Shown here: positions 1 to 64,000 of the stretch, in pieces
How the letters are laid out: each line of letters starts with the position of its first letter
How positions within the stretch are numbered: the first letter of the stretch is position 1
NCBI RefSeq assembly: GCF_024339125.1
Contig: NZ_CP101417.1
Location: 1,798,001 to 1,862,000, forward strand
From: Xanthomonas hortorum
GTDB taxonomy: Bacteria > Pseudomonadota > Gammaproteobacteria > Xanthomonadales > Xanthomonadaceae
Direction of reading: 5' to 3'
DNA: 64,000 nucleotides
The notes under the pieces: model-generated
The model's database searches: none
What the model was told of the DNA's origin: nothing
What the model saw: the letters and a program-made list of their open reading frames with translations, nothing else
Translations under genes and position numbers: made by a program

Positions 1-1
1 A

Positions 2-487
2 TTGGCCGCCAACATCATCGACGCCGGCATGGATGCGACCTCGATCGTCATGGCGATCAAGGACGCCACCGACGCCGGCGCGCTGGTGGCGTTGCTGATC
101 GATCGCCCGCGCGAGGGCGACCCGGCATTGCCGGCGATGTTCCTCGGCCGCAACGCGATGTTCCCGACTTCGCCGTGGCTGATCGCTGCGGCGCTCAAGG
201 TGCCGGTGGTGCTGGCGTTCGGCCTGTATCGCGGCGGCAATCATTACGAGCTGGCGTTCGAGACCTTCAGCGAAGGGCTGGATGTGCCGCGTCGCCAGCG
301 CGCGCCAGTGCTGGCGGTACTCATGCGTGATTACGCGGCCAGGCTGGAACATTACACACGCTACGCGCCGTACAACTGGTTCAACTTCTACGATTTCTGG
401 AACACCCACCATGCCGATGTGCCGCACCCTGCCGTGGATGCTGATACTGCTGTTCAGCGCCGCACCGCTATGCGCCGCACCGCCTGA
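2..487 (+). CDS. LpxL/HtrB-like acyltransferase, C-terminal part
   Basis: The gene is cut by the left edge of the window; only about 160 C-terminal residues are visible. They fit the LpxL/lysophospholipid acyltransferase family: a hydrophobic stretch LVALLIDRP, then FLG and FPTSPWL, and a C-terminal YAPYNWFNFYDFW block typical of the family's end. Arylpolyene (APE) clusters carry such an inner-membrane acyltransferase, thought to attach the polyene to its lipid or sugar headgroup. The stop overlaps the start of the LolA-like gene, so it looks like part of the same operon. The catalytic HX4D motif would lie outside the window, so family membership rests on the C-terminal half only. Confidence 0.8.
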   Translation: MAANIIDAGMDATSIVMAIKDATDAGALVALLIDRPREGDPALPAMFLGRNAMFPTSPWLIAAALKVPVVLAFGLYRGGNHYELAFETFSEGLDVPRRQRAPVLAVLMRDYAARLEHYTRYAPYNWFNFYDFWNTHHADVPHPAVDADTAVQRRTAMRRTA

Positions 488-1058
488 GACGCTGGACGTC
501 GGCCAGGTGCTGCAGCGCCTGGCACGTCCCGCACCGGTCAGTACCGAGTTCGTCGAACTGCGTGGCTCGGCCCTGCTGAAGACACCGTTGCGCGTACAGG
601 GCCATTACCGCCGCCCGGACGAACAGACCTTGGTGCGCGAGGTCAGCGCGCCATATCGCGAAACCACCACCTTGCGTGGTGACGAAGGCGTACTGGAGCG
701 CGAAGGCAAATCGCCACGGCGTTTTTCGCTGAGCCGGGTGCCCGAACTGGCCGGCTTGAAATCCGGCTTCGGCGCATTGCTGGCCGGCGACCGCGCGCTG
801 CTGGAGCAGCAGTACCGCGTCAGTGGGCAGGGCCAGCCGCAGGCCTGGCAACTGACGCTGCAGCCCAAGGACGCCGCCGTGGCAAAGCAGGTGCGTGAGT
901 TGCGTCTGTACGGGCGCAACGATGAGCTGCGCTGCATCGAGAGCTTGCCGGCCAAGGGCGATGCGCAGCGCACGCTGCTGGCTGGTGCGGCGCGCGAGGC
1001 CGCAAGCGTGACCGATGCGGCGGCGCTGACCACGCTGTGCCATGGGTCGGGCGCGTGA
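417..1058 (+). CDS. LolA-like periplasmic protein of the xanthomonadin cluster
   Basis: Protein of 213 aa. The frame is open further upstream, but ATG 417 (or 411) begins a good signal peptide (MCRTLPWMLILLF, then SAAPLCAA), so this start was chosen. The mature part resembles outer-membrane lipoprotein carrier (LolA-like) proteins: a run on uncoupling and beta strands (VSTEFVELRGSALLKTPLRV, then an LVREV-type strand) and a conserved C-terminal cysteine. APE clusters contain a LolA-like gene (ApeM type) next to the exporter, proposed to carry the polyene lipid across the periplasm. It overlaps the acyltransferase by about 70 bases and precedes the exporter. Transport of pigment is inferred from context. 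Confidence 0.75.
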   Translation: MCRTLPWMLILLFSAAPLCAAPPETLDVGQVLQRLARPAPVSTEFVELRGSALLKTPLRVQGHYRRPDEQTLVREVSAPYRETTTLRGDEGVLEREGKSPRRFSLSRVPELAGLKSGFGALLAGDRALLEQQYRVSGQGQPQAWQLTLQPKDAAVAKQVRELRLYGRNDELRCIESLPAKGDAQRTLLAGAAREAASVTDAAALTTLCHGSGA

Positions 1059-1167
1059 GCCATCGCGTGTGGGTGTTGCGTGCGCAGTCGGGACACGCGC
1101 TTAGCAAGGAAAACGCGACCGCATTCGGCAAATTAGAGGCGCCGGTGCTGCACGTCTTCAACAGAAC

Positions 1168-1246
1168 GAACGCGTCACTGCAGCCCGCCCTCAGAAAAAA
1201 CAAAGCGCCGTTGCAGCCCGCCCTCAGCAGAAAGAACGCGTCACTG
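1168..1246 (+). repeat. Duplicated short motifs in the gap before the exporter
   Basis: The 246-bp gap between the LolA-like gene and the exporter holds two copies of GAACGCGTCACTG (1168-1180 and 1234-1246) and two of CAGCCCGCCCTCAG (1181-1194 and 1214-1227). This is an imperfect local duplication. A 92-codon frame crosses it but matches nothing recognisable, and no promoter was identified. Confidence 0.6.
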
Positions 1247-1304
1247 AAGCTGGATGCCGCGCGCGCGGCCGGTGGACGTTCCGCTGGCGCAGTGAGGCTT
1301 TCGC

Positions 1305-3671
1305 ATGGCGCTTAAATTGAATGCAAACCGCCGCATCGGCCTTGCGCTGCTGTGGCTGGCCTTGCTGGCAGTCGCCGGCTTCTGGTTGAGCGAGACGCTG
1401 AAAGTCACCGGTGACTTGCGGAAATTCATGCCCGCCCCGCGCACGCCCGCGCAGAAACTACTGATCGAAGAACTCGGCGAAGGCCCCGGCTCGCGCCTGT
1501 TGCTGATGGCGCTGTCCAACAGCGATACGGCCACGCTGGCCGCGCAGTCGCAGGCACTGCAGCAGGCCTTGGCCGCACAGCCAGAGCTGTTCGAACTGGT
1601 CGGCAATGGCGGCAATGCGGGGTTGGATGCGATCCCCGAGCGCTTGCTGCCGTACCGCTATCTGCTCAGCGACAGCTTCGATAAAACCCCGCTGGATGGG
1701 CAGACCTTGCAAGCTGCATTGCAGGCGCGCGTGCAGGATCTGGGCTCGCCTGCGGCCGCGACGGTGGAGCCGTTGCTGCCGCGCGATCCCACGCTGGAAA
1801 TCCTGCATCTTGCAGAAACCCTGCAACCTGCCGCCGCGCCGCAGACGCGTAACGAGGTGTGGTTCGACCGCGCCGGCACCTCGGCCTTGCTGATCGTGCA
1901 GACGCGCGCAGCCGGGTTCGATCCCACCGGCCAGCAACTGGCGTACGACGCGGTGCAAGCGGCGGTTGCCAAGGTCAGCAAGGGCACCTCAACAACACTC
2001 ATTTTGACCGGCCCCGGCGCGTTTGCGGTGGAAATCACCGCACGCACGCAGAGTGAGGCGCAATGGATCGGCACGCTGGATACGGTGGGGCTGGTGCTGT
2101 TGCTGCTGGTCGCTTATCGCAGCTGGAAGATTCCGGTGCTTGGCGTGCTGCCGTTGGCGAGCGCGGGTCTGGCCGGCCTGGGCGCGGTGGCGTTGCTGTT
2201 CGACGGTGTGCACGGGATCACCGTGGCGTTCGGGTTCACCCTGATCGGCGTGGTGCAGGATTATCCGATTCACCTGTTCAGTCATCAGCGCCCGGGGCTG
2301 GATCCACGCGACAACGCGCGCCATCTGTGGCCGACGCTGGCCACCGGCGTGGTCTCCACCTGCATTGCCTACGTGACCTTCCTGTTTTCCGGGGTGGATG
2401 GTTTGCGCCAGTTGGCGGTGTTCACCATCGCCGGGCTGGCCACCGCCGCCATCACCACACGTTGGCTGCTGCCGTCGTTGATCGACCCGGCGCCGCGCGA
2501 CTATGCCGACTCGCGTGCCCTGGCTGCGCTATGGCGTGGCATCGCGCGCTTGCCGCGGCCGCGCATCAGTCTTGCGGTGATTGCCGTGATCGGCATCGCG
2601 GTGATCGTGTTTGCGCCGGGGCAGTTCTGGCAGAACGATCTGTCGAAATTGACCCCGGTGCCGCCCAAGGCGCTGGCGCAGGACACGCAGTTGCGACAGG
2701 AACTGGGCGCCCCCGATGTGCGTTACGTGCTCGCGTTGCCCGCAGCGAACGATGAGGCGGCGCTGCAGGCCAGCGAGCAATTGCGTCCGCGCCTGGACGC
2801 CCTGGTGCGCGCCGGTGCATTGACCGGCTACGACATGGCTGCGCGCTATCTGCCCAGCGCCAAGACCCAGCGTGCGCGTCAGGCCGCATTGCCGGATGCC
2901 GCGCAAGCGCGCGCATTGACCGACAGCGCGGTGGCCGCCACGCCGTTCCGCAGCGATGCGTTTGCGCCGTTCCTGCAGGATCTGGACGCTGCCAAGCAGG
3001 CCGCCCCGCTGTTGCCGAAGGACCTGGCCGGCTCGCCGCTGGCAACCTCGGTCGGGGGGCTGCTGCTGGGGCGTGGCGATCGCAGCACCGCCTTGGTGTC
3101 GTTGACCGGCTTGCGCGATCCGGCCGTGTTGGCCGCAGCCGTACAAGGCAGCGGCGCGCAGTTGCTGGATCTGAAAGATGCTTCCGAGTCTTTGGTCGCC
3201 GCGTATCGCGGTCGTGTGCTCGGCGCATTGGTGCTGGCTGCAGTGTTGTTGGCAGTGACCGTTGCCATCGCGCTGCGCAGCCCGCGCCGCATCGTGCGGG
3301 TGTTGTTGCCGATGGCGCTGACCACGGTACTGATCCTGGCGATCCTGCGCGGGATGGGGGTGGAACTCAATCTGTTCCATCTGATCGCGCTGATTCTGGC
3401 GGCCGGTTTGGGCCTGGATTACGCGCTGTTCTTCGACCACGCCGGCGACGATCACGCCGACCAGCTGCGCACGTTGCATGCGCTGATCGTGTGCAGCCTG
3501 ATGACCTTGCTGGTATTCGCGCTCTTGGCCGCGTCTAGCATTCCGGTATTGCGTGCGATCGGCAGCACGGTGGCACTGGGCGTGTTGTTCAATTTCATTC
3601 TGGCCTTGCTGGTGTCGCGCGAGCCGGCGCTGGAACGCACAAAGAACGGAGAACCGCATGCAGGGACGTGA
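1305..3671 (+). CDS. RND/MMPL-family exporter of the xanthomonadin cluster
   Basis: Protein of 788 aa with the two-fold RND/MMPL layout: one N-terminal membrane helix (about residues 10-30), a large periplasmic domain, a block of helices near 255-395, a further helix near 415-435, a second periplasmic domain, and a final helix block near 640-775. APE clusters encode such an MMPL-type transporter (ApeN type), proposed to move the finished polyene lipid toward the outer membrane with the LolA-like partner. Its last codons overlap the dehydratase start by 14 bases, which implies translational coupling. The substrate is inferred from the cluster, not from the protein. Confidence 0.85.
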   Translation: MALKLNANRRIGLALLWLALLAVAGFWLSETLKVTGDLRKFMPAPRTPAQKLLIEELGEGPGSRLLLMALSNSDTATLAAQSQALQQALAAQPELFELVGNGGNAGLDAIPERLLPYRYLLSDSFDKTPLDGQTLQAALQARVQDLGSPAAATVEPLLPRDPTLEILHLAETLQPAAAPQTRNEVWFDRAGTSALLIVQTRAAGFDPTGQQLAYDAVQAAVAKVSKGTSTTLILTGPGAFAVEITARTQSEAQWIGTLDTVGLVLLLLVAYRSWKIPVLGVLPLASAGLAGLGAVALLFDGVHGITVAFGFTLIGVVQDYPIHLFSHQRPGLDPRDNARHLWPTLATGVVSTCIAYVTFLFSGVDGLRQLAVFTIAGLATAAITTRWLLPSLIDPAPRDYADSRALAALWRGIARLPRPRISLAVIAVIGIAVIVFAPGQFWQNDLSKLTPVPPKALAQDTQLRQELGAPDVRYVLALPAANDEAALQASEQLRPRLDALVRAGALTGYDMAARYLPSAKTQRARQAALPDAAQARALTDSAVAATPFRSDAFAPFLQDLDAAKQAAPLLPKDLAGSPLATSVGGLLLGRGDRSTALVSLTGLRDPAVLAAAVQGSGAQLLDLKDASESLVAAYRGRVLGALVLAAVLLAVTVAIALRSPRRIVRVLLPMALTTVLILAILRGMGVELNLFHLIALILAAGLGLDYALFFDHAGDDHADQLRTLHALIVCSLMTLLVFALLAASSIPVLRAIGSTVALGVLFNFILALLVSREPALERTKNGEPHAGT

Positions 3672-4098
3672 GGCGATTGCCGCATTGATTCCGCATCAGG
3701 GCAGCATGTGCCTGTGGGAAGAAGTGGTGGAGTGGGACGCGCAGCGCGTCGTGTTGCGCAGCCTTGCCCATCGTGGTGACACGCATCCGCTGCGTTCTAA
3801 CGGCCGCCTGCGCGCGTTGCATCTATGCGAATACGGCGCGCAAGCCATGGCCGTGCACGGCGGCTTGCTCGGTCGCGCATCGGGCAAACCGGTACGTCCG
3901 GGCATGTTGGTGGCGCTGCGCGCGGTGGAATTGCACGTGGCCTATCTGGACGCGCTGCCGGATGCGATCGTTTGCGAGGCGCAGGTGCTGATGCAGGGAG
4001 AGGACAGCCAGCAATACAGCTTCCGCTTGATGCATCAGGACCAGTTGCTCGCCGAAGGACGTGCCACGGTGATGCTGGGTGCGGCGCAGGCCCCGTAG
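3658..4098 (+). CDS. Hotdog-fold 3-hydroxyacyl-ACP dehydratase (ApeP-like)
   Basis: Protein of 146 aa. The frame is open upstream inside the exporter, but ATG 3658 starts MQGREAIAALIPHQGSM, the normal N-terminus of APE dehydratases. The PHQGSM motif (residues 12-17, His13) occupies the place of the catalytic His motif of FabZ/FabA-like hotdog enzymes, and Glu58 in LCEYGAQAM fits the partner acid. The enzyme would dehydrate 3-hydroxyacyl-ACP in each polyene elongation cycle, after the ketoreductase encoded next. The stop codon lies inside a REP palindrome. Confidence 0.85.
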   Translation: MQGREAIAALIPHQGSMCLWEEVVEWDAQRVVLRSLAHRGDTHPLRSNGRLRALHLCEYGAQAMAVHGGLLGRASGKPVRPGMLVALRAVELHVAYLDALPDAIVCEAQVLMQGEDSQQYSFRLMHQDQLLAEGRATVMLGAAQAP

Positions 4099-4163
4099 GA
4101 GCGCGCTTGCGCGCGATGAGGCGTTGTCGATAACGCTTCATCGCGCGCAAGCGCGCTCCTACG
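4094..4163. repeat. REP-type palindrome
   Basis: A 70-bp near-perfect palindrome with arms of about 32 bases around a 6-base centre, starting CGTAGGAGCGCGCTTGCG. A second copy lies at 19506-19573 and a half-copy near 38074. GTAGGAGCG-type palindromes are common xanthomonad intergenic repeats. This one includes the TAG stop codon of the dehydratase. Confidence 0.9.
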
Positions 4164-4268
4164 GAAGGTGGGCGATCAAAATGCGGGCGATCTATTCCTG
4201 CGCTTGCTGCGAGTCGTTAGGATGACGCTCTTTCCGCCGTCGTTTCTGCGGCTTCCATCGAGGCTTCC

Positions 4269-5006
4269 ATGAGCACATCCATTCCACAGCGCCGCGCACT
4301 CGTCACCGGCGGCAGCGGCGATCTTGGCGGTGCGATCTGCCGTCAGCTGGCTGCACAAGGTCGGCACGTGATCGTGCACGCCAATCGCAATATCGCCCGC
4401 GCCGATGAAGTGGTCGCAGCGATCGTGGCCGACGGCGGCAGTGCCCAGGCGGTAGCGTTCGATGTGGCCGATGCGCAGGCAAGCGCCGCAGCGCTGGCAA
4501 GCTTGCTGGAGGTCGGCCCGATCCAGATCGTGGTCAATAACGCCGGCATCCATGACGATGCACCGATGGCGGGCATGAGCGCCGAGCAATGGCATCGGGT
4601 CATCGATGTCTCGTTGCACGGGTTCTTCAACGTCACCCAGCCCTTGCTGCTGCCGATGGCGCGCACGCGTTGGGGCCGTATCGTCAGTGTGTCGTCGGTG
4701 GCGGCGGTGCTGGGCAATCGCGGGCAGACCAACTACGCCGCTGCCAAGGCCGCGCTGCACGGCGCCAGCAAATCGCTGTCGCGCGAGATGGCCAGCCGCG
4801 GCATTGCAGTCAACGTGGTGGCGCCGGGCGTAATCGAAAGCGAGATGGTCGGCGAGAGTTTCGCGCCGGAGGTGATCAAGCAACTGGTGCCGGCAGGGCG
4901 CGTCGGCAAGCCCGACGAAGTCGCAGCATTGGTCGCATTCCTGTGTTCGGAAGCGGCCGGTTACATCAACGGCCAGGTCATCGGCATCAATGGCGGGATG
5001 GGCTGA
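4269..5006 (+). CDS. 3-ketoacyl-ACP reductase (FabG/ApeQ-like SDR)
   Basis: Protein of 245 aa, the usual SDR length. The cofactor motif TGGSGDLG spans residues 13-20 and NNAG spans 90-93. The catalytic set is Ser142/143, Tyr156 and Lys160 (YAAAK), and the C-terminus NGQVIGINGGMG is typical of FabG. It reduces 3-ketoacyl-ACP with NADPH during polyene chain extension. It is the last gene of the plus-strand pigment arm, separated from the dehydratase by a REP palindrome and 100 further bases, and followed by the repeat-rich junction with the IS element. Confidence 0.9.
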   Translation: MSTSIPQRRALVTGGSGDLGGAICRQLAAQGRHVIVHANRNIARADEVVAAIVADGGSAQAVAFDVADAQASAAALASLLEVGPIQIVVNNAGIHDDAPMAGMSAEQWHRVIDVSLHGFFNVTQPLLLPMARTRWGRIVSVSSVAAVLGNRGQTNYAAAKAALHGASKSLSREMASRGIAVNVVAPGVIESEMVGESFAPEVIKQLVPAGRVGKPDEVAALVAFLCSEAAGYINGQVIGINGGMG

Positions 5007-5094
5007 GAGCGGCTACAAAACGACTGCGCTCGCCGCCCAGCGGGCGCGGCCTGCCTTGTAGTTCCCGTCAGCACTCGACCAAGTTGGCAGGTGC

Positions 5095-5193
5095 GATGCC
5101 CTTACCGCCTGCGGGACCGTGTGGCGGCATGGATGCCGCCACCGAGCCTCCAGGGATGGATTCACGGCGTGTCCCGCAGGCGGTGAGGGCATC
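5095..5193 (+). repeat. Structured repeat, body type B (copy B1)
   Basis: A 99-bp element. Its ends form a 23-bp outer stem (GATGCCCTTACCGCC... with ...GGCGGTGAGGGCATC), enclosing an inner hairpin GTGGCGGCATGGATGCCGCC and a single-stranded tail ending CACGGCGTGTCCCGC. The second copy, B2 (32471-32569), is also 99 bp. B read on the plus strand aligns with body A read on the minus strand. The 5007-5747 stretch holds only repeats and the IS end; no gene was seen in it. Confidence 0.8.
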
Positions 5194-5318
5194 GCGCCCT
5201 CGACCCGCTCGGCTTGGAACATCCAGATTGCGCTGAAGTTCAATATCTCGTTCGCCTTGAGAGGTAATTGAACGGTGCGGATACGTCAGGTGTAAAGCGG
5301 CTGATCTGCGGCCTGGTT

Positions 5319-5430
5319 GCAGGGCCCTTGCCCGCCCACCCTCGCGGGACACGCCGCAAGTACGTCCATGTAGGCTCTTACGCGGCATCCATGCCGCGTA
5401 AGGTCCCGCGACGGTGGGCGGGCAAGGACC
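5319..5430 (+). repeat. Structured repeat, body type A (copy A1)
   Basis: A 112-bp element. The outer stem pairs CCTTGCCCGCCCACC with GGTGGGCGGGCAAGG, then TCGCGGGAC with GTCCCGCGA, giving about 25 bp with one mismatch. Inside are an asymmetric strand and the hairpin CTTACGCGGCAT/ATGCCGCGTAAG. Other copies are at 31885, 32092 and 32299, plus the IS-split copy at 5569/6880. This copy carries an intact, unoccupied IS target (5366-5381). Confidence 0.9.
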
Positions 5431-5568
5431 CGTCGAGTTGATCGGTGTGCGGAGTTTTCAACAAGCATCCCGCAAACTGGCTGGCCCCGTGTCCTGTACT
5501 CAATAAAGCAATCAGCAAACTGTCTGGTGCGGTGAGGGCATCGCGCCCTCGACTTCTTCGAGTTTGCT

Positions 5569-5623
5569 GCAGGGCCCTTGCCCGCCCACCATCGCGGGAC
5601 ACGCCGCAAGTACGTCCATGTAG
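5569..5623 (+). repeat. Body A, left half, split by IS insertion
   Basis: These 55 bases are the left half of an A body and end at the AG core of the IS target (CCATGTAG, 5616-5623). The missing right half resumes at 6880. Joined, the two halves give exactly 112 bp, the length of the intact copies, so the IS insertion removed nothing. Confidence 0.9.
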
Positions 5624-5747
5624 CAACTGTGTTGATCAGGACCTCAACCCGCGACCTTTGAGCGGTTTCCTTCAGGCGCGTTCATCGGTAGGTGCCGGCC
5701 GCTGGCCGGCACGCTTTTTTGCGTTTGCGCATGGCCGTCAAATGCGC

Positions 5748-6671
5748 TCAGGCGGGCTGCATGGCGGCTCTTTCATCGCGCACGCGCGCATTGAGGATGA
5801 CCAGCATCTTGCGCATCACCGCCACAAGGGCGACCTTGCCCTCCTTGCCGCGTGCCCGCAGCGCTCTGTAAAAATCGCGCAGACGTGGCTCGTGCCGAGC
5901 TGAGGACATGGCCGCCATATACAGCGCCTGTCGGATGTCGGCTCGGCCTCCGCCAATCCCCCGTTTACCTCGCATCGCGCCGCTGTCGCGCGAGAGCGGG
6001 GCAACGCCAACCAATCGGGATATCTGCTTTCCGCTGAGCGTCCCAAGCTCTGGTAACCGGCACGCCAGCACGGCCAGCAGCACCGGACCGACCCCTTTGA
6101 GCGTCTTCAACGCAGCCAGGTGCGGTTGCTCGGTGAGTAGCGTCTTCAGCTGCCCGGCGATCAGTTTGTCTAACCGCGCCACACTGCGCACAAGCTGGTT
6201 CACGTTGCCCTGCAGCAGCTTGCGCAGCGCTTTTTCCGCAACCTGCAGCAGCTGCTGCCTTGCTGTTTTCAACAGATCCACCAGTTGCCGACGGGCACGC
6301 ACATGCTCGCCCAGATCGCGCTGCCATGGTTCCAGTGGAACATACTGATGGAGCTCCATCTTCTCGGCCATGCAGGCCAACATGGCGGCGTCCAGCCGGT
6401 CGGTCTTGGCCAGTCCCAAACCGTTGGCCAAGTTGCGTGCCCGTTGCGCATTGACGCGCGCCACCGGCAATGCGGCGTGATGCAAGGCATCCAGCGCTGC
6501 CAGCTCGTAGCCCCCGGTCGCCTCCAGCACCACCTGCCGCACCGACAGCGTATTCAGCCAATCGACAAGCTTCCGATGACCGCCTGCGGTGTTGGTGAAC
6601 TGACGGGTCTGGCCTCGAAAAACCGCAACGTCAAGAGAGTGTTTGCACACATCGATCCCGATTCCGCTCAT
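5748..6671 (-). CDS. IS110-family DEDD transposase (bridge-RNA recombinase)
   Basis: Protein of 307 aa, normal for the family. The N-terminal RuvC-like acidic residues are visible: Asp7 in GIDVCK, Glu50 in LEATGGYE, and Asp91/Asp94 in KTDRLDA. The C-terminal Tnp domain carries KTLKGVGPVLLAVL (188-201) and the RDSG motif with the likely catalytic Ser229, followed by the RGKRGIGGGRADIRQALY block. IS110 recombinases cut and join DNA at sites chosen by a bridge RNA from the element's own end. All key residues are present, so the protein should be active. Its frame is intact and it is the only protein of the element. Confidence 0.95.
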   Translation of the reverse strand: MSGIGIDVCKHSLDVAVFRGQTRQFTNTAGGHRKLVDWLNTLSVRQVVLEATGGYELAALDALHHAALPVARVNAQRARNLANGLGLAKTDRLDAAMLACMAEKMELHQYVPLEPWQRDLGEHVRARRQLVDLLKTARQQLLQVAEKALRKLLQGNVNQLVRSVARLDKLIAGQLKTLLTEQPHLAALKTLKGVGPVLLAVLACRLPELGTLSGKQISRLVGVAPLSRDSGAMRGKRGIGGGRADIRQALYMAAMSSARHEPRLRDFYRALRARGKEGKVALVAVMRKMLVILNARVRDERAAMQPA

Positions 6672-6696
6672 GGGAAATCTCCGCTAGGCTAGAAAT

Positions 6697-6849
6697 GTCG
6701 AGAGCTCCCTCGCCTGCCCAGTCTTATCGTTTCGAGTGTCACCTCGGGCAACTGTTCGGGCGAATCAAGGGAGAATCCGGCGTGGGTACCAAGCTACACG
6801 GCGATCGCTGAGATCCAGGCTCTCACGGTGGCCCACGCCGGCTCTCGAC
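6697..6849 (-). ncRNA. Predicted IS110 bridge RNA
   Basis: On the minus strand the region folds by eye into two loops closed by a 9-bp stem, GTCGAGAGC (6841-6849) with GCTCTCGAC (6697-6705). Target loop: stem CGGCGTGGG (6832-6840) with CCCACGCCG (6778-6786), holding guides GTGAGAGCCT (6817-6826) and CCGTGTAG (6794-6801). Donor loop: stem CGCC/GGCG around an inner CGAG/CTCG hairpin, with guides ACAGTTGC (6748-6755) and GATAAG (6723-6728). The target guides match the A repeat that holds the element, and the donor guides match its two ends. Transcript limits are inferred. Confidence 0.8.
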
Positions 6850-6879
6850 ACCTAAACTGCCAGATTCCGAACAGATAAG

Positions 6880-6936
6880 GCTCTTACGCGGCATCCATGC
6901 CGCGTAAGGTCCCGCGACGGTGGGCGGGCAAGGACC
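6880..6936 (+). repeat. Body A, right half, split by IS insertion
   Basis: Right half of the A body interrupted at 5623. It begins at the target sequence GCTCTTAC, contains the inner hairpin and the right arm of the outer stem, and runs into the usual flank (GACCAGTGGAGATGGTCGG). Confidence 0.9.
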
Positions 6937-7056
6937 AGTGGAGATGGTCGGTGTGCAAGGTTGCGAGCAGTGCATGCCGTGCAGCCATCCACTGAGGTGC
7001 GGTCTGATCGGCTCCTTCGCCTGCACCACGCGAAGGTTGAGAAAGCGCGTATCAAG

Positions 7057-7081
7057 CAAAACGCGCCTTTGTCGGCGCGTT
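7057..7081 (-). terminator. Stem-loop terminator of the minus-strand pigment operon
   Basis: AACGCGCC (7060-7067) pairs with GGCGCGTT (7074-7081) around a 6-base loop. On the minus strand the stem is followed by TTTTG. It lies 10 bases beyond the halogenase-like stop codon. Confidence 0.6.
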
Positions 7082-7090
7082 CGAGCAAGC

Positions 7091-8713
7091 TCACGCCGCG
7101 TCGGCGTACCAGGCGGCGGTGAGGATCGGCTCGCCGATAGCATTGGTGGTCAATGCGTCCAGGCCGTGATCCGGCAGTGCGGGATGGCGTTGACGCGCCT
7201 GCAGCAGAATCTCGCGCGCCAGTACCGCCATGCGCGCGATGTTGCTGTGGATGCGTGCGGCGAAGGCGTCGTCGTCCAGCGTGTCGTGCAAGGCGCCATT
7301 GAGTTCGTTGAACCAACCGATCAGATACTGATCCAGCAGTCGTCCATCGCCGGTGGCCACACCTTGTTCGCTGTTGTGCTGGCCCCAGTCGTGCAGCACG
7401 CGTTGCATCGCCAGATTGATGTCGCGCGCGTACAGGAAATCGGTCTTCATGCGTGCGAGCAAGCTCAGATGCGCGATGCGTCCGCTGCAGAACAACGGCG
7501 CCAGCAGCGACCAGTAATAGGTGTAATCCCAGATCACCTTGACCGGCATCACCTGCGCATCGCCGAACAACGCGTACTGATCCTGATACAGGGTCAGGGT
7601 GTTTTCGTAGAACGAGAAATACAGTTGCTGATACAGCTCCGCGTACGGGCTGAGCGACTTGCCGGCGCGATCGCGGCCGATCAGTTCGCAGATGTAGGTA
7701 TTGGAGATCGCAATGAAGTCGCTGCCGGGCGAATAGAACGGGTCCAGGAACAAGCCTGCTTCGCCGGTCAGTGCCCAGCGCTGCGGCGAGAACACCTGCT
7801 TGCAGCCATACGAGAAGTTGCGCAGGAACAGGAAGTCCTGCAGCCGGTAATCGGCCTTGTCGAGCGTGGCGGCGACCTGCGGCTGATGCGTGCGCAGCCA
7901 GGTCATCGCCTTCTCGTGGGTGTTCATGGTCTCCAGCGGATGCAGGGATGCATCGCAGACGATGCCCAGCGAATGCGCGCCGGAGGAGAGCGGAATCAGC
8001 CAGAACCAGTAGCCCGGCCCGCACATGTGGTTGGTCGAACGCCAGCGGTCTGGCGGCGTGCAGCGCTGCAGCCAGCTGCTGTCCTGCGACCAGCCATTTG
8101 GGTCGATCAGGCCTTCCACGCGCCACCACACCGCATTGGCGTCGTGCGCGTTGTCCTGCGCCAGGCCGAGCTTGCGCTTGAGCAGGCCGGCACGGCCGCT
8201 GGCATCCACCACCCAGCGTGCGCTCAGCGTGCCGGGTTCGCCGGCGCGTTCGTAGCGCACTGCGTGGTCGGCGTCGTCGTCTGACAGGTCCACGCCTTTG
8301 ACGCTGCAACTGTCGACAAAGGTGATGCCTTGCGCGCGGGCGCGCTCGCCGAGGAAATTTTCGAAGCGGCCGCGGTCGATCTGCCACGAGGGCGTCGGCA
8401 GGATCTGGCTGACGCCCAGCTCGGTGCAGCGGTCGATGTCCTCTCGCTTGTCGGAAAAGAAGAAGCGGAAGCCGAACTTGCGGATCTGCTCGGCCTCCAG
8501 ATGCTCGCGCAGGCCCAGCACGTCGGCGAAATAATGCGCGCCGATTTCCACCGTGGATTCGCCGACCTTGAACGCGGCTTCGCGCACGGGGTGGGCGCGC
8601 CGTTCCAGCACGGTGATCGCCAGCGCGGGATCGCGTTGACGCAACTGCAGCGCCAGACTCAGGCCGGCCAGGCCACCACCGGTGATCACGACATCTGCGC
8701 GCTGTGCATTCAT
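7091..8713 (-). CDS. FAD-dependent halogenase-like oxidoreductase (xanthomonadin cluster)
   Basis: Protein of 540 aa. The N-terminal Rossmann motif is GGGLAG (12-17) with a trailing ER acid. FKVGES (48-53) fits the halogenase [K/R]xGES motif. WFWLIP (236-241) matches the flavin-dependent halogenase signature WxWxIP, and the FAD site GEAGLFLDPFYSPG follows. Xanthomonadins are brominated aryl polyenes, so this is the natural candidate for halogenation of the aryl head, although the same fold also includes non-halogenating monooxygenases. Its ATG overlaps the glycosyltransferase stop (TAATG), making it the last gene of a coupled operon. Confidence 0.85.
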   Translation of the reverse strand: MNAQRADVVITGGGLAGLSLALQLRQRDPALAITVLERRAHPVREAAFKVGESTVEIGAHYFADVLGLREHLEAEQIRKFGFRFFFSDKREDIDRCTELGVSQILPTPSWQIDRGRFENFLGERARAQGITFVDSCSVKGVDLSDDDADHAVRYERAGEPGTLSARWVVDASGRAGLLKRKLGLAQDNAHDANAVWWRVEGLIDPNGWSQDSSWLQRCTPPDRWRSTNHMCGPGYWFWLIPLSSGAHSLGIVCDASLHPLETMNTHEKAMTWLRTHQPQVAATLDKADYRLQDFLFLRNFSYGCKQVFSPQRWALTGEAGLFLDPFYSPGSDFIAISNTYICELIGRDRAGKSLSPYAELYQQLYFSFYENTLTLYQDQYALFGDAQVMPVKVIWDYTYYWSLLAPLFCSGRIAHLSLLARMKTDFLYARDINLAMQRVLHDWGQHNSEQGVATGDGRLLDQYLIGWFNELNGALHDTLDDDAFAARIHSNIARMAVLAREILLQARQRHPALPDHGLDALTTNAIGEPILTAAWYADAA

Positions 8714-9531
8714 TAGGATTGCTTGCTCTTGGTGACCGATGGAACAGTAGCAAACTCGCCGTCAGCGTCGTCGATCAGCACCGGGTTGGCGCGCACGCGG
8801 CGGTATTCGCGCCAGATATGCCCGTAGTTCCAGGCTTGGGCGACCACATGCGAGGTGATTTCCCACAGATCGCGCACCAGGCGGAAATGGCTCTTGCGAA
8901 ACGTGCCTGGCGAAGTGCCGGCGTAACGGGTTTCGATCGGCACCGCGACCACGCGCGCACCGGCCTGGCGTGCAGCGGAAATCAGCAATTGCGCTTCGAA
9001 CACGAAGCCTTCGCCGGGCACGTTGGGCAAGGTGAACACCGAGGCTGGGTAAAGACGTTGGCCGCTCTGGCTATCGACCAGCTGGAAGCCGCAGGCCCAG
9101 GCGATGCCCCAGTCGCCGAAGTCGTTGCCAATGCGGCGGATGGTGGGCTGGGTGGCGCGCTTGCGCATGCGTGCGCCGACGATCACGCAGCCGGGATGGC
9201 GGTTGGCCGCGGCCAACAGACGTGGGAAATCTGCCGCCTTGTGCTGCCCATCGCCGTCCATGGTCATCACCGCGCGCATGCCCATCCGCTGCGCTTGCGC
9301 AAAACCGCTACGCAACGCGGCGCCCTTGCCCATGCGCTGCGGATGCCGGATCAAGGTGATCGGCAGGTCGGCGATGCAATCGGCGGTGCCATCGTCGGAG
9401 CCGTCGTCGATCACGATCACGTTGGAGCAATAGGTGAGCGCATCGTTGACCACTTCGCGGATGCGCAGCGATTCGTTCAAGGCCGGCACCAGGATCGCGG
9501 TGTCTTCGCGGCTCAATGGCTGCCTGCTCAT
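8713..9531 (-). CDS. Family 2 glycosyltransferase (dolichol-P-mannose synthase-like)
   Basis: Protein of 272 aa. The GT-A motifs are DDGSDDG (42-48) for nucleotide-sugar binding and DGDGQH (92-97) as the DXD-type metal site. The open frame runs upstream through the previous gene, but ATG 9531 overlaps the preceding stop (ATGA) and begins a normal GT2 N-terminus (ILVPALNES). APE clusters carry a GT2 gene, thought to add a sugar during assembly of the polyene lipid. It belongs to the coupled minus-strand operon. The acceptor and sugar cannot be read from the sequence. Confidence 0.85.
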   Translation of the reverse strand: MSRQPLSREDTAILVPALNESLRIREVVNDALTYCSNVIVIDDGSDDGTADCIADLPITLIRHPQRMGKGAALRSGFAQAQRMGMRAVMTMDGDGQHKAADFPRLLAAANRHPGCVIVGARMRKRATQPTIRRIGNDFGDWGIAWACGFQLVDSQSGQRLYPASVFTLPNVPGEGFVFEAQLLISAARQAGARVVAVPIETRYAGTSPGTFRKSHFRLVRDLWEITSHVVAQAWNYGHIWREYRRVRANPVLIDDADGEFATVPSVTKSKQS

Positions 9532-10301
9532 CGCTGGATCTCCACGCGCAGCACCCGGCCCGGGCCGGCGTACAGCGCCACGCTGTCGCCTGCAGCGGCG
9601 ATCAGGTCGAACAGCGGCAGCATCGGCGCCATCGCGTTGTTGGCGACATGCCGCGACAGCGGGCCCTCGCCCGGGGAAGGCGTGCCGTCGTCCAGACGCG
9701 CCCGCAGCTGCAGCTTGCCGGCCTGGCCAGGCGCTCCCAGCACCAGCGCACCGCCAAGCAACCCCTGGCTGGGTGCGACCCGGCCCAGCGGCCCGACCGA
9801 GCGGGCGTCGTAGCTGGCCAGCAGCACCGCGTCCATGCCGGCGGCGCGCTGTACCAGCGCTTCCAGCAGGCCTTGCGCGAAGCTGGCCCGGCTGGCGCTG
9901 ATCGCAGTGGTCGGGGTCATCGCCCCGGCGCCGATGGTCCAGTAGCCAGCCGCGGCGTTGTGCACCGAGTTGTGGAACTTGGTCGGCGAGATCGCCGACG
10001 GGTCGCTGGCCAGCGTGGTGCACATGTAATCGGAGATGGCCAGGTCGCCGTAGGTGGAGGTGAAGATCGACGGCAGGCTGGCCGGATCGCGGCCGGCGGC
10101 GGTGCAGGCGGCCAGCGCGGCCTCCAGCGAGACCGCCACCGTGTCCGGTGCGCGACGGCGCTCGTTGGCGGCCAGCAGCTGCGGCGCCGGGCGTGCTCCG
10201 GTGTCCTGCAGCGCGCCGCCGCGCACGAACGCCGCAGCGGCGTCCCAGCTCGGCAGGCCCTGGGTCCAGAAGCCGATCCCCTCGATGGTGGCAGCCAGCA
10301 T
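9528..10301 (-). CDS. Ketosynthase-like chain-length factor (ApeC-like)
   Basis: Protein of 257 aa. It resembles the N-terminal ketosynthase domain (ketoacyl-synt_2 type): FTSTYGDLAISDYMCTTLA, NSVHNAAAGYWTIG, and a C-terminal GPGRVLRVEI. The position of the catalytic Cys reads TAISASRASF, so there is no nucleophile, and it is shorter than a full ketosynthase. This is the pattern of chain-length-factor subunits, which in APE systems pair with the active ketosynthase. The start ATG 10301 shares a base with the upstream stop (TGATG) and the stop overlaps the GT2 start, so coupling is tight. Confidence 0.85.
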   Translation of the reverse strand: MLAATIEGIGFWTQGLPSWDAAAAFVRGGALQDTGARPAPQLLAANERRRAPDTVAVSLEAALAACTAAGRDPASLPSIFTSTYGDLAISDYMCTTLASDPSAISPTKFHNSVHNAAAGYWTIGAGAMTPTTAISASRASFAQGLLEALVQRAAGMDAVLLASYDARSVGPLGRVAPSQGLLGGALVLGAPGQAGKLQLRARLDDGTPSPGEGPLSRHVANNAMAPMLPLFDLIAAAGDSVALYAGPGRVLRVEIQR

Positions 10302-11524
10302 CAGCGGGCCCGCCCGAACAGCAGCGAGCAGTTGTTGCCGCCAAAACCGAAGGAGTTGTTCATGGCGTAATCGATCTTGGAATGGGCGTTGTCGAAACGG
10401 ATCTGCGGGCCGCAGGCGGGGTCGGGTACGGCGCTGTTGAGCGTGCCCGGCAGCACGCCATCGCGCAGCGCCAGCAACGCGATCACCGATTCGACGATGC
10501 CGGCCGCGCCCAGGGTGTGGCCGGTCCAGGCCTTGGTCGAGCTGGCGTGCAGGGTGGCGGGAAAGATCGCCGCCACGGCGGCCGCTTCCACGCTGTCGTT
10601 GGCCGGCGTGGCGGTGCCATGCAGATTCAGATAGCCCACCGCTGCCGGCTCCAGGCCGGCGCGTTCGAGCGCGCCGCGCATCGCCAACTGCGCGCCCAGG
10701 CCTTGCGGATGCGGGGCGGACATATGGTGCGCATCGCTGGATTCGCCATAGCCGTACACCCACAACGTCGCGTCCGGTGCGGCGGCGGGGCGTTCGAGCA
10801 TGGCAAAGCCGCCGGCCTCGCCCAGGCTCATGCCGACCCGGCGCGCATCGAACGGCTGGCACAGCTCCGGCGCCACCACTTGCAGCGAGTTGAAGCCGAA
10901 CAGCACGCTGCCGCACAAGGTGTCCACACCGCCGACCAAGGCTGCGTCGACCACGCCGGCGTCGATCAGGCGCGCTGCCTGGGCGAACACCTTGGCGCTG
11001 GACGAACAGGCGGTGGCCACGGTCACGCAGGGGCCGCGCAGGCCGGTGGCGTGTTGCACGAAGTCGCCCAGCGAATGCGGGGTGTGCACGATCGGGCGAT
11101 TCAAGTCATCCGGAAAACGCGCGCCCTCGGCATCTTCGACCAGACGCGTATAGGCCTCTTCGCTGGCACCGATGCTGGAGGTGGAGGTGCCGATGATCAC
11201 CGCCACGCGTTCGGCGCCGTAGCGCTGCGCGGCCGCCTGCACGGCAGCGGCCATGCCGTCTTGCTGCAGGGCCAACCAAGCCAGGCGGTTGTTGCGGCAG
11301 TCCCAGCCTTGCAGGGATTCGGGCAGTACCACGGCTTCCACGCCGTCGACGCGGCCGATCCAGCACGGCAGCGGTTGCGGGCCGAAATCGTTGCGGCGCA
11401 TACCGCTGCGGCGGGCTGTCAGGGCGGCGGCCTGGGCGTGGAGCCCGGCGCCGAGCGCGGTGGTGGAGGTGAAAGCGGTGACGGCGACCGGGGCCATCTG
11501 GGACGAATGCTGCGCGTGGCTCAC
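10301..11524 (-). CDS. Beta-ketoacyl-ACP synthase of the xanthomonadin cluster (ApeO/R-like)
   Basis: Protein of 407 aa, normal FabB/FabF length. The full triad is present: Cys173 in TACSSSA, His302 in LHGTATPAND and His336 in KAWTGHTLGAAG, plus the C-terminal NNSFGFGGNN loop (389-398). It performs decarboxylative Claisen condensation of malonyl-ACP with the growing aryl-polyene chain. It is the first gene of the four-gene minus-strand operon; the promoter should lie in the 190 bases shared with the divergent ycgL, but no clear boxes were seen. Met10 is an alternative start. Confidence 0.9.
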   Translation of the reverse strand: MSHAQHSSQMAPVAVTAFTSTTALGAGLHAQAAALTARRSGMRRNDFGPQPLPCWIGRVDGVEAVVLPESLQGWDCRNNRLAWLALQQDGMAAAVQAAAQRYGAERVAVIIGTSTSSIGASEEAYTRLVEDAEGARFPDDLNRPIVHTPHSLGDFVQHATGLRGPCVTVATACSSSAKVFAQAARLIDAGVVDAALVGGVDTLCGSVLFGFNSLQVVAPELCQPFDARRVGMSLGEAGGFAMLERPAAAPDATLWVYGYGESSDAHHMSAPHPQGLGAQLAMRGALERAGLEPAAVGYLNLHGTATPANDSVEAAAVAAIFPATLHASSTKAWTGHTLGAAGIVESVIALLALRDGVLPGTLNSAVPDPACGPQIRFDNAHSKIDYAMNNSFGFGGNNCSLLFGRAR

Positions 11525-11715
11525 GGTGGTCTGGCTGGCAAAAAGTGTGCTCAGTATATCGATGGTGTGTCCGCGGCCCGTCGATGGCGCAACTGAACGT
11601 GCCGGTCATGTCGCTGACGCTGCTGGGATTTTTCGCAACGGCCGCGCTTTCGCCATGGGCGCAATTGGGACACAATCCTGCGACACACTTCTAAAACGAG
11701 CGCGACCACGCGCGC

Positions 11716-11976
11716 ATGCACGCCTACGTCTATAAAAGCCAACGCAAGCAGGACACCTTCGTCTATCTCGCCATGCGTGACGACTTCTCCGGTCTTCCCG
11801 CCGCCGTGCACGCGCAACTGGCGCCGTTCGCGTTCGTGCTGGAGGTGGCGTTGACGCCGCAGCGCCGTCTGGCCCAGGCCGATGCAGCGACGGTGCTTGA
11901 AGCGCTCAGCAAGCACGGTTTCTACCTGCAACTGCCCAAGACGGTGGTGCTGGCGGGCGAGTGCGACTATGACTGA
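11716..11976 (+). CDS. ycgL: YcgL domain-containing protein
   Basis: Protein of 86 aa. It shows the YcgL signature: an N-terminal [20 protein letters not shown] strand pair, then [20 protein letters not shown] and GFYLQLPK near the end, colinear with the E. coli protein. Its function is unknown. It is often found beside RNase D genes, but not here. Its stop overlaps the start of the ankyrin-repeat gene (ATGACTGA), so the two are translationally coupled. Confidence 0.85.
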
Positions 11977-14900
11977 GGCCACGCGTGCCGCGCGGTGGCG
12001 CGCCGCAGCGCTGGCCGGCGCGGCCGGGGTGGTGTTGTCGTTGCTGGGCGGCGTTGGCGGCAGCGTTGCTGCGGTGACGCTGTGGCTGGCGCAGCCGGCG
12101 TTCGCGCTGGCGGTGTCGTGGGCGCGTGGCACGCGCGCATTGCCGAGCCAGCCGCGTGCGATCGCGCAGGCGCTGCCGCCGCTGCTGGCGATCTGGGGCG
12201 TCGGTCTGTTGGCCCTTGCCGCCTTGATCACCTGGCCGCTGACTGCCTTGCGCGACAGCGGCAGCCTGGCCGCTGCGTTGGCGCTGAGCGTTGCGGTCAG
12301 CGCCGCGCTGCTCGGGCTATGGCGGACCTGGCCGCTGTGGGGCGAGGTCGAGCGCGACGGCGGCGCCCTGGCGCCGCGGTGGCACGCGCTGGCCACACAA
12401 GAGTTGCATGCCTGGCGCGGTCTGCTGGCCGCCGCATTGGTGCTGGCGATGTGCACGCTGGCCGTGGCGCTGGCCTGGCCGGGCTGGTTGTCGAGCAGCC
12501 TGCGCTGGAGTCTGGCGATCGCCGCCAGCGTGCTATTGCCGGCGGCCCATCTGCTGTTGCAACGCACCGCCGCACCGGCACGCAGCGACACCCCGGTGGC
12601 CCGGCAGGCCGCCGATTTCTTCTCCGAAGCCGCGGCCGAACCGCGCCCGTTGGAGCCGGTGGCCCAGCACCAGCTGGTGCCCGAATTGTTCGAAGCCGCG
12701 CGCAGTGGACGCGTGGACCGCGCGCTGCAGCTGCTGGAGGCCGGCGCCGACCCGCAGGCGATGCCGCTGCCGGAATGGCGCGATCAACGCAGCCTGCCCG
12801 CGCTGGCCGCGGTGTTGCCGGATCTGCGCCTGCTGCGCGAGCTGATCGTGCGCCGCGTCGACGTCAACCAGCCGCATCGCGGCATGACGCCGTTGCTGGC
12901 CGCCACGCGCGACAGCTGGCATGGCCGCCCCGACGCGGTGATGACGTTGCTGGCCAACGGCGCCGACCCGCGCGCCACCGACAACGACGGCAATACGCCG
13001 CTGCATCACGCCGTGCGCAGTTCCGACCCGGGCGTGGCCGCGCTGCTGCGCGATGCCGCCGCCGAGCTCGACGCGCTCAACAACGAAGGTCATTCGCCGT
13101 TGGCGATGGCCTGCCAGGTCGGCAACTGGCGGCTGGCCAAGTTTCTGCTGGAACGCGGCGCGCATTCCGAACCAGAAGGTGGCGCGCCGGTGTTGCTGGC
13201 CGCCGCCGGCACCGAGGAAGACGACCCGGCCGGCGTGCAGTTGCTGCTCAAGCACAAGGCGCGCGTGGATGCGCGCGACCGCCAGCGCCGCAGCGCCCTG
13301 CACGAAGCCGCGTTGGCCGGGCATGGCGATATCGTCGAAGCGTTGTTGTCGGCCGGTGCCAATCTGGAAGCGCGCGACTTGCTCGGCCGCACGCCATGGC
13401 TGGACGCAGCGCGGCAGGCACGGAGCGCGGTGCTGGAACGGCTGGTCGCACGCAAGGCCGATGTGCTGGCCATCGATGGCGACGGCCGCAATGCAGTGAT
13501 GCTGGCCTGCGCCGCCGACCGCGTGTCGCCGGCCTTGATCCGGCGCCTGCTCGATCTGCAGGTGCCGGCCGACAGCGTCGATGCACATGGTCGCCGCGCA
13601 GTGGATGTGGCCGCCGAAGCCGGGCGCTGGGCGATCGTGCAATTGCTCGATCCTGCGTATCCGCTGCCGGCTGCCGTCAGCGATGGACACGGCGATACCC
13701 CCGGCGTTGCGGTACTGCCCGATCGCCCGCCATTAGTGCTGTTGCGCGAAGGCCTGCAGTTCGGTCAACGCGATGGCCTGGACGCATTGGCCAGACTGTG
13801 CGGCCCGGAAGAACTCGGCGGCTTGCTGCACGATGCGCATCTGGCCTTGAACGCCGAGGCCGTGGACTGGCTGCTCCGCCACGGCGCCGATGCCGACGTG
13901 CGCGATGCCTGCGGCGATGTGCCGATGTTTGCGCTGCTCTCGCGTGGTGTGGAGGCGGTGCCGGCACTGCAGGCGCTGCTGCGCCATGGCGTCTCGCCCG
14001 CAGGCGCCGGCGGCCTGACCCGCCTGCTTAGCGCCTGCGTGCAGCACGATGCGGCATCGCGCGGGCTGGAACAGTTCGCGCTGGAATTGCTCGAACGCGG
14101 CGCCGACCCGTTTGCCGCGTCGGCGGCCGGCGACCCGCCGTTGTCGCTTGCGGTGCGGCTGGGCTGGCTGCGCCTGCAACAGTGGTTGCTGGAACACGGC
14201 GTGGACCGCGAGGCACGCGACAGCCACGGCATGACTGCGCTGCATCTGGCCACCGCGCTGGGCCGCGAAGCCTCGCTGAAATTGCTGGTCAAACAAGGCG
14301 CCTCGCCGGAAGCGCGCGCGGCCGACGGGCAGACCCCGCTGGGCGTGGCGCTGTCGATCGGCCGCCGCGATCTGGCCGATTGGCTGGACTGGCGGATCTG
14401 GTCGCTGCCGCACCGCACGCTACGCGAAGCCGACGTGCCGGCTGCCGCCATGACCGGCGACACCGATGCGGTGCGGCGGCTGATCGATCTCGGCCTGCCA
14501 GTCGATGCGATCGACGCGCAAGGCTGCACTGCGCTGTTGCGCGCTGCCGGTGGCGGCCATCTCGGCGTGGTGGCGCATCTGCTCGGGCGCGGCGCCGATC
14601 CGCAACGCGCGGCCAATAGCGGCGCCACGCCGTTGTCGGCGGCGGTAAGCATGCGTCAGACCGAGATCGTGGCCGCCCTGCTGCAAGCCGGCGCGCAGAT
14701 CGAACATCGCCTGCCCGGCGGCGTCACCGTGCTGATGCTGGCCTGCGCGCTGGGCCTGCCGGATATCGTGGCGCGCCTGCTCACTGCGGCGGCCGATGTG
14801 CACGCCAACGACGACCAAGGCCTGGCGCCGCTGCATTGCGCCGCGCTGTACGGGTTCACCGCGCGCGACAAGAGCCGCCTGCTGGCCTTGCTGGATACCC

Positions 14901-15289
14901 TGCTGCTGGCCGGCGCCGACCCCGAGTATCTGGCCGGTGGCCGGGTCAGCCCGTTGCTGCTGTTGCTGGGCGCACGCGCCGAACCGGGTACCGCCTGCGA
15001 CGAACAGGTGGTGCTGGCCGGCGTCGAACGCCTGCTCGACGAAGACGTCTCGCTGGATGTGGCCGATCAACGCGGCTTCGGCCCGCTGCATCTGGCTGCG
15101 TTGCACGGCTTGCCCTTGCTGGTGCAGCGCCTGTTGCGTGCCGGCGCCGATGGCGACCGCCGCGACGCGCTCAACCGCACCCCGCGCGAGATCGCGATCA
15201 TGCGCGGCTTCATCGATGTGGCCGGGCAGTTCGAGCCCGCCTTGCCGGGTGTGTCCTCGATGGCGCGCTTCCTGCGCGAAGGCCGCTGA
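11969..15289 (+). CDS. Large membrane-anchored ankyrin-repeat protein
   Basis: Protein of 1106 aa. ATG 11969 was chosen because it overlaps the ycgL stop and starts a plausible N-terminus ([11 protein letters not shown]). Residues 1-200 hold about four or five hydrophobic segments (for example [20 protein letters not shown] and [19 protein letters not shown]). From about 235 to the end there are some 22 ankyrin-type repeats with recurring TPLHxA, LLxxGADP and VDARD elements, several degenerate. A membrane-anchored repeat solenoid of this size suggests a scaffold or interaction protein facing the cytoplasm. No enzymatic domain was seen. Confidence 0.85.
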
Positions 15290-15356
15290 GCCAGCGCGGC
15301 GGCGCAAAGGAAGTGGCGCATGTTAAATTTTCCCGAAAGGACATCAGGGGAAAGAA

Positions 15357-15692
15357 ATGCGTTTGATGCTTTTGATGACATCTGTATTTTTCGTGCTCGT
15401 TGTCACCGGATGTGCGACAAAGAGAGAGCTTCTCGTCACAGGCGCTAGTCGGTCGGACGGGGTTATCAAACTCTCCTACGAGCGAAACGAATTTCAGCGG
15501 GTATCGTATGATGACCAGAAAGCTCAAGATTTAGCCGCACAAAAGTGCGCAGCCTGGGGTTACAAGGGCGCAGAGTCCTTTGGTTCAGAAGAAAGTACGT
15601 GTTTATCGCGGCGAGGGTTTGGCAACTGCGGCAGTAGGCAAGTCACCGTGGCTTACCAATGCCTCGGAGCTCCGGGCGATCAACAAAAATAG
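15357..15692 (+). CDS. YecR-like lipoprotein
   Basis: Protein of 111 aa with a signal peptide ending in the lipobox VTGC (Cys19). The mature part follows the YecR pattern: TGASRSDGVIKLSYE, DDQKAQDLAAQKCAAWGYKG, and three later cysteines in STCLSRRGFGNCGSRQV and YQC. In enterobacteria YecR is a flagellar-regulon lipoprotein of unknown function. It has a good ribosome binding site (AGGGGAAAG). Base composition is visibly more AT-rich than its neighbours, suggesting acquisition. Confidence 0.75.
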   Translation: MRLMLLMTSVFFVLVVTGCATKRELLVTGASRSDGVIKLSYERNEFQRVSYDDQKAQDLAAQKCAAWGYKGAESFGSEESTCLSRRGFGNCGSRQVTVAYQCLGAPGDQQK

Positions 15693-15822
15693 TTCGGTAC
15701 TGATCCGCCGGCTGGAACACACGGTGCCACCGTTGCTGCGTCTGCCGGCGCAGTCGTAACCCGATCCCGACACTGCGCGTGCAAGACTGGGCGTTCCCTC
15801 GCACGAAGGAAGCGCCTCTACG

Positions 15823-17622
15823 ATGAGCGTGCGTATCGAAGACCACGCCATGCTGGGCAATTGCCACAGCGCGGCCCTGGTCGACCACTGCGGCACCATC
15901 GACTGGCTGTGTCTGCCACGTTTCGATTCCGATGCGTTTTTTGCATCCCTGCTGGGCGATGAGCAACACGGGCAATGGGCGTTGTCGCCGGTCGCCGCAT
16001 TTCGCAGCGAACGCGCTTACGAAGACGACAGTCTGGTGCTGTGCACGCACATGCATACCGACACCGGCACGGTGGAACTGGTCGACTTCATGGTCGCCAG
16101 CGATGAGAGCGACAGCCACCAGCATCTGGTGCGGATCGTGCGTTGCGTGCAGGGCGAAGTGCCGATGCACATGCGGCTGACGTTTCGCTTCAACTATGGC
16201 CGTACGGTGCCGTGGGTCACCGGCATCGAGGGTGGCATTCGCGCCATCGCCGGTCCCGACCAACTCGCGTTGCGCTCACCGCAGCAACTGCACGGCGAAG
16301 ACCTGGGTACCGAGGCAGACTTCACGCTGCGTGCGGGCGAAAGCACCTGGTTTCTGCTCAGTCATGGGTTATCGCATCAGCCGACGCCGGCGGCGATCGA
16401 TCCGGAACAGGCGCTGCAAAAGACCACCGCGTTCTGGCATGGCTGGGCACGTCGCTGTACCGATGTCGGTCCATGGACCGAGCAGGTACGGCGTTCGCTG
16501 GTGGTATTGAAGGGGCTGAGCTATCTGCCCACCGGTGGCATCGTCGCCGCGCCCACGGCCTCGCTGCCCGAGCATCTGGGCGGCACCCGTAACTGGGATT
16601 ATCGCTACTGCTGGCTGCGCGATTCGGTGTTCACGCTGATCGCGTTGCTGCAGGCCGGCTATCGCGATGAAGCCGCGGCGTTTCGCGATTGGGTGCAACG
16701 CACCATTGCCGGTTCGCCGGATCAACTGCAGGCGTTGTACGGCATCGCCGGCGAACGCCGGCTGCAGGAATGGGAAGCGGATTGGTTGCCCGGCTACGAA
16801 AACTCCGGCCCGGTACGCATCGGCAACGGTGCAGTGGATCAGTTCCAGCTCGATGTGTATGGCGAGTTGATCGGCGCGTTCCATTACGCGCGCGAGAAGG
16901 GCGTGGCGCCGCCGTCCGATGACGATGGCTCGTCGGCATCGCTGCTGGAAAAGATCCTGGATACGCTCGAAGACCTGTGGCGCCTGCCCGATGAAGGCAT
17001 CTGGGAAATCCGCGACGAGCGCCGTCATTTCGTGCATTCCAAAGTGATGGCCTGGCTGGCGTTCGATTGCGGCGCGCGCGATGGCATCACCAATGCCGAT
17101 GCAGAAAAACGCGCACACTGGGGCCGGCTTGCCGAGGAAATCCGTGCTGAAGTGCTGGAAAACGGCGTGCATCCGGATGGTCACTTTGTGCAGAGCTATG
17201 GCTCCGACCGCCTGGATGCCTCGCTGCTGCTGATTCCGATCGTGGGATTCTTGCCGCCGGAGGATCCGCGCATCGCCGCCACCGCCGATGCCATCGCACG
17301 CGATCTGACCATCGATGGATTGGTCGAGCGCTATCGCGCCGACGACAGCGCCGATGGCCTGCCGGCCGGCGAGGGCACCTTTCTTGCCTGCAGCTTCTGG
17401 CTGGTGGAAAACTATGCATTGCTCGGGCGCACCGAGCAGGCGCGCGTATTGCTCGAGCGCCTGCTCGGATTGTGCAACGACGTGGGCCTGCTCGCCGAAG
17501 AGTACGACCCGCGCAGCAAACGCATGCTTGGCAACTTCCCGCAAGGGTATTCCCACGTGGCCCTGGTCAATGCGGCATTGCGCCTGCACGGACGCATGGG
17601 CGAAAAGGAAACACGTCCATGA
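15823..17622 (+). CDS. GH15 family glycoside hydrolase (glucoamylase/trehalase-like)
   Basis: Protein of 599 aa. The N-terminus (IEDHAMLGNCHSAALVD, GTIDWLCLPRFDS) and the later RNWDYRYCWLRDSVFTL block are signatures of bacterial GH15 enzymes, followed by helices of an alpha/alpha barrel (EWEADWLPGYENSGPVRIGN, LIPIVGFLPPEDPRI). No signal peptide, so it is cytoplasmic. Members hydrolyse trehalose or alpha-glucans, releasing glucose. The stop overlaps the start of glucose-6-phosphate dehydrogenase (ATGA), so released glucose, once phosphorylated, would feed the next enzyme. The exact substrate is undetermined. Confidence 0.85.
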   Translation: MSVRIEDHAMLGNCHSAALVDHCGTIDWLCLPRFDSDAFFASLLGDEQHGQWALSPVAAFRSERAYEDDSLVLCTHMHTDTGTVELVDFMVASDESDSHQHLVRIVRCVQGEVPMHMRLTFRFNYGRTVPWVTGIEGGIRAIAGPDQLALRSPQQLHGEDLGTEADFTLRAGESTWFLLSHGLSHQPTPAAIDPEQALQKTTAFWHGWARRCTDVGPWTEQVRRSLVVLKGLSYLPTGGIVAAPTASLPEHLGGTRNWDYRYCWLRDSVFTLIALLQAGYRDEAAAFRDWVQRTIAGSPDQLQALYGIAGERRLQEWEADWLPGYENSGPVRIGNGAVDQFQLDVYGELIGAFHYAREKGVAPPSDDDGSSASLLEKILDTLEDLWRLPDEGIWEIRDERRHFVHSKVMAWLAFDCGARDGITNADAEKRAHWGRLAEEIRAEVLENGVHPDGHFVQSYGSDRLDASLLLIPIVGFLPPEDPRIAATADAIARDLTIDGLVERYRADDSADGLPAGEGTFLACSFWLVENYALLGRTEQARVLLERLLGLCNDVGLLAEEYDPRSKRMLGNFPQGYSHVALVNAALRLHGRMGEKETRP

Positions 17623-19445
17623 ATGAGCAAGAGACCACCCCGCCGTGCATCATCGTGGTGCTGGGCGCACGCGGCGATCTGACCAAGCGCCTGGTGATGC
17701 CGGCGCTATACAACCTGCGCCGGGCCGGTGCGTTGGGCGAGCAGTTCGCCATCGTCGGCATGGACCACGGCGATATCAGCGAGCGTTCGTGGCGCACGAT
17801 GATGGGTCAGTCGATGACCGAGCTGCTCAGCAGCCGCGATGCCGAATTCCAGACCGACGAGTTCGACACTGACACCTGGGAGTGGCTGCGCGAGCGCATG
17901 CATTATCTGCGCGGCGATTTTACTGATTTAGGTGCCTATCAAGCGCTGGATGGCGTACTGGAGAAACTGCACAAGCGCTACGGCACTCAGGGCAATGTGC
18001 TGTTCTATCTGGCCACCGCCGCACGTTTCTTCGAGCCGGTGCTGCTCAACCTGGGCGAAGCCGGGCTGGTCAAACAGCGCGAGGGCCAGGGCTGGCGGCG
18101 GGTGATCGTGGAAAAACCGTTCGGCCACGATCTGCCCAGCGCCGTCGCGCTCAACGCCACCGTCGCCCGCGTGCTGCATGAGGATCAGGTATTCCGCATC
18201 GACCATTTCCTCGGCAAGGAAACCGTGCAGAACATTCTGGCGTTCCGTTTTGCCAATGGCTTGTTCGAGCCGGTGTGGAATCGCGACCGCATCGATCATG
18301 TGCAGATCACCGCCGCCGAAACCATCGGTGTGGAAGGCCGTGGACGTTTCTACGATCCCACCGGCTGTTTGCGCGACATGGTCCCGAACCATCTGTTCCA
18401 GTTGCTGGCGATGATTGCGATGGAACCGCCGGCCGCCTTCACCACCGAAGCCATGCACCGCCGCCGCGCGGAAGTGATCGAAGCAGTACGCCCGATCAAG
18501 CCCGAAGACGTGGTGCGCGGCCAGTACGCCTCCGGCGCGGTGAGCCGCAGTGCGGTGCCGGGGTATCGCGAAGAAGACACCGTGCCGGAGGATTCGGAAA
18601 CCGAAACCTATGTGGCGATGAAGCTGCAGGTCGACACCTGGCGCTGGGCCGGCGTGCCGTTCTACCTGCGCACCGGCAAGCGGCTGCGCGAGCGCACCAC
18701 CGAGATCGCGATCCGCTTCAAGCCAGCGCCGCTGGCACCGTTCCGTAGTACCGAAGTCGGCGGGTATGGCCCCGACTGGCTGGTGCTGCATATTCAACCT
18801 GATGAGGGCATCTCGCTGCAGTTCGACGTCAAGCGCCCGGGCGCGCAAGTCGCGCTGGCACCGGTACGCATGGACTTCCGCTACCGCGACTGGTTTCCCA
18901 AGGAATACACGGTGGGCTACGAGCGCCTGCTGCAGGACTGCATGAAAGGCGAGGCCGGCCTGTTCCAGGATGCGGCCATGGTGGAAGCCGCCTGGCGCAT
19001 CGTGCAGCCGATCCTGGATGCCTGGAAACAACCGCCAAGCGACTTCCCCAATTACGCCGCCGGCAGCGCCGGCCCGTCGGCCGCCGATGCCTTGCTGGCG
19101 ATGAATGGCGGGCACGCCTGGCGCGCGCTCACCCCGGGCCGCAAGCCACCGCCGCGTCGCGCACCCGAAGCGCGCAGCAGCGCTGCAACGCCGATCAAGA
19201 AAGCCACCAAAAAGATCGCGAAGAAAGCGAGCAAGGCGACACCCAAACGTGCCGCCGCACCTGCTGCAAAATCCGCTCAAGGCGCGGCCGGTTCGCACGG
19301 TAAGGTGGCAAAGACATCCGTCACCAAGCGCGCGACGAAGAAGGTCGCAAAAGCCGCAGCGAAGACCGTGAGCAAAGCGGCGGCTGGCAAGAGCGCAGCG
19401 AAGAAGTCGGCCAGCAAGACCGCAGTGCGCACACCGCGCAGCTGA
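17619..19445 (+). CDS. zwf: Glucose-6-phosphate dehydrogenase with a Lys/Ala-rich tail
   Basis: Protein of 608 aa. ATG 17619 overlaps the GH15 stop and gives MNEQETTPPCIIVVLGARGD, so the coenzyme motif is GARGDLTK (16-23). The active-site motif RIDHFLGK is at 193-200. The core ends near residue 504, the normal G6PD length. It is followed by about 100 residues made of AKKA/KKATKK-like repeats, Pro and Ser, resembling histone H1 or AlgP tails. The core catalyses NADP-dependent entry into the pentose phosphate and Entner-Doudoroff routes. The tail is in frame with no interruption and is likely disordered and strongly basic. Confidence 0.92.
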   Translation: MNEQETTPPCIIVVLGARGDLTKRLVMPALYNLRRAGALGEQFAIVGMDHGDISERSWRTMMGQSMTELLSSRDAEFQTDEFDTDTWEWLRERMHYLRGDFTDLGAYQALDGVLEKLHKRYGTQGNVLFYLATAARFFEPVLLNLGEAGLVKQREGQGWRRVIVEKPFGHDLPSAVALNATVARVLHEDQVFRIDHFLGKETVQNILAFRFANGLFEPVWNRDRIDHVQITAAETIGVEGRGRFYDPTGCLRDMVPNHLFQLLAMIAMEPPAAFTTEAMHRRRAEVIEAVRPIKPEDVVRGQYASGAVSRSAVPGYREEDTVPEDSETETYVAMKLQVDTWRWAGVPFYLRTGKRLRERTTEIAIRFKPAPLAPFRSTEVGGYGPDWLVLHIQPDEGISLQFDVKRPGAQVALAPVRMDFRYRDWFPKEYTVGYERLLQDCMKGEAGLFQDAAMVEAAWRIVQPILDAWKQPPSDFPNYAAGSAGPSAADALLAMNGGHAWRALTPGRKPPPRRAPEARSSAATPIKKATKKIAKKASKATPKRAAAPAAKSAQGAAGSHGKVAKTSVTKRATKKVAKAAAKTVSKAAAGKSAAKKSASKTAVRTPRS

Positions 19446-19505
19446 GTGATGCGATCAACATGCAGCCGCTGCGATCGTGCGGCGGCTGTGTGTGCAGAAA
19501 ATCCT

Positions 19506-19573
19506 GTAGGAGCGCGCTTGCGCGCGACGAGGCGTTACCGATAACGCCTCATCGCGCGCAAGCGCGCTCCTAC
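19506..19573. repeat. REP-type palindrome
   Basis: Second copy of the GTAGGAGCGCG palindrome, near-perfect over about 68 bp. It sits between the convergent zwf and Kef-type genes and may serve as a bidirectional transcription end. Confidence 0.9.
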
Positions 19574-19580
19574 GCAAAGC

Positions 19581-21398
19581 TCAGCGATCGGGCGTTACCG
19601 GTGCGGGTTCGGCATCCACATCCGCCTTGACGTCGGCTTCGAACAGATTCATCAGATCTGCGCGTGCATCGCGCGAGGTCTGGATCACCTTGGCTTCGTC
19701 GTCATAGACCAGGTGTTGGCGATGCAGCAACTCTTCGTCGTGCTGGCGAAACCGTTTGACGTGATCCTTGGCAACCGCTTCGCCGAGGCCGAGCGAGGTG
19801 AACACGCGTTCGCTCAGCTCCAGGCTGGAGGCGAATACCTCGCGGAACGGTTCGGCGCCCAGATCCATCAGTTTCCAGGCGTGCTGGCGATTGCGTGCAC
19901 GTGCCAGCACCGTGGCCTGCGGGTACAGGCGGCGGATCAGCCGCACCGCCTTGATGTTGGTCTCCGGATCGTCCACCGCGATCACGAACACCTTGATGCG
20001 GTCGGCGCCGGCGGCGCGCAGCAGTTCCGGGCGGGTGGGGTCGCCGTAGTACAACTGGCTGCCGAAGCGGCGCAAATCTTCCACGGTGTCCGGATTGTGT
20101 TCCAGCGCCACGAACGGCACATGCCGCGCGGTGAGCAGGCGCGCAACGACCTGACCAAAGCGGCCCATGCCGGCGACCAGCACCTTGGGCGTTTGCGCAT
20201 CGATGGTGTCGAACGGGCGGTCGGACTTGGGCGCATGCAGCCGCAGCGGCCCGTTGAGGATGCGCTGCATGCCCAGCAGCAACAGCGGCGTCAGCGCCAT
20301 CGACACGCCGACAATGGCCACCAGGCGGTCGTGGTTGGCGCGCTCCAGCAAGCCGACGCGATCGGCCTCGTTGAACACCACAAAGGCAAATTCGCCGCCC
20401 AGCCACAACACGCTGCCCAGCATCAGGCTGCTGCGCAGCGGCAGCTTGGCCACCGTGCCGATACCGACCAGCAGCGAGAACTTCACCACCAGCAGGATCG
20501 CCACGCCGCTGGCGATCAGCCATGGCTCGGCGACCACCCGGTTCAGATCGATGCCCATGCCGACCGAGATGAAGAACAGCCCCAGCAGCAGGCCTTCGAA
20601 TGGCTCGATCTGCGATTCGAGCTCGTGGCGGAATTCCGAATCGGCCAGCAGCACACCAGCCAGAAACGCGCCCAGGCTGGCGCTCAATCCGGCTTCCTGC
20701 ATGATCCAGGCGGTGCCCAGCACCACCAGCAAGGCGCTGGCGGTGAACACTTCCGGCATGCGCGTGCGCGCCACCATGTTGAACAGATAGCGCAGCACGA
20801 AGCGCCCGCATAGGATCACCAGCGCCAATGCCGCGACCGCCTTGGCCACATCCGGCCATTCCAGCGTGGCGTTCTTGCTGCCACCGAGCAGCGGAATGGC
20901 CGCCAGCAATGGAATGGCGATCAGATCCTGAAACAGCAAAATGGCGAACGCCAGGCGCCCGTAGTCGCTGCCCAGCGCCTTGCGTTCGGCCAGCAGCTGC
21001 AGGCCCACTGCAGTGGACGACAACGCCAGCGCCACGCCGACGATCAACGCGCTCTTCCAGCCCAGGTTGCCGAGCATCAGCAAGCCGCCCAGGATCAGCG
21101 TGGTCACCACCACCTGGGTGGCGCCGGCGCCGAACACCGAATGGCGCATCACCTTCAAACGCGACGGCGACAGTTCCAGGCCGATCACGAACAGCAGCAT
21201 CACCACACCGATTTCGGCTGCGCCGCTGATGCGTTCGGCGTCCTGCACCACGCCCACGCCGTCGGGCCCAAGCACCACGCCGGCGACCAGATAGGCCAAT
21301 ACCGCACCCAGCCCGAAGCGCTTGAACACCGGCACCGCCACGATGGCGGCCAGCATCAGCACCAGAGCCAGTTCCAGACCGCCGCTATGCATGCGCAC
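19581..21398 (-). CDS. Kef-type K+/H+ antiporter (CPA2) with RCK domain
   Basis: Protein of 605 aa. The first ~385 residues form a CPA2 membrane domain of about 12 helices, with LLFVIGLELSPSRLK and ALSSTAVGLQLL motifs. After it comes an RCK/TrkA-N domain starting VLVAGMGRFGQVVARLL, with the dinucleotide motif GMGRFG. The C-terminus is a charged tail. These proteins exchange K+ for H+ and are gated by ligand binding to the RCK domain; KefB/KefC are glutathione-gated, but no ancillary KefF/G gene is nearby. ATG 21398 or 21392 may be the start. Confidence 0.88.
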   Translation of the reverse strand: MRMHSGGLELALVLMLAAIVAVPVFKRFGLGAVLAYLVAGVVLGPDGVGVVQDAERISGAAEIGVVMLLFVIGLELSPSRLKVMRHSVFGAGATQVVVTTLILGGLLMLGNLGWKSALIVGVALALSSTAVGLQLLAERKALGSDYGRLAFAILLFQDLIAIPLLAAIPLLGGSKNATLEWPDVAKAVAALALVILCGRFVLRYLFNMVARTRMPEVFTASALLVVLGTAWIMQEAGLSASLGAFLAGVLLADSEFRHELESQIEPFEGLLLGLFFISVGMGIDLNRVVAEPWLIASGVAILLVVKFSLLVGIGTVAKLPLRSSLMLGSVLWLGGEFAFVVFNEADRVGLLERANHDRLVAIVGVSMALTPLLLLGMQRILNGPLRLHAPKSDRPFDTIDAQTPKVLVAGMGRFGQVVARLLTARHVPFVALEHNPDTVEDLRRFGSQLYYGDPTRPELLRAAGADRIKVFVIAVDDPETNIKAVRLIRRLYPQATVLARARNRQHAWKLMDLGAEPFREVFASSLELSERVFTSLGLGEAVAKDHVKRFRQHDEELLHRQHLVYDDEAKVIQTSRDARADLMNLFEADVKADVDAEPAPVTPDR

Positions 21399-21631
21399 TC
21401 TCCGTTGAGGTGCGCATTATGCCGCGCACTGCCGCTGACCAGCTGGCACCGACGTGTTCAAGGCCGCGGCCAGCGCACCGTTGTCGCAACCACCGCACGC
21501 ATCTGCGCCGTCGGCCCACGCTCGCTGCCATCTCGATGAGACGCACCCTCCTGCGCATGTTGCGCGCGGGCAAGATCGGCGGACTGCACGCTCGCTTAAA
21601 CGTGCCTCGTGCGAGCCATTGACCAAGCCGG

Positions 21632-21760
21632 CTCAGGCGCGCAGACTGCGCCCCGCCGCCGACCGGATCACCGGTCGGTACGCACTTTTCGGAGCCTTTC
21701 TCATGTCCAGCGACAGTCACCCTAGACCCGGGTCGATGACCCAGCTGGCGCGCGCCTGAG
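21632..21760 (+). promoter_or_regulatory. Candidate structured leader of mgtE
   Basis: CTCAGGCGCGC (21632-21642) pairs perfectly over 11 bp with GCGCGCCTGAG (21750-21760). Between them lie a perfect 8-bp hairpin CCGACCGG/CCGGTCGG (21659-21678) and a GGGTC/GACCC hairpin (21730-21742). The fold encloses a multi-branch loop ending 51 bases before the mgtE start. It does not match the M-box or yybP-ykoY consensus as remembered. The rest of the 413-bp gap toward the Kef gene shows no gene. Confidence 0.4.
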
Positions 21761-21811
21761 GCTTTGGGTTCGCCGGCTGTCATCGACGACGGTCGTCACC
21801 AGGCGAACCCC

Positions 21812-23179
21812 ATGTACAACGAAACCCTGCGCCTTGCCCAAGGCGTCAACGCCTTGATCGCACCCCTGGCCGAGCGCAACACGGCCGATGCGGTGGAATA
21901 TCTCAACACCCTCGACCGCGACGAGGCCGCGCACGTGCTGGCCGCGCTGCCGCAGCCGCGTGCGGTGAAATTGCTCGAACAACCCGAGCTGCACGATGCC
22001 AGCGCGTTGGTCGCGCAACTGCCGGCCGAACAGGCCGCCTCCTTGCTCGGGCAGATGGCCGACGACCGCGCCACCGACATCTTCCATGGCCTGGACGCCG
22101 ACCAGCGCGCGCCGCTGCTGTGGCTGCTCAGTGCCGAGGCGCGGCTGTCGATCCAGGCGCTGATGCGCTACCCGCCCAACACCGCCGGTGCGCTGATGAC
22201 CACCGAGTTCGTGGCGGTGCCGGCCGACTGGACGGTAGGCCGCACCCTGCAGCACATCCGCGAGGTGGAGCGCAGCCGCGAGACGGTGTATGCGATCTAT
22301 CTGCTGGACCCGCACAGCCGCGTGCTGACCCAGGTGGTCACCATGCGCCGGCTGATCACCGGCGCAGACGACGCACCGATCCTGGAGGTGGCGCAGGTCA
22401 ACCCGCCGGTCACGGTGGACCCGGCGCTGGACCAGGAGGAAGTCGCGCGCCTGATCCGTCGCCACGACCTGCTGGCGATCCCGGTGGTGGATGCGCACGG
22501 CCACATGCTCGGCATCGTCACCGTGGACGATGTGCTGGATGCATTGATCGCCGAATCCACCGAAGACGTGCACAAGTTCGGCGGCATGGAAGCACTCGAC
22601 AAGCCGTACATGCAGATCGGGTTTGGCCAGATGATCAAGAAGCGCGCCGGCTGGTTGAGCGTGCTGTTCCTGGGCGAAATGCTCACCGCCAGCGCCATGC
22701 AGCACTTCGAGGACGAGTTGTCCAAGGCGGTGGTGCTGACCCTGTTCATTCCGTTGATCATGAGCTCGGGCGGCAACTCCGGTTCGCAGGCCACCTCGCT
22801 GCTGATCCGCTCGCTTGCGTTGCGCGAAATCCGCCTGGGCGACTGGTGGAAAGTGGCGCTGCGCGAGCTGCCCACTGGGCTGACCTTGGGCACGATCCTG
22901 GGCCTGCTGGCGATCGTGCGCATCACCATCTGGCAGACCGCCGGCCTGTACGACTACGGCCCGCATTGGCAGATGGTGGCGCTGACCATCGGCGCGGCCC
23001 TGATCGGCATCGTCACCTTCGGTTCGCTGTCCGGCTCGATGCTGCCATTCGTGCTGCAACGGCTCGGCTTCGACCCGGCCAGCGCCTCGGCGCCGTTCGT
23101 GGCCACCTTGGTGGATGTCACCGGCTTGGTGATCTATTTCAGCATCGCTGCCGCGATTCTCAGCGGCACGTTGTTGTAG
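21812..23179 (+). CDS. mgtE: MgtE-type magnesium transporter
   Basis: Protein of 455 aa. ATG 21812 was preferred over an upstream TTG because MYNETLRLAQGVNALI is a natural start. Domain order is typical: N domain of helical repeats (about 1-125, AAHVLAALPQPRAVKLLEQ), two CBS domains (about 130-255, with VVDAHGHMLGIVTVDDVLDA), a connecting helix, and a five-helix membrane domain (about 280-455) with FIPLIMSSGGNSGSQATS, the Mg2+ pore motif. It imports Mg2+ and is gated by Mg2+ binding to the N/CBS domains. A possible structured leader precedes it. Confidence 0.93.
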   Translation: MYNETLRLAQGVNALIAPLAERNTADAVEYLNTLDRDEAAHVLAALPQPRAVKLLEQPELHDASALVAQLPAEQAASLLGQMADDRATDIFHGLDADQRAPLLWLLSAEARLSIQALMRYPPNTAGALMTTEFVAVPADWTVGRTLQHIREVERSRETVYAIYLLDPHSRVLTQVVTMRRLITGADDAPILEVAQVNPPVTVDPALDQEEVARLIRRHDLLAIPVVDAHGHMLGIVTVDDVLDALIAESTEDVHKFGGMEALDKPYMQIGFGQMIKKRAGWLSVLFLGEMLTASAMQHFEDELSKAVVLTLFIPLIMSSGGNSGSQATSLLIRSLALREIRLGDWWKVALRELPTGLTLGTILGLLAIVRITIWQTAGLYDYGPHWQMVALTIGAALIGIVTFGSLSGSMLPFVLQRLGFDPASASAPFVATLVDVTGLVIYFSIAAAILSGTLL

Positions 23180-23350
23180 CGCTGCGGTCAAAGAGCGTGG
23201 GGCGGTGGCGCGCGACGCGTTGCGCGCCGCCAGGCCCTGGGCGAGGGCGGCGCTGGTCGAGATGCTTCATGCTCAGTCGTTGAGGCTGAGTATCGGCACA
23301 CGACACAGTGCGGCGGGTGTAGTACCCGGCCGTACTCCTTGCCTACCCTG

Positions 23351-23380
23351 CATCGCTGCACGGCCCGCCGTGCAGCGATG
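23351..23380. terminator. Perfect 13-bp stem-loop between convergent genes
   Basis: CATCGCTGCACGG pairs with CCGTGCAGCGATG around CCCG. It lies 28 bases beyond the TonB-receptor stop on the minus strand and about 170 beyond the mgtE stop. There is no T-run on either side, so Rho-independent termination is only possible, not certain. Confidence 0.5.
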
Positions 23381-23407
23381 TGTAGCGGCAAGCGCGGAGA
23401 TTGCGGG

Positions 23408-25747
23408 TCAGAACGTCACGTACAACGTGGCGCGCACATTGCGGCCAGGTTCGCTGTAGCGGCCGATGCCGTCGTCGGTGGCATAGCCATACAAATAGAA
23501 ATCGCCACGGGTGACGTTGCGGATGCGCGCCCATTGCGAATAGCGCTCGTCGAACAGGTTGTACACGCCCAGATTGACGCGCACATGCGCGTTGAAGCGG
23601 TAGCTGCCGAATAGATCGACCACGCTGTAGGCGTCGCTGAGGAACGGCTCGGCCGGGACACCGAAGATATCGTTCTCCACGTTGACGTCCTTGGCCTTCT
23701 TGGCCAGCGCATGGGTGATGTTTGCAGTGATGCGCAGGCGCTCGTCCAACCCCTCCCAGCTGAGGCCGAGCACGCCGCGATCCGGATTGATGCTGTCCAG
23801 CGGGCGGCCGTCTTCCAGCTCGCCCTGGTTGTGGGTCCATGCCGCGCGCAGCAGCCAGGCGTCGCCGAGCTTGAATTGCGCATCCAGTTCCACGCCCTTG
23901 ACCTCGACCTGGCCGACATTGAGCAGCGTGGTGTAGGCGTAGCCGTTGCGCGTGGTGCACACGCCGCGGGTACAGGTCTGGTAGAGCGTGCCGGCGTTGG
24001 CGGTGACGGTCTCGCTCTGGATGAAATCGTCGTAGCGGTCGCGGAACACCGACAGGCCCACGCGCGCCCACTCGCTCTCCCAGCGCCAGCCCAGTTCCAG
24101 GTTGAGGCTGCGCTCGGCTTCTAGGTTCGGATTGGCGGCCACCGTGGGCACGTTGACGGTGTTGCCGGTGGCGACTTCGGTCAGCGCGGTGATGCTGGTG
24201 GGGGCGTACATCTCGGCGGTGGTCGGTGCACGGAAGCCGCGCCCGGCCTGGAACCACAGCGTCTGCTGCGGGGTGACGGCATAGCTGATGCCGGCCTGCC
24301 AGGTCGGTGCGGCGAAGCTCACTTCGCGCACCGTGCCGGTGGTGTCGATAAAGGTAGGCGACAGCGTCGGTGCGTAGCGGTAGTGGTCGTAGCGCGCACC
24401 CAGGGTGAGCTGCAGGCGGTCGTCGAACAGGCCGATGCGGTCGCGCAGGTACACACTCCAGGTGTCGGCATCGGTCTTGGGCACCTGCGCCGGGTCGACG
24501 GTGGCGGTGTCCAGCGTGCCGGCGTTGTTCCAGCGGTAGTCGATCGCGCTGAAATGGATGCTGCGGCGTTGCCAGGCGGCGCCATACAGCAGTGATTGCG
24601 ACCAGCCGTTGCCATGCACCAGCTTGTCGAAGTCGACCGCGAGGCGGTCCAGGGTCTGCTCGGTGTCGCGGTCCTCGGCACGGCGGCAGGGCAACGCCAC
24701 AGTGCAGCGGGTGGTGGCGGCGGTGGCAGGGGTGCTCGATGTGCCGCTCTGGGTGAGGATGCGAGTGGTGCCGCGGCTCTCGGTCTGCTGGCGGTCCAGC
24801 TGCGCCTCGAGGGTGTCGAACAGCGCGTTGTTCGCGTTCCAGATGTAGCGCAGGCCGTAGCGGTCACGGTCGTTGCTGTCGTCGCCGATGCGTTCGGCGT
24901 AGCTGGGCGCACTGACGCGGCTCAGGTTGTCGACCCGGTTCTGCGAGCGGTTGCGTTCGTAGACCACGCCAAAGCGGTGCTGCGCATTCGGCACCACATC
25001 GAGCTTGGCCAGCACGTTGTCGCTTTCGCTGTCGATCGGGTCGGGCGTGCGCCGCGCGCTGCCGGTGTCGATCTCGGTGCTGGAATACCAGCCCTCCGAT
25101 TCGTGGCCCTCGCGGCGGGTGTAGGTCAGCATCGATTCGACGATGCCGGTGCGGTTGGCCATGGTGATGTTGCCGAGCAGTTGGTCGTTGTGGCCGGTGT
25201 AGCCGGTCTTCAGGCCGACATAGCTGTCGTTGCCCTGCGCCTTGAGGTAGTCGTACGGATCCTTGGTGGTGAACACCACCGCGCCGCCGAGCGCGCCGCT
25301 GCCGGCACTGATGGAATCGGCACCCTTGACGATGTCCACGCTCTTGAGCGAATCCACATCTACGCCGCCGCGACCGGCGCGGAAGAACTCGTAGTCGCGC
25401 GCGGTCTCCACGCCTTCGGCCATCGACAGGCCGTCGATGGTCATCGCCACCCGGTCGCCTTCCAGGCCGCGTATGTTGAAGCCGTTTTCGCCGAAGCGGC
25501 CCATGTCGGCGATGCTCACGCCGGGGATGTAGCGCACCAGGTCTTCCATGCTCTCGGCCTGTTCCTGCTGCAACTGCGCGGTGTCGAGGGTGGTGACGTT
25601 CTGGTTGGTGGAGGCGCGCTTGTCGCGTGCGGCCTTCACTTCCACCGGGTCGAAGGTGGTGGCGTCGGCGGGTGCCTGTTCGGCATGCAGCGGGAAGGCC
25701 AGGCCGGCGGCGATCGCCAGGGCCAGCAGGGTCGGTGTTGAGGTCAT
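23408..25747 (-). CDS. TonB-dependent receptor, haem/haemoglobin-receptor type
   Basis: Protein of 779 aa with a signal peptide (MTSTPTLLALAIAAGLAFPL). ATG 25747 was chosen over the longer open frame for this reason. A plug domain follows (LVRYIPGVSIADMGRFGENG, then FNIRGLEGDRVAMTIDGL), then the beta-barrel with NPNLEAERSLNLELGW and the C-terminal RNVRATLYVTF ending in Phe. The plug motif resembles haem and haemoglobin receptors of the HmuR/PhuR class. It is the last gene of a three-gene unit with an EF-hand protein and a DUF4198 protein behind a Fur-like box, so iron-controlled uptake is likely. The ligand is inferred. Confidence 0.88.
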   Translation of the reverse strand: MTSTPTLLALAIAAGLAFPLHAEQAPADATTFDPVEVKAARDKRASTNQNVTTLDTAQLQQEQAESMEDLVRYIPGVSIADMGRFGENGFNIRGLEGDRVAMTIDGLSMAEGVETARDYEFFRAGRGGVDVDSLKSVDIVKGADSISAGSGALGGAVVFTTKDPYDYLKAQGNDSYVGLKTGYTGHNDQLLGNITMANRTGIVESMLTYTRREGHESEGWYSSTEIDTGSARRTPDPIDSESDNVLAKLDVVPNAQHRFGVVYERNRSQNRVDNLSRVSAPSYAERIGDDSNDRDRYGLRYIWNANNALFDTLEAQLDRQQTESRGTTRILTQSGTSSTPATAATTRCTVALPCRRAEDRDTEQTLDRLAVDFDKLVHGNGWSQSLLYGAAWQRRSIHFSAIDYRWNNAGTLDTATVDPAQVPKTDADTWSVYLRDRIGLFDDRLQLTLGARYDHYRYAPTLSPTFIDTTGTVREVSFAAPTWQAGISYAVTPQQTLWFQAGRGFRAPTTAEMYAPTSITALTEVATGNTVNVPTVAANPNLEAERSLNLELGWRWESEWARVGLSVFRDRYDDFIQSETVTANAGTLYQTCTRGVCTTRNGYAYTTLLNVGQVEVKGVELDAQFKLGDAWLLRAAWTHNQGELEDGRPLDSINPDRGVLGLSWEGLDERLRITANITHALAKKAKDVNVENDIFGVPAEPFLSDAYSVVDLFGSYRFNAHVRVNLGVYNLFDERYSQWARIRNVTRGDFYLYGYATDDGIGRYSEPGRNVRATLYVTF

Positions 25748-25887
25748 CGTGGAGTCCACAGTCAGGAAAGAGGAATGGGCGCGGTAAGGCGCGGACCTGG
25801 CTGTGGGCGGCAGGGGATAGCCGCGTGGCTGGGTGGGGCCCGCCAGTGGCGGGCCGGGCGGCGCGGGCATCGAGGCCCGCGCAGAGG

Positions 25888-26793
25888 TCAGTCGGCGCGA
25901 GCCGGGGTGGCGGCCGGCGCTGGCGCAGTTGCAGGTGCCGGCGGCGGCAACGCGGCATCGCTGGCATCGACCACGCCGTCGTGATTGCGGTCGACGCGGG
26001 CGAAGGTGCGCAGGCCCGAGGCCTGGTATTCGGCGAAGCTCATGCGCTGGTTCTTGTCGGTGTCGAGCACCTTGAAGCGCACATGCACCTGGCGGTCGTC
26101 GGCCAGTTCGAGCGCGGTGAGGCGGCGGTTGAGGCGGTCCTCGAATTCGACCCGATATTCGTCCGGCGACAGCACGCCGTTACGGTCGCCGTCGGCACCC
26201 GCGAACTGCGCCGCGCGCAGGTCTGCGTATTCCGCCTCGCCCACCTTGCTGTCGCCGTTCTCGTCGTACAGCGCGAGAAAGCCCTCGGCCGAGCCGCTGT
26301 CGGGCATGCCGGGACGGCCGCCATCGCGGTCGAAGGCGGCCGTCGTGTCGCCCGACGCAGCCTTGGCAGCGGCCTTCAACGCCGCCTGTCCGCGCGCCCA
26401 GTCCTGCACACCGGCCGCGTCGAATTCGGCACGCGAGACCTGCCCGTCGCCATTGGCATCCAATGCCGCAAAGCGGGTCTTGCCCTGTGCGGCCTGTGCG
26501 CTGCGTTCCTGCTCCAGCGCACGCTGGCGGCGCTCGCGGAACTCGCCCACGTATTCGTCCTCGTCGACCGTGCCGTCGTGGTTGCGGTCGGTGGCATCGA
26601 AGCGGCTGCGGCGGAAGGCCGCGAAGTCGGCGGCGGTGATGCGGCCGTCGCGGTCGTCGTCATGCTGGGTGATGAAGGCCTGCACGTTGTTGCCGTGGCC
26701 GCCGAGCAGCGGGCGCGGCGCGGACTGGGCGAGAGCGGTAGCGGGAAGCAGCAGCGCGCACAGGCACGCGCCGGCCAGGGAGCCAGTGTTCAT
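25888..26793 (-). CDS. Periplasmic EF-hand protein
   Basis: Protein of 301 aa with a signal peptide ending near ALAQ. At least five EF-hand loops are visible (DDDRDGRITAADF, DRNHDGTVDEDEY, DANGDGQVSRAEF, DENGDSKVGEAEY, DTDKNQRMSFAEY), with a sixth partial loop DRNHDGVVDASD near the end. The C-terminus is Pro/Ala-rich. It likely binds Ca2+ in the periplasm. It lies between the DUF4198 and TonB-receptor genes with 140-bp gaps, probably in one iron-regulated operon. No enzymatic domain is visible. Confidence 0.85.
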   Translation of the reverse strand: MNTGSLAGACLCALLLPATALAQSAPRPLLGGHGNNVQAFITQHDDDRDGRITAADFAAFRRSRFDATDRNHDGTVDEDEYVGEFRERRQRALEQERSAQAAQGKTRFAALDANGDGQVSRAEFDAAGVQDWARGQAALKAAAKAASGDTTAAFDRDGGRPGMPDSGSAEGFLALYDENGDSKVGEAEYADLRAAQFAGADGDRNGVLSPDEYRVEFEDRLNRRLTALELADDRQVHVRFKVLDTDKNQRMSFAEYQASGLRTFARVDRNHDGVVDASDAALPPPAPATAPAPAATPARAD

Positions 26794-26934
26794 GGATTGC
26801 CTCTTGATGGGGAAAACGGTGCCGGGCCGTAGCGTTGGCTGGGCCTGCAGGTGGATCGCGATGCCGGGCGGAGGGACCGCGCCGGTGGAGTCATGCCGCC
26901 AGGGCGACGCAACCGCCGCAGCGGTTGCGCGGCG

Positions 26935-27720
26935 CTATTGTTCGAGCACCTGAAACGTCAGCGTGGTGCTGTTGCTGTACTCGCGCACCGGGGCGTCGGC
27001 CGGAGCCGGGGTGCGGTGGCGGCTCAGCGCCAGCCAGGTGCCGGCGCGGTCCAGCTTCAAGGTTGCGCGGCCGGCCGCGTCGGTGGTCACGCTGATCGAC
27101 GTCGGCTTGCGATCGGAGGTCCACACCGCCTCGCTGATGTCCACGGTCTGCTTGGCCAGCGGCACGCCGTCGTACTGCACCGTGAAGACGAAGCTCTCGC
27201 CGACATACAGGTCGTTGGGATGCGTCACCGGCACCAGTTCCAGGCCCTGGTTGCGCGGCGCCAGCGCGCTGCGATCGGGTTTGCCGACGCTCAGATAGGT
27301 TTCCGCCAGGGTGCGCGACTGGAAGCTGGCAATCAGCGTGGCCCCCTTGGGCATGGCCACTTTCGGGTCGCGCACGGTCTCGCGCTTGCCGTCCAGTTCC
27401 CAGGTGCGGAACTGCGCGCCCACGCGCAGGCCGGTGCTGACCCGGTAGGTGCCGGGCTGCTTGCCCAGGGTGTGTTCGACGACGGTGCGGGTGTCGAGCG
27501 CCTGCACCCGGAGCGGTGCAACGTCGCGGCCATCGGGCCCGGTGATGCTGAAGTGGCTCTGGTCGAAGGCCGCTTCCGGGACGAAGAAGGTCTCGGCAAA
27601 GGCCGCGTCCAGGGTCACCGTCTGACCGGGCTGGGGGGCGAAGGTGTTGGGTGCCAGATAAGGCGTGTGCGCAGAGGCAGAGGCGGCAAGCAGCAGCGCC
27701 GACAAGGTCAGCAGTTTCAT
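26935..27720 (-). CDS. DUF4198 periplasmic protein
   Basis: Protein of 261 aa. ATG 27720 starts the signal peptide MKLLTLSALLLAASASAHTP; the mature protein starts with His, as in many DUF4198 (NikM-like/CopC-adjacent) proteins. It is mostly predicted beta strand with Ig-like segments (ITGPDGRDV, TTDAAGRATLKLDRAGTW). DUF4198 proteins accompany metal or TonB uptake systems. It is the first gene behind the Fur-like box and precedes the EF-hand and receptor genes. The metal handled is unknown. Confidence 0.8.
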   Translation of the reverse strand: MKLLTLSALLLAASASAHTPYLAPNTFAPQPGQTVTLDAAFAETFFVPEAAFDQSHFSITGPDGRDVAPLRVQALDTRTVVEHTLGKQPGTYRVSTGLRVGAQFRTWELDGKRETVRDPKVAMPKGATLIASFQSRTLAETYLSVGKPDRSALAPRNQGLELVPVTHPNDLYVGESFVFTVQYDGVPLAKQTVDISEAVWTSDRKPTSISVTTDAAGRATLKLDRAGTWLALSRHRTPAPADAPVREYSNSTTLTFQVLEQ

Positions 27721-27800
27721 GGGGGGCCCTGTTCCGAATGAGTCGCTGGCGGCATGGGCGCGGGGCGGCGCTGAAAGCTGGCTGACCACGCAATATTAAC

Positions 27801-27819
27801 GAAAATGCGAATCGTTCAC
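27801..27819 (-). promoter_or_regulatory. Fur-like box upstream of the DUF4198 operon
   Basis: The 19-mer GAAAATGCGAATCGTTCAC matches 13 of 19 positions of the classical Fur box, including the AATG..AATC..TT core. It lies about 80 bases before the DUF4198 start and about 105 before the divergent acetyltransferase gene. Iron repression of the receptor operon is the expected result. Confidence 0.6.
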
Positions 27820-27923
27820 AACAAGTGTGTGGACGCCGTCGCTGTCTTGCAGCCTTCGGGTCGATGACGTCGGCTTGGGCCGACGTGTACCGTGTCCGCT
27901 TCCCCCGTCGTCGTCGTTGCCCC

Positions 27924-30632
27924 ATGAGCACCTATCACCTGCAGCAGGTCTTTCGTCCCACCACCGTGGCGGTGGTGGGCGGCAGTCCGCGCGATCGCTC
28001 GGCCGGACGCGCGGTGGTGCGCAACCTGCGCGCGGCCGGGTTTCCGGGGCAGATCGGTTGGGTGAGCCCGCGTTACAGCGAGATCGACGGCGTGCGCACG
28101 GTGGCGCGGCTGACCGATCTGACCTGGGTGCCGGACTTGGTGGTGATCACCGCGCCGGCGCGCATCGTGCCGCGCATCGTCTCGATTGCCGCACGCCGCG
28201 GGGTGGCCGCGGCAATCATCCTCACCGCCGGGTTGGGCAGCGGCCCCGGCTCGCCGGCCGCGCGCATGGAAGCCTCGGCGCGTGCAAAGGGCATGCGCAT
28301 TCTCGGCCCGCACTGCCTGGGTGTGATCGCCCCGCATGCACGGCTCAATGCCAGCATCGCCGCGCATTGCCCGCAGGCGGGCGACCTGGCGCTGATTTCC
28401 GAATCCAGCGCGATTGCCGCCGCCCTGGTGGAATGGGGCGTGGCGCGTTCGGTGGGGTTCTCGGCGGTGGTGTCGCTGGGCGATACGCTGGATGTGGACT
28501 TCGGCGATCTGCTTGATTACTTCGCCACCGACTACCGCACCCGCGCGATCCTGCTGTACGTCGAACGCATCGGCGATGCGCGCAAGTTCATGTCGGCCGC
28601 ACGTGCCGCCGCGCGCGCCAAACCGGTGGTGGTGGTCAAATCCGGCCGCCAGTTCCGCATCAATCCCAATGCCGACACCCACGCGCAGGCGCTGGCCGGC
28701 TCGGATGCGGTGTATGGCGCCGCATTCGCGCGTGCCGGGCTGCTGCGGGTGGGCGCGCTGGACGAGCTGTTCGCCGCCGCCGAAACCCTGGGCCGGCTCG
28801 GTAGTTTTCCGGGCCGGCGCCTGGCCATATTGAGCAACGGCGGCGGGGTGGGGCAGCTGGCGGTGGACCAACTGGTGCTGCGCGGCGGCACCCTGGCCGA
28901 GCTGTCGGCCAAGACGCTGGAGCGGCTCGATCAATCGCTGCCCGAGGGCTGGTCGCGCAGCAATCCGGTCGACATCATCGTCGACGCCGATGGGCCGCGC
29001 TATGCCGCGGCGATCGAAGCGCTGCTTGACGATCCGGAGAACGACGCGCTGCTGGTGGTCAACGTGCCGACCGCCTTCACCTCCTCGGCCGATGCGGCCA
29101 AGGCGTTGACCCGCGCGCTGGACCAACGCGACCGCTATCAGCGCGAAAAACCGGTGTTTGCGGTGTGGCTGGGCCAGGACGATGCGGCGATCGCCGCGCT
29201 CAATGCCGCGCGCGTGCCCACCTACGCCACCGAATCGGACGCGGTGCGCGGCTTCACCCACCTGGTGCGCTACCGCGAGGCGCAGGCGGCGTTGATGGAA
29301 ACCCCGCCCAGCCTGCCGGAAGACTTCGTGGTGGATGCCGGCATCGCCCGCGCGGTGGTCGATGAGGCCTTGGCCGCCGGCCGGCGTTGGCTGGATCCGG
29401 TCGCCACCAACCGGCTGCTGGCCGCCTACGGCATCCCGATCGTGCCGCTGCAGGTGGCCGCCACCGCCAACGAAGCCGCATTGCTGGCCGACCCGCTGCT
29501 AGCTGTCGGCCGCACGGTGACCTTGAAGGTGTTGTCCAACGACATCGCGCACAAGTCCGATGTCGACGGCGTGCGCCTGAATCTGTCCAGCGTGGCGGCG
29601 GTACGCGAAGCGGCGGCCGGTATCCTGGCGCGCGCGCGCGCCGCGCAGCCCGATGCGGTCATCGATGGGGTGATCGTGCAGCCCACCGTGCTGCGGCCCA
29701 AGGCGCGCGAACTGATCGCCGGCATTGCCGACGACCCGGTGTTCGGCCCGGCGATCGTGTTCGGGCGCGGCGGCACCGCGGTGGAAGTGATCAACGACCG
29801 CGAGCTGGCGCTGCCGCCGCTGGACCTGCGTCTGGCGCACGAGTTGATCGGGCGCACGCGGGTCTCGCGCATCCTCAAGGCCTACCGCGATGTGCCGGCC
29901 GCCGACGAGCGCGCGGTGGCGCTGGTGTTGGTCAAGCTGGCGCAGCTGGCCGCCGACATCCCTGAAATCACCGAGCTGGATATCAATCCGCTGCTGGCCG
30001 ACCGCGATGGCGTGATCGCGCTGGACGCGCGCGTGGCGGTGGCGCCGGCGCGCAAGCTGCATAAAGGCCGCGGCCATCCGCGCTTTGCGATCTTTCCGTA
30101 TCCGAAGGAATGGGAGCGCCAGATCGCGCTCGGCGATGGAACCCACGCGTTGGTGCGCCCGGTCCGCCCGGAAGACGACGCGCTGTTTCGCGCCTTCTTC
30201 GCGCGGGTCACCGACGAAGACCTGCGGTTGCGGTTCTTCCAGTCGGTCAAGCATTTCAGCCACGAATTCATCGCGCGGCTGACCCAGCTCGATTACGCGC
30301 GCTCGATCGCACTGGTGGCCATCGATCCCAAGAGCGGCGACATGCTCGGCGCGGTGCGCCTGCATGCCGACGCCGATTACGAAGGCGGCGAGTACGGCAT
30401 CCTGATCCGCTCCGACCTCAAGGGCCACGGCATCGGCTGGCAGCTGATGCGCATCATGATCGAGTACGCGCGCTGGCTGGGCCTCAAACAGATCGAAGGC
30501 CAGGTGCTGCGCGAGAACCGCACCATGCTGGCGATGTGCCAGAGCCTGGGCTTCGGGGTCCGCCCGGATCCCGACGATGCGACCCTGATGGCGGTGACAC
30601 TCCCTATAATGGGCGAGCCGCGCCCGGCCTGA
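27924..30632 (+). CDS. Pat/YfiQ-type protein: ADP-forming acyl-CoA synthetase-like plus GNAT
   Basis: Protein of 902 aa. ATG 27924 gives MSTYHLQQVFRPTTVAVVGG, the CoA-binding Rossmann domain of NDP-forming acyl-CoA synthetases (1-130). A succinyl-CoA ligase-like domain follows (about 135-460, with SNGGGVGQLAVDQL), then an ATP-grasp domain (about 485-710), and a C-terminal GNAT acetyltransferase (about 730-900, with KGHGIGWQLMRIMIEYAR). This is the architecture of protein lysine acetyltransferases such as Pat/YfiQ, which acetylate acetyl-CoA synthetase. It is divergent from the Fur-box operon. Confidence 0.9.
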   Translation: MSTYHLQQVFRPTTVAVVGGSPRDRSAGRAVVRNLRAAGFPGQIGWVSPRYSEIDGVRTVARLTDLTWVPDLVVITAPARIVPRIVSIAARRGVAAAIILTAGLGSGPGSPAARMEASARAKGMRILGPHCLGVIAPHARLNASIAAHCPQAGDLALISESSAIAAALVEWGVARSVGFSAVVSLGDTLDVDFGDLLDYFATDYRTRAILLYVERIGDARKFMSAARAAARAKPVVVVKSGRQFRINPNADTHAQALAGSDAVYGAAFARAGLLRVGALDELFAAAETLGRLGSFPGRRLAILSNGGGVGQLAVDQLVLRGGTLAELSAKTLERLDQSLPEGWSRSNPVDIIVDADGPRYAAAIEALLDDPENDALLVVNVPTAFTSSADAAKALTRALDQRDRYQREKPVFAVWLGQDDAAIAALNAARVPTYATESDAVRGFTHLVRYREAQAALMETPPSLPEDFVVDAGIARAVVDEALAAGRRWLDPVATNRLLAAYGIPIVPLQVAATANEAALLADPLLAVGRTVTLKVLSNDIAHKSDVDGVRLNLSSVAAVREAAAGILARARAAQPDAVIDGVIVQPTVLRPKARELIAGIADDPVFGPAIVFGRGGTAVEVINDRELALPPLDLRLAHELIGRTRVSRILKAYRDVPAADERAVALVLVKLAQLAADIPEITELDINPLLADRDGVIALDARVAVAPARKLHKGRGHPRFAIFPYPKEWERQIALGDGTHALVRPVRPEDDALFRAFFARVTDEDLRLRFFQSVKHFSHEFIARLTQLDYARSIALVAIDPKSGDMLGAVRLHADADYEGGEYGILIRSDLKGHGIGWQLMRIMIEYARWLGLKQIEGQVLRENRTMLAMCQSLGFGVRPDPDDATLMAVTLPIMGEPRPA

Positions 30633-30738
30633 CCTTAGCGTCACGCCGCGGTTCCCCCTCCTCACCGCATGCCGGATCTGCCGGGCCTTGCCCTGGCCCG
30701 TTGCTCCGGCTGTCGTCTCGGCCCGCCTGGGAGTGTCA

Positions 30739-31779
30739 ATGTTTCGCGATTTCAGAATGTCGTTCTTGGTTACAGCCGTCTGCCTGGGCGTTGCTGCCTG
30801 GTGGGGCCACACCACCTCGATGGGCCTGTGGCAGGCGCTGTGGCTATGCCTGGTGCTGAGCGTGCTGGAGGTGTCGTTGTCGTTCGACAACGCGGTGGTC
30901 AACGCCGGTGTGCTCAAGCACATGAACGCGTTCTGGCAGAAGCTGTTCCTGACCGTGGGCATCCTGATCGCGGTGTTCGGCATGCGCCTGGTGTTCCCGA
31001 TCGTGATCGTGTCGGTGGCCACCGGCATGGGCCTGGTGCCGGTGATGCAGATGGCGCTGAAAGAGCCGGACCGCTACAGCCAGGTGCTGACCGACAACTA
31101 CCCGTCCATCGCCGCCTTCGGTGGCATGTTCCTGTTGCTGGTGTTCCTCAACTTCCTGTTCGACCAGGAGCGCAAGCTGCACTGGCTCGGGCCGGTGGAG
31201 CGGTTGGTCGGCAAGCTGGGCAAGGCCGATGCGATGTCGGTGATCGTGGCGGTGACGGTCCTGCTGTGCACCAAGCTGTTCCTGCCCGAGGCGATCTTCC
31301 AGAGCGTGCTGTTCGCCGGCCTGGGCGGCATCCTGCTTTACTTGCTGGTGGGCAGCGTGGATGCCTTGTTCGAGTCCGAAGAGAGCGAAGATGGCATAGG
31401 CCCGGCCAAGCGCTCGGGCATTGCCGCCTTCCTTTACCTGGAAGTGCTGGACGCTTCGTTCTCGTTCGATGGGGTGATCGGCGCGTTCGCGATCACCCGC
31501 GATGTGGTCATCATCATGCTGGGCCTGGCGATCGGCGCGATGTTCGTGCGTTCGATGACGGTCTACCTGGTGCACAAGGGCACGTTGGACGAATTCGTGT
31601 TCCTGGAGCACGGCGCGCATTACGCCATCGGCGTGCTGGCGATCATCATGCTGGTCGGCACCGTGTACCACGTGCCGGAAGTGCTGACCGGCCTGATCGG
31701 GGTGGCCTTCATTGCCGCCTCGGTGTGGTCGTCGATCCGCTACCGCAAGCGCCACCACGTCGGCCCGACCGAGATCTGA
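30739..31779 (+). CDS. DUF475/TerC-like integral membrane protein
   Basis: Protein of 346 aa. The frame is open upstream, but ATG 30739 begins MFRDFRMSFLVTAVCLGVA. It is rich in membrane helices (about eight or nine) with paired acidic motifs SLSFDNAVVNAGVL and ASFSFDGVIGAF, the conserved FDN/FDG of DUF475 and TerC-like proteins. TerC/Alx relatives are linked to Mn2+ export and tellurite resistance. No yybP-ykoY-like riboswitch was seen in the 106 bases upstream. It is followed by the repeat array. Confidence 0.85.
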   Translation: MFRDFRMSFLVTAVCLGVAAWWGHTTSMGLWQALWLCLVLSVLEVSLSFDNAVVNAGVLKHMNAFWQKLFLTVGILIAVFGMRLVFPIVIVSVATGMGLVPVMQMALKEPDRYSQVLTDNYPSIAAFGGMFLLLVFLNFLFDQERKLHWLGPVERLVGKLGKADAMSVIVAVTVLLCTKLFLPEAIFQSVLFAGLGGILLYLLVGSVDALFESEESEDGIGPAKRSGIAAFLYLEVLDASFSFDGVIGAFAITRDVVIIMLGLAIGAMFVRSMTVYLVHKGTLDEFVFLEHGAHYAIGVLAIIMLVGTVYHVPEVLTGLIGVAFIAASVWSSIRYRKRHHVGPTEI

Positions 31780-31884
31780 TGCCGCTCACGGGCCGCGCTC
31801 AGGGCGTAATGCTGTTCACTTAAGATCGGCTCGCAAGCGTTTTCGTGGTCATTGGGTAGGTGCCGCTGGATCTGTGGCTTGGCT

Positions 31885-31996
31885 GCAGGGCCCTTGCCCG
31901 CCCACCATCGCGGGACACGCCGCAAGTACGTCCGTGTAGGCTCTTACGCGGCATCCATGCCGCGTAAGGTCCCGCGACGGTGGGCGGACAAGGACC
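31885..31996 (+). repeat. Structured repeat body A (copy A2), array unit 1
   Basis: 112-bp A body with both outer-stem arms and the inner hairpin. It carries the IS target variant CCGTGTAG/GCTCTTAC (31932-31947), a perfect match to the right-hand bridge-RNA guide. It starts exactly 207 bases before copy A3. Confidence 0.9.
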
Positions 31997-32091
31997 AGTC
32001 GAGTTGGTCGGTGTGCGCGGTTTTCGATAAAGCAACCGACTAACTTTCTGGTGCAGTGTCCTCGCCGCGCCCTCGACGCTGTGAGTTTGCT

Positions 32092-32203
32092 GCAGGGCCC
32101 TTGCCCGCCCACCCTCGCGGGACACGCCGCAAGTACGTCCGTGTAGGCTCTTACGCGGCATCCATGCCGCGTAAGGTCCCGCGACGGTGGGCGGGCAAGG
32201 GCC
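32092..32203 (+). repeat. Structured repeat body A (copy A3), array unit 2
   Basis: 112-bp A body, 207 bases after A2 and 207 before A4. The linker between them (GTCGAGTTG.TCGGTGTGCG, then TTTTCGATAAAGCAACCGAC) is nearly identical in units 1 and 2. IS target at 32139-32154. Confidence 0.9.
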
Positions 32204-32298
32204 AGTCGAGTTGATCGGTGTGCGCGGTTTTCGATAAAGCAACCGACTAACTTTCTGGTGCAGTGTCCTCGCTGCGCTCTTGATGCTGTGAGTTTGCT

Positions 32299-32410
32299 GC
32301 AGGGCCCTTGCCCGCCCACCCTCGCGGGACACGCCGCAAGTACGTCCGTGTAGGCTCTTACGCGGCATCCATGCCGCGTAAGGTCCCGCGACGGTGAGCG
32401 GGCAAGGACC
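32299..32410 (+). repeat. Structured repeat body A (copy A4), array unit 3
   Basis: 112-bp A body, last of the three direct tandem copies. Target sequence at 32346-32361. The linker after it is more diverged and leads into body B. Confidence 0.9.
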
Positions 32411-32470
32411 AGTCGAGAGTGTCGGGGTGCATGGTTTTAAAAAAGAAGCGACCGACCAACTTTCTGGTGC

Positions 32471-32569
32471 GGTGTCCTCACCGCTTGCGGGACCGTGTGG
32501 CGGCATGGATGCCGCCACCGAGCCCCCAGGGACGGGTTCACGGCGTGTCCCGCGAGCGGTGAGGGCACC
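32471..32569 (+). repeat. Structured repeat body B (copy B2)
   Basis: 99-bp B body with ends GGTGTCCTCACCGC and GCGGTGAGGGCACC and the inner hairpin GTGGCGGCATGGATGCCGCC. Its outer stem differs from B1 (GATGCC/GGCATC there, GGTGTCC/GGGCACC here) but pairing is kept. From 31780 to 33247 no gene was recognised; the stretch holds this array, then the nrdA promoter and leader. Confidence 0.85.
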
Positions 32570-32850
32570 GCGCCCTCGACCTGGATTCGGCAGTGGCGAG
32601 TTCCTCCCGTCGCTGGGTCAGACCAGGCGCCAAGCGTGCGGTGTCGCCTGAGGCAGTTGCGGCCAACTGTGACCGGCTTCAGCATCGATGCGTGTCGCAG
32701 CCAACCCAACCGGACCCAACTGGTCGATAAAAATGCCGGTTTAGGCCTTGACTGCGCAGTCCACTTGGACGGGTTCGCAGCCTCCCGCCGACCGTTCGTC
32801 AGACAGTGCTTTGTGCCACAAGGGTTTGCGGGTTTTTCCCACATTTGGTG

Positions 32851-32883
32851 TTGACCCCTCCCTAGCACCCCACTATCTTGGGG
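32851..32883 (+). promoter_or_regulatory. nrdA promoter with overlapping NrdR-like box
   Basis: TTGACC (32851-32856) and TATCTT (32874-32879) are spaced by 17 bases, a near-consensus sigma-70 promoter. The -10 box is overlapped by the dyad CCCCACTATCTTGGGG (32868-32883), which matches 10 of 16 positions of the NrdR box. Transcription from here would give a leader of about 360 nt before nrdA. Confidence 0.6.
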
Positions 32884-33247
32884 GAGTCGGTGGTTGGTCG
32901 CCCCAAGCGTCCGGACCAGTGAGAGCATGATTTGCAGCAGGTTGCCAATCAAAAGCCTCTCCGCGGCGGCAGCAACGAACGATCACAGCCATCCGGGCGT
33001 CGCCTGGAGCGGGCGGCGTGGTCTTGTTGCGCCGCTGTTGTTTCGCCACCGACCACTGCGCGACAGCACACCGCGCGGTGGCGGCCGTGGAATCTCCGGT
33101 AAGGAGATGGCTGGTGGTGTCGATGCCGCCGCAGACCTTGGGTCTTGCGTGTTGGTCGTCGCCCACCGCCATCACTGTCCAGGGAGTCCGGAGAATCGGC
33201 CGCAGCCCGTCCCCAGCCGGGTTCGTGTGCCTACGCATGGAGGACGC

Positions 33248-35749
33248 ATGACCACCAACGACACCCTTGCCGCGATCGCCGCCGGTACCTTAGCCACCAC
33301 CCCCAGCGTTCCGGCCAGTGTCGGTGCACCTGGTTGCGGCGCGCCTGAATTGACCGACCCGTCGGATGTTGTGCCGCCCCCCCGCCAAGCCATTGCAATG
33401 CACGCACAGACCATCGAAGAACAAACCGTCTCCACCTGGATCACCAAGGAAGCCGGCAACCGCAAGATTCCGTTCGAGCCGGAGCGCCTGGAGCGCGCCA
33501 TCGACCAGATCCATGCCGAATTTCCGCAGCTGGACGTGGCCGACTACAAGCGTTCGGTGTTCGGCTTTGTCGACCGCAAGGACAGCGTCAACGCCGACGA
33601 CCTGGTCGACCACCTGATCCGCGAGGCCGAGGCCCGCGTCGATCTGACCACCCCGGAGTGGGAGCACTTCGCCGCGCGTCTGTACCTGCGCCGCCTGTAC
33701 AAGCGCGCCAGCCGCAACCGTTTCTACGACGCCAGCCAGAAGTACGGCTCGTTCGTCGGCCTGCAGGAGAGCCTGGCCGACCGCAATGTCTATTCCAACG
33801 ACATCCTGCGCCGCTACTCCAAGGACGAACTGATCGAAGCCGGCAAGATGATCGAGCCGGAGCGCGACAAGCTGTTCGCTTACAACGGCCTGTACCTGCT
33901 GGCCACCCGTTACCTGGCCACCGACAACTCGCGCGGCGTGTTCGAGCTGCCGCAGGAGCGTTGGCTGACGATTGCGCTGTACCTGATGCAGGATGAGATC
34001 GGCAACGGCAAGGGCAGCCGCGAGCGCCGCATGCAGCTGGTGGGCGAGGCCTACTGGGCGCTGTCCAACCTGTACATGACCGTGGCCACGCCCACGCTGG
34101 CCAATGCCGGCAAGGTCGGCGGCCAGCTATCGAGCTGCTTCATCGACACCGTCGACGACAGCCTGCAGGGCATCTACGACTCCAATACCGACGTGGCGCG
34201 CGTGTCCAAGCACGGCGGCGGCGTCGGCGCGTACCTGGGCTATGTGCGTTCGTCGGGTTCAGCGATCCGTGGCGTGTCCAATTCCTCCGGCGGCGTGGTG
34301 CCGTGGATCAAGCAGCTCAACAACACCGCGGTGTCGGTGGACCAGCTGGGCCAGCGCAAGGGCGCCATCGCGGTCTATCTGGATATCTTCCACCGCGACA
34401 TCGAGTCGTTCCTGGATCTGCGCCTGAACAACGGCGACCAGCGTCTGCGCGCGCACGACGTGTTCACCTCGGTGTGCATCCCAGACCTGTTCATGGAAGC
34501 GGTCGAGCGTCGCGGCGACTGGTACCTGTTCGATCCGCACGAAGTGAAGCGCATCAAGGGCTGGTATCTGCAGGACTTCTACGACGAGAAGAAGGGCGAC
34601 GCCAACAGCAGCTTCCGTCGCAAGTACGAAGAAGTCGTCGCCGACGAGCGCATCACGCGCAAGACCGTCAAGGCGATCGAAATCTTCAAGCGCATCATGG
34701 TCAGCCAGCTGGAAACCGGCAACCCGTTCATGTTCTATCGCGATGAAGTCAATCGCAAGAATCCGAACAAGCACGAGGGCATGGTCTATTCGTCCAACCT
34801 GTGCACTGAGATCCTGCAGAACATGAGCCCCACGCGGATGATGCAGGAGATCATCAGCGGCAATCAGATCGTCACCACCAAGAAGGCGGGCGACTTCGTC
34901 GTGTGCAACCTGTCCTCGATCAACCTGGGCCGCGCGATCATCGCGCAGGACGACCAGGCAGATCTGCTGGGCGCCGACGTGCTGGAACGGTTGATCCCGA
35001 TCCAGGTGCGCATGCTCGACAACGTGATCGATCTGAATCAGCTGCCGGTGCCGCAGGCCACCATCACCAACCAGAAGTACCGCGCCATCGGTCTGGGCAC
35101 CTTCGGCTGGCACCATCTGCTGGCGCAGAAGTCCATCCATTGGAACGCCAAGGAAGCCGAGGATTACAGCGACGAGCTGTACGAGCGCATCAATTATCTG
35201 ACCGTCCAGGCGAGCATGGAGCTGGCCAAGGAAAAGGGCACCTACAGCGTGTTCCGCGGCAGCGACTGGCACACCGGCGAGTACTTCCGTGCGCGCGACT
35301 ACAACAGCCCGCAGTGGCTGGAGTTGTCCGCACAGGTGGCCGTCAATGGCGTGCGTAACGCCTGGATGCTGGCGGTTGCGCCGAACATGAGCACCGCGCA
35401 GATCGCCGGCTCCACCGCCTCGATCGACCCGATCTACAGCGCGTTTTACTACGAAGAAAAGAAGGACTTCCGTCGTCCGGTCGCCGCGCCCGGCCTGTCG
35501 CTGGAAACCTGGCCTTACTACGAAAAGGGCGCCTACAAGGTCGACCAGTTCGCCAGCGTGCGCCAGAACGCGCGCCGCCAGCGCCACATCGACCAGTCGA
35601 TCAGCTTCAACTTCTACGTGCCCAGCACCATCCGTGCGAGCACGTTGCTGGATCTGCACATGACCGCCTGGCGCGAAGGCCTGAAGACCACGTACTACGT
35701 GCGCTCCAACGACATCGACATCAGCGAATGCGAGTGGTGCAGTAGCTAA
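33248..35749 (+). CDS. nrdA: Class Ia ribonucleotide reductase, alpha subunit
   Basis: Protein of 833 aa. ATG 33248 is the first plausible start; Met51 (MHAQTIEEQ) is the alternative. An ATP-cone spans about 60-155 (TKEAGNRKIPFEPERLERA). The catalytic barrel follows with GGQLSSCFIDTVDD, NLCTEILQNMSP (active-site Cys) and AGSTASIDPIYSAFYYEEKK. The C-terminal ECEWCSS holds the redox Cys pair that is reduced by thioredoxin or glutaredoxin. It reduces ribonucleoside diphosphates with NrdB. A flavodoxin and thioredoxin lie downstream. Confidence 0.95.
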   Translation: MTTNDTLAAIAAGTLATTPSVPASVGAPGCGAPELTDPSDVVPPPRQAIAMHAQTIEEQTVSTWITKEAGNRKIPFEPERLERAIDQIHAEFPQLDVADYKRSVFGFVDRKDSVNADDLVDHLIREAEARVDLTTPEWEHFAARLYLRRLYKRASRNRFYDASQKYGSFVGLQESLADRNVYSNDILRRYSKDELIEAGKMIEPERDKLFAYNGLYLLATRYLATDNSRGVFELPQERWLTIALYLMQDEIGNGKGSRERRMQLVGEAYWALSNLYMTVATPTLANAGKVGGQLSSCFIDTVDDSLQGIYDSNTDVARVSKHGGGVGAYLGYVRSSGSAIRGVSNSSGGVVPWIKQLNNTAVSVDQLGQRKGAIAVYLDIFHRDIESFLDLRLNNGDQRLRAHDVFTSVCIPDLFMEAVERRGDWYLFDPHEVKRIKGWYLQDFYDEKKGDANSSFRRKYEEVVADERITRKTVKAIEIFKRIMVSQLETGNPFMFYRDEVNRKNPNKHEGMVYSSNLCTEILQNMSPTRMMQEIISGNQIVTTKKAGDFVVCNLSSINLGRAIIAQDDQADLLGADVLERLIPIQVRMLDNVIDLNQLPVPQATITNQKYRAIGLGTFGWHHLLAQKSIHWNAKEAEDYSDELYERINYLTVQASMELAKEKGTYSVFRGSDWHTGEYFRARDYNSPQWLELSAQVAVNGVRNAWMLAVAPNMSTAQIAGSTASIDPIYSAFYYEEKKDFRRPVAAPGLSLETWPYYEKGAYKVDQFASVRQNARRQRHIDQSISFNFYVPSTIRASTLLDLHMTAWREGLKTTYYVRSNDIDISECEWCSS

Positions 35750-35929
35750 AGCGCATTCGCGCTTTCGCTTCCACAGTTCGCGTTGCGAACTGTGGACCCT
35801 GCTTCATTAGCTCCCACACCCCGCGCCTTTGGCGCGCCCCCTGACTCAGGGGGCTTTCCTCCAGCACGATTTGTTGTCGCCGCCCAGCTGCACACGTGGA
35901 CGGCGCCCGGAACACGAGTAGAGACCCAC

Positions 35930-36973
35930 ATGTCCGCAACACCGCTTGAGCGCATCAAGATCCTGGAGCCGCGTCACCCCAATCGCTCCACCGCCATCAT
36001 CAATGGCCAGACCTCCGGCATCCTCAACTGGAACGACATCCCGTACCCGTCCTTCTATCGGGCCTACAAGGAGCTGTCGACCAACTTCTGGATCCCCGAC
36101 GAGGTGGACATGAAGGGCGACGCGCGCCAGTACAACGAGCTGTCGGCGCGCGAGAAGAACGCCTACGATTCGATCATCGGCTTGCTGGCCACGCTGGATT
36201 CGCCGCAGACGCGCTTCATCTACAACGTCGCCGAATACATCACCGACCCGGCCGCGCATGCCAATGCCGCGATCATCGGCCAGCAGGAAGTGATCCATAA
36301 CGAGAGCTACAGCTACGTGCTGGCCTCGATCACCGGCCTGGCCGATCAGAACCGTGTGTTCGAGCTTGCCCGCACGCATCCGACCATCATCAAGCGCAAC
36401 GCGCCGATCATGGGCGCCTACGACGACTTCCTGCGCGACAAGACCGCCGAAACGCTGATCCGCGCGCTGATCCAGTCCTCGATCCTGGAAGGCATCAACT
36501 TCTATTCCGGCTTTGCGTATTTCTACAATCTGGTCCGCCAGAACCGCATGACCGGCACTGGCAAGATCATCAGCTTCATCAACCGTGACGAGCTGGCGCA
36601 TTCCAAGTTCATCAGCGAGCTGATTCGCGCCATCATCGGCGAGAACCAGGCGCTGCAGGGCGACCAGCTCACCGACTACGTGCACAAGGCCTTCGAGCAC
36701 GCGATCGACCTGGAAACGGTGTGGACGGCCGAAGTGCTGGACGGCATCGACGGTATCGATGTGGACGAGATGATCCGCTACGTGAAGTACCGCGCCAACA
36801 AGATGGCCGGCATGCTCGGCATCGAGAAGCTGTACGAAGGCGCCAACGACAACGTGATGCCGTGGATCAAGGCCTACGCCGACAACTTCACCGAAACCAA
36901 GACCGACTTCTTCGAGATGCGTAATGCCAGCTACAAGAAGACCAACTCGGATAACGGCTTCGACGATCTGTGA
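35930..36973 (+). CDS. nrdB: Class Ia ribonucleotide reductase, beta subunit
   Basis: Protein of 347 aa starting MSATPLERIK. Metal ligands are in place: Asp90, Glu120 and His123 (EVIH), Glu187, Glu221 and His224 (ELAH). The radical tyrosine is Tyr127, four residues after His123, as in E. coli R2. It generates and stores the tyrosyl radical used by NrdA. A 180-bp gap separates it from nrdA, with an imperfect hairpin near 35758-35800 (CGCGCTTTCG region). Confidence 0.95.
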   Translation: MSATPLERIKILEPRHPNRSTAIINGQTSGILNWNDIPYPSFYRAYKELSTNFWIPDEVDMKGDARQYNELSAREKNAYDSIIGLLATLDSPQTRFIYNVAEYITDPAAHANAAIIGQQEVIHNESYSYVLASITGLADQNRVFELARTHPTIIKRNAPIMGAYDDFLRDKTAETLIRALIQSSILEGINFYSGFAYFYNLVRQNRMTGTGKIISFINRDELAHSKFISELIRAIIGENQALQGDQLTDYVHKAFEHAIDLETVWTAEVLDGIDGIDVDEMIRYVKYRANKMAGMLGIEKLYEGANDNVMPWIKAYADNFTETKTDFFEMRNASYKKTNSDNGFDDL

Positions 36974-36975
36974 GG

Positions 36976-37190
36976 AGCCGGGATTCGGGAGCTTGGATTT
37001 GAGATGAGTTGAAAAAAGCAGGGATTCGAGATTTGGGATTCGTCACGGCAGCATCGAAGCGCCGATACGGATCCTGGATTGAAGACTGGGACTTAGACGT
37101 CTGCAACAAGCACTTGATGCGCTCTTGCGAATCCCCAATCCCGACTCTCAGCTCTTCAACGAATCCCTAATTCCGACTCCCCAATCCCCG
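36976..37190. repeat. GGGATTCG-type dispersed repeat, inverted arms
   Basis: The gap after nrdB is built from variants of GGGATTCGGG/GATTTGGGATTCG on the left and their complements CGAATCCCCAATCCCGAC and GACTCCCCAATCCC on the right. This gives long imperfect inverted arms. Such AT-richer GGGATT repeats are a frequent xanthomonad intergenic type. No gene is present. Confidence 0.7.
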
Positions 37191-37194
37191 CCCC

Positions 37195-37680
37195 ATGAAC
37201 ATCCTGCTTGCACTCGCATCGCTCAGCGGCAACACGCGTGATGTTGCACGCAGTGTGGCCTTGCGCTGCGAAGCCGCCGGGCATGCGGTGACCTGGGTGG
37301 AAACCGATGTGCAGACGCTGGCGCAAGTGCCGCACGCGCCGGGACACTACGAACTGGTTCTGCTCGGTAGCTGGACCGACAACGGTGGCCGCACACCGGC
37401 AGAGATGAAACGCTTCATCGTCGAGCTGGTCGAAACGCTGGGCAAGCCACCGCAGGTGGCGGTGTTCGGCACCGGCGAAACGCAGTGGGGCGAAGACTAT
37501 TTCTGCGGCGCGGTGCACCGTATGGCACAGTTCTTTGCCAGCCCGTTTCCACGTTTGACCATCGAACAGATGCCCCACGGCGTGCGCGATGCGCAGGCCA
37601 TCGCTACCTGGACCGATGCGGTCCTGGCCCAATGCAAGAATCAATTCCATGATGCAGACCATTACCGTCACCTCGCCTGA
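37195..37680 (+). CDS. Flavodoxin family protein of the nrd locus
   Basis: Protein of 161 aa. The FMN phosphate loop is LASLSGNTRDVA (7-18), followed by LLGSWTDNGGRTPAEMKRF and VAVFGTGETQWGEDYFCGA, as in flavodoxin/NrdI-type proteins. It lies behind nrdB and overlaps the thioredoxin-like gene, which suggests a role as electron donor for radical-cofactor maintenance, by analogy with NrdI. True NrdI normally serves class Ib or Ie enzymes, so its partner here is uncertain. Confidence 0.8.
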   Translation: MNILLALASLSGNTRDVARSVALRCEAAGHAVTWVETDVQTLAQVPHAPGHYELVLLGSWTDNGGRTPAEMKRFIVELVETLGKPPQVAVFGTGETQWGEDYFCGAVHRMAQFFASPFPRLTIEQMPHGVRDAQAIATWTDAVLAQCKNQFHDADHYRHLA

Positions 37681-37978
37681 GCACTACACCGCCGCCTTGG
37701 CTGCGCATCCACGCGCGCTGGTGGATTTCTACAAGGACAATTGCCCCGGCTGTCGCATGCTCGACATGTCGCTGGACAAGTTTGCCGCCAGCGACGCCGC
37801 CGACGGTGTGGCCTTGTTGAAGGTAAAGCTGGAAGTGGTGGGCGAAGAATTCTTCCGTGATCTCGGCCTGCGCCAGACCCCGACCCTGGCGCTGTATCGC
37901 GATGGCAGCGAAGTGGCGCGCCTGCCGGGCTTCCAGTCGCCGGCGCAGGTGGAAACGGCGGTCAAGAGCAGCCTCTGA
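37652..37978 (+). CDS. Thioredoxin-fold protein with CPGC motif
   Basis: Protein of 108 aa, overlapping the flavodoxin stop. The active site is Cys31-Pro-Gly-Cys34 in DNCPGCRML, inside a thioredoxin fold with the cis-Pro loop RQTPTLALYRDG. CPGC differs from the usual CGPC and resembles atypical thioredoxins and NrdH-like donors. Context suggests it reduces the NrdA cysteine pair. Met at 37649 is an equivalent start. Confidence 0.8.
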   Translation: MQTITVTSPEHYTAALAAHPRALVDFYKDNCPGCRMLDMSLDKFAASDAADGVALLKVKLEVVGEEFFRDLGLRQTPTLALYRDGSEVARLPGFQSPAQVETAVKSSL

Positions 37979-38073
37979 GTCGTCGATGTAACCTATCTTC
38001 GATGCGCGTCATCGAAGATCTCGGTACACGCCGCCGTATCGACAAGCGAACGATGACGTGAACTCAGCGCTCT

Positions 38074-38097
38074 CGTAGGAGCGGCCCCAGCCGCGAC
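38074..38097 (+). repeat. REP half-copy
   Basis: CGTAGGAGCGGCCCCAGCCG followed by CGAC is a short hairpin version of the GTAGGAGCG repeat. It lies in the 385-bp gap (37979-38363) after the thioredoxin gene, in which no gene was seen. Confidence 0.7.
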
Positions 38098-38363
38098 TGC
38101 CTTCCCGATAAAAACATATCGCGCGCAAGGCAGTTCGCGGGCATGCGCCACGCAGACTGCCAGCCATCGACCAATGCAGTTGAGCCGGCAGCATTGCCTC
38201 CAACGCGTGTCTGCGCCGGCGTCGGCACAACGGACAGCACTACAGCAGCGGCGCTGCGTTCCGGCGGACGCCGCTGCGGCTTGAAGGCATCTCCGGCGCG
38301 CGCCCGGCTGTTGCAATCGCTTTGGCACGCAGTGGCCGCACATCCCCCTCTTTGGAAACCCGC

Positions 38364-38771
38364 ATGTCAGACAGCTCGCAGACGCCTCCCCCGACCGAAG
38401 TGCGCATGGTCGAGATCGTATTCCCCAACCACACCAACCACATGGGCACGTTGTTCGGCGGCCAGGCACTGGCGTGGATGGACAAGGCCGCATTCCTGGC
38501 AGCATCGCGCTATGCGCGGCGTGCGGTGGTGACCGCGCGTTCGGATCAGGTGGATTTCAAACTGCCGATCCGCCAGGGCCAGATGGTGGAAACCATCGCG
38601 CGCGTGGTGTCGGTGGGGCGCAGCTCGATCAAGGTGGAAGTGGAATTGATCGCCGAAGACCTGCTCAGTGGCGCGCGCGAGCTGTGCACGCGCGGTCACT
38701 TCGTGATGATCGCGCTCGGCGCCGATGGCAAGCCGACCACGGTGACGCCGTTGCCCGCACCGCAGGCCTGA
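38364..38771 (+). CDS. Acyl-CoA thioesterase (YciA/hotdog family)
   Basis: Protein of 135 aa. The hotdog thioesterase signature PNHTNHMGTLFGGQALAWMD (22-41) holds the conserved Asn and Asp of the active site; later strands are VDFKLPIRQGQMVE and SSIKVEVELIAEDL. Such cytoplasmic hexameric enzymes hydrolyse acyl-CoAs of various lengths. It stands alone between repeats and a lipoprotein gene. Confidence 0.88.
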   Translation: MSDSSQTPPPTEVRMVEIVFPNHTNHMGTLFGGQALAWMDKAAFLAASRYARRAVVTARSDQVDFKLPIRQGQMVETIARVVSVGRSSIKVEVELIAEDLLSGARELCTRGHFVMIALGADGKPTTVTPLPAPQA

Positions 38772-38839
38772 ACCGCTTGCGGTAGGCGGCAGTGGTGCGC
38801 GCGGTAGACTCGGTCTCTTTACTCACAGGAAGTCATGCG

Positions 38840-39541
38840 ATGCGAAGGATCCGCGCACCGCGCTGGATGGCGGTGCTGATGATGACCGCGCTGCTCGGCG
38901 CGTGCCGCGCGCCGCTGCCGGCCCAGAGTGACAAGGCCGTTGCGCCGATGGATCCGGATCGCGTGCTGATCGGTCGCATCCAGGGCAGCGCCGACATCAG
39001 TCCGCTGCTTGGGAAAAAAGTGGCCATTGAAGGCATCGTGACCCGCAGCCTGGCGGGCGATAGCGACGAGATGGGCCAGGAGCTTGCCGAAACCCTGGGC
39101 GATGGCAATCGCGGCAAGGTGGTGGGCTGGTTTGTGCAGGACGAGGGCGATGGCGTGGATGCGACCTCCGACGCCGTGTTCGTGCTCGATCAGGGCTATG
39201 ACACCGGAATCGGTGTACCCGGTGAGAGCGAGTACACGATGCGGATGGGCACGCGCGTACGCACGGGCGACCGGATCAAGGTGCGTGGTGTGGTCGCCGA
39301 GGTCGGGCAGGACATCGCGGCCGACCAACCGCGCAGCAGTGGGCATCAGGTCGGTCGCGGCGACCCGGCGGGCAGCATCACCACGATCGAGGCCGGCTGG
39401 ATCACCCTGCTGTCGCGCCGTGAGCGCCGGCCGGCGATCGCGTTGGTCGACACGGATCCGGAGCGCAGCGCGGAAGAATCCGCCGAGGCGATGCGCCTCA
39501 GTGCTACGGGATCAGCGGCTCCCGCTAGTGCACGACCCTGA
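38840..39541 (+). CDS. Lipoprotein with nuclease-type OB-fold domain
   Basis: Protein of 233 aa. ATG 38840 starts a lipoprotein signal with lipobox LLGAC (Cys22). The mature part resembles the N-terminal OB-fold of extracellular endonuclease/exonuclease/phosphatase proteins (IGRIQGSADISPLLGKKVAI, GWFVQDEGDGVDATSDAVFV, GDRIKVRGVVAEVG). The catalytic nuclease domain is absent, so it is a stand-alone binding domain in the envelope. Ligand unknown. Confidence 0.7.
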   Translation: MRRIRAPRWMAVLMMTALLGACRAPLPAQSDKAVAPMDPDRVLIGRIQGSADISPLLGKKVAIEGIVTRSLAGDSDEMGQELAETLGDGNRGKVVGWFVQDEGDGVDATSDAVFVLDQGYDTGIGVPGESEYTMRMGTRVRTGDRIKVRGVVAEVGQDIAADQPRSSGHQVGRGDPAGSITTIEAGWITLLSRRERRPAIALVDTDPERSAEESAEAMRLSATGSAAPASARP

Positions 39542-39603
39542 GCAAGTACTGACGGCTCTGTCGACCGCTATAGCGCAACGCCATGCGGCCGCGCGCGAAG
39601 TGC

Positions 39604-40119
39604 TTACTCCTCGACTTCGCGGTCCTCGCGCTTGGTTTCTTCCATCGCCTCGGGCTCCAGCTCTTCGGCGCTGCGGTTGAGTTTGACGAATACGCCCCAG
39701 GCGATCAGCAGCAGCGCCGCGCACAGACCCACCGCGGCCGCGTACGGCAGCTTGGCCGGGTCGTCGTGCATCAGCTCGAAGATCGACACCAGCGTTTCGA
39801 TCGCCAGTGCAATCACGATCACCACGAAAAAGCGCGACAGATAACGCCGCACCCGCGTGGGCCCGCTGACTTTGACATCGCGCAGGATCTCTTCTTCGAA
39901 GATGGTCTGGCCCAGTTCCAGTGTCACCAGCGCCACTGTGAGCAGACCGATCGCCTCCAGCACCACGTTGAAGCGATCGCGCACCACCATGTCGCCGCCC
40001 GGCGTAAACCCGTGCCACAGCTCCAACCCGGCCATCGCCACCAGACCCGCCGCGCACAGCACGAAAAACGCCAGGATTACGAAGTGACCGGCACGGAACA
40101 GGTGGCTGAGCAGTTTCAT
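39604..40119 (-). CDS. Small integral membrane protein, PsiE-like
   Basis: Protein of 171 aa. ATG 40119 starts MKLLSHLFRAGHFVILAFFV. Four membrane helices are visible (about 10-32, 52-72, 90-112, 120-142), with a polar loop containing FEEEILRDVKV and the motif RYLSRFFVVIVIALAIETLV, similar to phosphate-starvation PsiE-like proteins. The C-terminal tail is acidic. Function unknown. Confidence 0.65.
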   Translation of the reverse strand: MKLLSHLFRAGHFVILAFFVLCAAGLVAMAGLELWHGFTPGGDMVVRDRFNVVLEAIGLLTVALVTLELGQTIFEEEILRDVKVSGPTRVRRYLSRFFVVIVIALAIETLVSIFELMHDDPAKLPYAAAVGLCAALLLIAWGVFVKLNRSAEELEPEAMEETKREDREVEE

Positions 40120-40272
40120 GGCGAGCACGACGGGCGAGGGGATGCAGAGCATCGTGTGCAACGCGTCGTTGCAGCGCGAAGGCAGCGGCAATGCCGATTT
40201 CTATCGCGCGCGGCGCGCGGCATCGCATGACATGCAGCGATGCGCAGTGCCACCTCGACGTATCGACATCAA

Positions 40273-40320
40273 CCCTTCCCCCATCGGGGGAAGGTGCCCG
40301 CAGGGCGGATGGGGGTACGG
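40273..40320 (+). repeat. CCCTTCTCCC-type repeat unit
   Basis: CCCTTCCCCCATCGGGGGAA followed by GGTGCCCGCAGGGCGGATG and GGGGTACGG. The same unit appears at 57720-57768 and 57903-57951. It carries two small hairpins and a GGGTACGG end. Confidence 0.8.
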
Positions 40321-40361
40321 TTTACACGCAGCCCAACAACCGCCCGCACACCCCAACAACC

Positions 40362-41300
40362 TCAGCTATGCCGCAACACCTGATACGCCTGCAGATGCAC
40401 ATTCGCCGCCATCAGCAGCGGCGCATTACGCCCGGTCTCGCGTACCCGCTTCAGCATGTCGCCAACGATCTGCGCCGCTTCCACGTCCTGGCCGGCTTCC
40501 AGATCGCGCAGCATCGAGGCCTTCAACGGCGAATCCACCTGCAACAAGGTCTGCAGCGCCTTGGCGCGCGCAGCTTCCGGAATCGGCTGCCCGGCCGCAT
40601 CGGCGGCCCACAGGCATTCGTTGTACACGCCGTTGATCAACGCGCGGCCGTCGTCGGTGGCCACGATCGCACCGACCGGCGCACGCATCAGGCAGGTGGC
40701 CGCCGCCAGCGCGGTGAGGAAGCTGTACTTGATCCACTGCTCCTGCGCGATCTGCTCGCTGGCCACATGATCGATGCCGGCCTGCGCGCAGGCCGCAGCA
40801 AACGCCTGCACCCGCGCTGAGCTGGCACTGCCACTGCGCTCACCGAAGGTCATCGCCGCCGGCTTGCCCAGGTGCAGAATCTCGCCGTGCTCGCCCTTGG
40901 TCGCACTGATGAAGCACAGCCCGCCCAACACCCGCGCGGCACCGAAGCGCTCGTCCAGCGCCGCGTAGTGCCGCAGACCGTTGAGGATCGGCAGCACCGT
41001 GGTGTGCTCGCCGACAGCCGGCGCAATCGCCTCGATCGCGCTGTCCAAGTCGTAGGCCTTGCAGCTGAGGATCACCAGATCGAACGGCCGCTGCGCCACC
41101 AGCGCCGGCAGGTCCTGCGCGGTGACATGCACCACCGGCAGATCCGCATCGCCGAGCGGGCTGCGGATGCGCAGGCCATCGGCCTGCAACTGCGCCGCAC
41201 GCGCATCGCGCACCAGGAAGGTGACATCGACCCCGGCCTGCGCCAGACGTCCGCCGAAATAACCGCCGGTGCCACCGGCGCCGAGGATGAGGATATGCAT
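40362..41300 (-). CDS. panE: 2-dehydropantoate 2-reductase (ketopantoate reductase)
   Basis: Protein of 312 aa. The NADP Rossmann motif GAGGTGGYFGGRL is at 7-19. The helical C-terminal domain contains EQIAQEQWIKYSFL (with the catalytic Lys) and INGVYNECLWAADAAG. It reduces ketopantoate to pantoate in coenzyme A synthesis. Length and domain order match the PanE/ApbA family; some family members act on other 2-oxo acids. Confidence 0.88.
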   Translation of the reverse strand: MHILILGAGGTGGYFGGRLAQAGVDVTFLVRDARAAQLQADGLRIRSPLGDADLPVVHVTAQDLPALVAQRPFDLVILSCKAYDLDSAIEAIAPAVGEHTTVLPILNGLRHYAALDERFGAARVLGGLCFISATKGEHGEILHLGKPAAMTFGERSGSASSARVQAFAAACAQAGIDHVASEQIAQEQWIKYSFLTALAAATCLMRAPVGAIVATDDGRALINGVYNECLWAADAAGQPIPEAARAKALQTLLQVDSPLKASMLRDLEAGQDVEAAQIVGDMLKRVRETGRNAPLLMAANVHLQAYQVLRHS

Positions 41301-41418
41301 CAGAATCTCCGTTCAGCTTGATGGTTGGAGCGTGTTGGGCAAGGTGTTAAAGTCGCAACCGGATCGGGGATTCTCGGTCGGCATCAGGCTCTGGCGGAAT
41401 CGCCGGGGCCTTTTGTTT

Positions 41419-42171
41419 TTACGGGAAGCATTTCAATCCGTAGCCGAGATAACGGCCAGTGGCATCCTTGTCCAGCTTCTGCTCGATGACGTCCCACGCA
41501 CGATTGGGTTGGTCGGGACGCAACTGCCGCATCCCGATCGGACGCGCGACCAGATCGGCCAGCTGCAACTCGATCGCATTGCTTTTCTTGTCGCAGATCA
41601 CCGGATCGAACGGCATTTCGACACCAGAAAAATTGTCGCCGCCACAGATCCGGCGAAATGCCAATTCCAGGTCCTGATCCTCGTTATGTCCACGCGCCTC
41701 GCACAGCACGTGCGTGGTCAATGGTGCGCCGCGTTGCGCAACCTGGCCCTGCTTGCTGAGCTTGTAGTACATCCGCTCCAGGCAGAAACGCATCGAGATT
41801 TCATACGGATTTTCCCCGCGCTGGCGATCCTGAAGGCGGCGTTTGTCGATGACGGCGGCAAAAATCGTCATCGGCGCGGAGGCCAATGCATCTGTCAGTA
41901 CATCGATAAACGCCTGTTTCCTTTCGCGATCGCGCAATACCGAAAACGGCCCGATATCCCGGCGGATCTCACGTTCATGCAGCACCACGGCATCGTGGCC
42001 GAACGTCGCAAACTTGATCCGTTGAATCGCCGGTACCACCGCAGCCATGTAATCGCGTTTGCTGATCAGGCAGCAAGACAGCACGAACAAGGGGAAGGCC
42101 GGATCGATGTTCGCCATCCCGTGGTCGCCGCTTTCATCGACGAATACGATGTAGTCGCTGAACTGCACCAT
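41419..42171 (-). CDS. DUF3800 domain protein coupled to an ABC transporter
   Basis: Protein of 250 aa. The DUF3800 signature VFVDESGDHG is near the N-terminus (residues 9-18), with a later acidic segment ELQLADLVARPIG. This RNase H-like fold family is frequent in mobile and defence loci, and its function is mostly unknown. ATG 42171 shares a base with the ABC permease stop (TGATG), so it is translated with the transporter. The downstream flank (41301-41418) is short and gene-free. Confidence 0.8.
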   Translation of the reverse strand: MVQFSDYIVFVDESGDHGMANIDPAFPLFVLSCCLISKRDYMAAVVPAIQRIKFATFGHDAVVLHEREIRRDIGPFSVLRDRERKQAFIDVLTDALASAPMTIFAAVIDKRRLQDRQRGENPYEISMRFCLERMYYKLSKQGQVAQRGAPLTTHVLCEARGHNEDQDLELAFRRICGGDNFSGVEMPFDPVICDKKSNAIELQLADLVARPIGMRQLRPDQPNRAWDVIEQKLDKDATGRYLGYGLKCFP

Positions 42172-42974
42172 CAGCTGCGTAAACCAACGCCCCGCCTGAG
42201 CAACCACAGCGCCAGTGCGCTGAGGACCGCGACAAAGCCCAGCATCAGCGCGTAAGCCACCCAGATCGGCACGTCGGAGCTGCCGAGCAGGCCGTAGCGG
42301 AAGGCGTTGACCATGTAGAAGATCGGGTTGGCGTGGGTGGCCGCTTCGGCCCACGGTGGCAGCAGCTTCACCGAATAGAACACGCCGCCCAGATAGGTCA
42401 GCGGGGTCAGGATGAAGGTGGGCACGATCGCCACGTCGTCGAACTTCTTGGCGTACACCGCGTTGACGAAGCCGGCCAGCGAAAAGATGATCGCGCCCAG
42501 CACCACCGTGCTCAGCGTCACCAGCGGATGCGGGATGCGTACGGGGGTGAAGAACATCGCGATGATCAGCACCAGCGCGCCGACCATGACCCCGCGCAGC
42601 ACCGCGCCGGAGACGTAGCCCCACAGGATCACCCAGTTGGGCATCGGGCTGACCAGCAGCTCTTCCACATGCCGGCCGAACTTGGCGCCGAAGAAGCTCG
42701 ATGAGATGTTGCCGTAGCTGTTCTGGATCACGCTCATCATCACCAGGCCCGGCACGATGAACTGCATGTAGCTGTAGCCGCCCATGTCGCCCACGCGCGA
42801 GCCGATCAGCCCGCCGAAGATCAGGAAGTACAGCGTCATGGTGATGGCCGGCGGCACCAGGGTCTGGCCCCAGATGCGCAGGATGCGCTGCACTTCGCGG
42901 CGCACGATGGTGCCCAGCGCAATCCAGTTGCGGCGTGCGTTGGTGGGTTCGGTCACGGTGCGGATCTCGTTCAT
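42171..42974 (-). CDS. ABC-2 type permease (YadH-like)
   Basis: Protein of 267 aa with six predicted membrane helices (about 35-58, 65-85, 120-145, 152-175, 185-205, 240-262). The profile and motifs (NSYGNISSSFFGAKFGRHVE, MPNWVILWGYVSG, FLTPLTYLGGVFYSVKLLPP-like) are those of ABC-2 exporters of the YadH/NodJ type. It overlaps the ATPase gene by 4 bases and the DUF3800 gene by 1. Substrate unknown. Confidence 0.88.
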   Translation of the reverse strand: MNEIRTVTEPTNARRNWIALGTIVRREVQRILRIWGQTLVPPAITMTLYFLIFGGLIGSRVGDMGGYSYMQFIVPGLVMMSVIQNSYGNISSSFFGAKFGRHVEELLVSPMPNWVILWGYVSGAVLRGVMVGALVLIIAMFFTPVRIPHPLVTLSTVVLGAIIFSLAGFVNAVYAKKFDDVAIVPTFILTPLTYLGGVFYSVKLLPPWAEAATHANPIFYMVNAFRYGLLGSSDVPIWVAYALMLGFVAVLSALALWLLRRGVGLRS

Positions 42975-43990
42975 GGCTGGCCTCCGCTGCGCGGCTGCGT
43001 TGGCGGTGTGCCGTTGGGAATGGGCGTCGCGGGTGCGGCGGCGTCTGGCGCCGGCGCATCACCGGTCAAGCGCACGAACAGCTCTTCCAGCCGATTGCTC
43101 TTGGTGCGCATCGAGCGCACCCGGATGCCGGCACTGCCGAGCGTGGCGAACACGCGGTTGAGGTCCATCGCGCGCGGCATGTCCAGGTCCAGCGTGTGGC
43201 CGTCGATGGCGGTGAGCGTGGTGCCTTCGATCACCGGCAATTCGGCCGGCAGGTCACCGTCGATATCGAACAAAAAGCCTTCCACATCGAGCTTGGCCAG
43301 CAGCTCGCGCATCGGGCCCTGGGTGACGATCTGGCCATGATTGATGATGGCCAGGTTGCGGCACAGGTGCTCGGCTTCTTCCAGGTAATGCGTGGTCAGG
43401 ATGATGGTGGTGCCGGCGGCGTTGATTTCTTTGAGCACGCGCCACATGTCGCGGCGGATTTCGATGTCCACGCCGGCGGTGGGCTCGTCCAGGATCAGCA
43501 GCCGCGGCTGGGTCATCATGGCGCGGGCGATCATCAGCCGGCGCTTCATGCCGCCGGACAGCGTGCGGCTCATCACCTGGGCCTTTTCCCACAGGTGCGA
43601 GCGGCGCAGCTCCGCTTCGGCCAGCCGCTCGGCCTCGGCACGCGGCATGCCGTAGAAACCGGCGTAGTTGACCAGGATGTCGAAGGGTTTTTCGAACAGA
43701 TTGAAGTTGACCTCCTGCGGCACCAGACCGATCAGCCGCATCGCATCGCTGCGATGGCCGACCAGATCGGTGCCGAACACTTCCACCTGGCCGGCGGACA
43801 GATTCACCAGCGAGCTGATGATGCCGATCAGGGTGGATTTGCCGGCGCCGTTAGGGCCGAGCAGGGCGAAGAAATCGCCTGGCGCCACGTCCAGCGAAAC
43901 GCCTTTGAGCGCCTGGGTGCCGTTGTCGTAGGTCTTGCGCAGATCGCACACACGCAGCGCGGGTGCGGTGATCGGAGATGGGGAATTCAA
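42971..43990 (-). CDS. ABC transporter ATP-binding protein (YadG-like)
   Basis: Protein of 339 aa. Walker A GPNGAGKS is at 45-52, the signature LSGGMKRR near 145, Walker B LLILDEPTAGVD near 165, followed by the switch His in LTTHYLEEAEHL. The C-terminus is Pro/Ala-rich after a typical DrrA-like accessory domain. It energises the ABC-2 permease encoded next. It is divergent from the ferredoxin reductase gene, sharing about 100 bases of promoter space. Confidence 0.92.
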   Translation of the reverse strand: MNSPSPITAPALRVCDLRKTYDNGTQALKGVSLDVAPGDFFALLGPNGAGKSTLIGIISSLVNLSAGQVEVFGTDLVGHRSDAMRLIGLVPQEVNFNLFEKPFDILVNYAGFYGMPRAEAERLAEAELRRSHLWEKAQVMSRTLSGGMKRRLMIARAMMTQPRLLILDEPTAGVDIEIRRDMWRVLKEINAAGTTIILTTHYLEEAEHLCRNLAIINHGQIVTQGPMRELLAKLDVEGFLFDIDGDLPAELPVIEGTTLTAIDGHTLDLDMPRAMDLNRVFATLGSAGIRVRSMRTKSNRLEELFVRLTGDAPAPDAAAPATPIPNGTPPTQPRSGGQP

Positions 43991-44091
43991 GATGTTCCTT
44001 CGCGTCAGCGTGACGGCGCAGCGAGTTGCAGGCCGTTATTATAGAAGCCCGCGGGGGCAAGCCCCGATCACAGACTGTCCTAAATACGTTC

Positions 44092-44853
44092 GTGCCCGTT
44101 CAATTCCCCCTCAAGCTTGTCGACCGGCGCATGATTGCGCCCACCGTGGCCCACTGCCAGTTCCTGCGTGACGACGGGCAGCCGCTGGATTTCCAGCCCG
44201 GGCAGTTCATCCAGATCCATTTCAGCGGCGCCGATGGCACGCCGACCAAGCGAAGCTATTCGCTGGCGACCATCCACGACCACGCGTTCGGGCCGGGCGA
44301 GGCGGTGGATATCGCGGTGAGCTTCGTGCCCGGCGGCTCGGCCACTGCGCTGTTCGAAGGCCTGCAGATCGGCGACCAGTTGCAGGCCAGCGGTCCCTAT
44401 GGCCGTTTCTGCCTGCCGCCGGGCGACCACAACCGGCGCTATGTGCTGATCGCCACCGGTACCGGGGTCACCCCGTACCGCTCGATGCTGCCGTTGCTGG
44501 CCGAGGCGATCGCCAGCCGTGGCGTGCAGGTGGTGCTGCTGCAGGGCGCGCGCACGCCTTCCGAATTGCTATACGGCGATGACTTCCGTGCGTTTGCCGA
44601 TGCGCACCCGCAGTTCCGCTACGTGCCGTGCTTCTCGCGCGAGCTGCCCGAGCAGCCGCACGCCGATGTGCGGCATGGCTACGTGCAGCAGCAGCTGGCG
44701 GAGTTCGCGCCCAGTGCCGAAGGCGATATTGCCTACCTGTGCGGCAATCCGGACATGGTGGACAGCTGCATTGAAGCCTTGAAGGCAGCCGGCCTGCCGA
44801 ACGCGCAGATCCGCCGCGAGAAATACGTCAGCCCGGCGCCGGCAAAAGTCTGA
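44092..44853 (+). CDS. fpr: Ferredoxin/flavodoxin-NADP reductase
   Basis: Protein of 253 aa from GTG 44092; TTG 44026 and ATG 44131 are alternatives, and none has a clear ribosome binding site. FAD domain motif is RSYSLATIHD, and the NADP domain begins LIATGTGVTPYRSMLP with CGNPDMVDSC near the end. It moves electrons between NADPH and ferredoxin or flavodoxin. The flavodoxin at 37.2 kb is a conceivable partner. Confidence 0.85.
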   Translation: MPVQFPLKLVDRRMIAPTVAHCQFLRDDGQPLDFQPGQFIQIHFSGADGTPTKRSYSLATIHDHAFGPGEAVDIAVSFVPGGSATALFEGLQIGDQLQASGPYGRFCLPPGDHNRRYVLIATGTGVTPYRSMLPLLAEAIASRGVQVVLLQGARTPSELLYGDDFRAFADAHPQFRYVPCFSRELPEQPHADVRHGYVQQQLAEFAPSAEGDIAYLCGNPDMVDSCIEALKAAGLPNAQIRREKYVSPAPAKV

Positions 44854-44948
44854 GGTCATCGGGCAGGTGCCGAGCTGTCTTGCTCGGCGCCGCTCATCAC
44901 GCGTGGTTCGCCTCAGAGTGGCTAACAAACTGTCAAGTGTGCACAGCT

Positions 44949-44997
44949 GGCTGATCTGCAGCTTGGCTGCAAGGGCCAGTGGAGATGGTCGGTGTGC
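44949..44997 (+). repeat. Repeat flanks with body A missing
   Basis: The stretch GGCTGATCTGCAGCTTGGCT, then GCAAGGGCCAGTGGAGATGG and TCGGTGTGC, is the left flank of the A unit joined straight to its right flank. The 112-bp hairpin body that normally lies between GGCTGCA and AGGACCAG is absent. The AT-richer DNA after it (to 45103) shows no recognisable gene. Confidence 0.75.
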
Positions 44998-45103
44998 GTG
45001 GCCGACATTGCTCCAGTATTCAACGAAGGCGAGTGCGGTTAACACTTTGTCGCCAGTGATATAGCGTTCGAGAGTTTTATTAGCGACTCCAAGTCCAGCA
45101 TGC

Positions 45104-46114
45104 TCAAATCCCGTCGACAGCATCGCGGTGCCCGCCGAATACACGCCGATACTGCGTTGGCGATAGCGCCAGCGTGCGCCGGAAGTGGTGCCTGAGCGTT
45201 TCGGCCGAGCCGAAGCCACAGCGCGTTGCAATCTCTTCGATGTCGGCGCCCGAGGTTTCCAGCATCTCGCGCGCACGGTTGAGCCGTTCGTTGACGACCC
45301 ATTTGCCCGGCGACATGCCGGTGGTCGCTTGAAAGCGCCTTAGGAATGTCCTGCGGCTCATGCCCGCAGCAGCGGCCAGGGACTCCACGCTGTGGTTGGC
45401 GGTGAGGTCCTGATTGATACGCTCCAGCAACGGCCCAAGCCGGGTACTTTCATGGACCGGCGGCACCGGCCGGTCGATGAACTGGGCTTGGCCGCCATCA
45501 CGGTGGACCGGCATCACCAGGCGCTTGGCAACCTGGTTGGCGATCGCCGGGCCAAAGTCGGCCCGCACGATATGCAGGCAGAGATCGATGCCTGCGGCAC
45601 TGCCGGCGGAGGTGAGGATGTCGCCCTCGTCCACGTACAGCACGCCCGGCTCCACGGTGATCTGCGGGTAGCCGCTGGCCAGCATCTCGGCATTGCGCCA
45701 ATGCGTGGTGGCTCTGCGCCCCTGCAACAGACCCGCCTGGGCAAGCACAAAGGCGCCGGCACAGATCGAGACGATGCGTGCGCTGCGTTTATGCGCACGC
45801 TGCAGCGCCTTGATCAGCGCGGCCGGTGCCGACGAACTGGTATCTCTCCAACTGGGAATGATGATGGTGTGGGCGGTATCGAGCAGATCGAGCCCGCCAT
45901 CCACTTCGATGCGTAGTCCGCCCAGCGCACGCAGGGGGCCGGGTTCGGCCGCGGCAATAGCGAACCGATACCAGCCCGGGCCCACTTCCGGGCGTGGCAA
46001 TCCAAAGATCTCAGTGGTGATCCCGAATTCGAACAAGCCAAGTTGGTCGTAGGCGACCACCACCACCAAGGGCGGCAACGCATCGCGACGCACGCGTTTT
46101 TTCGAAGTTGGCAT
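45104..46114 (-). CDS. GlxA/FtrA-type AraC-family transcriptional regulator
   Basis: Protein of 336 aa. The N-terminal DJ-1/PfpI-like domain (about 17-195) has AYDQLGLFEFGITTEIFGLP and ICAGAFVLAQAGLLQGRRAT with the nucleophile-elbow Cys. The C-terminal AraC domain (about 230-325) has two helix-turn-helix units (VESLAAAAGMSRRTFLRRFQ, IEEIATRCGFGSAETLRHHF). It is divergent from a TonB receptor and PepSY gene with 175 bases between them, so it probably controls them. Inducer unknown. Confidence 0.87.
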   Translation of the reverse strand: MPTSKKRVRRDALPPLVVVVAYDQLGLFEFGITTEIFGLPRPEVGPGWYRFAIAAAEPGPLRALGGLRIEVDGGLDLLDTAHTIIIPSWRDTSSSAPAALIKALQRAHKRSARIVSICAGAFVLAQAGLLQGRRATTHWRNAEMLASGYPQITVEPGVLYVDEGDILTSAGSAAGIDLCLHIVRADFGPAIANQVAKRLVMPVHRDGGQAQFIDRPVPPVHESTRLGPLLERINQDLTANHSVESLAAAAGMSRRTFLRRFQATTGMSPGKWVVNERLNRAREMLETSGADIEEIATRCGFGSAETLRHHFRRTLALSPTQYRRVFGGHRDAVDGI

Positions 46115-46289
46115 GAAATGAACGATAGATGGCGTTTACGCCACTGTCACCCATCGCCTGCTGCTGCGCAACATGACGCCTGTCCCTGTCATGCGAGCTC
46201 AGCCGTTGCCTGGCTCATACACCTCTGGAGAGTGATTGGTGAGTAATCCCCCCCGTGCGCGACACCTTCGGTCCTCCTGGAGAACGCAC

Positions 46290-48470
46290 ATGACGTGCAT
46301 GCCAGCAACGCTGCTGTCCTTGTCGATCACCGCAGCACTTGGCTGCATGGGAACCGCACGCGCGCAGCAGGCCGGGACGGTGCAAGCCACCGAAGCGACC
46401 ACGTTGGACCAGGTGGTGGTGAGTGGGCGTCTGCGCTCGCTGGAACAATTCACCCCGACCGGCAGCCGGCTCAATCTGTCGGCGCGCGACACGCCAGGCA
46501 CGCTGGATGCGATCAACGCCGCCGCGATCGACGCGCGCGGGTTGCGCAGCGTGGAGAAGGCCGCCGAGAGCCTGCCGGGCGTCAGTACCGGCGGCTCGCC
46601 GGGAAACCCGGCGACCTTTTCGATGCGCGGCTTCACCGACGGCCAGATCACCATCCTGCACAACGGCCTGTATCTGGGGCCGTCGAACATGACTAACCGG
46701 CCGCAGAACACCTTCAATCTGCAATCTGTCGAAGTGCTGAAAGGGCCGGCTTCGGTGATTTACGGCCAGGGCGCGGTGGGTGGTGCAGTGAACGTGACCA
46801 ATAAGGCGCCCACCTTCGGTGCCGGCACGTACGAGCTGCTGGCCGGGGCATCGAGCTATGGCGGCCGGGTCTGGGGTCTCGGCGCCGGGGGAGGGCTCAA
46901 CGACGACTGGGCCTATCGCGCCGATATCAGCCGGGTGTCGTCCGATGGCTATGTGCATGGCGCCGACTCCAGCGCGCTCAACGCCACCGTGTCTTTGCTG
47001 TGGCACCCGCGCGAAGACATCAGTGCGCAGTTCTCGCTGGATTATGCAAAGGACCAGCCTTCGACCTATTTCGGCACACCGCTGGTGCCGGCGACTGTTG
47101 CGCGCGATCCCCTCAACGGCATCCTGCGCGCGCCCAACGGCGATGTCGTCGATGGCGCCACCCGCCGCAACAACTACAACGTGGCCGATGCAAGCATCGA
47201 CTCCCGTCAGGTGTGGCCGCAGGTCTACTTGAAGTGGAAACTTTCCGACGCCGTCACCTTGCAGAACATGGCGTATTACTTTCATGCCGATCGTCGCTGG
47301 CTGAACTCGGAAAGTTACACCTACAACGCGCAGACGGGCGCGATCGATCGTGACCGGTTCTTCGTGTATCACGATCAAACGCTATGGGGAAATCAGACCA
47401 GCGCCACCATCGATCACAGCATCGCAGGCCTGAAAAATCGCCTTGTCGTCGGCGTCGATTACAGCCGCCTGGATTTCGTCAGAAACCGTGGCTTTCCCGA
47501 TGGCGACAGCGTCGCGTTGGCGACGCGAGACCCAAGCGGCACGTTCGGTGAGCGCGTGCGTCGGCGCAGCCCGACCACCTGGACAAACGCGGCGCTGTTT
47601 TTCGAAGACGCATTGGACGTCACCGACAAGGCCAAGCTGGTGCTCGGTGGGCGCTACGAATACCTCGATCTGGATCGCAAGAACTTCGGCCCGGATGGGG
47701 AGTTTCAGGCGGCGTCGAGTTTCTCCAGAACCTATCGCCCCGCCAATGGACGCATCGGTCTGGTCTATGCGCTCACTCCGAGCATTACGCCGTACGCGTC
47801 GTACACCACGGCGACCGACCCGGCCGGCTCCAATATCTTCATCGTCAATGCGGGGCAGGATTTTGCGTTGAGCAAATCCCGGCAAGTGGAGCTGGGCCTC
47901 AAGGCCGCCACGCTCGATCAACGGCTGAGCGGCACGCTGGCGGTTTACGACATCAAGCGCAACAACATCCTGGCGCTGACCGCGCAGGATGCGCTCAGCA
48001 ATATCGGGCAGCAAACCTCGCGCGGGTTCGAACTCAGCGTCGATGCACAGCTGGCATCGCAGTGGAGTGCCAGTGCCAATTACGCCTACGTCGACGCCGA
48101 GTACGCGCAGTTCATCGACAGCAACACCGGTCTGGATGCCTCCGGCAATCGTCCCACCAACGTGCCCAAGTCGCTGTTCAATGCCTGGACCAGCGTGAGA
48201 AACGTGGCCGGCTTGCCGTTGGAGTTGGGCGTCTCGGTGCGGCATGTCGGAACGCGCTATGGAAATCTCGCCAACACGCTGCGGCTGGAGTCGTACACCT
48301 TGACCAATGCGTACGCGACCTACGACCTGAATTCTGCGGTCTCGTTGTCATTGCATGCGGATAATCTGTTCAACAAAGATTACGTGCAATGGGCCGATGT
48401 GTTTTACCCGGGCCAGGTCATCCTGGGGTTGCCCAGGACGGTGGAGCTGAGCCTGCATGCACGCTTCTGA
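46290..48470 (+). CDS. TonB-dependent siderophore-type receptor
   Basis: Protein of 726 aa. ATG 46290 starts the signal peptide MTCMPATLLSLSITAALGCM. TonB box region LDQVVVSG follows, then the plug (SLPGVSTGGSPGNPATFSMR, VEVLKGPASVIYGQGAVGG) and a barrel ending LSLHARF. The plug is of the FhuA/FoxA ferri-siderophore class. The next gene, a PepSY-TM reductase, overlaps by 14 bases, a known pairing for ferri-siderophore import and reduction. No clear Fur box was seen upstream. Confidence 0.88.
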   Translation: MTCMPATLLSLSITAALGCMGTARAQQAGTVQATEATTLDQVVVSGRLRSLEQFTPTGSRLNLSARDTPGTLDAINAAAIDARGLRSVEKAAESLPGVSTGGSPGNPATFSMRGFTDGQITILHNGLYLGPSNMTNRPQNTFNLQSVEVLKGPASVIYGQGAVGGAVNVTNKAPTFGAGTYELLAGASSYGGRVWGLGAGGGLNDDWAYRADISRVSSDGYVHGADSSALNATVSLLWHPREDISAQFSLDYAKDQPSTYFGTPLVPATVARDPLNGILRAPNGDVVDGATRRNNYNVADASIDSRQVWPQVYLKWKLSDAVTLQNMAYYFHADRRWLNSESYTYNAQTGAIDRDRFFVYHDQTLWGNQTSATIDHSIAGLKNRLVVGVDYSRLDFVRNRGFPDGDSVALATRDPSGTFGERVRRRSPTTWTNAALFFEDALDVTDKAKLVLGGRYEYLDLDRKNFGPDGEFQAASSFSRTYRPANGRIGLVYALTPSITPYASYTTATDPAGSNIFIVNAGQDFALSKSRQVELGLKAATLDQRLSGTLAVYDIKRNNILALTAQDALSNIGQQTSRGFELSVDAQLASQWSASANYAYVDAEYAQFIDSNTGLDASGNRPTNVPKSLFNAWTSVRNVAGLPLELGVSVRHVGTRYGNLANTLRLESYTLTNAYATYDLNSAVSLSLHADNLFNKDYVQWADVFYPGQVILGLPRTVELSLHARF

Positions 48471-49941
48471 TCGGCCAGCGCGGCGCCGGCCGAAGATGTT
48501 CTGGCTCGTCTGGTTGCATCGCTGGACCGGTGTGGCGTTCTGCCTGATGTTTGCGGTGTGGTTCGCCAGCGGTCTGGTGCTGGCCTTTGTGCCGTTTCCC
48601 TCGTTGAGTCCGCAACAACGCTGGAGCGCTGCCGAGCGCATCGACTTGTCCAGGCTGACGGTTACGCCGGCGCAGGCCTTGCGCAGCGTGCGCGATGCGA
48701 CGGCGTTGCGGCTGGTGTCCATCGGCGGGCGTCCCGGTTATGTCGTCAGCACTGCGACTGCGACAACGGCAGTCGATGGCATCGATGGACAAGCGCGTGG
48801 GTTATTGCGTGCAGAGGCGGCCAGCGCGATTGCCGCTGGGTTCGGTCATGCCACCGTGCAGCGACTGGATGGCCCGCTGGAATACGATCAATGGAGCGTG
48901 CATCAGAAGTTCGATCCATGGCGGCCGTTTTATCGCGCTGCGCTGCAGGACGACCTGGGGACGGTGCTGTATGTGTCGGCGCGGACCGGTGAAGTGGTGC
49001 AGCGCACGTCTTCCACAGAACGTGCGTGGAACTGGGTCGGGTCGATTCCGCATTGGCTGTATTTCACTCAGCTGCGGCGCAGTTTCGCTGTCTGGGACCA
49101 GACTGTGTGGTGGCTGGCGCTGGCGGCGCTGTGCAGTGCGAGTGCCGGCACGGTGCTGGGCGTGTATCGCACCTGGCAACGCGCGCGCAGCCCCAAGCCG
49201 GCGTGGTCGGGTTTTCGCGGCTGGCTTCGCTGGCATCACGGGTTGGGCCTGATCGGCGCGGTGTTTGTGCTGGGCTGGATCTTCAGCGGCTGGCTGTCGA
49301 TGGATCATGGCAGGCTGTTTTCCAGAGGCATTCCGGATCCAGGCCAGGTCGCGCGCTATTCCGGTGCGCCATTACGTGCGGCGCTGGCAGGCGTGGATGC
49401 AGGTGCACTGCGGTGTCTATCGGGCGCCACCCAGATCGACTTCACTGCGGTCGACGGCCGTCCTGTTGCGGTGGCACGCGGCCCTGCCGGTAGCTTGGTG
49501 AGCGAAGGGATGCCCGGTCGCATCACCGGCACCCGGCTATCGCCTGAATTGATCCGGCATGCGGCAGCGCGTGCCTGGACGCTCGATCACAGCACGGCGG
49601 CGCCAGACAGTGCCGAGGCGCTGTACCGCCAGGGCGACGGAATTGCCGCCGATGCGGTGCGACTGACAGTGGCATCGCCCGCGCGCACCGCGCTGTACTT
49701 CGACCCTGCCAGCGGAGTGCCGCTGTTGGCGCTGGATGCAAGTCGCCGCACCTATGCGTGGGTGTATCTGGCCATCCATACGACCAATTTTCCGTGGCTG
49801 CAATCGCATCCTGTCGTCCGGCGCATCGTGCAACTCGGGCCGCTGCTGCTCGGGCTGGCGTTCTCGCTGACCGGGGTGGTGCTGGGAGCAAGGCGATTGA
49901 TGCTCAGCCTGCGCAAGAGCAAACAGACGGCCCTGTCCTGA
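48457..49941 (+). CDS. PepSY-associated TM protein (FoxB/FpvG-like reductase)
   Basis: Protein of 494 aa with four membrane helices, the first at about 20-42 (RWTGVAFCLMFAVWFASGLV), others near 215-235, 260-282 and 460-482. Two periplasmic PepSY-like regions lie between them. Conserved His residues flank the helices (WLHRWTG, WHHGLGL, AIHTTNFPW), consistent with haem binding. Relatives such as FoxB/FpvG reduce ferri-siderophores in the periplasm. It is coupled to the receptor. Confidence 0.85.
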   Translation: MHASDRPARRRPKMFWLVWLHRWTGVAFCLMFAVWFASGLVLAFVPFPSLSPQQRWSAAERIDLSRLTVTPAQALRSVRDATALRLVSIGGRPGYVVSTATATTAVDGIDGQARGLLRAEAASAIAAGFGHATVQRLDGPLEYDQWSVHQKFDPWRPFYRAALQDDLGTVLYVSARTGEVVQRTSSTERAWNWVGSIPHWLYFTQLRRSFAVWDQTVWWLALAALCSASAGTVLGVYRTWQRARSPKPAWSGFRGWLRWHHGLGLIGAVFVLGWIFSGWLSMDHGRLFSRGIPDPGQVARYSGAPLRAALAGVDAGALRCLSGATQIDFTAVDGRPVAVARGPAGSLVSEGMPGRITGTRLSPELIRHAAARAWTLDHSTAAPDSAEALYRQGDGIAADAVRLTVASPARTALYFDPASGVPLLALDASRRTYAWVYLAIHTTNFPWLQSHPVVRRIVQLGPLLLGLAFSLTGVVLGARRLMLSLRKSKQTALS

Positions 49942-50009
49942 TGCATCACCGGCTTCCACGCTAAGAACCGCATGCCAGGCATCGCGCCGAAGGGGCGCGA
50001 TGCTGACCG

Positions 50010-51005
50010 CTAGGCCGCTGCGAGCGTCGCTGGCGGGCGCTGCAACTCGACGGTGATATGCACCAGTTCTTCGTGAATCTGCAGCGCCTCGCGAACCAGC
50101 TTCGCATCGATATCTGCCGCGGTGATCAGGCTGACCACGCAGGCATAACGATCACTGCCGACGCGCCAGACATGCAGGTCGCCGATGTCGATCGCATGCG
50201 GCAGCTCGGCGATGACCTGCTTCACTTCTTCCACCACCGGGGCATCCATCTCCGCATCCAGCAGCACGCGGCCGGTACTGCGCAGCAGCCCCCAGGCCCA
50301 CACGGTGACCAGCACCGCGCCGACGATGCCCATGATCGGGTCCATCCAGGTCACGCCCCAATGCATGCCGGCGACCAGCGCGACAATCGCCAAGACCGAG
50401 GTCGCGGCATCGGCGACCACGTGCAGATACGCCGCTCTCAGATTGAGATCGGCGTGACCATCGTGGTGCCCATGCCCATGCCCGTCATGCGCGTGCTCAT
50501 GGCCGTGCCCATGCCCATGGTGATGGCCGTGGTCATGCGCATGGCTATGCGAATCGCGTAACCACCACGCGCAGATCAGGTTGACCAGCAGGCCGATGAC
50601 CGCAATGACCGTGGCTTCCTGATACTGGATGGGTTTGGGCGAAAACAGCCGTTCCACCGATTGGAACGCCATCAGGCCGGCAACGCCCAATAGCAGAATC
50701 GCACTGGTGTAGCCACCCAGCACTTCGACCTTCCAGGTGCCGAAGGTGAAACGCACATCGTTGGCGTTGCGCCGCGCGAAGCGGTAGGCGAACAGCGCCA
50801 GACCCAGGGCGAGCGCGTGCGAGCTCATATGCCAGCCATCGGCGAGCAAGGCCATGGAGTTGAGCGTCCAGCCGCCGACGATTTCCACCACCATCATGAC
50901 CACGGTCAGGATGACGGCCTTGCGGGTGCTGTGTTCGGCCAGCGGGTTGGTGCTGGCAAAGGTGTGCGACTGCGCGCAGTGCGGCGCGGCGTGCGTGATC
51001 GACAT
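50010..51005 (-). CDS. dmeF: CDF-family Co/Ni efflux transporter
   Basis: Protein of 331 aa with six membrane helices. A strongly His-rich cytoplasmic loop (about 150-190; SHAHDHGHHHGHGHGHEH and onward) binds metal. The HMSSHALALG (helix 2) and HVVADAATSVLA (helix 5) motifs hold the HxxxD-type transport sites. It exports Co2+/Ni2+ (or Zn2+) using the proton gradient. It is divergent from the RcnR/DmeR-type repressor with a shared operator region. Confidence 0.9.
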   Translation of the reverse strand: MSITHAAPHCAQSHTFASTNPLAEHSTRKAVILTVVMMVVEIVGGWTLNSMALLADGWHMSSHALALGLALFAYRFARRNANDVRFTFGTWKVEVLGGYTSAILLLGVAGLMAFQSVERLFSPKPIQYQEATVIAVIGLLVNLICAWWLRDSHSHAHDHGHHHGHGHGHEHAHDGHGHGHHDGHADLNLRAAYLHVVADAATSVLAIVALVAGMHWGVTWMDPIMGIVGAVLVTVWAWGLLRSTGRVLLDAEMDAPVVEEVKQVIAELPHAIDIGDLHVWRVGSDRYACVVSLITAADIDAKLVREALQIHEELVHITVELQRPPATLAAA

Positions 51006-51025
51006 CGGAAGATGCTCTGGCTACG

Positions 51026-51043
51026 ATACCCCCCCTATGGTAT
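51026..51043. promoter_or_regulatory. Upstream DmeR operator-like site
   Basis: ATACCCCCCCTATGGTAT is an imperfect inverted repeat with the same ATACCC and GGTAT half-sites as the perfect operator 6 bases further on. It lies on the dmeF side of the divergent promoter region. Confidence 0.6.
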
Positions 51044-51048
51044 CTCAG

Positions 51049-51065
51049 ATACCCCCAGGGGGTAT
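51049..51065. promoter_or_regulatory. Perfect DmeR/RcnR-type operator
   Basis: ATACCCCCAGGGGGTAT is a perfect 17-bp palindrome (ATAC, C-tract, G-tract, GTAT), the classical operator form for RcnR-type repressors. Its right half also supplies the AGGGGG ribosome binding site for ATG 51072, so bound repressor would cover its own start. Confidence 0.85.
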
Positions 51066-51071
51066 ATGGCA

Positions 51072-51344
51072 ATGGCACATCTGAATCAGGACAAGTCCAA
51101 ACTGCTCGCTCGCGTGCGCAGGATCCGTGGACAAGTGGAGGGGCTGGAAAAAGCCCTGGCGCAGGACGTGGACTGCACTGCGTTGTTGACGCAGGTGGCG
51201 GCGTTCCGCGGCGCGGCGCAGGGGTTGATGGTCGAGTTGCTCAGCGAACACCTCAAGCATCATGTGGCGGCACCGGATGCACTGGGCGACCGCGAGCTGG
51301 CGGTAGAAGACATCACCGCCATTCTCAAAACCTATCTGAAGTAA
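51072..51344 (+). CDS. dmeR: RcnR/DmeR-type Ni/Co-responsive repressor
   Basis: Protein of 90 aa. ATG 51072 (MAHLNQDKSK) is preferred over 51066 because it puts the metal residues at His3, Cys35, His60 and His64, the HCHH fingerprint of RcnR-type Ni/Co sensors. FrmR-type formaldehyde sensors differ at position 64. The fold is the all-helical CsoR/RcnR tetramer (VRRIRGQVEGLEKAL). It should repress dmeF and itself until Ni2+ or Co2+ binds. Confidence 0.9.
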   Translation: MAHLNQDKSKLLARVRRIRGQVEGLEKALAQDVDCTALLTQVAAFRGAAQGLMVELLSEHLKHHVAAPDALGDRELAVEDITAILKTYLK

Positions 51345-51407
51345 GAACGCTCACCAACACTGCTGCGCTCATCGCCAGGCGGTGAGCGCAGCAGTGGTTG
51401 CCGGTCC

Positions 51408-52982
51408 TCAGCGCGGAGACGGTTCCAACGTCATCAGCACCACATCGTTGCTGCGCATCGGGACGCGGATCTCCACCACGCCATCGGCGCCGACGCGCAC
51501 GCGGCGGTCCTGTTCGGGCGTATCGCGCGTGGCCTGCTGCAACTGCGCCAGCTGACGCGGCGCCAGGTCCTTGGGCATGCCCATGTCGATGTACAGCGAC
51601 AGCGGGTCGTTGCGCCGGTAGCCGGTCTTGCGCACCTGCAGCTGATACGTGCCGGCCGGCACCTGCGTCAGCCGGAATACTAGTGGCGCGCTGTCGGTGC
51701 TGGGCACCTGCCTGGTATAGAACGGGGTATTGCTCACCGCCTGCACCGGCTGCTGCCAATCCCAGGCCAACGCCGCGATGCGTTTGCCATCCACCGCCGC
51801 AAACGCGTGCGCATCGCGCAGCGGAATGTCGCGGCCCTTGAGTGCGTTCAAGTACTTGTAGGCAAACCAGGCCGGCTTGCGGATGCCCTCGCGATTCATC
51901 AGCCCGAAGCCACCGTGGAAGGGCGTGGGCGGCGGGCCGGGTTCTTCGAACAGATCGGTATAGGTCCAGTAGCTCATGCCCTGCACCAGGCCTTGCACCT
52001 GTTTAAGCTTGGTCAGGATGTAGGGCGCGCTGATGTAACTGTCGTGGACGAAATCGCGCGGCGTGTAGCTGCTGCTCCACTCGGTGAAATACAGCGGCAG
52101 ATCCGGGAACGGCGAGGCCTGGATCTGCGCGCGCACCCTTCGCACATCGCCAACAATGGCATCCGGCGATGCAGACAGCTTGGTGTCCTGCTTGCCGTCT
52201 TCATCGAGAAATCCGCCATCCACGCCGTAGGTGTGCGTGCTGACGAAATCGATCGGCAGTTTGTTTTGTGCCACATAGGCCAACAGTTCCGGCACCCATG
52301 CCGCACCGGCCGTGGACGGACCACCGACCCGCAATTGCGGGTCGATCGCCTTGATCGTGCGTGCGGTGTTCGCGTACAGAGCGAAGTAGGCCTGCTGGTC
52401 GGCGTTTTCCCAGAAATCCTTGAGGTTGGGCTCGTTCCACACCTCGAAATACCACTGCCGCACTTCGTCGGCGCCATAGCGCGCGCGGATGTGGCGCACG
52501 TAGGCATCGATCAGCTGCGTCCACTTGGCCGGATCCGGATGCGAGGTGTTGCCCTTCCAGTAGAAGAGCGTCTGCTCGGAGGTTTTCATCGCGCTCGGGG
52601 TAAAGCCCAATTCCACGAACGGACGAATGCGCTTGGCCAGCAGCGCGTCGTAAAGCTGATCCAGCTTGGTCCAGTCGTAGACGAGTTTTCCGTCGACGTC
52701 TTTCACCGTGCCGAGCACGTCATGGAAGACATCGTGGAAGCGGATGTAGCGAAACCCCAACTCCTGCACAGCCGGAACCAGGTGTGCCTGGGTGTCGCTG
52801 CGGATCAAGGTGCCGGGAAAGTCCGAGCCAATCGACAGAGCGTAGAAACGGTCGACCGGCCCGCTGGCGGTGGCCAGATCCACCTGGATCGTGCGCGGCG
52901 CAGGTGCGATCTCCTGCGCCACTGCCGAGGTCGCCATGCAGCCACTCAATGCGATTGCCAACAAGATCTTCAGACGCATCAT
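51408..52982 (-). CDS. GH39 beta-xylosidase-type glycoside hydrolase
   Basis: Protein of 524 aa. ATG 52982 has a GGGAG ribosome binding site and a signal peptide with ALSGC (possible lipoprotein Cys15). The acid/base Glu184 lies in VWNEPNLKDF and the nucleophile Glu301 in LYFTEWSSSY, both as in GH39 enzymes of the TIM-barrel clan GH-A. A C-terminal beta domain follows (about 415-524). It would act on beta-xylosides in the periplasm or at the surface. No other xylan genes are adjacent. Confidence 0.87.
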   Translation of the reverse strand: MMRLKILLAIALSGCMATSAVAQEIAPAPRTIQVDLATASGPVDRFYALSIGSDFPGTLIRSDTQAHLVPAVQELGFRYIRFHDVFHDVLGTVKDVDGKLVYDWTKLDQLYDALLAKRIRPFVELGFTPSAMKTSEQTLFYWKGNTSHPDPAKWTQLIDAYVRHIRARYGADEVRQWYFEVWNEPNLKDFWENADQQAYFALYANTARTIKAIDPQLRVGGPSTAGAAWVPELLAYVAQNKLPIDFVSTHTYGVDGGFLDEDGKQDTKLSASPDAIVGDVRRVRAQIQASPFPDLPLYFTEWSSSYTPRDFVHDSYISAPYILTKLKQVQGLVQGMSYWTYTDLFEEPGPPPTPFHGGFGLMNREGIRKPAWFAYKYLNALKGRDIPLRDAHAFAAVDGKRIAALAWDWQQPVQAVSNTPFYTRQVPSTDSAPLVFRLTQVPAGTYQLQVRKTGYRRNDPLSLYIDMGMPKDLAPRQLAQLQQATRDTPEQDRRVRVGADGVVEIRVPMRSNDVVLMTLEPSPR

Positions 52983-53151
52983 CGCTCCCACCAGTATTCG
53001 ATCAGGGAGCGTAACCCAGCTCCGGTGCAGCGCTACGGACGGGATGTGGATGCATCTCTTCTCGCCATCGTCGAGTCGGCGATCACGGTAGCCCGCGCGT
53101 CACCGGATGTGTAAAGGGTGCTTGACAGCTAGCCGCGTCAAGCGCATCGTG

Positions 53152-53173
53152 CCTGTCAAGTTCACTTGACAGG
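53152..53173. promoter_or_regulatory. 22-bp palindrome upstream of the membrane protein/XRE pair
   Basis: CCTGTCAAGTTCACTTGACAGG is perfectly palindromic except for its central two bases. A second pair of half-sites (CTTGACAGC and TCAAGC) lies 20-30 bases upstream. It sits about 137 bases before the membrane-protein gene and is a likely XRE operator. The rest of the 327-bp gap shows no gene. Confidence 0.55.
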
Positions 53174-53309
53174 CGAAAGGGATGCATCAGCAGCATAGGC
53201 AATCGGACTGCACACAGGGCTGGCCGGCGCAGCGGTTGATGCGCGGCAGTGCCGAGATGGAGAGCGTTGGCCCGTTATCGAGCGCAACAGTGCAGAAGAG
53301 GCGCAGCTC

Positions 53310-53897
53310 ATGACCAGCTACAACCGCAACGCGCTGGTCGCGCTCTGCCTGGGGTTGGGCTTGCTCGCAGTGGGTGCGCTTGGTCATTGGCGGCTGCTGC
53401 CACTGAGCGCTTACCTTTCCGGGTTGTGTGCAGGTGCGGGCGTGTCGTGCCTGTTGCTGGCGCTGCTGTTTTGGCTGTCGCGCGGCAGCATGCGCGACAG
53501 CACGCGCCCCGCATTGGCGCGGCGTTATCAGCGCGAATTCGGCGTGCCGATGATGTTGTACGTGGTGGTGATGCTGGTCTGGAAATACCTGCTGGCCCAC
53601 GTGGACCCGAACTGGGCGCGCGTGCTGATCGCGTTGTTGCCCGCAGTGTTGGTGGCGTTGGTGATCCGCGCGGTGGCGCGCTACGTGCGCGACTCGGACG
53701 AGATGCAGCGACGGATCGAACTGGAGTCGATCGCCATTGCCGCCGGCCTGGTCAGCGGCGCGTACATGACCGGTGGGTTTCTGCAGGCCGCCGAGCTGAT
53801 CGACATCCCCGCAACGGTGGCGATGCTGTGGGTGTTTCCGCTGTTGTGCGGAATTTACGGCATCACCAAAAGCATCAACGCACGTCGCTTTCAATGA
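53310..53897 (+). CDS. Membrane protein paired with an XRE regulator
   Basis: Protein of 195 aa with about six membrane helices (near 10-28, 32-55, 78-95, 103-122, 140-160, 165-185) and a short polar loop ARYVRDSDEMQRRIELES. No enzymatic motif is visible. It overlaps the next gene, a small XRE regulator, by 4 bases (ATGA). Membrane protein/XRE pairs of this kind (DUF2975/YozG-like layout) are common in bacteria; role unknown. Confidence 0.75.
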   Translation: MTSYNRNALVALCLGLGLLAVGALGHWRLLPLSAYLSGLCAGAGVSCLLLALLFWLSRGSMRDSTRPALARRYQREFGVPMMLYVVVMLVWKYLLAHVDPNWARVLIALLPAVLVALVIRAVARYVRDSDEMQRRIELESIAIAAGLVSGAYMTGGFLQAAELIDIPATVAMLWVFPLLCGIYGITKSINARRFQ

Positions 53898-54094
53898 ACA
53901 GCCGCGTACGCGAACTGCGCGAGGCCAGCGGTTGGTCGCAAGGCGAGCTGGGCGAGCGGCTGGGCGTATCGCGGCAGACCATCAATGCGCTGGAGACCGG
54001 TAAGTACGATCCCAGTTTGCCGTTGGCGTTTCGCATCGCGCGTTTGTTCGGGGAATCGATCGAGCACGTGTTTCTGTTTGAAGACGGGCAGTAG
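53894..54094 (+). CDS. Small XRE-family transcriptional regulator
   Basis: Protein of 66 aa, an almost bare Cro/C1 helix-turn-helix: MNSRVRELREASGWSQGELG, then ERLGVSRQTINALETGKYDP. YozG-like proteins of this size control a membrane gene beside them. The palindrome at 53152 is its likely target. Confidence 0.88.
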   Translation: MNSRVRELREASGWSQGELGERLGVSRQTINALETGKYDPSLPLAFRIARLFGESIEHVFLFEDGQ

Positions 54095-54160
54095 TCGCAG
54101 CGGTCACACCCGACCGGCTGCGGCGTCAGGGAATAGGGGATACCAGGAGAGATGGTGAAC

Positions 54161-55747
54161 ATGGTGAAACAACCCACAGTGGCAGCGGCATTGCTGATTG
54201 CGATGCTGGCTGCCGGATGTCAGCCTGCAAATAAACCTGCTGAAAACACACCTGCGAAAGATGCGCCTGCTGCAACCAAGGCTGGCGCAACTGCACCCGG
54301 CGGCGCGCAGCCACGTGCAGCAACCACGCAGACCGGCACGGCCGCAGCCAATCGCTACGGCACGCTGCAATTCGTCCCGTGCACGCTGAGTTCCGGCAGC
54401 GCGGCAGGCAATATCGAAGCGCAGTGCGCAAGCCTGCGCGTGCCGGAGAATCCGGCCGCACCGACAGGGCGCAGGATCGACTTGAAGATCGCCTGGCTGG
54501 AAAGCGATGCCGGCGCAGGCAACAAGCCCGATCCGGTGTTCTTCATCGCCGGTGGGCCGGGGCAATCGGCGACCGAGGCTGCCGCCATCGCAGCGGCTGC
54601 GTTACGCGAGGTACGCAAAAATCGCGACATTTTTCTGGTCGATCAACGCGGCACCGGGGGATCTCACCCCATGCGGTGCGAGACAGCCGATGGCAAGCCG
54701 TTGCAGGCCGGCATGGCGTCCAGTCCGGAAGAATTGAAGGCCTATGCGCAGCAATGTGCCGAAGGCTTGCAACGCCATACCGACCCGCGTTACTACACCA
54801 CCGCCGAAGCCATCGGCGATCTGGATGCCGTCAGAGCCGCCCTGGGTGCGTCACGCATCGACCTGATCGGTGTGTCTTATGGAACGCGCGTGGCGCAGCA
54901 CTATGCCAAACGCTATCCCGCACAAACGCGCGCCATCGTGCTCGATGGCGTTGCGCCCAGCGATCTGGTGATCAGCGGTGAGTTCGCACGCACGTTTGAA
55001 GACGCTTTGATCCTGCAGTCCGAGCAATGCCGTGCCATCGCGGCCTGTCGCGCGCGCTTTCCCACCGATGTGCGCACGCAACTGCGTACCGTCATGGACC
55101 GCTTGAAGACCGAATCGCCGGAAGTGGAGTACCGCGATCTGCGCACCAACGTCATCAAGCGCGATCGGGTGACCGCTGACGCGGTGATCGGTCTGGCCTT
55201 TACCTTCTCCTATGCACCGCAAAGCGCTGCCCTGCTGCCGCTGGTGCTGGATGAAGCCGCTGCAGGTCGCTACGCGCCGTTGATGGCGTTGTCGCACATG
55301 GACATGCAGATCAACCAGCCCATGCAATGGTCGGTGGTGTGCGCCGAAGATGCCGACCGTTATCGTCCGGCGCCCGCGCACCAGGCATTGCTGCTGGGCG
55401 AGGATGTCCCGCGCAGCGTCTTTGCCGCATGCCCGGTGTGGCCCAGCGGCAAGCGTGCCGCCGATTTCACCGCGCCGCTGCGTTCGCAGGTGCCGGCCTT
55501 GTTGTTGTCCGGTCAGCTGGATCCGGTCACGCCGCCACGCTACGCCGACACCGTGCTCAAGGGACTGCCCAATGGGCGGCATCTGGTTGCGCCCGGGCAG
55601 GGACACAGCGTCATGGCACTGGGGTGCATCCCCAAGCTGATGGCGCAGTTCATCGAAACCGCCAATGCCGGTGCGCTGGATGCGCGCTGCGTTGCCGATC
55701 TCAACAACGTGCCCGCGTTTACCTCGTTCAACGGATGGGAACCATGA
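54161..55747 (+). CDS. Lipoprotein alpha/beta hydrolase (TAP-like)
   Basis: Protein of 528 aa. ATG 54161 fits the AGGAGAG ribosome binding site better than ATG 54152. The lipobox is LAAGC (Cys20), followed by a Pro/Ala/Thr-rich linker (about 21-65). The alpha/beta hydrolase domain has the nucleophile elbow GVSYG near residue 232, an oxyanion loop FFIAGGPGQS near 128 and the TAP-like C-terminus LLLSGQLDPVTPPRYAD with GHSVMALGC. It probably cleaves peptides or esters in the envelope. The next genes form an ABC exporter; the gap is 31 bases. Confidence 0.85.
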   Translation: MVKQPTVAAALLIAMLAAGCQPANKPAENTPAKDAPAATKAGATAPGGAQPRAATTQTGTAAANRYGTLQFVPCTLSSGSAAGNIEAQCASLRVPENPAAPTGRRIDLKIAWLESDAGAGNKPDPVFFIAGGPGQSATEAAAIAAAALREVRKNRDIFLVDQRGTGGSHPMRCETADGKPLQAGMASSPEELKAYAQQCAEGLQRHTDPRYYTTAEAIGDLDAVRAALGASRIDLIGVSYGTRVAQHYAKRYPAQTRAIVLDGVAPSDLVISGEFARTFEDALILQSEQCRAIAACRARFPTDVRTQLRTVMDRLKTESPEVEYRDLRTNVIKRDRVTADAVIGLAFTFSYAPQSAALLPLVLDEAAAGRYAPLMALSHMDMQINQPMQWSVVCAEDADRYRPAPAHQALLLGEDVPRSVFAACPVWPSGKRAADFTAPLRSQVPALLLSGQLDPVTPPRYADTVLKGLPNGRHLVAPGQGHSVMALGCIPKLMAQFIETANAGALDARCVADLNNVPAFTSFNGWEP

Positions 55748-55778
55748 GCCGCACCGACCACGCCACGGAGGCGCTCGC

Positions 55779-56525
55779 ATGATCGTCGTCGACAACCTGC
55801 ACAAATCGTTCAAGACCAAGACCGGGCTGGTGAAAGCCGTCGATGGGGTGAGTTTCAGCGCCGCCGATGGCCAGATCACCGGCCTGCTCGGGCCCAACGG
55901 CGCCGGAAAGACCACCACCTTGCGCATGCTCTACACGCTGATGTCGCCCGATCAGGGCAGCGTGACCGTGGATGGCGTGGACGCCGCCCGCGATCCGGTC
56001 ACGGTGCGCCGCGCACTTGGCGTGTTGCCGGATGCGCGTGGCGTCTACAAGCGGCTGACCGCGCGCGAAAACATCGCTTACTTCGGTGAGTTGCACGGCA
56101 TGTCGCGCACGCTGATTGCCGAGCGCACGCGCCTGCTGTCGGCCGCGTTGGACATGGACGACATTCTCGATCGTCAGACCGAAGGCTTCAGCCAGGGCCA
56201 GCGCACCAAGACCGCGATTGCGCGCGCGCTGGTGCACGACCCGCGCAACGTGATTCTCGACGAGCCCACCAACGGCCTGGACGTGATGACCACGCGCGCG
56301 ATGCGCGGCTTTCTGCAGCAGTTGCGTGCAGAGGGGCGCTGCGTGATTTTTTCCAGCCACATCATGCAGGAGGTGGCGGCGCTGTGCGATCGCATCGTCA
56401 TCGTCGCCAAGGGCACGGTGGTGGCCTGCGGCAGCGCCGACGAACTGCGCGCCAGCACCGGTGAAGACAATCTGGAAGACGCCTTCGTCAAGGCGATCGG
56501 CTCGGACGAGGGACTGCACGCATGA
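55779..56525 (+). CDS. NatA-type ABC exporter ATPase
   Basis: Protein of 248 aa. Walker A GPNGAGKT is at 38-45, signature FSQGQRTKTAIARAL near 150, Walker B NVILDEPTNGLD near 170, and the switch His in FSSHIMQEVAAL. It resembles NatA-type subunits that pair with ABC-2 permeases of the NatB type. It overlaps the permease by 4 bases. Confidence 0.9.
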   Translation: MIVVDNLHKSFKTKTGLVKAVDGVSFSAADGQITGLLGPNGAGKTTTLRMLYTLMSPDQGSVTVDGVDAARDPVTVRRALGVLPDARGVYKRLTARENIAYFGELHGMSRTLIAERTRLLSAALDMDDILDRQTEGFSQGQRTKTAIARALVHDPRNVILDEPTNGLDVMTTRAMRGFLQQLRAEGRCVIFSSHIMQEVAALCDRIVIVAKGTVVACGSADELRASTGEDNLEDAFVKAIGSDEGLHA

Positions 56526-57715
56526 GCACCACATCGTTGTTGTCCACCCTGTGGACGGTACTGCGCAAGGAATTGCGCGATATCGGCCGCGATCGCCGCA
56601 CGCTGGCATTGGCCTTGCTGCTGTCGCCATTGCTGTACCCGATCCTGATCCTGGGCATGGGCGCACTGAGCGAAAGCCGTGTGCGCACGCAGATCGACAA
56701 GCCGCTGGAGATCCCCACGCTCGGTCGCGAGAACGCGCCCAATCTGGTGCGTTTTCTGGCCGCGCAAGGACTCAACGCGGTCGCCGCGCCGGCCGATCTG
56801 ACTGCTGCGATCCGCACCCAGGAGGTGGATGTGGCGCTGCGCATCAGTGACAGCTACGCCGAGGACTGGCGTGCCGGCCGCCCGGCCTTGGTGGAGGTCA
56901 TCAAGGACAGCACGCGGCGCGAGGCCGACGTGCCGGCCATGCGGCTGCAGGCCGCGCTCAGCGCCTACAGTCAACAGGTTGGTGCACTGCGCTTGCTGGC
57001 GCGCGGCATCGATGCGCAGGTGGGCAGGCCGCTGGAAATCGCAGCCCAGGACCTGGCCACCGCCGACGCCAAGCGCGGGCAAATGATGGCGATGCTGCTG
57101 CCGGTGCTGCTGGTGATCACCTCGTTTCTGGGCGGCGCCTCGCTGATTCTGGATGCCACCGCCGGCGAGCGCGAACGCCAGTCGCTGGAGCCGTTGCTGG
57201 CCACACCGGCGCCACGTAGCGCGATTGTCAGCGGCAAGATCGCCGCCGCCTGCGTGATCGGCATGGTGTCGTTGTTGCTCACGCTGCTGGCGTTCAAGCT
57301 GAGTGCGCAGTTGTCCACCTCGAACCTGGGGCGCCAGCTCAATGTCGGGTTCGTGCCTATGTTGCAGATGCTCTTCATCCTGGTCCCGATGTTGTTCGTC
57401 GGTACCTCGCTGCTGACCTATCTAGCCGCTGCCGCCAAGAGCATGAAGGAAGCGCAGGCGCACATGACCTGGCTACTGCTGCTGCCGATGTTGCCGGGCT
57501 ATGCGTTGATGGCGTATCCGCTGAAGACGCAGTTATGGCACTTCGCGGTGCCGTTTCTGGCGCAGAACCAGATGCTGTTGAAAGTGATACGCCATGAGCA
57601 GATCAATGCGCAGACCTGGGCGGTGTATCTGCTGGCTGGCTTCGGTGTAGCGGCGGTGTTGTGGTACGCGGCGGTGCGGCGGTATCACCAGGAGCGGTTG
57701 GCGATTTCCGGGTGA
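56522..57715 (+). CDS. NatB-type ABC-2 permease
   Basis: Protein of 397 aa. One N-terminal helix (about 20-45), a large extracytoplasmic domain (about 55-180), then five helices between 180 and 390. The layout and motifs (LRDIGRDRRTLALALLLSPL-like N-terminus, LILDATAGERERQSLEPLLA) are those of NatB/ABC-2 exporters. Together with the ATPase it would export Na+ or another substrate; the ion cannot be read from the sequence. Confidence 0.88.
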   Translation: MSTTSLLSTLWTVLRKELRDIGRDRRTLALALLLSPLLYPILILGMGALSESRVRTQIDKPLEIPTLGRENAPNLVRFLAAQGLNAVAAPADLTAAIRTQEVDVALRISDSYAEDWRAGRPALVEVIKDSTRREADVPAMRLQAALSAYSQQVGALRLLARGIDAQVGRPLEIAAQDLATADAKRGQMMAMLLPVLLVITSFLGGASLILDATAGERERQSLEPLLATPAPRSAIVSGKIAAACVIGMVSLLLTLLAFKLSAQLSTSNLGRQLNVGFVPMLQMLFILVPMLFVGTSLLTYLAAAAKSMKEAQAHMTWLLLLPMLPGYALMAYPLKTQLWHFAVPFLAQNQMLLKVIRHEQINAQTWAVYLLAGFGVAAVLWYAAVRRYHQERLAISG

Positions 57716-57719
57716 TGTT

Positions 57720-57951
57720 CCTTCTCCCACCGGGAGAAGGTGGCGCGCAGCGCCGGATGAGGGTACGGGTTGCTGGTGCGAATGCGCAGCTACGATTGTT
57801 GATATTTGTGTGCAATGTGGCTGTTGTCTATCAAGTTCGTGATGTTCACTTCGCCGCCGTACCCTCACCCCAACCCCTCTCCCGCAGGAGAGGGGCTCGC
57901 AATCCCTTCTCCCATCGGGAGAAGGTGCCCGAAGGGCGGATGAGGGTACGG
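57720..57951. repeat. CCTTCTCCC-type repeats with inverted GTACGG ends
   Basis: A single unit lies at 57720-57768 (CCTTCTCCCACCGGGAGAAG... GAGGGTACGG). A composite lies at 57857-57951, starting CCGTACCCTCA and ending TGAGGGTACGG, so it has inverted ends, with two CTCCC hairpins inside. The unit also occurs at 40273. The 57716-58175 gap has no gene. Confidence 0.8.
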
Positions 57952-57964
57952 ATGACCAGTAAAC

Positions 57965-57992
57965 AAAAAGCCCGCATCGCTGCGGGCTTTTT
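57965..57992. terminator. Strong bidirectional terminator
   Basis: AAAAAGCCCGCA pairs with TGCGGGCTTTTT around TCGC, with A- and T-runs on both sides. It lies between the convergent ABC permease (+) and TonB-domain lipoprotein (-) genes. Confidence 0.85.
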
Positions 57993-58040
57993 GTTTGGTG
58001 CCCGACATTCGCCGGGAGTGCAGTGCATCGATCATCGGCA

Positions 58041-58125
58041 GCCATGGGCCATGGGCCATGGGCCATGGGCCATGAGCCAACAACCAACCAATCAACCAAT
58101 CAACGACCAAGCAATCAAGCAACCA
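58041..58125 (+). repeat. Short tandem repeats: GCCATGG heptads and CAAY tetrads
   Basis: Four GCCATGG units and one GCCATGA run from 58041 to 58075, a possible variable-number repeat. Directly after, 58079-58125 is built of CAAC/CAAT-like units (CCAACCAATCAACCAATCAA and similar). They lie about 50-135 bases downstream of the TonB-domain gene's stop. Confidence 0.85.
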
Positions 58126-58175
58126 ACGGACTCACTCAGCCGCATGCAGAACTACTCGATCGCCCAACGCCCCAC

Positions 58176-59195
58176 TCAACCACCCGGGTTAAACGACAGC
58201 GTGCGCCGCGTCGTCACCGGTGCGGCCACCGGTTCGAAGCGCCAGCGCTTGACCGCGTTGAGGGCTTCGCGGTCGAACACGCGCGGCGGATTGGCGCGCA
58301 GCACGCGCGAGGCGGTGATCGAGCCGTCGGTGCCGACGGTCAGTTCCACCAGCACTTCGCCGGAGGTGCCGGCGCGCAGCGCTTCAGGTGGATAGCGCGG
58401 TGCCGGGGTGCTGATCGGGCGCAGCGACTGCGCGCTCGGTGCAGCGGCGGCGGGCGCAGCAGCCGGTGCCGGGCGCGTGGCGGCCGGGGTCGGTGCCGGC
58501 GTCTCGGCCTGACGGCGCGCCGCGGCCTGGCGCTCTGCTTCGGCGGTCTGCTGACGCGCAGCTTCCTGTTGCGCGGCGATCTGCTGCGCAGCGGCCGCCT
58601 CGCGGGTCTGCTGCTCGGCCAGGCGCTTCTGCTCGGCCGCTTGCTTGGCCTTGTCTTCGACCAGCTTCTTGGCCTGTTCTGCATCCTGCTCGGAGCGGTT
58701 GGCGGCGGTCTTCATGCCCGCTTCCAGGCCGGTCTTCAGGCGCGGCAGTGCCGGTGCCTTGGGGTCGACCTTTTCGATCAGCGCGATCAGGCGCTGCGCT
58801 TCGGGGAATTCTTCGCGGCTGATGCCCTGTTCGGCGGCGATCAGCGTGTACGGCATCAGATCGGTCAGCGCGCTGTTGACGGTGGCGTCCTGCGGCTGCT
58901 TCTCGCGCAGTGCCAGGTAGTACTCCACCGCGTTGTCGCCGGCCGGGGCGTACATGCGGTTGTCCTGCAGCGCCTTGGTGGCCGATGCGCGCAGCTGGTC
59001 GGCGGCCATCGACTGCACCTGCGGCGATACCGCAGTGGCTGGCGTGGGCGCGGCGGCCGGTGCCGCAGGCGTGGCGCCGGTGGCCGGCGCGGTGGTGGCG
59101 GCCTTGTCTTCCTGCTTGGAGCAAGCGGCCAGGCCAACCAGCAAAATGACTGGCGCGATCCGGCGTGCCATACGGCCCTGTGTCAGATCCAACAT
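58176..59195 (-). CDS. TonB C-terminal domain lipoprotein
   Basis: Protein of 339 aa with a strong ribosome binding site (AAGGGGGA). The N-terminus is a lipoprotein signal, lipobox GLAAC (Cys25), not the single membrane anchor of normal TonB. An Ala-rich linker, a helical region (60-140), a charged coiled coil rich in Ala, Gln and Lys (about 155-225) and a Pro/Ala stretch follow. The last ~75 residues form a TonB C-terminal domain (PRYPPEALRAGTSGEVLVEL, ALNAVKRWRFEPV). It neighbours a TonB-receptor locus. An energy-transducer role is doubtful without a membrane helix. Confidence 0.82.
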   Translation of the reverse strand: MLDLTQGRMARRIAPVILLVGLAACSKQEDKAATTAPATGATPAAPAAAPTPATAVSPQVQSMAADQLRASATKALQDNRMYAPAGDNAVEYYLALREKQPQDATVNSALTDLMPYTLIAAEQGISREEFPEAQRLIALIEKVDPKAPALPRLKTGLEAGMKTAANRSEQDAEQAKKLVEDKAKQAAEQKRLAEQQTREAAAAQQIAAQQEAARQQTAEAERQAAARRQAETPAPTPAATRPAPAAAPAAAAPSAQSLRPISTPAPRYPPEALRAGTSGEVLVELTVGTDGSITASRVLRANPPRVFDREALNAVKRWRFEPVAAPVTTRRTLSFNPGG

Positions 59196-59335
59196 GCGTC
59201 CCCCTTACCCCGAGTGAGATAGATAACGTTGCTGCGGCGAGCGCCGGCCACTGTTCCCGCAATGGACGGCAAAGCGGCAATCTAGCATTGCTGGGGCGGT
59301 CTAAGCCAAGGGGTGCGCCGAGGTCGGGCGCAATG

Positions 59336-60901
59336 TCATGCCGCCGGGGTGGCGAGCACCGGAGTGGCAGGCAGCCGCGTAGCCGGCTCGGGCAATGGCG
59401 GAGCGGGGCAGTAGCGCCGCAGAAAGTCCGCATGCGCGGGCAGCCGTACCAATGCCGCATCGACCCGCGTGCGGATGTTCTCGAGAAAATGATTGAGTTC
59501 GGCATCGCCCATCAGGTCGGCCACCGGGTGGTGCTGCTTCGGCGTAATGCCCTGGCCCAGCATCACCTGCACCCACGAGTTCTCGGCAAACAGTTCGTTG
59601 GCCTGATGGAACACCCGCCCGCTCTGGCGGAACAGCTCCACCCGATGCCGCAGCGTGTCGGGGATCTCCATCGCCGCGCAATCGCGCCAGAACGGCGTGT
59701 CGCGACGGTCGGTGACGTGGTAGTGCAGGATCACGAAATCGCGGATATGGGTGATTTCTTCGGCCGCCTGGCGGTTGTATTCGGCGATATCGCTATCGTT
59801 GATGACCTGCGGAAAGGTCTGCATCAAACGGATGATGCCGCGCTGGATCAGATGGATGTTGGTCGATTCCAACGGCTCCAGAAACCCGCTGGCCAGGCCC
59901 AGCGCCACGCAGTTCTTTTCCCACACCCGATGCCGCTGGTTCGGGGTGAAACGCAGTGCGCGCGGCTCGGTGAGCGCGCGGCCAGTGAGATTGCGCTGCA
60001 AGACCTGCGCAGCGCTGTCCTGGTCCATGTAGCGGCTGGAATACACGATGCCGTTGCCCACCCGGTGCTGCAGCGGAATGCGCCACATCCAGCCGGCCAG
60101 ATCGGCGCGCGAGCGGGTGTAGGGCACCGGAGCACCAACCGATTCTGTCTGCACTGCCAGCGCGCTGTCGGCAAATAACCAGTGCGACCAATCGTCCGCG
60201 CCCACGCCCAGCGTCTTGCCGATCAACAGGCCGGCAAAGCCGGTGCAATCCAGAAACAGATCGCCTTCCACCCGCGTGCCGTTTTTCAGCGTCAGCGCAG
60301 TGAGATAGCCGCTATGGGCGTCGGTCTCCACGTGACCGATGCGCCCTTCGATACGTTGTACGCCGAAGCCTTCGCTGAAGCGGCGCAGGAATCGCGCGTA
60401 CAGACCGGCATCCAGGTGATAGGCGTAATTCATGCCGCCGTTGGGCAGGTGCGCAAAGCGGCCTTCCTGCGCGGCGCGCAGCTCAAGACAGTAGTCGCCG
60501 AAGTCGCGCGCCACGCCGCGCTGCCGGCCTTTCAGCCAGAAATGCTGGAAGCCCGCGCTCCAGTGATCGGTGCCGGTATGGCCGAACGAGTGGATGTAGT
60601 GCCGGTCGACATCGCGCCAATGCTCGAAGCCGATGCCGAGCTTGATGGTGGCCTGCGTGGCGGCCATGAACGCGGCCTCGTCGATCTCCAGCAGGCGGTG
60701 GAAGGTGACCAGGCTGGGGATGGTGGCTTCGCCCACGCCTACCGTGCCGATCTCGTCCGATTCCACCACGGTGATCTGCAGTTGCTTGCCCAGCACTTTC
60801 GACAAGGCCGCAGCGGCCATCCAGCCGGCAGTGCCGCCACCGGCGATGACGACGCGCCGCACCGGGCGCTGTCGTGGGTCGGAAGCGTGGGTGTCGGACA
60901 T
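59336..60901 (-). CDS. Tryptophan halogenase-family flavoprotein
   Basis: Protein of 521 aa. The FAD motif is GGGTAG (21-26), GVGEATIP is at 55-62, the halogenase Lys is Lys87 in IKLGIGFEHW, and the WxWxIP signature appears as WMWRIP near residue 275. Both halogenase hallmarks are present. In xanthomonads and Caulobacter such genes stand beside SapC, cupin and TonB-receptor genes of carbohydrate loci, where their substrate is unknown. It precedes the cupin gene by 10 bases. Confidence 0.88.
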   Translation of the reverse strand: MSDTHASDPRQRPVRRVVIAGGGTAGWMAAAALSKVLGKQLQITVVESDEIGTVGVGEATIPSLVTFHRLLEIDEAAFMAATQATIKLGIGFEHWRDVDRHYIHSFGHTGTDHWSAGFQHFWLKGRQRGVARDFGDYCLELRAAQEGRFAHLPNGGMNYAYHLDAGLYARFLRRFSEGFGVQRIEGRIGHVETDAHSGYLTALTLKNGTRVEGDLFLDCTGFAGLLIGKTLGVGADDWSHWLFADSALAVQTESVGAPVPYTRSRADLAGWMWRIPLQHRVGNGIVYSSRYMDQDSAAQVLQRNLTGRALTEPRALRFTPNQRHRVWEKNCVALGLASGFLEPLESTNIHLIQRGIIRLMQTFPQVINDSDIAEYNRQAAEEITHIRDFVILHYHVTDRRDTPFWRDCAAMEIPDTLRHRVELFRQSGRVFHQANELFAENSWVQVMLGQGITPKQHHPVADLMGDAELNHFLENIRTRVDAALVRLPAHADFLRRYCPAPPLPEPATRLPATPVLATPAA

Positions 60902-60911
60902 GATGAAATCC

Positions 60912-61925
60912 TCAGCGATTCAGGCGTTGCAGCAAGCGTGCGCGCAAGCTGCGGGCACGGGTCTCGTCCATCGGCGCCAGCACGCCGCGCGCCGCCTCCG
61001 GTACATGCGCAGCGGTGCGCGTGTCGGCATCGAACACGTAATGCTCGAATACGTCCTGCCAGATCGCGCGTTGCTCTGCTGGCAGGTCGCGGATGGTGAG
61101 CAGCGCCAGCATCAGCGCGTTCATCGGCGAATCCATATAGGCCGGGCTCTGCCGCCACCAGAAATTCACCAGCACGTTGAAGGACTCCAGCGCTTCGATG
61201 TGATGCCACCACATGCTGGGAATGAACAACGCATCGCCCGGTCCCAACTCGGCCACCAATGCGTGTTCCAGCGCCTGCGCATAGCGTGGAAAACGCTGCA
61301 GATCCGGCGCGGCGATATCCACCAGGCTGACCGGCTGCCCGGCCGGGGTGAGATCGAGCGGGCCGATGTAGAGATTGGCCAGTTGCGTGGGCGGAAACAG
61401 GGTGAAGCGGCGGCGCCCGGCGACCACGCAGGCCAGGTTGTCGGGCAGGTCCTGATGGGCGGCAATGCGGGTGCGGTTGCCGATCCAGATGCTGGCCAGT
61501 GGTTCGCTCTGCGGCAGGGCGATCGGGTTGTGCGAGCGCAGGCCGGGCAGGTAAGTGTCCAGCGTGGTGGAGCCGACGTAGATCGCCGGTGGCTGCGGCT
61601 TATGCAGATCGCGCAGCAAGGTCTCCAGCACCACACTTAGCGGCACGCGCTCGGGGCGGAAGTTGAAGCCGCTCATGTCCCCGTTGTAGAAGAAGCGCCC
61701 ACCGATTTCCGGCGGACCGACCTGCGCCACCACCGCCTCGCCGCGATCGAAACCGCGCAGGTACGCGGCCGCAGCGTGCGCAGAGGTGGCGCCGGCCTGC
61801 GCCAGCGGCCAGTCGCGGACCAGCCCGCGCAATACCAACGGCGTTGTCGAGCGCAGCACGGCTGGGTCCAGCTGTTGCGGGTCCAGTCCGTGCAATTCTT
61901 CGATGGCGCGCGGCTCAGCCAGCAT
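60912..61925 (-). CDS. Cupin-like (JmjC-type, cupin_8) dioxygenase
   Basis: Protein of 337 aa. The open frame starts further upstream, but ATG 61925 overlaps the SapC stop by 11 bases and gives MLAEPRAIEELHGL. The Fe(II) site HxD is His157/Asp159 (AAHQDLPDN) and the distal His lies in MWWHHIEAL (241/242). This is the cupin_8/FIH-like 2-oxoglutarate hydroxylase fold. Its substrate is unknown; the neighbouring halogenase and SapC genes are its constant companions. Confidence 0.85.
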   Translation of the reverse strand: MLAEPRAIEELHGLDPQQLDPAVLRSTTPLVLRGLVRDWPLAQAGATSAHAAAAYLRGFDRGEAVVAQVGPPEIGGRFFYNGDMSGFNFRPERVPLSVVLETLLRDLHKPQPPAIYVGSTTLDTYLPGLRSHNPIALPQSEPLASIWIGNRTRIAAHQDLPDNLACVVAGRRRFTLFPPTQLANLYIGPLDLTPAGQPVSLVDIAAPDLQRFPRYAQALEHALVAELGPGDALFIPSMWWHHIEALESFNVLVNFWWRQSPAYMDSPMNALMLALLTIRDLPAEQRAIWQDVFEHYVFDADTRTAAHVPEAARGVLAPMDETRARSLRARLLQRLNR

Positions 61926-62616
61926 GGCGGCGCTGCATGCGGTCGAGCAGATGGCGGAACTGCGCGATCGAGGCCACCGCCATGTACAGCGGTTCCAGAT
62001 CGCCGTGTCGGTGCAACTCGAGCAACGCCGCATCGTCGAGCGCGCGCAGGCGTTCTTCGTGCACGGCGTAGAGCCCTGCCAGGCGGCATTCCAGGCCGTT
62101 TTCCAGCGTGGCCTCGAACACGAACGGTTCCAGCAGATCGTAGCTGAGCAAGCGTGCGACGAAGGCCTCGCTCGCCGCCAGGCCATCATGCAAGGTGCGC
62201 AACACCTGGCTGATGCGGTCGAGAAACTCGCTGGTGCCGCCGTGTTCGCGAAACAGCAGCTCGCCGTCGGTGCGGCTGATGCGCGGGCTGTCCAGATCCA
62301 CGTGCACCATCGGTCCGTCCGCTTGCTCGCCGATCAGGAATGGTTGGCGCTGAATCGCCAGCGGCACGTACGGCGCATCCCAGCGTGCACCGTCCAGAAA
62401 CAGGTTTTCGCCCAGGCGCAGGCCCAGCAACGCCAGCGGCTGAAAACTGCGCTCGCCATTGCGATGGAACACGATCGGGTACTGCGCTTGCAGCTGGCGA
62501 AATTCCTGCGGAAACGTCGCAGCCGACATCACGTCATCGCCGAAGGCGGCGCCGTGCGTGGTGATCACGCGCAGATCGCGGTGATCGAGATTGTTCAACA
62601 ACACGGCATTGGTCAT
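61915..62616 (-). CDS. SapC family protein
   Basis: Protein of 233 aa starting MTNAVLLNNLDHRDLRVITT. It matches the SapC-related family (PF07277 type): FPQEFRQLQAQYPIVFHRNG, FLDGARWDAPYVPLAIQRQP, and FLIGEQADGPMVHVDLDSPR. Its role is unknown. In xanthomonads it accompanies TonB receptors, cupins and halogenases of carbohydrate uptake loci. It is the first gene of the cupin/halogenase set after the receptor. Confidence 0.85.
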   Translation of the reverse strand: MTNAVLLNNLDHRDLRVITTHGAAFGDDVMSAATFPQEFRQLQAQYPIVFHRNGERSFQPLALLGLRLGENLFLDGARWDAPYVPLAIQRQPFLIGEQADGPMVHVDLDSPRISRTDGELLFREHGGTSEFLDRISQVLRTLHDGLAASEAFVARLLSYDLLEPFVFEATLENGLECRLAGLYAVHEERLRALDDAALLELHRHGDLEPLYMAVASIAQFRHLLDRMQRRHAG

Positions 62617-62730
62617 GGGGGAAAGTGACACATCACGCGGGGCGCGTGGCCCATGCTTGGACAGTTGCTTCGGCGTGGCAAGTCCCGGATGCAACACATC
62701 CGGGAAACGCAAAGAGAGCGTCGTGCTAGA

Positions 62731-62760
62731 CGCTCCGGCAGACTCGCTGCCGGGAGCGCT
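62731..62760 (-). terminator. Candidate terminator after the TonB receptor
   Basis: Read on the minus strand, GCTCCCGGCAG pairs with CTGCCGGAGC around CGAGT with one bulge. It lies 35 bases past the receptor stop. No strong T-run follows, so it may be a processing or attenuation stem. Confidence 0.4.
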
Positions 62761-62794
62761 TAAAAGCGCATCACTGCATGAGCAAAGCGCGGCC

Positions 62795-64000
62795 TCACCA
62801 GAACTTGTAGCGCACGCCCAACATGTAGCGCGGTCCGGTCTGGGTGGCATAGACGATCTGGTTCGGGTGACGGCCATGCTGGCGCTGCACCTCGTCGGTG
62901 AGGTTGATCGCCTCCAGGCTCAACGACAGGTTCTCGGTCCATTGATACCCGACGCTCAGATCCAGCTGGCCGTAGGCTTCGGTATAGACCGGGTTGGGCT
63001 GGCCGCTGCCGTCGAAACGTGCGGCCAGGAATTCGTCGCGCCAGTTGTAGGCCGCACGCACCTGCCACTTGTCGCGGTCGTAGAAGCCGACCACGTTGGC
63101 CGAATCGCTCAGGCCTTCCAGCGCGAACTGCTCGCCGATCACTGCGTTGTTGTAGGTCAGCCCGGAGTCGACCATGGTGTAGTTGGCCGACACGCCGAAG
63201 CCGCTGTCGCCGAACATGTGCTGCAGGTTGAACTCCCAGCCATCCAGCGAGGCCGAGCGCTGGTTGGCCGGCGCGGTGATGGCGAAGTTGGCCACCGGGT
63301 CGCCGGGCTGCCCGCTGATCACGCCGGTGGCATTGCCGTTGGCATCGTCGGCTCCGCGCACCACGCCGGGCGCGCCGCCGCGGTTGCGGAAGATGTAGTT
63401 GCGGATACAGGTCAGGTCGGCCGAGGCGCAGCCGTTGCCCAGCGCTTCGTTCCAGTACGCACCGCCCACCGGGGTGTTCAACCCCAGCGAGGTGTCGTTG
63501 CGCGTGGTCACGCCGATGTAGTTGTCGATGTTCTTGCGGAAGAAGCCCACCGAGGCGTAGCTGGCATCGCTGTAGTACCACTCCAGCGAGAAATCGATGT
63601 TGTGCGAGAGCAGCGGCTTCAGGCCGGGGTTGCCTTCCTGGCCGGTGCCGCCTTCCAGGCGCGCGATCTGGTTGAGCGTCTGCCCGCCCTGGATATCGCC
63701 CCAGCCGGGCCGGCCGATGGTTTCGCCGTAGCTGCCGCGCAGCACCAGGTCCTCGGTGAGCTTGAAGCTCAGGTCCAGGCTGGGCAGCCAGTATTCGTAC
63801 TTGCCGCTGCCGCTGGCGAACGCCGAATCGGCCAGGCGGATCGGCAACTCGTTGTTGGCGACCCAGTCGATGCCGACGGCCACCGGCACCAGCGCCTGCG
63901 CGTCCACCTTGGTTTCTTCGTAACGCACACCGGCGGCCAGGCTGATCGGCACGCGCAGATCGTCCCAGCTGTTGTTCCACTGCAGGTAGGCGTTCTTGGA
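62795..64000 (-). CDS. TonB-dependent receptor, C-terminal part
   Basis: The gene is cut by the right edge; 401 C-terminal residues are visible and the frame stays open to position 64000. Outer-membrane barrel features include alternating aromatic strands, YTEAYGQLDLSVGYQWTENL, and a C-terminal GVRYKFW with the terminal aromatic residue. Strands of the type NAYLQWNNSWDD and DLSFKLTEDLVLRGSYGETI are typical of xanthomonad carbohydrate-type receptors. It is followed by SapC, cupin and halogenase genes. Signal and plug domains lie outside the window. Confidence 0.88.
   Translation of the reverse strand, partial: SKNAYLQWNNSWDDLRVPISLAAGVRYEETKVDAQALVPVAVGIDWVANNELPIRLADSAFASGSGKYEYWLPSLDLSFKLTEDLVLRGSYGETIGRPGWGDIQGGQTLNQIARLEGGTGQEGNPGLKPLLSHNIDFSLEWYYSDASYASVGFFRKNIDNYIGVTTRNDTSLGLNTPVGGAYWNEALGNGCASADLTCIRNYIFRNRGGAPGVVRGADDANGNATGVISGQPGDPVANFAITAPANQRSASLDGWEFNLQHMFGDSGFGVSANYTMVDSGLTYNNAVIGEQFALEGLSDSANVVGFYDRDKWQVRAAYNWRDEFLAARFDGSGQPNPVYTEAYGQLDLSVGYQWTENLSLSLEAINLTDEVQRQHGRHPNQIVYATQTGPRYMLGVRYKFW

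What the first reader, a model, noticed from the sequence alone, without database searches (positions are those of the whole stretch)
5569..6936. IS110 element whose encoded bridge-RNA target guides match the repeat it sits in
Seen directly. The 1256-bp element splits a 112-bp A repeat at an AG (minus-strand CT) core. Its upstream non-coding end, on the minus strand, forms a hairpin (stem CGGCGTGGG/CCCACGCCG) with GTGAGAGCCT on one side and CCGTGTAG on the other. The repeat on the same strand reads GTAAGAGCCT and then, overlapping on CT, the complement of CCATGTAG here or CCGTGTAG elsewhere. Only two positions differ at the occupied site, and both would form G:T wobbles. This is the left-guide/right-guide layout known for IS621-type bridge RNAs. 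Inference: the element targets this repeat family through its RNA.
Basis: partly seen in the sequence, partly recalled or inferred. Interest (0 to 1): 0.93.

Follow-up and report, generated by a model that had tools for sequence, protein, structure and literature searches.

The report
RNA-guided insertion sequence homing to repeats
A small bacterial jumping gene carries an RNA whose two guide stretches match the repeated DNA it lands in, and its relatives with different guides land in different DNA that fits those guides; this is a new member of the recently discovered bridge-RNA insertion sequences, and an already catalogued small RNA appears to be read from the opposite strand of the same RNA gene.

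Summary
Confirmed. Window 5622-6877 (minus) is an intact IS110-group element (307-aa DEDD recombinase, CT core). The genome has five copies, each in a different copy of one hairpin repeat, cut at the same CT. Relatives give the best test: among 127 element copies from this genus and family, guides and insertion sites change together (left guide matches at least 5 of 6 positions in 101 of 116 copies, background about 4%; right guide at least 7 of 8 in 57 of 69, background about 3%; no shuffle reached the observed fit). Other lineages hit REPs and attC-like sites by the same rule. This is known IS110/IS621 biology: a new member of a known kind. The less expected point: the RNA gene is Rfam sX15, an sRNA family, modelled on the opposite strand. 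A -10-like TANNNT box before the sX15 start recurs in 22 of 27 lineages, and ISPpu9 has a proven antisense RNA in this place. So sX15 is probably antisense to the bridge RNA; this needs strand-specific RNA data.

The parts
5622..6877 (-). IS110-group insertion sequence, 1256 bp
   Evidence: five near-identical copies with different outer flanks
5748..6671 (-). IS110 DEDD recombinase, 307 aa; D7, E50, D91, D94 and S230 shared with IS621
   Evidence: PF01548, PF02371; IS621 structure 8wt6, E 2.6e-25
6697..6851 (-). bridge RNA (5' end near 6851; exact ends inferred)
6817..6826 (-). left target guide GTGAGAGCCT
6794..6801 (-). right target guide CCGTGTAG
6748..6755 (-). left donor guide ACAGTTGC
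   Evidence: equals the element's right end
6723..6728 (-). right donor guide GATAAG
   Evidence: complements core plus left end CTTATC; in some relatives it changes with the left end
5622..5630 (-). left donor = right end of element plus CT core (ACAGTTGCT)
6874..6879 (-). CT core plus left end of element = right donor (CTTATC)
6878..6887 (-). left target GTAAGAGCCT in the repeat
5616..5623 (-). CT core plus right target (CTACATGG) in the repeat
5569..5623 (+). one half of the interrupted hairpin repeat
6878..6936 (+). other half of the interrupted hairpin repeat
5318..5436 (+). intact copy of the target repeat beside the element; folds as one long DNA hairpin
   Evidence: -51.3 kcal/mol, z -9.7
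6697..6854 (+). Rfam sX15 match, opposite strand to the bridge RNA
   Evidence: RF02234, 170 bits, gathering score 55
6685..6690 (+). TAGGCT, candidate -10 box of the antisense sX15 transcript, 6 bases before its start
   Evidence: TANNNT in 22 of 27 cluster representatives
6854..6859 (-). CAGTTT, candidate -10 of the bridge RNA; its -35 TTGCTT forms only when the two ends join
   Evidence: TTG(CT/AC)T, 17 bases, YANNNT in 12 of 14 lineages with both ends known

Best explanation
An IS110-group, IS621-like insertion sequence. After excision the circle joins its ends (right end, CT, left end), which assembles a promoter for an upstream non-coding bridge RNA. The RNA's first internal loop pairs with both strands of the target (left guide GTGAGAGCCT, right guide CCGTGTAG); its second loop pairs with the joined ends of the element (ACAGTTGC, GATAAG). 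The recombinase exchanges strands at CT and inserts the element, in one orientation, into a hairpin repeat whose exact target sequence still occurs 125 times in the genome, an abundant and probably harmless landing site. Shown by sequence: anatomy, five insertions at one position, guide/site match, guide/site covariation in relatives. Inferred from IS621: the circle, RNA binding and catalysis.
For: Five of 5 copies at the same CT of the repeat with different outer flanks; the five IS110 recombinase genes found in the genome are these. Left guide, 26 of 28 guide clusters: own site 6.1 of 9 matches, sites of other classes 4.1, other clusters of the same class 5.3; 0 of 100000 shuffles as good; true pairing best of 5040 class permutations (7 classes); right guide best of 120 (5 classes), and over 14 clusters 7.2 of 8 against 5.3, 0 of 20000 shuffles. 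By locus: 101 of 116 with at least 5 of 6 (background about 4%), 57 of 69 with at least 7 of 8 (background about 3%). Inside the hairpin-repeat class the right guide's TGTAG/TGGAG follows the site's: T-T 21, G-G 4, T-G 2, G-T 0 loci, Fisher p 0.0009; unique combinations 7, 4, 2, 0, p 0.021. Right-guide mismatches over 33 unique pairs are wobble-compatible for the sense RNA in 17 cases and for the antisense RNA in 1, with 14 transversions. Donor guides match the ends, with matching changes in some relatives (GAGAAG 2 loci, CACAAG 9 loci). Catalytic residues shared with IS621.
Against: No expression, binding or recombination data. Four of 116 copies match poorly. In the class table two classes fit another class's sites slightly better than their own on the left side (C-rich guides: attC-like 5.4 against own 5.2; GATCCC guides: C-rich 6.2 against own 6.0) and the GTAGGA class fits its own only at 4.8 of 9. 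Left-guide mismatches show no wobble bias (35 sense, 31 antisense; 12 to 12 in the inner positions). Left-guide positions -9 and -8 match at about chance or below (10 and 19 of 58). The last base of the left donor guide does not match the core. The right donor guide matches the left end at 6 of 6 in only 51 of 127 loci, 5 in 51 and 4 in 25.
Confidence: 0.95

Rival explanations
1. The recombinase itself recognises the repeat (sequence or hairpin shape); the RNA match is a by-product, or the element copied guides from its surroundings by chance.
For: The repeat is a strong hairpin, and many relatives also sit in palindromic DNA (REPs, attC-like sites).
Against: Guide and site change together across 26 guide clusters. 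Elements with recombinases only about 58% identical but the same left guide hit the same repeat. Within one repeat class a single guide base follows the site.
Confidence: 0.03
2. The copies spread by homologous recombination between repeats (gene conversion), not by targeted insertion.
For: The flanks shared by the five copies are the repeat itself.
Against: Relatives with other guides sit in other site classes at the position that fits their guides, which repeat recombination does not predict.
Confidence: 0.02
3. The functional RNA is sX15 on the + strand, and the minus-strand bridge RNA is not made.
For: Rfam models the + strand, a -10-like box precedes it, and the attC-like group folds better on that strand (-79.7 against -68.4 kcal/mol).
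Against: The guide order fits the IS110 rule only on the minus strand. Right-guide wobbles are 17 to 1 for the minus strand. A junction promoter points the right way. Three of four groups fold better on the minus strand; columns with G-U against A-C are 41 to 25 over all pairs and 14 to 11 over pairs common to both strands, a weak lean.
Confidence: 0.03

Closest known systems
IS621 (E. coli), PMC11208160
   Same: DEDD recombinase with the same catalytic residues, RNA in the left end, two loops, CT core, REP-like target, junction promoter (abstract, section 12 and passages read)
   Different: 31% protein identity; different guides; the target is a longer hairpin repeat; covered by the sX15 model on the opposite strand
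ISPpu9 (Pseudomonas putida), PMC8450116
   Same: IS110 element, 7 of 7 copies in a REP with an AG direct repeat, antisense sRNA (Asr9, about 180 nt) complementary to the recombinase 5'-UTR, its -10 overlapping the ribosome-binding site (abstract, section 16 and passages read)
   Different: Asr9 was described before bridge RNAs were known and is reported to raise, not lower, recombinase translation; ISPpu9 also has a second sRNA, Ssr9; its sequence was not compared here
Rfam RF02234 sX15
   Same: The element's left-end RNA gene matches it at 170 bits
   Different: Modelled on the opposite strand and, in the papers listed by my searches, not seen linked to an insertion sequence
IS1111-group seekRNA elements, including attC-targeting ISKpn4 and ISPst6 (PMC11187229)
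   Same: RNA-guided targeting, some at attC sites (passages read)
   Different: In the IS1111 group the RNA lies downstream of the recombinase gene and the guide order is reversed; here it is upstream, with IS110 order

Membership tests
IS110 group of the IS110 family | DEDD_Tnp_IS110 plus Transposase_20 domains | tested here: met
   67.8 and 58.9 bits, both over the cut-offs
IS110 group of the IS110 family | Catalytic D, E, D, D and serine | tested here: met
   D7, E50, D91, D94 and S230 invariant with IS621, ISEc32 and an Enterobacter relative; that these are the catalytic ones is recalled
IS110 group of the IS110 family | Long non-coding end upstream of the recombinase | tested here: met
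   206 bp upstream against 126 bp downstream
IS110 group of the IS110 family | RNA with a target loop matching both sides of the site | tested here: met
IS110 group of the IS110 family | RNA with a donor loop matching both ends of the element | tested here: met
   weaker for the right donor guide in relatives
IS110 group of the IS110 family | Promoter formed by the joined ends | tested here: met
   by sequence only, 12 of 14 lineages at exactly 17 bases (13 of 14 with 15-19)
IS110 group of the IS110 family | Circle formation, RNA binding, recombination | not testable with these tools
   needs experiment
IS1111 group | RNA downstream of the recombinase, reversed guide order | tested here: not met
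Rfam sX15 (RF02234) | Score over the gathering threshold | tested here: met
   170 against 55 bits
Rfam sX15 (RF02234) | Transcribed from the modelled strand | tested here: inconclusive
   conserved TANNNT at a fitting spacing; no RNA data; original paper not held
RAYT-linked REP (for the target repeat) | Repeat flanks the genome's REP-associated Y1 transposase | tested here: not met
   the one Y1 transposase gene found is flanked by a GTAGGAGCGCGC-type REP instead

The most novel reading that the evidence does not exclude
The sRNA family sX15 is a conserved antisense transcript of IS110 bridge RNAs, fired from a promoter inside the integrated element that abuts the recombinase's ribosome-binding site. 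It would be made when the element is integrated and its own junction promoter is absent, and would control either bridge-RNA availability or recombinase translation, as Asr9 does in ISPpu9. The two would define a general class of anti-bridge RNAs.
Probability: 0.45. Interest if true: 0.7.

Novelty: new member of a known kind. Interest (0 to 1): 0.5.

Why it matters
It adds a well-supported natural case of bridge-RNA targeting, with many guide/site pairs in one bacterial family, including hairpin repeats, REPs and attC-like sites, usable as natural recombination systems. It gives a meaning to the genomic place of the sRNA sX15 and makes a testable prediction: bridge RNAs can be opposed or modulated by a built-in antisense RNA.

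Tried and rejected
Tested and not supported: the target repeat as the REP of the genome's RAYT. Strand test by G-U against A-C pairs on one alignment of 73 RNAs: undecided, 24 against 18 cells, 7 against 8 columns. By subgroup, after leaving out 15 named loci that I took for degenerate: 41 against 25 columns over all pairs, 14 against 11 over pairs common to both strands; the attC-like group leans the other way (13 to 15 and 7 to 10, and a better antisense fold), and the group labelled GTAGGA held a misplaced row of the hairpin-repeat class. Register-free left-guide statistic: significant but compressed (6.1 against 5.1), so an anchored version was used. Antisense box in five more distant plasmid-borne elements: near the start codon in 2 of 5 (Enterobacter, ISEc32), only elsewhere in IS621, none in 2; no conclusion outside the family. 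One half of the interrupted repeat alone does not fold significantly. The genome-contig scan found 4 loci, 3 of them duplicates of loci fetched later, the fourth without the RNA.

Rows dropped: of 138 RNA hits, 132 were long enough to use; 2 had no left-end motif, leaving 130; 3 were duplicate loci, leaving 127; 5 had N in the site, leaving 122; 6 had no guide anchor, leaving 116; 69 of 127 had a readable right end. The cluster tests were run before the duplicates were removed (125 rows in 28 clusters, one representative each; 26 with an anchor; 14 with a right end). Of the 81 RNA places, I did not fetch 12 (9 in G026, one each in G018, G019 and G029). From the list, I fetched 60 regions, not all. 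The left-end motif list was set by eye after looking at the loci. Class labels were set by me from the left site; 6 of the 22 copies labelled GTAGGA REP and 10 of the 26 labelled attC have no readable right end.

Full report
Observation. The element is 5622-6877 on the minus strand, 1256 bp, with core CT repeated at 5622-5623 and 6878-6879 (AG on the plus strand). It encodes one 307-aa protein with both IS110 domains; D7, E50, D91, D94 and S230 are invariant with IS621, ISEc32 and an Enterobacter relative, and the closest solved structure by sequence is IS621 (8wt6, E 2.6e-25).

Own genome. Five full copies exist, and each match includes both repeat halves. Outer flanks differ, so they are five separate sites, all cut at the same CT. 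A domain search finds five IS110 recombinase genes, the same five. The exact 16-base target CCRTGTAGGCTCTTAC occurs 125 times uninterrupted, the reversed control 0 times; the guide's own sequence with up to two mismatches gives 134 sites against 1. The intact repeat next to the element folds as one long DNA hairpin (-51.3 kcal/mol, z -9.7). It is not the REP of the one RAYT-like gene found in this genome, which is flanked by a GTAGGAGCGCGC-type REP (compared with Table 1 passages of PMC2817692).

RNA. The minus-strand RNA has an outer stem and two stem-loops. Loop 1 holds the target guides. Passages of PMC11208160 give the IS621 rule: left guide equals the top strand of the left target with the core, right guide is the complement of core plus right target, likewise for the donor. 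The minus-strand RNA obeys it at all four places, apart from two wobbles in the target guides and the last base of the left donor guide.

Relatives. Rfam sX15 (RF02234) matches this RNA gene at 170 bits, 21 of 35 genomes of the genus and 62 of 297 genomes of the family, 42 of them over the cut-off; 0 of 14 control genomes match. I fetched 125 regions, which with the 4 gave 127 distinct element copies, the five own ones included. They fall into 28 guide clusters and several target classes (of 122 with a clean site): the hairpin repeat 44, attC-like 26, GTAGGA-type REPs 22, a C-rich site 14, a Stenotrophomonas-type REP 9, GATCCC 4, single sites 3. The labels are mine, from the left site; all 16 GTAGGA-class copies with a readable right end continue CTCCTACA.

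Covariation. Over 26 clusters, anchored left guides match their own site at 6.1 of 9 positions, sites of other classes at 4.1 and other sites of their own class at 5.3; no shuffle of 100000 was as good, and the true class pairing is the best of 5040 (left) and of 120 (right). Not every class fits best by itself: C-rich and GATCCC left guides fit another class's sites slightly better than their own, and GTAGGA left guides reach only 4.8. By locus, 101 of 116 left guides match at least 5 of 6 inner positions against about 4% of CT-ending background words; 57 of 69 right guides match at least 7 of 8 against about 3%. Misses: 4 of 116 left guides match 3 or fewer, 1 of 69 right guides matches 5. 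Within the hairpin-repeat class, TGTAG or TGGAG in the guide equals that of the site in 25 of 27 loci. Members of a class are related, so shuffles overstate independence; the class-level tests are the fairer ones.

Strand. Right-guide mismatches are wobble-compatible for the minus-strand RNA in 17 cases and for the plus-strand RNA in 1; left-guide mismatches show no bias (35 to 31). Joined ends give TTG(CT or AC)T, exactly 17 bases, then YANNNT in 12 of 14 lineages (13 of 14 if 15-19 bases are allowed); the TTG is absent before the core in all 14 integrated copies looked at. Structure-based tests were undecided or weak, and one group leans the other way.

sX15. Rfam models the plus strand. Six bases before its start (6697) lies TAGGCT, and TANNNT starts 9 to 15 bases before the corresponding point in 22 of 27 cluster representatives (one cluster had too short a stretch); the rate in the antisense of the recombinase start region is 0.0007 per position, a background from coding sequence and therefore only rough. 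The five without it (L080, L092, L098, L101, L142) have a recombinase match that is fragmentary, broken or absent. No clear -35 was seen. ISPpu9 has a proven antisense RNA, Asr9, complementary to the recombinase 5'-UTR, whose -10 overlaps the ribosome-binding site. I infer that sX15 is the same kind of RNA and that both are antisense to bridge RNAs; a sequence comparison with Asr9 was not made. The original sX15 paper (Schmidtke 2012, recalled) is not held.

Literature. Insertion of IS110 elements into REPs is long known (ISPpu9 7 of 7, ISPpu10 7 of 7, ISPa11 6 of 6; PMC1525189 passages). Searches for sX15 (23 papers), IS110 with REP and Xanthomonas (3 papers), Xanthomonas with IS110 and bridge RNA (1 paper), bridge RNA with antisense and IS110 (7 papers, 6 listed) and Xanthomonas sRNAs (39 papers, 15 listed) showed no title or abstract start that links sX15 to an insertion sequence or describes an antisense bridge RNA. 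I opened few of them; one Herbaspirillum paper lists sX15 in a table without comment (passages). Only open-licence papers are held, so this is weak evidence of novelty.

Verdict. The finding is right, and the mechanism is the known IS110 bridge-RNA mechanism. Its main additional value is the guide/site series in relatives and the sX15 link.

Noticed in passing
L125, L126, L123, L128, L133, L135, L137, L139, L141: A branch of sX15-type IS110 elements inserts into sites that I recognise, from recalled consensus, as integron attC (between CTTAATTCAG and GCGTTAGGC); left and right guides match the site. A left box RYYYAAC 45-111 bases away was found in 5 of 10 distinct sites printed. Known attC-targeting elements in the passages I read are of the IS1111 group.
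   Followed up: partly
L109-L117: Elements inserted in sites such as CCACGCATGGCGTGGATCT/ACT, which matches the Stenotrophomonas REP AGTAGATCCACGCCATGCGTGGAT of PMC2817692 Table 1.
   Followed up: partly
window 31932, 32139, 32346: Three further target-repeat copies at 207-bp spacing (from coordinates).
   Followed up: no
L055 (= L046): The left-end sequence CTTATCTGTTCGGATT occurs twice in a row at the insertion point, as if an element had inserted next to a remnant of an earlier copy.
   Followed up: no
L168: The one Y1 (RAYT-like) transposase gene found in the genome is flanked by GTAGGAGCGCGC-type REPs.
   Followed up: yes
L081-L085: In genome G011 the element copies are bordered by runs of N, and some by duplicated element-end sequence, perhaps an assembly effect.
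   Followed up: no
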